A DNA stretch of 22,188 nucleotides from a virus: IMG/VR virus record IMGVR_UViG_3300035187_001745, positions 1 to 22,188 of that record; one strand, given 5' to 3'. Positions 1 to 22,188 of this stretch are shown here, in pieces. A program made the position numbers and the translations under genes. Numbering within the stretch: the stretch's first letter is position 1; every line of letters starts with the position of its first letter. Under the pieces are notes generated by a model. The model saw only the letters and a program-made list of their open reading frames with translations. It was not told the DNA's origin and did no database searches.

Positions 1-771
1 TGGCCTGATGAAGAAAACGGACGCTTTAGTGTGATATGGTTGCCCGAACCAAAGGACAGAAATAAGGTAGAGGTAATAAACGGCAAGCTACTACCTAAAA
101 ACTACTACGAAGGAGTTATCGGTGTCGACCCCGTAGGTAAGAGGTTTCTAACAGGCAAAGGCTCTGATTTTGCAGCCGTAGGTTTTAGGAGGGTATCGCA
201 AAAGTTCGACCACGATGAGAGGTTATTAGGCACAGACCCTATAAGCAATATGCCTGTATTTATATACCGATGCCGGTTGCCTAATACGGACATACACCAC
301 AAGGATATGGAGTGTGCTGCAAGGTTTTACGGGTGGCCTATCCACGCAGAGGATAACAGGGCAGAGGGCTTGATAACCCATTTTACCCATACAGATTATT
401 ACCATTACCTAATGTCAAGGCAAGCCGCTACGGGCAAATACGATTGGTTAGCCCTTGTAAAGGGAACACCCAACTACCAAAAAGAGGTACGGGAGGCGTG
501 GGTTAACTATGTAAAATCGTATATCTACGAGAATGTAGGGGTGAATGAGGAAACGGGGGGTGTTGGTAAGATATATTTCAATGCACTATTAGAAGATTTT
601 AGGGACTTTGACCCCGATGATTGGGGCCCGTATGACTTATTTGTGGCTTTTGTTTATTGCCTATCAGCCATACGAACCATAACCCAACCTAAAAAGAAAA
701 ACGATGTGCCTTTGATAGAGATGCCCCGTTACGATAATACAGGGGACAGAAGCAAGGCTATTCGTTATTAA
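1..771 (+). CDS. terL: Large terminase subunit, C-terminal nuclease part (partial)
   Basis: The gene is already open at base 1, so its ATPase half lies upstream; the GTG at 31 is internal. The visible 256 codons fit the RNase H-like nuclease domain that cuts concatemeric phage DNA during packaging. Counting from the first codon, a G-V-D-P motif (D43) followed by G-S-D-F (D56) fits the first metal-binding aspartate strand, H-A-E-D-N (E117/D118) fits the second acidic position, and G-P-Y-D-L-F-V-A-F (D212) fits the last conserved aspartate. The order and spacing of these acidic motifs are the usual ones for TerL nucleases. The product ends in a basic tail that may contact the portal or DNA. The 3' end overlaps the end of the opposite-strand gene by 14 bases, with no terminator between them. 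The family is fairly secure; the closest phage group is not. Confidence 0.85.
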   Translation, partial: WPDEENGRFSVIWLPEPKDRNKVEVINGKLLPKNYYEGVIGVDPVGKRFLTGKGSDFAAVGFRRVSQKFDHDERLLGTDPISNMPVFIYRCRLPNTDIHHKDMECAARFYGWPIHAEDNRAEGLITHFTHTDYYHYLMSRQAATGKYDWLALVKGTPNYQKEVREAWVNYVKSYIYENVGVNEETGGVGKIYFNALLEDFRDFDPDDWGPYDLFVAFVYCLSAIRTITQPKKKNDVPLIEMPRYDNTGDRSKAIRY

Positions 772-1441
772 CAGCCACTATAAACTCCATAGGGACACGC
801 CAATACATTTTATTGTCTATAACCATCTCGTACTCGCAGCTTGGTAATAAGATAGCTGTATCGCCCTCTTTTATACCTAAAACATCTTGGCTTAATTTAC
901 CAACAGCCCTAATAATACCTCTGCCCCTAACAAACCTTTCGTTTACGGTCTTTTGGTAGTCTTTGCCGTTAGCGTCTTTCTCGGTAACATATTTAACATT
1001 AAGAGAAACAATTATTCCGCTTTCAGAGATTTGCATTTCACCTTGGGGGATTGGCTCTACAAGATTATAGGTGTGAAGTGGAATTAATGCCCCATCACGT
1101 TCTAAGATAAATATTTGCGAGTACAATATCCTGTAAAGGGGCTTACCGTCTACTATTTCCTCAAAGTCCTTATCTGCTGTAAAGTGGTTAACATAAACCG
1201 TATCACCAACTTTAAGTTCAACATTCATAAGGGGTAGCTTACCGTAAGCCGTTTCGGTGGTAAGGTCGTAATGTTCGGGGACTACGGCTATCGTAGCCTT
1301 TTGATTACGGAATTGATATTTGCTAAAGGAAGAACCCTCTAACCAAATAAGGCCTGTATTGCTTCCGTCCTCACGTTTTACAAATTCATCTTCTGCGGTA
1401 TCAATAGATACATAAAAAGTATTTTTAAGCGTTCTCATCAT
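758..1441 (-). CDS. Tandem GroES/Cpn10-like co-chaperonin
   Basis: I read this 227-aa protein as two GroES-type domains in a row. Counting from the ATG at 1441, the first has an N-terminal strand (T-F-Y-V-S-I), a mobile-loop-like G-L-I-W-L-E-G-S-S (30-38), A-T-I-A-V-V-P, then L-K-V-G-D-T-V-Y-V-N (76-85) and an end like the GroES C-terminus (R-I-L-Y-S-Q-I-F-I-L). The second has S-E-S-G-I-I-V-S-L (139-147), G-I-I-R-A-V-G, I-K-E-G-D-T-A (190-196) and W-R-V-P-M-E-F-I-V-A-V at the end. In GroES the hydrophobic loop tripeptide binds GroEL and the K-V-G-D strand forms the barrel. GroES is about 97 aa and T4 gp31 111 aa, so this is twice the usual length. A TTG at 1450 could extend it, but the ATGs at 1441 and 1438 place the first strand as in GroES. 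It is the last gene of the reverse island, overlapping the previous one. Most likely role: helping host GroEL fold a phage protein, perhaps the capsid protein. Confidence 0.72.
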   Translation of the reverse strand: MMRTLKNTFYVSIDTAEDEFVKREDGSNTGLIWLEGSSFSKYQFRNQKATIAVVPEHYDLTTETAYGKLPLMNVELKVGDTVYVNHFTADKDFEEIVDGKPLYRILYSQIFILERDGALIPLHTYNLVEPIPQGEMQISESGIIVSLNVKYVTEKDANGKDYQKTVNERFVRGRGIIRAVGKLSQDVLGIKEGDTAILLPSCEYEMVIDNKMYWRVPMEFIVAVNNE

Positions 1442-1715
1442 TTGTTTCAATTTGTTGTGGTAAAAAATACTCTATACTATACGGTTGGTTCATATACTGT
1501 TTCCAAAGAAACTGTCTGCCATTACATTCGGCAAAGACATTAAAGGTAACAACAGAGAAGTTGTCCGAGTTAAACCTGTCAATAGCAATATCTACTATTT
1601 CAAGTGTCTGTTCTTTAATGATGTGTGTTTGGCCTACGGTGTGAACCATAGCATTGCGTGGGTCGTGTCCTATCTTTAGAACCCTGATAATCCCGAAGTG
1701 CGGTGAAGCGTCCAT
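1425..1715 (-). CDS. Small uncharacterised protein of the reverse island
   Basis: This 96-aa protein is not recognised. It is soluble, with no signal peptide or membrane segment, and alternates hydrophobic and polar residues as beta strands do, mainly around F-S-V-V-T-F-N-V-F. Near the end it has an aromatic stretch, L-W-K-Q-Y-M-N-Q-P-Y-S-I-E-Y (about 70-83). There is one cysteine (C64) and no recognisable catalytic motif. The ATG at 1715 directly abuts the stop of the gene before it, and the 3' end overlaps the start of the co-chaperonin-like gene by 17 bases (26 if the TTG is used). The tight packing points to translation from one mRNA with its neighbours. It could be a small structural or accessory protein, or a partner or client adaptor for the co-chaperonin; nothing in the sequence decides between these. 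Confidence 0.65.
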   Translation of the reverse strand: MDASPHFGIIRVLKIGHDPRNAMVHTVGQTHIIKEQTLEIVDIAIDRFNSDNFSVVTFNVFAECNGRQFLWKQYMNQPYSIEYFLPQQIETNDENA

Positions 1716-2402
1716 TTATTTTGTTATAAATTGTTCAATAAAATCCATTTCGGGAAGAATACCTGTGTATGTTTCGTACACAACATTCCCGTTGTCCTTA
1801 AAACACAAATACAAGGCTGACATACTATCAAAGATAGGTCGCAATTCTTCTTTGTAAAACCCCTCTTTAGGCATTAAAAAACTTTGCATAGAAAGCACTA
1901 TTTTTTTGTCGCCTTTTAACAATACAGCTTCGGGCATATATTTGCTTACCCCAAACCAATTATCGTAAGGGTTAAATTTTTGAGCATTAGCCTTAACCCT
2001 AAATCCTTTGTATATAGCCTTATGTACCCAATTTGCTTCTTCGTATGTTTGGACGTAAAATGCAGGATTGCTTTTTTTGTGCATTCTAACCCTGTCCTCT
2101 ATTCGTCTTTTTATTTCAAGCCCGTACTTATTATAATTACGCAATAATTCTTTAGCCTTAGCTTCGTCTTTTTCAAATTCAACATACATATCAAATTTGT
2201 TGTATATAACATAGGTATCTTCGCCATAATGTTTTACAGGCTTTATAGCAAATTCATAGTCCCTACTATCAGGGTACTGAATACGGTTGTCGGCTTGTGT
2301 ATTTATAAGATTAGACGTATCAACAACTAAAGTGTCGTTGGTATCATCAAACATTAAAATTTTATAAGCCTGTAACTTGTTTATGTCTATTGTTGCGTTC
2401 AT
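1716..2402 (-). CDS. Uncharacterised 228-aa protein of the reverse island
   Basis: No family is recognised. The protein is charged and aromatic-rich and has no signal peptide or membrane helix. After an N-terminal region of about 80 residues comes a long charged stretch that looks helical (about 78-110: E-K-D-E-A-K-A-K-E-L-L onward, then K-R-R-I-E-D-R-V-R-M-H-K-K). The C-terminal half is mixed, with V-L-L-K-G-D-K-K-I-V-L and an acidic, aromatic end. The basic cluster could contact nucleic acid, but that is a guess. Its ATG overlaps the TGA stop of the HTH gene (ATGA), and its own stop abuts the next gene's ATG, so it is clearly an internal gene of the four-gene transcript. A regulator, anti-host factor or assembly accessory would all fit. 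Coding status is well supported by the tight arrangement and the length; function is open. Confidence 0.7.
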   Translation of the reverse strand: MNATIDINKLQAYKILMFDDTNDTLVVDTSNLINTQADNRIQYPDSRDYEFAIKPVKHYGEDTYVIYNKFDMYVEFEKDEAKAKELLRNYNKYGLEIKRRIEDRVRMHKKSNPAFYVQTYEEANWVHKAIYKGFRVKANAQKFNPYDNWFGVSKYMPEAVLLKGDKKIVLSMQSFLMPKEGFYKEELRPIFDSMSALYLCFKDNGNVVYETYTGILPEMDFIEQFITK

Positions 2403-2635
2403 TTGTTTTCTTTAAGTAATTCACCTTTAGCCAAGCCAAAGAATGTTTCAAGTTTAGCAATAGTGCTTTTAGTAGGGTTAGCAGTAGAGTAAGGCTTACA
2501 CATAGCGTATAGCGTAGTCTTGGGAACACCCGACTTTTGCGCTAATTGCCTTAGTGTTAAGCATTTCTTATTCATTTGCTTAATGATGTTATCAAAAATA
2601 ACATTGTTGTATTCTTTTTCTATATGCTCATCCAT
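2399..2635 (-). CDS. Small XRE/Cro-like helix-turn-helix regulator
   Basis: This 78-aa protein has the layout of a Cro/CI-type DNA-binding domain. Residues 26-45 read as the HTH pair: L-T-L-R-Q-L-A-Q-K-S-G-V-P forms helix 2 and the turn, and P-K-T-T-L-Y-A-M the recognition helix. Two more helices follow (S-T-I-A-K-L-E-T-F-F-G-L at about 57-68). It is little more than the DNA-binding domain, as in Cro-like proteins. It is the first gene of the reverse island, with its ATG at 2635 about 10 bases from the expected transcription start. It sits beside a promoter region shared with the capsid operon, where an 8-base direct repeat could be its operator. Likely role: autoregulation of the island, possibly with control of the structural operon. 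The HTH assignment is strong; the target and sign of regulation are inferred. Confidence 0.85.
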   Translation of the reverse strand: MDEHIEKEYNNVIFDNIIKQMNKKCLTLRQLAQKSGVPKTTLYAMCKPYSTANPTKSTIAKLETFFGLAKGELLKENK

Positions 2636-2650
2636 ATTCCGTTATAAAGG

Positions 2651-2670
2651 ACAAAGATAAGAACAAAGAT
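2651..2670. repeat. Direct repeat ACAAAGAT, candidate operator
   Basis: ACAAAGAT occurs at 2651-2658 and again at 2663-2670, 12 bases apart and so roughly on one face of the helix. The first copy covers the -7 box of the reverse promoter. The second abuts the presumed -33 region of the forward promoter. A protein bound here could affect both directions; the adjacent HTH gene is the natural candidate. Confidence 0.45.
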
Positions 2671-2681
2671 TTAATAAGCAA
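2652..2681 (-). promoter_or_regulatory. Promoter of the reverse-strand island
   Basis: On the minus strand, TATCTTTG (2652-2659) matches the Bacteroidota -7 element TAnnTTTG exactly. A TTG, the core of the -33 element, lies at 2679-2681 with the expected 19-base spacing. The predicted start is near 2645, giving a leader of about 10 bases before the HTH gene's ATG. Promoter activity is inferred from the pattern match. Confidence 0.6.
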
Positions 2682-2699
2682 TAGCTACCCTTATTTTTG
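2670..2699 (+). promoter_or_regulatory. Forward promoter of the scaffold/capsid genes
   Basis: TATTTTTG (2692-2699) fits the Bacteroidota -7 consensus TAnnTTTG. An approximate -33 box, TTTA, lies at 2670-2673 with 18 bases between. Transcription would start near 2705 and leave a very A-rich leader of about 14 bases before the ATG at 2719. The -33 match is imperfect. Confidence 0.5.
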
Positions 2700-2704
2700 T
2701 TGTA

Positions 2705-2719
2705 AAATAATATAAAATA
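2705..2719 (+). repeat. A-rich leader motif, copy 1
   Basis: AAATAATATAAAATA lies directly before the scaffold-like gene; its last A is the first base of the ATG. The same 15 bases recur, without a mismatch, before the gene at 5286. It replaces a Shine-Dalgarno sequence here and may assist initiation or mark the start of the transcript. Confidence 0.5.
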
Positions 2720-3816
2720 TGGGAAATGAATTAGAAAGTAATGTAGAGGACTTTCGTGGTAATGCACCTGCGATTGACCCTAACATACTAAAAGAAGCAA
2801 TGGCGGTGGGTAACGGACAAGAACTACCAACACCCGAACCAAAGGCAGAGGAAGCAGCAGAAACAAAGCCTGTTGAACAAAAAACAGAGGGACAGCCTAC
2901 GGAACAACCAAAGGCTGAAACTAAAGTAGAAAAGTCGGTAAGCGAGATATTAGCCGAACTGACTGATGGGAAATTAAAGAGTAAAGAGGAGATAGAAGCC
3001 TTATTTGAAAAGGCTAATGCACCTAAAGAGTATAAAAGCGAGTTTGCTAAACAGCTTGACGAATATGTAGCCAAAGGTGGCGACCCTAAGAAGTTCTTAG
3101 AGTACCAAACCAAAGACTACTCACAACATACAGAGGGCGACCTTATTAAGTTAAAACTTATTGAGGAAAACCCTGAATTGACACAGAGGGAAGTAGATGC
3201 CTTATTTAACAAGAAATACGGCTACTATGACGCAGATGATGATAGCGATGAGGCAGTAGCGGCAAGAGCCGAACAACGCTTAGAAGCTAAAAAAGCATTA
3301 CAGTTCTTTGAAACGAAAAAAGTAAAGGATTTAGAAGCCCCTATTGATGAAAGGCAAAAGGCAGCAGAGGACTACTTAGCCCAACAAAAGGTATGGGAAG
3401 AAACACACACCAAGGAGGTGGATAGTTTCTTTTCTGAAAAGGACGCTCTAAAATTTGAGTTTGCTATCCAAGACAGCGCAGATAAGGACAAACTTATCCC
3501 GCAGGTCTTTGAATGGAAACTAAACGCAACAGACAAACAAAATTTGGTTGAAGCGCAAAAGAAAGTATCGCTACTATCTTATTGTACGGACGAGGGTGGA
3601 CGTATTAATCAGGAGAAGTTAGCAATGGTTACTGAATTTGCAAAGAACCCAAGTAAGTTTCTTACAGCTATGGCTAACAATTTGGTGAGTAACGAAAGGG
3701 AGCGATTTGTCAATGAGGATTTGATAAACGCTAAACGCCCCGACAACATGAACCAAGAGAAAAACCTTAGCAAGGAACAAATATTAGCTAACGAAAGCCG
3801 TGAAAGGCGATTATAA
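2719..3816 (+). CDS. Probable capsid scaffolding protein
   Basis: The 365-aa product is highly charged and lies directly upstream of the major capsid gene, the usual place for a scaffold. Residues 30-75 are a disordered-looking Pro/Glu/Lys/Thr stretch. Most of the rest is charged and helix-forming, with acidic D-A-D-D-D-S-D-E in the middle, long Glu/Lys/Ala/Gln segments (E-Q-R-L-E-A-K-K-A-L) and a basic end, S-R-E-R-R-L. Scaffolds of many tailed phages share this pattern of a helical body and a charged C-terminus that touches the capsid protein. There is no signal peptide, membrane segment or protease motif. It is the first gene after the forward promoter and ends 13 bases before the capsid gene's ATG, with only A-rich sequence between. 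An internal head protein is the alternative. The assignment rests on composition and position, as scaffold sequences are poorly conserved. Confidence 0.65.
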   Translation: MGNELESNVEDFRGNAPAIDPNILKEAMAVGNGQELPTPEPKAEEAAETKPVEQKTEGQPTEQPKAETKVEKSVSEILAELTDGKLKSKEEIEALFEKANAPKEYKSEFAKQLDEYVAKGGDPKKFLEYQTKDYSQHTEGDLIKLKLIEENPELTQREVDALFNKKYGYYDADDDSDEAVAARAEQRLEAKKALQFFETKKVKDLEAPIDERQKAAEDYLAQQKVWEETHTKEVDSFFSEKDALKFEFAIQDSADKDKLIPQVFEWKLNATDKQNLVEAQKKVSLLSYCTDEGGRINQEKLAMVTEFAKNPSKFLTAMANNLVSNERERFVNEDLINAKRPDNMNQEKNLSKEQILANESRERRL

Positions 3817-3829
3817 AAAAAACTAAAAA

Positions 3830-5218
3830 ATGGCAGATTTCACCCCGGGCAGTTATGCCTTATCGGAGTTAACCTCCTCTAATTTTATTTGGGCATCGAA
3901 TACCATCATGCCTTCGGTAGACCCTTCTATCGTTAAGCGTTTCGGCAACCAACGTTTTACAGACGCTATGGAGCTTATGGGCTTAACAAAAGAAATAGAC
4001 GCTATCTACCACACATGGTTTGAAGAAGATAGGATTATGCGTAAAATCGTAGCTACTACCGCAGGCGCAGCCGCAGGTGCATCAGCTACCTTTAGCATTA
4101 GCTCTACCTCTCCATCACAAAGCGTAACAATCTCACAGTATAACCCTCCATTCCCTGCGGGTGCTTCTTACACAGGTGGTTTTACCGCCAACATTAATGA
4201 CGTTATCCAAATAGCCCCTTCAACAGGTGCAAATGCGGGTACTCTTATTAAAGCCGTTGTAAAGACCGTTAACCCAACAGCAGGTACATTTACCGCAGTA
4301 CCTCTTATTGCAGCCGACAGCATCCCTGCTTTAGCTACTGCAACAGAGATACCTATTATCGGTACTGCTAATCCTGAGGTTTCTTCTGACCCATACCCTG
4401 AGGCATACCGTGTGAATGAGTACAACAACAATATGCACAAGCATCGTAAGTTGTTTGAAATTTCACAAACTGCCGCAGGTATCCAAACATGGATTTCATC
4501 ATCTGATGGCAAGCGTTATTGGCAAGCATCGGGTGAGGAAAACACCTACATTCAGTTCCTTAACCAACGTGATTTGTTGTGCTTGCTTTCAGAAGCAACA
4601 GACAACGCTGCCGTAAGCGACATTACCAACGCTACTTCAACTACCAACGGTGTAATCCCACAGGTACTTGCAAGCGGCTACACTCAATCATACACTTTGG
4701 CTAACGGTTTTACCGTTGCTAACTTCCAAAGCATGATTAGCGGTATCGAGCTTAACAAAGGCGCACGTGAGTATATGGGCTTAATGGGCGGTAACCTATA
4801 CCGTTCTATTGAGGTTAACTTAGCCGATTTCTTCAAAAACGGTGCAATTACCTATGGTATGTTTGCAGGCGACCAAGAGAAATTCGTTTCGCTTAACTTC
4901 AAACAACTATCGTGGTCAGGTTATGTATTTAACTTCAAAAACTACGAGTTGTTCAACGATTACCAAACCCTTGCTTCAACAGGTCAGCCATTCCGTAACG
5001 AAGGCTTACTAATCCCTATGTCGGGTGTTAATGCAGGTGGCGAAAAATCGTTCTCTGTTGAATTACTATACCAACGCGGTCAACGTATGGAGCAAGCGGT
5101 AATCAATCCGTTCCAAACTACCGATGATGGTAAAGACGTTATCAAGTTCCGTTACAAATCAGCCTTTATGCCAGTAGTGCGTGCGGCAGGTCAAGCGGCT
5201 TACATCTTGGCATCGTAA
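3830..5218 (+). CDS. Major capsid protein
   Basis: This 462-aa protein is read as the HK97-fold shell protein of a Bacteroidota podovirus. The N-terminal part (about 20-75) holds N-T-I-M-P-S-V-D-P-S-I-V-K-R-F-G-N and a charged helix, E-E-D-R-I-M-R-K-I. Residues 77-185 are a Gly/Ala/Ser/Thr-rich, beta-looking insertion, possibly a domain exposed on the capsid surface. The core resumes at D-P-Y-P-E-A-Y-R-V-N (187-196), and the C-terminal part contains F-N-F-K-N-Y-E-L-F-N-D-Y and a closing R-A-A-G-Q-A-A-Y-I-L-A. The length, the position after a scaffold-like gene and the strong intrinsic terminator just behind it, as for a highly expressed gene, all agree. Translation starts after an A-only leader. 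No prohead protease is fused to it or visible nearby. Confidence 0.82.
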   Translation: MADFTPGSYALSELTSSNFIWASNTIMPSVDPSIVKRFGNQRFTDAMELMGLTKEIDAIYHTWFEEDRIMRKIVATTAGAAAGASATFSISSTSPSQSVTISQYNPPFPAGASYTGGFTANINDVIQIAPSTGANAGTLIKAVVKTVNPTAGTFTAVPLIAADSIPALATATEIPIIGTANPEVSSDPYPEAYRVNEYNNNMHKHRKLFEISQTAAGIQTWISSSDGKRYWQASGEENTYIQFLNQRDLLCLLSEATDNAAVSDITNATSTTNGVIPQVLASGYTQSYTLANGFTVANFQSMISGIELNKGAREYMGLMGGNLYRSIEVNLADFFKNGAITYGMFAGDQEKFVSLNFKQLSWSGYVFNFKNYELFNDYQTLASTGQPFRNEGLLIPMSGVNAGGEKSFSVELLYQRGQRMEQAVINPFQTTDDGKDVIKFRYKSAFMPVVRAAGQAAYILAS

Positions 5219-5228
5219 ATAAAAAAAA

Positions 5229-5260
5229 TAGCGGGGTGGTTTCGGCTGCCCCGCTTTATT
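5229..5260 (+). terminator. Intrinsic terminator after the capsid gene
   Basis: AGCGGGG (5229-5235) pairs with CCCCGCT (5248-5254) around a 12-base loop and is followed by TTATTT. An A-run precedes the stem, so it might also work in reverse. The stop codon is 11 bases upstream. It would set the capsid transcript apart from the downstream genes. Confidence 0.8.
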
Positions 5261-5262
5261 TA

Positions 5263-5277
5263 TAAATAATATAAAAT
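5263..5277 (+). repeat. A-rich leader motif, copy 2
   Basis: This is an exact second copy of AAATAATATAAAATA, placed 8 bases before the ATG at 5286. No -7 element precedes it, unlike copy 1. This favours a role in translation, or as an unfamiliar promoter element, over a simple by-product of a host promoter. Confidence 0.45.
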
Positions 5278-5285
5278 AGAACATA

Positions 5286-6329
5286 ATGGCAAAAAGAAAT
5301 GCAGAGGTTGAAGAAACCGTATCTGCCCCACAAGGAAGTATAGCTAACAAGCACGATATAGAAGTGCCTGTAACATTAAAATTCCAAACTCCTAAAAATG
5401 AGGAGGAGGTAAAAAAAATTAACCACAAACCTAAGATTTACCAACTGTTGCTTCGTGGCAATTCGTGTCGTAAAAAAGACCGTGCTTCGGAGGCTAAGTA
5501 TCAGGTAAACCGCTTTGCCCTATCGGGAGAAAGTATGGCTATTGTTTGGGACGATGATTTAAAGAGGTATATAGAGAAGGTTATCCGCTATGTGCCGGGC
5601 GAAAGCTCAATCTTTGCAGATGAACAATCATCTAATGCCAATAAAAAAGTAGAGGACATTATTTTTGAAGCGGGCTTTGTAACAGTACACCCGACCTCTT
5701 ACAATCTGCAACAGTTCTTAGAGAACGATATACGCAACCGTGATAATGAGCATAGCCCATTAGGTACACGCAAACTATACACTTTGCTAAATACCGAAAA
5801 GGCAGAAACATCAAAGGTTGTAAATTTTGTAACAGTAAGCAAGGTAACAAACTTTGTGTACGATACCTTTAAAGAGCCATTAGGCAACGCAGCACTAAAA
5901 GCCTATGCGGTAACATTGGGTATCAATATTGATGGTATTGAAGACCACCAAATTATGAACGCTTTTTACGGTATGATAAATGTAGACCCTAAAGCGTTTA
6001 TTGAAGGCTTCCAAAACCAATCTCACAACCGTAAGTTCTATGTAATGCGTGCCGAAAAAACAGGCATACTAACAGTAGAAAGGGACGCTAACGTTATAAA
6101 ACTTAACGGTCAGATTGTCTTAAACGTGCCAATAGGTGTAGACCCGATAGATTATTTTGTTAAAAAATCGTTTGAGGAGCTACAAAGTACCTATGTTCAC
6201 ATACGTTCAAAAGTTGACGAGCAAAAGTTACACGGCTTCTTTGTAGACGATAAAATGCTACATGAGAAAGGAATGGCGGGCGTTATAGAGAAAGTATCAG
6301 CCCTTGTAGATGAGATAGCCGACCTATAA
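5286..6329 (+). CDS. Uncharacterised 347-aa protein, possibly structural
   Basis: No family is recognised. The product is soluble, has no signal peptide or membrane helix, and is rich in Lys, Asn and Val. A disordered N-terminus of about 40 residues precedes a basic segment (about 46-70) with R-G-N-S-C-R-K-K-D-R. The middle repeats short Val/Asn/Phe strands (V-V-N-F-V-T-V-S-K-V-T-N-F-V), and the C-terminal half has K-F-Y-V-M-R-A-E-K-T-G-I-L, V-I-K-L-N-G-Q-I-V-L and an acidic helical end. It lies between two intrinsic terminators, apart from the capsid genes before it and the fibre genes after it, so it may be made at a different level. Its position suggests a capsid accessory or decoration protein, but a DNA-binding internal protein is also possible because of the basic N-terminal segment. 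Confidence 0.7.
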   Translation: MAKRNAEVEETVSAPQGSIANKHDIEVPVTLKFQTPKNEEEVKKINHKPKIYQLLLRGNSCRKKDRASEAKYQVNRFALSGESMAIVWDDDLKRYIEKVIRYVPGESSIFADEQSSNANKKVEDIIFEAGFVTVHPTSYNLQQFLENDIRNRDNEHSPLGTRKLYTLLNTEKAETSKVVNFVTVSKVTNFVYDTFKEPLGNAALKAYAVTLGINIDGIEDHQIMNAFYGMINVDPKAFIEGFQNQSHNRKFYVMRAEKTGILTVERDANVIKLNGQIVLNVPIGVDPIDYFVKKSFEELQSTYVHIRSKVDEQKLHGFFVDDKMLHEKGMAGVIEKVSALVDEIADL

Positions 6330-6343
6330 AAACGTAAAAAATA

Positions 6344-6383
6344 CAAAAAAAAATTAAGCGTGGTGTTATACTGCGCTTTTTTT
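6344..6383 (+). terminator. Intrinsic terminator before the fibre genes
   Basis: AAGCG (6356-6360) pairs with CGCTT (6374-6378), followed by a run of seven T (6377-6383). A run of A upstream can extend the pairing past a two-base mismatch. The GC part of the stem is short, so read-through is likely. Confidence 0.6.
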
Positions 6384-6385
6384 GT

Positions 6386-6393
6386 TATTTTTA
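6386..6393 (+). promoter_or_regulatory. Weak candidate promoter for the fibre/tail operon
   Basis: TATTTTTA differs by one base from TAnnTTTG and sits 17 bases before the ATG at 6410, close to the layout of the forward promoter at 2692. No convincing -33 box is visible. A promoter here would make sense directly after the terminator, but the match is weak. Confidence 0.25.
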
Positions 6394-6409
6394 CCCTTAA
6401 AAAATAGCA

Positions 6410-8326
6410 ATGGCTACACCCTCATTAAAAGTAACATTTGATAAAAACGCAGGTTACTTTAGTTTTGAAGATGTTACCGATTGGGCAGGTCAAGGCATTA
6501 GCACGTCTGATGTTAATGGCAATATAGAGATTATAGCCCCTGATGGTAGCGTTATATACAGCAATACCCTAACAATACCGACAGCTATAACAGGCACGGC
6601 ACAGGGAGGCTCTACAACAAACATTACCCTTGCTGCGGGTTCAAGTTCTGTTACAGACTACTTTAAAAACTACTACCTTTTGGCAACAGGAGGAGCAGGG
6701 GTGGGGCAGTCAGTACGCATTTCGGCTTATAATGGAACGACTAAGGTGGCAACTTTAGAAAGTGCGGTAGGGGTAGCATTTGACAATACCACTACTTATA
6801 AATTTATTTTTAACGATATTTTTATAGAGGCTAATACCAATAACCAAATACCCATTCAGCTATTGTATGTAAGCGGCACTACTAATTTAGTGCAAGGTAA
6901 TTACACCTTTAATTATACCGTTTACGATAGCAATGCGGCACAATTCTACACAAGCACATTAGGTTACAACCTATCTTTTACATTCCCTACGGGAGTTCTT
7001 ACCCCCGATGTTAGCCCTTTTGGGTTTTTTGTAAAAGCTACGGACAACACTATATATACTGTTAATGGCATAGCCCCCTCTTTGAGCAGGTTGTTAACAT
7101 TGAACTACCCTAATACCCTTAACCCAATACCAAGCCCCGTAACATCAAGCGGAAGCTATGTTCAGACATCAACAGTATATACGGGTGGTTCTTACGGGGC
7201 TATTTTAGAAACCACAGCAACGTGGGTTATGACAAGCCTTGTTTCTATTTCGGCTTTTATAGAAGATAGTTTAGCTATTCCTGTTGAGATTGATAACAAC
7301 CTATGTAATCTACAATGTTGCCTTCGTGCTGCAATAACCCGTTTAGACCAACTGCAATGCAATGGCTATCTAAATGAGGCGGCTATATTAAGGCAACAAC
7401 TAATATTAGGTGTTAGCTACTATTTAGCAGTACAAGGTGCTATTATGTGCGGTAGTGGACAGACTAAGGTTGACGAGTATGTAGCAGCTTTTAAAGCCTC
7501 TTTAAATTGCGATGATGAGTGTACTTGTGGAAATGATGGCGAACCAACATTGGTAATACCTATTGGCTCGCAGAATGGCACTTATACCTTTACAAGCAGC
7601 AATGGTTCGTTAACAGTAACAGAAACCACAGTAGGACAAAACACTACCGTTGATTACATTTTAGACCCTACTTTACAAGCGGCTATATACAGTTCAGATA
7701 TTGTTGTAGGCGACGCAAACATTAGGGTAACAGCAACAGGTAGCGCACCTAATATTACCTATACTGTACGGGGAACAGATATAAGCGGGGGTTCGGGTAT
7801 TAATATAACTTATAGTACATCGGGCGGTATTGTTGTTGATACATTAATCAGCCTACAAAATCTTTTGTACTCTGATTTTAACGATGTTGCTACCACAGGC
7901 ACTACCTTAGAAGTATTAAAAACCTACACATTAGCTGCGGGTAAACTACCTGTTGACGGCAGCCGCTTAAAGGTTAAGGCTTTGTTTCAGGTAGCTAATG
8001 ATACATCGTCTAAGACCGTTGCGGTAAGAGTAAACAGCACCAATATATTTTCAAACCTTAATGCCAATCAAACAGCGATAACATTTGTATCTTTTGAATA
8101 CGAACTGTATCGTGAGGATAGCACTACCTTAAAGGTAATGGTGAACAAGGTAGCGGCACTAAACAGCGCAGGTGTAGAGTTGTATTCGTTTAATAATTAT
8201 CCGACAACGAACATCACTTGTAATGATTTAGATGCTACTAACAATACCATAAACATAACAGGCGATAGCACAGTAACAGGCGATATTACAAACAAAGACT
8301 TTTCAATTGAATTTTTAGGTAAATAA
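6410..8326 (+). CDS. Fibre-type structural protein with cysteine-rich domain and jelly-roll-like C-terminus
   Basis: The 638-aa product is mostly beta, Gly/Ser/Thr/Asn-rich, as in phage fibres. Three parts are visible. Residues 1-290 are a beta-rich N-terminal region, likely the attachment part. Residues 299-374 form a mainly helical segment with eight cysteines (299, 303, 304, 317, 347, 367, 371, 373) containing C-N-L-Q-C-C and C-D-D-E-C-T-C. From about 500 comes a segment of the kind seen at the tip of trimeric phage fibres (L-K-T-Y-T-L-A-A-G-K-L, R-L-K-V-K-A-L-F-Q-V, S-K-T-V-A-V-R-V), which fits a TNF-like jelly roll, followed by a short T-I-N-I-T-G-D-S-T repeat tail. It is likely a receptor-binding head or tail fibre. 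The next gene starts one base after its stop and encodes a second fibre. No glycan-cleaving motif is seen. Confidence 0.65.
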   Translation: MATPSLKVTFDKNAGYFSFEDVTDWAGQGISTSDVNGNIEIIAPDGSVIYSNTLTIPTAITGTAQGGSTTNITLAAGSSSVTDYFKNYYLLATGGAGVGQSVRISAYNGTTKVATLESAVGVAFDNTTTYKFIFNDIFIEANTNNQIPIQLLYVSGTTNLVQGNYTFNYTVYDSNAAQFYTSTLGYNLSFTFPTGVLTPDVSPFGFFVKATDNTIYTVNGIAPSLSRLLTLNYPNTLNPIPSPVTSSGSYVQTSTVYTGGSYGAILETTATWVMTSLVSISAFIEDSLAIPVEIDNNLCNLQCCLRAAITRLDQLQCNGYLNEAAILRQQLILGVSYYLAVQGAIMCGSGQTKVDEYVAAFKASLNCDDECTCGNDGEPTLVIPIGSQNGTYTFTSSNGSLTVTETTVGQNTTVDYILDPTLQAAIYSSDIVVGDANIRVTATGSAPNITYTVRGTDISGGSGINITYSTSGGIVVDTLISLQNLLYSDFNDVATTGTTLEVLKTYTLAAGKLPVDGSRLKVKALFQVANDTSSKTVAVRVNSTNIFSNLNANQTAITFVSFEYELYREDSTTLKVMVNKVAALNSAGVELYSFNNYPTTNITCNDLDATNNTINITGDSTVTGDITNKDFSIEFLGK

Positions 8327-8327
8327 C

Positions 8328-9347
8328 ATGGCACAAGCAGTATCAGTAGAAGAATTTGACCTAACGGGGTACACATCGGGAACACCGATAGAGTTAACCA
8401 CGTCGTCAATATATAATTATTACCGACTATATACTACCGTAGTAGCTTCGGGGGCTATGAGTGTAGCAGCCGCAACCGTACCTACGGGGGTTGTTGTATT
8501 CAACGTGGTCTTAGATGCCGCTATAACTTTTGGCGGAGGTGGCTCGTTTACATTTTTTGGGGTAAGCGTAGCAGAAAGCTACTTAAAGCAAGGAACACTT
8601 TTAACAGCTGCATACAATGGTGCGTCTTATGCTGTATCTATACAGCCATCGTTCTCTCAGAGTGGTTTTATACAAGGCTCGAACATTGCTGATACAACTA
8701 TTCCCCTTACTAAGTTAGCGGCACTATCATCGGCACAGATAATAGTAGGGAACGGCTCTAATGTACCGACTGCGGTAACTATGAGTGGCGATGCTACACT
8801 AAGCAACACGGGCGCACTTTCAATAGCGGCAGGCGCAATTGGGGACACAGAATTAGCCGTTGATGCTGTAAGGGCTAACAAGATTAAAGACGGGGAGATA
8901 GGCACAGCTAAGTTAGATGCTACTTTACAAGCGTATTTTAGTGAGCCATCGGTACTAATACCTTTTAGTGTAACGATACCAACAGCAAGTGTTTTAACAG
9001 CTAACGCAACCCCTATTGTTTTAGTTGCGGCAGTTGCAGGAAAGCAAATACTACCTGTTGTTGTTAACGAAAGTATGACATATAATTCCGTAGCATACGC
9101 TACAAATGGGATTACCCAAGTAAAACATAACGGAGCTTCTATACCTTTGTTTGAGCGCAATGCAAATTCTTTTCTATTTGGTACAGTTACAAGAACGGTA
9201 AAAATGGCGGCAAGCAGCACAACAGGAACAACAGATACGCAAATACTTACAAATGCAAGCCTGTTGTGGACTGTTGATACAGGAAATCCAACGGCAGGAA
9301 ACAGCAGCGTTACCGTATCGGGTCTTTATCAATTAGTTGATGCATAA
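8328..9347 (+). CDS. Second, shorter trimeric fibre protein
   Basis: This 339-aa protein is low in charge and rich in Ala, Thr, Ser and Val. Residues 1-110 are a beta-rich N-terminal domain. Residues 117-198 contain the tandem I-x-x-T-K-L-type repeats typical of trimeric phage fibre shafts: N-I-A-D-T-T-I-P-L-T-K-L (119-130), a G-D-A-T-L-S-N-T-G-A-L-S-I-A element (154-167), then A-I-G-D-T-E-L and K-I-K-D-G-E-I-G-T-A-K-L-D-A (185-198). The rest is another beta domain, probably the receptor-binding or trimer-closing end. Only one base separates it from the larger fibre gene. Its stop overlaps the ATG of the first connector gene (TAATG). Tail fibre, head fibre and baseplate-type spike all remain possible; the fibre class is well supported by the repeats. 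Confidence 0.65.
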   Translation: MAQAVSVEEFDLTGYTSGTPIELTTSSIYNYYRLYTTVVASGAMSVAAATVPTGVVVFNVVLDAAITFGGGGSFTFFGVSVAESYLKQGTLLTAAYNGASYAVSIQPSFSQSGFIQGSNIADTTIPLTKLAALSSAQIIVGNGSNVPTAVTMSGDATLSNTGALSIAAGAIGDTELAVDAVRANKIKDGEIGTAKLDATLQAYFSEPSVLIPFSVTIPTASVLTANATPIVLVAAVAGKQILPVVVNESMTYNSVAYATNGITQVKHNGASIPLFERNANSFLFGTVTRTVKMAASSTTGTTDTQILTNASLLWTVDTGNPTAGNSSVTVSGLYQLVDA

Positions 9348-10042
9348 TGGCTAACGTAAACGACATAATAAAATACTTTGACATTATTTGTCAAAAGGAC
9401 TACACGGGAGGACTTTCTCCCGATGAGAAGAATACAGCCCTAAAGCAAAGTGAGATAATGCTATGGAGAAGTATGGTAGGTTTAGCAAAGCAGTCGCAAG
9501 GCAGCAACTACCCTAACAATATGTTCTACGAAGCAACAGAGGGGAATAGTGTTATTATAGACAACTTTAAGGTAGGCCCATTAGACTTATTTTTACCGTT
9601 AAACGGTCAGCTGTTACGACCAAGCAATTTGCAGTATCTAAGTTCTGTAAGGCACAGGGCTTATCAGCCTAATGGAACAACAAAAGAAGTGCCTGTATAT
9701 CCATTAACAGACGGACAGGCAAGCGCAAGGCTTAACAGCACGGTAGTACCACCAACAAAATCATACCCTATAATGATAGAGTATGACGGATACTATCAGA
9801 TATTCCCAAAAGACTTAGGCAACGTTGTCTTTACTTATTTAAGGCTGCCGATACCTGCTGTTTGGGGATTTACTTTAGTGAACGGGGAGCCTGTTTACGA
9901 CCCATTGACAAGTACGGATAGTGAGTTTCCTGATGAGTGCATACAGGATATAGCCTTGAAAATGGCAAGCATATTAGGAATAAGCGTTAAAGACCAAATG
10001 GTTTTAAACTACGCAGAACAAAAACAAGCTACTGATTTATAA
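9347..10042 (+). CDS. Connector/ring protein 1
   Basis: The 231-aa product resembles the ring or collar proteins between the portal and muzzle of crAss-like and related Bacteroidota podoviruses. It starts with a helical segment (about 3-50), followed by beta strands with Y-P-I-M-I-E-Y-D-G-Y-Y-Q-I-F-P (140-154) and a Pro-rich L-R-L-P-I-P. The C-terminus is the best landmark: N-G-E-P-V-Y-D-P (179-186), then P-D-E-C-I-Q-D-I-A-L-K-M-A-S-I-L-G-I-S-V (195-214), a closing helix seen in this group. It is the first of three consecutive connector genes before the portal and is linked to the fibre gene and the next gene by TAATG overlaps. The group assignment is from pattern memory; which ring it forms cannot be told from sequence alone. 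Confidence 0.6.
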   Translation: MANVNDIIKYFDIICQKDYTGGLSPDEKNTALKQSEIMLWRSMVGLAKQSQGSNYPNNMFYEATEGNSVIIDNFKVGPLDLFLPLNGQLLRPSNLQYLSSVRHRAYQPNGTTKEVPVYPLTDGQASARLNSTVVPPTKSYPIMIEYDGYYQIFPKDLGNVVFTYLRLPIPAVWGFTLVNGEPVYDPLTSTDSEFPDECIQDIALKMASILGISVKDQMVLNYAEQKQATDL

Positions 10043-10671
10043 TGGCTACAAGGGCGCAGATAATAGAATTGGTTATAAGGCAACTTGCGGGTGGCGACCC
10101 TCAATGGACATTCCGTTGGGGCGATGAGCGTGAGGTAGGTATGCACGTTGACCAAATACGTGATGTTCTTGTAAGCCAAGAGTTACTAAAAGAGTATTTT
10201 ACATATCCCGAAAGGAATATTGACGATACTATGGTAGCTCGTTTTGAAGATGTGCCTGTATCTTACGATGCGCATTTAAAGCTATTTTACAGCGATTTAC
10301 CCGCAAGGAATATAGGGCTACCCAATAACAGAGATATTGTGCAGATAAGCACAATGAGAAACCAAATAGAGCCTTTTGTGCCTGTTGGTGGTTCAGGCAT
10401 TAGCTTTGCTTTGAAAGGCCCTGTAAATATGCTTGGTGGCAATATAGGTTGGAGATTACAAGGCAACAGAGTATGGTTACACAACGTACCCGTAGGTGGC
10501 TTTGGTTGTGGAATAATGATGATGATGGTAACAGCAGGCAACGATAGCCCTGATGGGGTAGCGTATTGCCAAGCCGACTTAGAAGATATGATAGTAAAGG
10601 AAAGCATTAAAAAACTAACCTTTGGCTTACAAATAAAAGACGACAAATCTAACGATAGAGTAGACAAATAG
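10042..10671 (+). CDS. Connector/ring protein 2
   Basis: This 209-aa protein is likely a second tail-connector component. Residues 1-50 are helical with an acidic V-D-Q-I-R-D-V-L. A beta region follows with L-F-Y-S-D-L-P (81-87), a short P-N-N-R-D-I-V-Q-I-S strand and G-W-R-L-Q-G-N-R-V-W-L-H-N-V (136-149), a pattern common in ring proteins of Bacteroidota podoviruses where a short strand around an aromatic residue precedes G-N. A run of five methionines (159-163) follows. A charged helix (about 178-192, D-L-E-D-M-I-V-K-E-S) ends the fold. It overlaps the gene before by one base, and its TAG stop is directly followed by the ATG of the next gene. Structural role is likely; ring identity is open. 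Confidence 0.58.
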   Translation: MATRAQIIELVIRQLAGGDPQWTFRWGDEREVGMHVDQIRDVLVSQELLKEYFTYPERNIDDTMVARFEDVPVSYDAHLKLFYSDLPARNIGLPNNRDIVQISTMRNQIEPFVPVGGSGISFALKGPVNMLGGNIGWRLQGNRVWLHNVPVGGFGCGIMMMMVTAGNDSPDGVAYCQADLEDMIVKESIKKLTFGLQIKDDKSNDRVDK

Positions 10672-11451
10672 ATGTATTACTTAGACGATATAGTAAAGCA
10701 GTATTGCTTAGAAACGGGAGATAGCACCTTGCAGAATTATGTAAGGTACTATAACTTTGCGGTTCGTGGTGTTAGAGAACTAAACAGGGACGTTTTGTAT
10801 TCTATGAAAACGGTTAACCTTGAAATAAACCAAAATACACTCACAGCCCTATTGCCCGTTGACTATGTAGACTATCTAAGGATAGGCACAGTATATCAGG
10901 GGAGGGTTATTCCTTTCGGGGTAAATAACGACTTGGCTTTTAACAGAACCTACGATAGCTGTGGCAATATTCAAGCCTATCAGAATTGGCCGTACAATAC
11001 CGTAGAGCCTTTGAGTGGTATTTCTTGGGGTGGCTTTAATATGTTTACCCCTCATACCATTAACGGGCAGAATATGGGTGGATACTTTGGTATAGGCGGT
11101 GGTAATAATGGCTTTGGCTATTATAGGATAGATACAGAGAGAGGTGTTATACAATTTGCTTCGGCTTGGGATATAGAAACCGTTTACTTTGAGTATTTGG
11201 TAGATGTAAGTGCCGATGCACAAGGGAGGGTGCAAGTACACGATTACGACTATGAAACAATATTAGCCTATGTAGCGTGGCGACACGCACAAAACAACCA
11301 ATCGCAGACCTTTGGTTTGGGAGAGAAACGAAACAGACGACAAGAATATTACAATCAGAGAGATTTGGCAAAGATGCGCCACAGCCGTTTTACTATGGAA
11401 GAAGCGTACCAAGCTATAAGAAAAGCAACCAAGTTATCCCCAAAAATATAG
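10672..11451 (+). CDS. Tail adaptor/stabilisation protein (P22 gp4-like role)
   Basis: The 259-aa product lies directly before the portal gene and looks like the adaptor that docks to the portal ring. The N-terminal half starts with helices (Y-Y-L-D-D-I-V-K-Q-Y onward; N-Y-V-R-Y-Y-N-F-A-V-R-G-V-R-E-L-N-R-D, 22-40), then beta strands with L-P-V-D-Y-V-D-Y-L-R-I-G (61-72), a hallmark of this adaptor type. The middle (about 100-150) is a Gly/Asn/aromatic-rich loop. R-G-V-I-Q-F-A-S-A-W-D and Y-F-E-Y-L-V-D lead to a long basic C-terminal helix (E-T-I-L-A-Y-V-A-W-R-H-A-Q, then K-R-N-R-R-Q-E-Y-Y-N-Q-R). The general head-to-tail adaptor role is more certain than the P22 gp4 comparison. It starts directly after the TAG of the preceding gene and ends three bases before the portal start. 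Confidence 0.62.
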   Translation: MYYLDDIVKQYCLETGDSTLQNYVRYYNFAVRGVRELNRDVLYSMKTVNLEINQNTLTALLPVDYVDYLRIGTVYQGRVIPFGVNNDLAFNRTYDSCGNIQAYQNWPYNTVEPLSGISWGGFNMFTPHTINGQNMGGYFGIGGGNNGFGYYRIDTERGVIQFASAWDIETVYFEYLVDVSADAQGRVQVHDYDYETILAYVAWRHAQNNQSQTFGLGEKRNRRQEYYNQRDLAKMRHSRFTMEEAYQAIRKATKLSPKI

Positions 11452-11454
11452 AGT

Positions 11455-13713
11455 ATGCCATTTTTTCAATACCCGAATGAGTTTGTAAGCGACGAGGAGA
11501 AACAACAGCCCGAATACGGCAAGAAATTCTTTGATGCTGTGTGGTCGCAGTTTGGCGGGTGGAAGGTATATTCTGAACGCAGAAACCGTATGTTAGACCT
11601 ACGCAGGTGGCGTAGTGGTGGTCAGTCTATACAGGACATGAAAGACCTTATGGGAACTGCGGGAGATACCTCTTGGCTGAACTTAGATTGGGAGCCGAAT
11701 AGGACTATCCTTGAAAAATCAGATAGGATAATAGAATACCTATGCCAAAAGCAATATAAGGTAACGTGCGATGGTGCGGATAGCCTATCTATCAATGAAA
11801 AAGACAAGGCAAGGAAAAAGCTGTATGCTAAGGCTATGCTTAAACCATACAGGCAACAGTTTGAGGAGGAGTACAACATTAAATTACAATCCTCTTTAGA
11901 AGAAGATTTTGATACCAAAGAGGACGTAGACGTATTTATGGAGGGCGAGTTTAAGCTATCCGTAGAGGTTGCTATGGAACTCGGTATTAACTATTTCTTA
12001 AAGCTAAACAGGTTTCAAGATATACGCAGAAAGCTATATGATGATTTGTGGACTGTTGGGAAAGCTGTTACGCACGTTTCTACCGATGGGGAAACTATTA
12101 CCGTTAAATATGTAGATGCTGTAAACGCTATCCTGCCACAAACCAAGTCTAATAACTTTATGAACGCTAAGTATATATGCCATATAGAGTGGCTGACACT
12201 TGGCGATATTCGTAGGGCTGCGGGAACACAGATTAGCGATGAGCAATACTTAGAGATAGCAAGGGTAGCAGCTTGTTATAACGATACAGGAATATGGGGC
12301 TATAATTTAGGCAATGGTGCTTACTACCAAACCTCAATTACCAACTACCAAGAGTGGGACAACTTAGACGTTCCTGTTTTAATGGGTGAGTTTAGGGCAG
12401 CAGCAAATATATCTTACGAAAGCAAGACTAATCACTTTGGCAGAAAGAGTGTTTACAGGGCTAAGGGGGATGTGGTAGCTACCGATAAGCATTACCGTAT
12501 AGACAAAGAGGTGGAGTATGTTTACACGGGTTGTTACATTCCTGATTTACAGATTATATACAACTACGGCAAAAAACCATTCCAACCAAGAGATAGGTTT
12601 AACGGCAAATATGATTTAACAGGCAAATTGGGTTACTGTGTTTACCAACCTAATAACTACGACAATTTCAATGTAAGCCCTGTGATGCGTATGATAACCT
12701 ATGCCAAGAAAATGAACTTGGTAGAGTTGCGTATGCAGCACTTGATAGCTAAGGCAAGCCCCGGCGGTTATGCTGTGAATGTTAGTGCCTTATTAGAACT
12801 AAAAGAGTTTGTAAAGGATATTAAAAACCCTTTAGATGCTATGTCTATGTTCTTACAGACAGGTATCTTATTCTATAAAGGACAGAAAGACGATGGCTCA
12901 CCAAGCCCAAGCCCATTAACCTATACACAAGGTATTGATTTGGCGCAGCTAAACAGCCTAATGCAACAATACGAGTGGGCAAGGAATGAATTAGAAAGAA
13001 GCATAGGCGGACAGGCTGTTGGTATGGGCGCAGCAGCACCCGATAGGGCTGCCGTTGGTGTGCAGGAGATGGCACAGATGGCTTCCGATAACGCACTTGG
13101 CCCTGTAAGTTACGGGGTGGAGGATATTACGGTGCGTATGTGTACTCAGATAAGCCGATTTATACAATACCTACAAAAAGAGGGTACGCTGAAAAACTAC
13201 TCTTTAGCGTTCACCACCGAAAATCAAAGTGTGGTAAAAGATATGGACGAGTTGCCTATGAGGGACTTTAACATATTTGTAAAATACGCCTTAGATTTAA
13301 GGGAGAGGGCTTATTTGGAACAGCAGTTGCAGGCTATGATAGAAAGGGGAGAACTACGCCCCGAAGATGCTTTTTGGATAAGGGAAACCGACGATTTGAA
13401 GTTAGCCTATATGTATATGCGTAAGCAGCGCACCAAGCTACAACAAGAGAAAATGGCTATGGTTCAGCAGACAGGGGAGGAACAAAGAATGAGCGCACAG
13501 TCGGCAGAACAAAGCAAGCAACAGACCTTAGAGGTAGAGGCGCAATTAGATATACAGACCTATGCGGCTAAGAAAGAGATAGACAAAAAGTACGAGGAGT
13601 ATATGCACCAATTGGAAATGCAAAAGATAGAAGCACAGGCTATGGCTAAATACAAAACAGCTATGGACGTAGCGGGGAGTAAAGCTATGCAACAAAGCGA
13701 CTTAGTAAAATAA
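11455..13713 (+). CDS. Portal protein
   Basis: The 752-aa protein has the length and layout of portals of crAss-like and related phages, the dodecameric gate through which DNA enters and leaves the head. The N-terminus has N-L-D-W-E-P-N-R-T-I-L (76-86), where such portals place a conserved stretch. R-R-K-L-Y-D-D-L-W-T-V-G-K-A-V-T-H-V (191-208) and the following K-Y-V-D-A-V-N strand fit the wing. A G-G-Q-A-V-G-M-G-A-A-A-P-D-R-A-A-V-G segment lies in the last third, where the stem/crown transition is expected. From about residue 653 on the protein is a Gln/Glu/Lys/Ala-rich helix, probably the barrel that enters the head. It sits among connector genes and is linked to the muzzle gene by TAATG. 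In many related phages the portal lies next to the terminase; here they are over 10 kb apart. Confidence 0.78.
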   Translation: MPFFQYPNEFVSDEEKQQPEYGKKFFDAVWSQFGGWKVYSERRNRMLDLRRWRSGGQSIQDMKDLMGTAGDTSWLNLDWEPNRTILEKSDRIIEYLCQKQYKVTCDGADSLSINEKDKARKKLYAKAMLKPYRQQFEEEYNIKLQSSLEEDFDTKEDVDVFMEGEFKLSVEVAMELGINYFLKLNRFQDIRRKLYDDLWTVGKAVTHVSTDGETITVKYVDAVNAILPQTKSNNFMNAKYICHIEWLTLGDIRRAAGTQISDEQYLEIARVAACYNDTGIWGYNLGNGAYYQTSITNYQEWDNLDVPVLMGEFRAAANISYESKTNHFGRKSVYRAKGDVVATDKHYRIDKEVEYVYTGCYIPDLQIIYNYGKKPFQPRDRFNGKYDLTGKLGYCVYQPNNYDNFNVSPVMRMITYAKKMNLVELRMQHLIAKASPGGYAVNVSALLELKEFVKDIKNPLDAMSMFLQTGILFYKGQKDDGSPSPSPLTYTQGIDLAQLNSLMQQYEWARNELERSIGGQAVGMGAAAPDRAAVGVQEMAQMASDNALGPVSYGVEDITVRMCTQISRFIQYLQKEGTLKNYSLAFTTENQSVVKDMDELPMRDFNIFVKYALDLRERAYLEQQLQAMIERGELRPEDAFWIRETDDLKLAYMYMRKQRTKLQQEKMAMVQQTGEEQRMSAQSAEQSKQQTLEVEAQLDIQTYAAKKEIDKKYEEYMHQLEMQKIEAQAMAKYKTAMDVAGSKAMQQSDLVK

Positions 13714-16700
13714 TGGAGAAGCGTATATTTAATAAAGGTATGAATAACGACCTTGCGGTGGAGTTTATACCGCAGGGGCAATACCGCACAGCTTTAAACG
13801 TAAGGGTAGGTTATAGCGATAACGACAATATGGGAACGGTAGAGAACGCTTTGGGGAATACCGAAGTAACCTCTATTGATATACCGTATAATACAGGTGT
13901 TTATAAGTGCATAGGCTCTAAATTAGACGCTACGGCAAATAAGATTTATGCCTTTCTGTTTAATTCCATACAAGCCCACAGGATAATAGAGTACGATATA
14001 TCTACCAATTCCATAAGCACCGTCTTAGAAAGTTCGGTTTTAAACTTTGACCCCGACTTTTTAATAACAGGCATAGCGATAGTTTACTTAGAGAGCGATG
14101 TGCCTTTATTGTATTGGACTGATGGTGGCGCACCAAACGGACTGCCTGACCCGCAATGTGGCTCAACGGTCTTAGAGAACCCTATCCGTAAGTTAAATAT
14201 CAACAAGGCTAAGGAATACACTTTAGGCAACCCCAACCCAATAGACGCATATCAGACTATTGATGTGCAGATAATGGACTATATAAAATGGCCGCCTGTG
14301 TTTAGCCCAAGTGTGGCTATGATAAACGATACCACTACTAATAAGAATAATATTAAGGGCAACCTATTTCAGTTTAGGACAGCTTGGCGTTATGATGATT
14401 TTGAGAAAACAGCGTGGTCGCCAATAAGTAAAGTTGTAAACCCGATAAACGAAACGGTAATTAATAACACTACCTACCTTCCTACTACATTTAATAATGC
14501 TATTGATATTACTTTTGATACGGGAAGCGAGGTTGTAGATGTTTTGTATGTTGCAGTAAGGCGTAGTAACAATGGGGGTGCAGATACAGAGGGGGACTTT
14601 TATTTAGTTGATACCCTAAACAAGTACGACGAAAATGGTAACGTATTAATACCAAGCAACTCTACCTATACCTATCGCTTTTATAATGATAGGGCTTTGT
14701 TGCCTATACCTTTAAGAGAACAGGACTTAGAGTTTGATAATATTCCTATCTATGCACAGGCTTTAGAATACATTTACGGAAACAGAATGACTACCGCTAA
14801 TTATGCGGAACAGTTTGATTTGCCTACGCCCGATATATTTCTGACTAATATAGAGCAAAGATTACCTGAGCCAGCAACGTTATTAAATACCATTGGCGGG
14901 TTTGCGGCGGTTTGGTCAGAAACCAATCCTCCAACATTAGAAGTAAACGGCACTCCTATTGTTCAATTATCAAGGTTATTTACTATCCCTAATCCATATA
15001 CTTATGGCGTAGGAACAGTATTACAATTTAGCTTCTCTACAAATGCAACGTATGTTGTTACACAGGCTGATATTAATAATATTTCGCAGTTTATAACAAA
15101 CATAGTAAACTATATAAATACACAACTCCCTTCGGGCGTTTTTATTTCTGCGGGGCAAGATGGTTTTTTTAGCTTTGACGGTATAACATATTTACCATTA
15201 GCTGTTAATCAATTTGTTATAAAATCAAACATTTTTCAAGACTTACCGCCACTGTCAATATCTATTTACTCTTTTGATAGCGGGTACAGCAATTGGTTGT
15301 CGGGGTTTAACAAAACATTTGGATTGCGCTATTACGATAGGGGCAACAGGGCTACATCTGTAATAACAGACAATAACTTTGAGATAAAAGTACCCTCTGT
15401 TCAAGGTAGTGTAGGCTTGTACTTAAAACGCAATTTTATAGGGTGGGGAATTAACCATACCCCCCCGATATACGCAACACACTACCAATGGGTTGTTAAG
15501 TATTCAGCCCCGTCATTTATAGATTTCTCTATACGTAGCGTATCTAATTCGGGAACACAAACAGAATTAAGTTTAGAACCCATAATAGATTATAGTACTG
15601 CAAACCCAAGTAGCATACTAAGCTATAATTTTACAGCAGGAGATAGGTGTCAGTTTTTAACTACCCCGACAGGTGTTCCATTCCCTAACTACATAGACGT
15701 AGCTGTTAATGCCTTTGACGAGGGGACAAGTATATTAAGTGTTGACCAAGTAGATTTTAACTCTTTACTTATAACAGCAGGGGCTTTGGTGCGAATATAC
15801 ACCCCCCAACCAACACTAACAGACGGACAATCGTTTTTCTATGAGTTTGGCAAGGTTTATGAAATTGGCGACGCAGGACTTAATACCCGATACCACAAAG
15901 GCGAAACACAAGACCAAACACCAACCCTACCTGCAACGGGAATATTTGACAGGGGTGATGTGTGGATTAGACCTCGCAGAATGGCTACAACCAATGCCAA
16001 TACGTTCCAAAACTATTGGGTAGAGGATAGGAATTTCTCTGACTTCTATTCAAGCATAGTTTGGGATAAAGGCAGAGCAAGTATATTTAACCCTGATTTT
16101 AAAAGAGTAGTAAGAGAAGCCAACATAGGCTATTCAGAACCTTTTATACCCGAAACAAATCTTAACGGATTGTCAAGGGTTTATGATACCTCTTTTAGGC
16201 AATACGAAAGGAAATACAGAGGTATCCAATTGCTTAAAAACAAGAACCGAAACCTTACCGTATTCCAAGAATTAAAGACAGGAATGTTGATGATTAATCA
16301 ACAAGTAGCAAGGGACAGCAACGGAGGCACTTTTGTATTGCAGACCGATGATGTGCTTAACCCTATGACCTATTATGAGAAAGAAAGCGGTATAGGTAAA
16401 AACCCTGAAAGCTACGCAGAGGATAGGGGCAATATGTACTATGTTGATGTGCTAAGAGGAGAGATTATCCGCTTAGGGCAAGACGGTATGAATGTTATAT
16501 CCGATAGGGGTATGCACAACTACTTTAAAGACCTGTTGGGGCAGATTTCTAAGTCGGGCAAACGGGTAAACATATACGGGTGCTTTAACAAACGTTTTGG
16601 GCAGTATGAGATAGCCTTTGAGCAAACAAGGCTTAATGATGGTAATAACTTACAAGCGGTTACTTTGGCTTACTTTGAGCCTGAGAACTATTGGAGTTCG

Positions 16701-17162
16701 TTCTACTCGTACAATCCCGAAAATATGTGTAATGCCAATGACGATATGGTATCCTTTAAGAACGGGCGTGTATGGGTGCATAATACAGGGCAATATGCTA
16801 ACTACTACGGCACTCAATATGTAGCAAGCCTTAAAGCGGTATCTAATGCAGCCCCAAGCGAAACTAAGGTGTATGAAACATTTACCGTAGAGGGAACGCA
16901 AGCCCCTAATGTTCCAAGCATACAAAGTTCTTTGCAGCAAAACAGTTTGCTAACACCGCAAATGTTTAGGCTATATGAGGGCAAATATTACACCAATTTT
17001 AAAAGGGACTTAGGTACTGTTGGTGTTCAATTCCCGCTACTAAATGGCAATAGGCTAAGAGGTAGGTGGCTTGTAATGAATATAGAAATGGGTACAAATA
17101 CATTCTCACGACTATATGCAGTTAATTTTAATTTCGTAAATTCGCCTATAAACGGTATTTAA
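13713..17162 (+). CDS. Large muzzle/tail-hub protein (P22 gp10-like role)
   Basis: At 1149 aa this is the longest complete protein in the window and directly follows the portal gene. The N-terminus, I-F-N-K-G-M-N-N-D-L (5-14) then Y-R-T-A-L-N-V-R-V-G (24-33) and E-N-A-L-G-N, is a signature I associate with the tail-tube/stabilisation proteins that form the muzzle of crAss-like phages. Later landmarks are L-L-Y-W-T-D-G-G (about 131-138), R-K-L-N-I-N-K-A, and a C-terminal part with Y-F-E-P-E-N-Y-W-S-S. The body alternates beta strands with aromatic and Asn/Thr-rich loops, as expected for a beta-propeller-like hub. There is no signal peptide or membrane helix. It would close the tail channel below the ring proteins. 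A receptor-binding function is less likely because the fibres are encoded elsewhere. Confidence 0.7.
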   Translation: MEKRIFNKGMNNDLAVEFIPQGQYRTALNVRVGYSDNDNMGTVENALGNTEVTSIDIPYNTGVYKCIGSKLDATANKIYAFLFNSIQAHRIIEYDISTNSISTVLESSVLNFDPDFLITGIAIVYLESDVPLLYWTDGGAPNGLPDPQCGSTVLENPIRKLNINKAKEYTLGNPNPIDAYQTIDVQIMDYIKWPPVFSPSVAMINDTTTNKNNIKGNLFQFRTAWRYDDFEKTAWSPISKVVNPINETVINNTTYLPTTFNNAIDITFDTGSEVVDVLYVAVRRSNNGGADTEGDFYLVDTLNKYDENGNVLIPSNSTYTYRFYNDRALLPIPLREQDLEFDNIPIYAQALEYIYGNRMTTANYAEQFDLPTPDIFLTNIEQRLPEPATLLNTIGGFAAVWSETNPPTLEVNGTPIVQLSRLFTIPNPYTYGVGTVLQFSFSTNATYVVTQADINNISQFITNIVNYINTQLPSGVFISAGQDGFFSFDGITYLPLAVNQFVIKSNIFQDLPPLSISIYSFDSGYSNWLSGFNKTFGLRYYDRGNRATSVITDNNFEIKVPSVQGSVGLYLKRNFIGWGINHTPPIYATHYQWVVKYSAPSFIDFSIRSVSNSGTQTELSLEPIIDYSTANPSSILSYNFTAGDRCQFLTTPTGVPFPNYIDVAVNAFDEGTSILSVDQVDFNSLLITAGALVRIYTPQPTLTDGQSFFYEFGKVYEIGDAGLNTRYHKGETQDQTPTLPATGIFDRGDVWIRPRRMATTNANTFQNYWVEDRNFSDFYSSIVWDKGRASIFNPDFKRVVREANIGYSEPFIPETNLNGLSRVYDTSFRQYERKYRGIQLLKNKNRNLTVFQELKTGMLMINQQVARDSNGGTFVLQTDDVLNPMTYYEKESGIGKNPESYAEDRGNMYYVDVLRGEIIRLGQDGMNVISDRGMHNYFKDLLGQISKSGKRVNIYGCFNKRFGQYEIAFEQTRLNDGNNLQAVTLAYFEPENYWSSFYSYNPENMCNANDDMVSFKNGRVWVHNTGQYANYYGTQYVASLKAVSNAAPSETKVYETFTVEGTQAPNVPSIQSSLQQNSLLTPQMFRLYEGKYYTNFKRDLGTVGVQFPLLNGNRLRGRWLVMNIEMGTNTFSRLYAVNFNFVNSPINGI

Positions 17163-17164
17163 AC

Positions 17165-17172
17165 TATATTTG
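17165..17172 (+). promoter_or_regulatory. Candidate promoter for the cargo genes
   Basis: TATATTTG matches TAnnTTTG exactly, in the 14-base gap between the muzzle and the first cargo gene. The -33 position holds only an approximate TTCG (17141-17144). With the usual distance, transcription would start at or next to the ATG at 17177, giving a leaderless message. The small gap makes a chance match possible. Confidence 0.3.
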
Positions 17173-17176
17173 TAGC

Positions 17177-17974
17177 ATGGACCCATTCACCATATCAGCA
17201 CTAATAAGCGGGGGAGTACAATTAGGAACAGGTATATACCAAGCTATTCGCAGTTCGCAAATTGAGGCGAACCGCCCTACCTATGAGATACCCGATGAGA
17301 TTAAACAGAACTTAACCCAAGCGCAGTTAAACGCTATTGAGGGGATGCCCGAAGATGTGCGTAACCGCTACATAGACCAACTGACAAGGACTATGGCAAC
17401 GGGCTTACAGGCTTTGGGCGATAGGAGAGGTGGTATAGCAGGGGTAGCAGGATTAGCCCGTACCGCAACAGACGCTAATAGAAATATAGCGGTTATGGAC
17501 GCACAGCAACGCCAACAGCAAGAAGCTAACCTTATGAACGCACGTCAAACTATGGCTAACTATAAGGACAAGGCTTTTGATTGGAACGAAAGGCAGAAAT
17601 ACTTAGAGGAAGCCCAAGCCAAACAAGCGTTGGCGGGTTCAGCTATCCAAAATATAACAGGTAGTGCCAATAATGTTATGGGCGGTATGATGCAAAGTAA
17701 GTATATGGACTTTTTAAAAGGTGCTTATGGTGGAGGCGCAACGGGCAACCCGATGGCTAAAATGTCGGGAGGAGGTATGCCAAACTACTTAAATCTTGGT
17801 ATTACAGGAATAGGTACAACAGGTGGACAACAACAGCCTACATTTAACGCTCCTGCTTATTTTGGCAATCAACAACAGCCAAATTATTTTGCACCGCAGT
17901 TCACTCTGCCGCAGGGATTTACACCTGACCCCAACATCGGTTATAATCAAGCACAACAAAATCCATTTGAATAA
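17177..17974 (+). CDS. Internal virion (ejected cargo) protein, small
   Basis: This 265-aa protein has the look of a small ejection protein, comparable in role to T7 gp14. The N-terminus holds an amphipathic or membrane-active segment (T-I-S-A-L-I-S-G-G-V-Q-L-G-T-G-I-Y-Q-A-I, 5-24). A long Ala/Gln/Arg-rich helical middle follows (about 70-160), then a Gly/Met/Asn-rich spacer. The tail from about 215 is full of Gln, Pro and Asn and probably disordered (N-Q-Q-Q-P-N-Y-F-A-P-Q-F). There is no enzymatic motif. It starts the block after the muzzle, where ejected proteins are often encoded in podoviruses, and its stop overlaps the start of the next gene (TAATG). Sequence identity with a named family is not claimed; role is inferred from composition and position. 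Confidence 0.55.
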   Translation: MDPFTISALISGGVQLGTGIYQAIRSSQIEANRPTYEIPDEIKQNLTQAQLNAIEGMPEDVRNRYIDQLTRTMATGLQALGDRRGGIAGVAGLARTATDANRNIAVMDAQQRQQQEANLMNARQTMANYKDKAFDWNERQKYLEEAQAKQALAGSAIQNITGSANNVMGGMMQSKYMDFLKGAYGGGATGNPMAKMSGGGMPNYLNLGITGIGTTGGQQQPTFNAPAYFGNQQQPNYFAPQFTLPQGFTPDPNIGYNQAQQNPFE

Positions 17975-19434
17975 TGGCAGAAGGAGCATTAGGAATATCA
18001 ACAGGCATAGGACAAGGAGAGGCGCAGATAATAAAGCCCTTTCAAAGTCCCGTTACCGCACAGCAATACGGTTCGGTAATGGCTGCCCAACAAAAGGCAA
18101 AAGCTGATAAAAGGTCAAAAACTTTAGCGAATATAGAAACCTTAGACTTCAAAGGTATGCCCAATGAAGCGGGCTTATTCTCTAAAGCCTATAATGAGAT
18201 AGTTGAGTTCGTAGCAAACGCTGACCTTAACGACCCTTATATTGACATTCAAATGAAACAAAAAATATCCGACCTAAAGACAAGGGCTAATATGTCGTAT
18301 GACCGAAAAATGGCGATAAACAATATAGTAGGCGATGTTCAAAAAGGGGAGGGTAAAAATATCTATTTAGGTATAGACGATGCTTTACAAAGTGCCGTAG
18401 CCGATATAGACTATAATACATTTAGCAACACAGAAGCATACGGCAAGGTTAATGCTGAACGAATGGCTAAACTAAGTGGTGTTAAGACCACACCTATTTA
18501 CGATATAGGGGCAGCCAAATCGGATATACTAAACCAAATAGGGAAGTGGGCTGATATTAATACACAAGGTAGAGTTTCGGAAACACCCGACAATGTTATA
18601 GACAGTTTTGTAGAAGCGGAATTAATGGGACACCCCAATGCCTATGCTACGTTTGAAAAGTTAATGAAAAACGATCCCGTTGGTGCTAAAGCAGCCAATA
18701 ATCAAGTAGACAAATACGCTTTCAACGCACTAAGGAAAGACCTAAAAGCAAAAAGTTTTACAGTAGGAAGCGATACTAACGTAAATATAACAAACACCCC
18801 CGCAGACAATGCATTAGGAATAGGCGGAGTATATAACAATCAAGGCTATCTATTGGGTGGCGGACGACACCCTATATACGGAAAAGAAATGCCTTCGGGC
18901 GAAATGCTAATGTCAGGATTTTCTTTTACCCCTAAAAACGCAATATCATTGCAGCCATCACAAGCGTTTGATGTAAGAACTTATTCTCGACCAGACACGA
19001 AGGGTAATTTGCAATTAAAAACAGGGCAGGTAGCTTTGGTAAACGTAGCGTCTAAAGATATTTATGTGCCTAAATACGGAATAACCATACCCGCAGGAAC
19101 ACCAATCCCTGATGGTGGAGATATGTACGAGGAAATCAAAGACCTTAATATCCCATTAAAGAAAGATTGGTATGTGGTGGGTGTTGACGACAACCTTAAA
19201 AAAACCATAGCTGTTCCTTTTAGCGCAGTTAGAAGCGCAATAGAGGGCGGTTTGACAAAAACAGGATTAGAGTTATTCAATAAAAACCTTGACGAATTAA
19301 AAGGTATATATGGCGTTGGTGTTCCACAGTCAACGGTAAAAACAACAGGCGGCACATCGCAGCCAAGCATTAAGCCAACAGGCGGGACTAAGACAACAGG
19401 TGGCAAGGTAAAAACAATGTTTAGTACAAAATAA
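17974..19434 (+). CDS. Probable internal virion protein, 486 aa
   Basis: No family is recognised with certainty. The first 130 residues look helical and charged (A-A-Q-Q-K-A-K-A-D-K-R-S-K-T-L). The middle mixes helices with short loops. From about 270 the sequence turns beta-rich, with G-Y-L-L-G-G-G-R-H-P-I-Y-G-K, a V-A-L-V-N-V-A-S-K-D-I-Y-V-P strand and I-T-I-P-A-G-T-P-I-P. The last 35 residues are a Thr/Gly/Lys-rich low-complexity tail with three T-T-G-G or P-T-G-G elements. There is no signal peptide or membrane segment. It lies between a small cargo-like protein and a very large one, joined to both by TAATG overlaps, which suggests the three are made together. Internal virion protein is the best guess; a tail-tip component cannot be excluded. 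Confidence 0.55.
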   Translation: MAEGALGISTGIGQGEAQIIKPFQSPVTAQQYGSVMAAQQKAKADKRSKTLANIETLDFKGMPNEAGLFSKAYNEIVEFVANADLNDPYIDIQMKQKISDLKTRANMSYDRKMAINNIVGDVQKGEGKNIYLGIDDALQSAVADIDYNTFSNTEAYGKVNAERMAKLSGVKTTPIYDIGAAKSDILNQIGKWADINTQGRVSETPDNVIDSFVEAELMGHPNAYATFEKLMKNDPVGAKAANNQVDKYAFNALRKDLKAKSFTVGSDTNVNITNTPADNALGIGGVYNNQGYLLGGGRHPIYGKEMPSGEMLMSGFSFTPKNAISLQPSQAFDVRTYSRPDTKGNLQLKTGQVALVNVASKDIYVPKYGITIPAGTPIPDGGDMYEEIKDLNIPLKKDWYVVGVDDNLKKTIAVPFSAVRSAIEGGLTKTGLELFNKNLDELKGIYGVGVPQSTVKTTGGTSQPSIKPTGGTKTTGGKVKTMFSTK

Positions 19435-22188
19435 TGGCAGAAGAACAAATAGCGGGCGGCGGTACACCAAAGCCATTAGAGCAATTTTACTTGGATATTA
19501 AAGACCACGTAGACGTTCCTAATACATACGCAGAATTTGAAAAGGTTATGTCAACAGGCAATAACCTACAAACGTTTTATGACCAAATAAAGGCTGATAT
19601 AGACGTACCTAAAGACTTTAATTCCTTTAAATCTACGCTATTTCCAAGCGGCACTAATCCTGCCGAAAAAAAAAACGAGAAACCCGCTACGGTATCACCT
19701 GCGGGAGGTGGTTCTTCGGGCTTACTATCGGTTAAGTTTGGTGGCGACCAATATGAGGTAAACCCTAAGACACAAGAGGTGTTTATGGGTGGAAAACGTG
19801 TAACCGTACCTCCACATATTAAAGACTACATTGCTAAGAATATGTTGGGGGTGGAACTTCCTAAGCAACAAGTTGGGGCTGCGGGAGAGTTAACACCCGA
19901 AATGTATGGCGGGGGGGTAGCGGGCGAACCCGTTGTAGATAAATTAGCAACACAAGCAATACAGAAAGGGCTTACGGGTGTAGCGGGAGAAACCAAACCA
20001 AGTATAAGCCCTGACATTAAAAACATACTAAGCAAAAACTTTGTTGACGTAGAGGTTTTTGAAAATGCAAACCCCGATATATTAGACCAAGCAGCTAAAG
20101 ACCTTAAAGAGTATACAGGAACAGACGTTGACCTGAAGTACCCCGAAACTTTAGATAAAGCCATTGGGGAGGCGAAAATATTGAGAGATACGGACGCATT
20201 TAATAAAATGGCTGCCGAAGCCTCAATGACACCTAAACAAGCGCAATCGGTAGCTTTTGACTATGCGGCAGAGAAGTTTTTAGGGGACGATGATAATGAA
20301 TTATATCGCATACAGAAACAAGTAGATAGCGCATTACAAAGTGCAGACAAAGATGAATTAAAGAAATTACAACCGCTTTGGGAGCAAGCCAAGAAGAATT
20401 TTCTCAATAAATATAACGATGATATATCAAGTCTGCAAAAGCAGATAGCCACAAGAAGGCAAATTGGCGGATTGCGTGATGGTATGGAATTGACGGCTGA
20501 TGATTTAGCTGATAAGAAAAAAGACCTTTCTTTGTTGCAACAGCAATATGTTGGCTTTACACAAAGCCCCGCCAAACTTGCTGATAACCTAATTAAAACA
20601 GATAGCAGCCTATCGGCTTTAGACCAACAGCTAAAGGATAAAACACCAAATCAAAAGTTAGGCATTATAGGCAACGCTTATATGGCACGTTATTTTTTGT
20701 TGGGCAGAAAGTTGGGTATCAAAACAAGTGATATATTAAACGAGGGAAATATCCGATTTATGACCACCGACAGGGGCAACAAAGGCTTGGTTGAGTGGTC
20801 TTTGGATAACATAAAAAATTACATGGGCTATGGTGATTTAGACGGAGAAGTAACGTCTAATGACCGTAAAGAGTTTGCAGAATTACACGGCAAATTAAAA
20901 ACACTACTACCTGTTTTATTAATTAACAAAAACCCAATACAGGCAGAGGAGGATAAGATAGGGGATATTTTTGTTAAGACAGCATCGCAATTTGCTCCTG
21001 CTACGCAAGCCCAAAATATGACAGGGCAGCAGGTAGCTAATACTTTGCAAGGCATACTTTCACAAGCTAATATAGATAATACAGAATTAACACCAACTGC
21101 AATACAAGCCATAGACACCAAGTTAAAAAAATATGGTTGGGGGCAATCTTTGGCACAGATGGGCGGACAAACAGCGCAGATAGTAATACCTATGATGGTA
21201 TCGGGCGGTTTGTCGGGGGCTGCAATAGAAACATTGGCACTAAGCCCTCGCACAGCTTTTTTGGCACGTTTTTTACTTAATAACCCTATTGGAAAGATAG
21301 CTAAAGGAGCAGCGCAATATAGGCTTGCGGGTGAGATAGCGGGCAATACAGATGAATTAGACTTAGGCACAGGCGGGACGGCAGGCGCAGTAGACGCAGC
21401 CTTAGACGCTTTGGGTGGAAAATTCAAAATGCTGAAGCCTTGGCTAAGGTTGAAATTTGGTAAAAAGGCGGGAGAGATAGCTTCATACATAGCAACACAA
21501 GGAGCAAAGGGCGGAGGTGAGTTTATACAAGAAAGCGGGGAAACTATCTATCAGGCTTGGCGTGATACCCCCGAAGGAAAATCTACATTTGATACCCTTA
21601 AACAACAGTTTGGCGATGTAGACGATATTGTAAAATTTGCCGTTGGAACTATTATTATGGGTTCGGGAATGAGTATGGCTTCTGATTTAGGCTTTAACAA
21701 AGCAAGGTTAGATGCAGTTAGGCAAATGACACCCGAACAACGTGCTAAATTTGATGCTGCCGTAACGTATTTTAAAGACCAAGATAACCAAGTAGCTAAG
21801 GGCGCTATTGATGAAGTTTTACCAAAGGCTAAGACAGAGGTTTTAGAAGATAATATAGACGATATAACAGCCGTAAAAAACAAATTACAAGCCGAAGTTT
21901 ATAAGATACAGTCAGAAGATGATGTAACGCCCTATTCTGTAACTGTTAATGGTGTTACCTATTCGGGAACAACCCCGCAAGAATTACGGGCTGACCTTGA
22001 CTACATAGAGTATGTGTCTAACAAAACAAATGAAGAATTATACAAAAGAACCCAAGAAGCCGAAACGCCAACGGATACGGAACAAGTACAGCAGCAGCCA
22101 ATCGCAGAAGAAGGTGTTGGTGTTGAAGGAGCAGTAACAGAAACCACCCAAACCCAAACCCAGCCAAGCGACACAGCTAATCTACCAC
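19434..22188 (+). CDS. Giant internal virion/ejection protein (partial, 3' end missing)
   Basis: The frame stays open for at least 918 codons to the end of the window; the true length is unknown. Residues 18-40 and 48-70 are a tandem repeat with an exact 30-residue period (F-Y-x-x-I-K, D-V-P, then F). A long, mostly helical region with charged stretches follows. Around 583-603 (I-V-I-P-M-M-V-S-G-G-L-S-G-A-A-I-E-T-L-A-L), 606-615 and 732-750 (I-V-K-F-A-V-G-T-I-I-M-G-S-G-M-S-M-A-S) are hydrophobic segments that could insert in a membrane. Between them lies G-G-G-E-F-I-Q-E-S-G-E-T-I, like sequences in very large polyvalent proteins ejected by phages. The visible end is a Gln/Thr/Glu low-complexity linker, so further domains, perhaps catalytic, probably follow. 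No polymerase, peptidase or lysozyme motif is seen in the visible part. It starts by TAATG overlap with the previous gene. Confidence 0.6.
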   Translation, partial: MAEEQIAGGGTPKPLEQFYLDIKDHVDVPNTYAEFEKVMSTGNNLQTFYDQIKADIDVPKDFNSFKSTLFPSGTNPAEKKNEKPATVSPAGGGSSGLLSVKFGGDQYEVNPKTQEVFMGGKRVTVPPHIKDYIAKNMLGVELPKQQVGAAGELTPEMYGGGVAGEPVVDKLATQAIQKGLTGVAGETKPSISPDIKNILSKNFVDVEVFENANPDILDQAAKDLKEYTGTDVDLKYPETLDKAIGEAKILRDTDAFNKMAAEASMTPKQAQSVAFDYAAEKFLGDDDNELYRIQKQVDSALQSADKDELKKLQPLWEQAKKNFLNKYNDDISSLQKQIATRRQIGGLRDGMELTADDLADKKKDLSLLQQQYVGFTQSPAKLADNLIKTDSSLSALDQQLKDKTPNQKLGIIGNAYMARYFLLGRKLGIKTSDILNEGNIRFMTTDRGNKGLVEWSLDNIKNYMGYGDLDGEVTSNDRKEFAELHGKLKTLLPVLLINKNPIQAEEDKIGDIFVKTASQFAPATQAQNMTGQQVANTLQGILSQANIDNTELTPTAIQAIDTKLKKYGWGQSLAQMGGQTAQIVIPMMVSGGLSGAAIETLALSPRTAFLARFLLNNPIGKIAKGAAQYRLAGEIAGNTDELDLGTGGTAGAVDAALDALGGKFKMLKPWLRLKFGKKAGEIASYIATQGAKGGGEFIQESGETIYQAWRDTPEGKSTFDTLKQQFGDVDDIVKFAVGTIIMGSGMSMASDLGFNKARLDAVRQMTPEQRAKFDAAVTYFKDQDNQVAKGAIDEVLPKAKTEVLEDNIDDITAVKNKLQAEVYKIQSEDDVTPYSVTVNGVTYSGTTPQELRADLDYIEYVSNKTNEELYKRTQEAETPTDTEQVQQQPIAEEGVGVEGAVTETTQTQTQPSDTANLP

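Follow-up and report, generated by a model that had tools for sequence, protein, structure and literature searches.

Can a phage encode a co-chaperonin with two GroES domains on one chain, and how would such a chain fit the seven-fold chaperonin that it caps? The window analyzed here, a 22,188-base IMG/VR virus record (a 22-kb fragment), raises this question through a minus-strand gene at 758-1441 that encodes 227 aa from an ATG at 1441 and that the original prediction had described as two GroES domains in tandem. We find that the protein is a real tandem co-chaperonin, divergent within a phage family that already carries an annotation. Our overall reading, which we consider probable, is that its two head-to-tail GroES barrels form a Cpn20-like, terminase-adjacent orthologue of the phi38:1-type GroES proteins and serve as a GroEL lid that aids virion-protein folding. 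The features concerned are the following:

758-1441, minus strand: tandem co-chaperonin with two GroES (Cpn10) domains, 227 aa (family HMM, PHROG, AlphaFold2/Foldseek/VIA, domain profiles)
1088-1441, minus strand: domain 1, GroES barrel, residues 1-118, approximate boundary (39.4 bits with the N-domain HMM of the nearest relatives; tree support 99/97)
1301-1372, minus strand: mobile loop of domain 1 with the GLIWL motif, residues 24-47 (low pLDDT; aligned with the loop of the relatives)
1202-1261, minus strand: roof-hairpin-like segment of domain 1, residues 61-80 (model strands 61-64 and 67-70)
761-1087, minus strand: domain 2, GroES barrel, residues 119-227 (Pfam Cpn10 below cut-off; VIA; 26.4 bits with the C-domain HMM)
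920-1033, minus strand: long mobile loop of domain 2 with the SGIIVSL motif, residues 137-174 (46-residue loop segment)
1425-1715, minus strand: 96-aa gene directly upstream of and overlapping the tandem gene (upstream-gene HMM, E 1e-5; BLASTP to relative L241, E 1e-6)
1-771, plus strand: terminase large subunit, C-terminal part, convergent neighbor (PHROG 6681, E 4e-17; ~25-29% identity to phi38:1-type terminases)
3830-5218, plus strand: major capsid protein (position; PHROG 13704 'virion structural protein', E 7e-23; aligned with phi38:1-type capsid proteins)

Starts of the tandem gene at ATG 1438 or TTG 1450 are also possible; from either ATG (1441 or 1438), the gene begins within the final part of the 96-aa gene before it. 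The loop motifs had been placed exactly (GLIWLEGSS at 1328-1354, SGIIVSLN at 998-1021), while the barrel-strand motifs had been placed 3 bases off; their corrected coordinates are 1199-1213 for KVGDT and 857-871 for KEGDT.

Profile comparisons with each half identified both domains. An HMM of the tandem family, built without the window protein, matched the full-length sequence with 34.5 bits (E 3.5e-9 among 4361 ORFs). Against domain HMMs of the four nearest relatives (L235, L236, L239, L241), the N half scored 39.4 bits with the N-domain model and the C half 26.4 bits with the C-domain model; none of 1000 shuffles reached either score, and the crossed pairs (N on C, C on N) were not outstanding. 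The C-domain HMM of the wider family matched both halves (N 22.0 and C 25.8 bits, the best of 1000 shuffles scoring 9.6), and HHalign placed the N half on the family C-domain profile at 92%. The PHROGs search matched the protein to two 'co-chaperonin GroES' families, with PHROG 13932 at E 3.9e-6. A profile search of PDB sequences returned co-chaperonins as all of its top five chains; phmmer with the single window protein returned no relevant chain from the same sequences.

Pfam Cpn10 (PF00166) reached 15.2 bits on the window protein against a curated cut-off of 21.1 and saw the C half alone (E 0.022-0.053, below the cut-off), and the isolated N half gave no Pfam match. All four nearest relatives exceed this cut-off with two stretches each (three at 44-54 bits, L241 at 26 bits), and for each of their isolated N halves the best Pfam match is Cpn10, at E 0.009-0.037 and below the cut-off. 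HHalign aligned the family C domain with host GroES at 95-96% and found no match to host GroES for the family N-domain alignment. Given these Pfam and HHalign nulls, the case for the N domain rests on the internal repeat, the nearest relatives and the structure.

The AlphaFold2 model of the window protein is of moderate confidence (pLDDT 75, pTM 0.70, 48 sequences), with pLDDT falling below 50 in the domain-1 mobile loop (residues 17-24 and 26-41); the model of phi38:1 gp89 reached pLDDT 87.6 and pTM 0.80. In Foldseek searches against the PDB, the top matches were 7ekq_R and 7ekq_Q for the window model and 7ekq_R for the gp89 model, the other top matches in both cases being single GroES chains. 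Chain 7ekq_R is Cpn20 by its sequence-file name, and 7ekq_Q we take to be Cpn23 from the three Chlamydomonas co-chaperonins and the chain length. VIA alignments to 7ekq_R cover both domains of both models (window: Z 9.5, rmsd 6.0, 166 residues aligned; gp89: Z 10.5, rmsd 4.2, 163 aligned), so that each predicted domain shows the GroES beta-barrel fold; the way in which the domains are placed probably accounts for the large rmsd. Domain 2 (residues 118-227) aligned with GroES chains at VIA Z 8-10 and a Foldseek probability of 1.00, and the best viral structure matches include phage proteins of two-domain size, such as the phi18:3 Cpn10. That GroES is confined to the C half, the N half being an unrelated beta domain that looks like a repeat by chance, would agree with the Pfam and HHalign nulls just given, but is very improbable in view of the N half's 22.0 bits on the family C-domain profile (0/1000 shuffles, HHalign 92%), the Cpn10 top match of all four relatives' N halves and the Cpn20 alignment over both domains.

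The tandem pair and its likeness to Cpn20, both proposed in the original prediction, are thus borne out. Chloroplast Cpn20/Cpn23 is likewise a head-to-tail GroES pair and gives the best fold match over both domains, although it is a plastid protein with ~15% identity to the window protein. We presume that the phage tandem and plastid Cpn20 likely arose by independent duplication; the domain tree contains no Cpn20 rows. T4 gp31 is also a phage co-chaperonin of GroES fold and aligned with the C domain at VIA Z 7.3 (1g31_A) and 8.1 (2cgt_O); unlike the two-domain window protein, it is a single-domain homo-heptamer without roof loops (PMC6318259).

The family is not new to databases: it corresponds to PHROG 13932, its members in phages of Cellulophaga, Flavobacterium and Maribacter carry the annotation 'co-chaperonin GroES', and relatives are encoded on at least 597 IMG/VR stretches. 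A direct search with the window tandem protein found no match in phages or viral contigs, and as single-sequence queries the capsid and portal proteins found none in viral contigs, nor the capsid protein in phages; the relatives were reached by way of the portal among annotated phages and by means of alignments. The portal and terminase place the record near Cellulophaga phi38:1, Flavobacterium elemo and Maribacter Panino phages, in line with the Bacteroidota-type phage that had been predicted. Phi38:1 gp89, elemo gp30 and phi19:3 gp101 share with the window protein the tandem two-domain layout and a gene beside the terminase, at ~20% identity. Two features set the window protein apart from them: domain 1 contains a segment that resembles a roof hairpin, and the loop of domain 2 is long and carries the motif. 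The segment at 1202-1261, which we would call a roof hairpin on the strength of the model, is mostly absent from the phi38:1-type family.

In the domain tree all N domains, that of the window included, form one group (99/97), and the window C domain falls with the family C domains (94/81), a placement to be read with caution for long branches. This pairing of N with N and C with C, which holds for the phi38:1-type phages as well, indicates that the duplication is old and shared. A separate, later duplication in the window lineage, suggested by the likeness of the N half to the family C domain, was rejected in view of the tree and the nearest-relative profiles. We do not read the 27 loci from genome assemblies as prophages, since all of them lie in metagenome bins. 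L190 (CP070801.1) is a tandem GroES phage locus within a 1-Mb contig labeled as an Aenigmatarchaeota chromosome, possibly a chimeric assembly.

The co-chaperonin reading is also supported by orthologues lying beside the terminase. Most relatives, the phi38:1-type phages among them, carry a ~75-aa gene directly ahead of the tandem GroES gene, and the 96-aa gene of the window is its homologue; an ORF ends within 60 bases of the tandem gene in 129 of 138 relatives. The ~75-aa gene often overlaps the tandem gene (for example L026:7747-7971 and L146:5668-5886), and its product is a possible partner of the lid. In phi38:1/elemo/Panino-type phages the 'co-chaperonin GroES' measures ~180-200 aa and is encoded upstream of terminase and portal. 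Both elements of the PHROG 13932 context, the terminase and the small upstream gene, are present in the window; unlike in phi38:1, elemo and phi19:3, however, the window has its two-gene cassette in inverted orientation on the far side of the terminase, downstream of it, in the stretch 758-2635 between the terminase and capsid genes. The portal gene, which adjoins the terminase in relatives, lies ~10 kb downstream of it in the window (11455-13713).

The tandem gene ends a minus-strand island headed by a 78-aa helix-turn-helix (Cro/C1-type) regulator (2402-2635), with a 228-aa gene at 1719-2402 in the same island that had no Pfam match and no convincing PHROG match. The closest relative by capsid protein, L234, also carries minus-strand genes at the corresponding place, none of them GroES; one, a 346-aa ORF (L234:3117-4154, minus strand), resembles by eye an MT-A70-type adenine methyltransferase (DPPW motif).

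Both loops of the window protein carry, at the sequence level, a hydrophobic motif resembling those that bind GroEL, GLIWL in domain 1 and SGIIVSL in domain 2. The N-domain motif is kept in 117 of 138 relatives under a loose pattern. The C-domain motif is found in 21 of 138, and the domain-2 loop segment, 46 residues long in the window, measures 18-20 residues in most of the family. The expectation of two GroEL-binding-type loops holds for the window protein and, by eye, for the relatives nearest to it; most family members, with their short second loop, do not fulfil it.

Phages with the tandem protein commonly encode the chaperonin itself. GroEL is present in 21 of 25 tandem-carrying phage records (24 distinct phages, phi38:1 being counted twice), and a separate single-domain GroES, counted as a match in an open frame of up to ~103 aa, in 23 of 25, mostly near GroEL. 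This single-domain GroES (PHROG 3188, for example elemo gp44) shares its domain with the tandem protein and occurs in the same phages; in contrast to the tandem protein, it has one domain of ~83-100 aa. Together, GroEL, single GroES and tandem GroES make the same three-part set as chloroplast Cpn60/Cpn10/Cpn20, a correspondence that is new here. GroEL had been reported in this group of phages (PMC5332604) and GroEL plus GroES in the Panino phage (PMC11590407), the passages found in both sources making no mention of a tandem form. Within the window record, a 22-kb fragment, we found neither GroEL nor single-domain GroES; GroEL is present in 2 of 12 fragments found through the window capsid protein, incomplete records from which little can be concluded.

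A true tandem GroES fold might no longer act as a GroEL lid and might instead be a structural or assembly factor, working for instance with the terminase or the small upstream protein. The conserved position beside the terminase and behind the small gene fits such a role, as do the short second loop with its motif lost in most relatives and the GroEL and single-domain GroES already present in most of them. Against it, the N-domain loop motif persists in most relatives and motifs occur in both window domains, a lid component would be expected to occur together with GroEL, as this protein does, and the phi18:3 record, which marks virion proteins by mass spectrometry, leaves the GroES gene unmarked. 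We regard this alternative as improbable.

Beyond the sequence, predicted fold and gene neighborhood, we infer the capping of GroEL, its stoichiometry and its client as follows. The tandem protein would cap the seven-fold GroEL ring through its mobile loops. A GroEL ring has seven sites, and the ring of half as many subunits suggested earlier therefore does not fit. The separate single-domain GroES of the relatives suggests a mixed lid: most likely, the seven domains would come from three tandem chains together with one GroES of the single-domain type, made by phage or host, which is the simplest route to that number. Alternatively, four tandem chains could form a homo-oligomeric lid of eight domains, one of them idle, without a single-domain partner. 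Chloroplast Cpn20 offers precedents, as six- and eight-domain lids work, the latter in vitro, and in E. coli PfCpn20 can by itself stand in for GroES; the native chloroplast lid, however, probably combines different subunits to reach seven domains (PMC5780408). Together with the separate single-domain GroES of 23 of 25 records, this makes the four-chain lid rather unlikely in our judgment.

The tandem protein would help to fold an abundant virion protein, and the major capsid protein at 3830-5218 is a possible client, by analogy with T4 gp31, a phage lid serving the capsid protein gp23 (PMC6318259); the bias of the folding chamber toward the capsid protein that the original prediction put forward is hypothetical. 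The most far-reaching proposal, that this group of Bacteroidota phages carries a full three-part chaperonin with an asymmetric 3 + 1, seven-domain lid, evolved independently and in parallel to chloroplasts and folding head proteins, we advance tentatively and with less than even confidence.

No description of the tandem GroES architecture in phages was found in a search that covered the open literature other than preprints; the two-domain architecture and its three-part context thus appear undescribed in the literature searched. The original prediction, which knew of no account of this form in a Bacteroidota phage, was right about the layout; the family itself is widespread and annotated as GroES. 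If the proposed function is true, the tandem form would be a second architecture, beside single-domain gp31, for phage takeover of host folding. How paired-domain lids fit a seven-fold chaperonin is a standing question in chloroplasts (PMC5780408). In cultured phages such as phi38:1 and elemo, a small genome appears to encode all three parts, which would make lid stoichiometry and client choice accessible to phage genetics and biochemistry.

In many Bacteroidota genomes the normal GroES is accompanied by a longer open frame of ~130-180 aa that also matches Cpn10, though less strongly.
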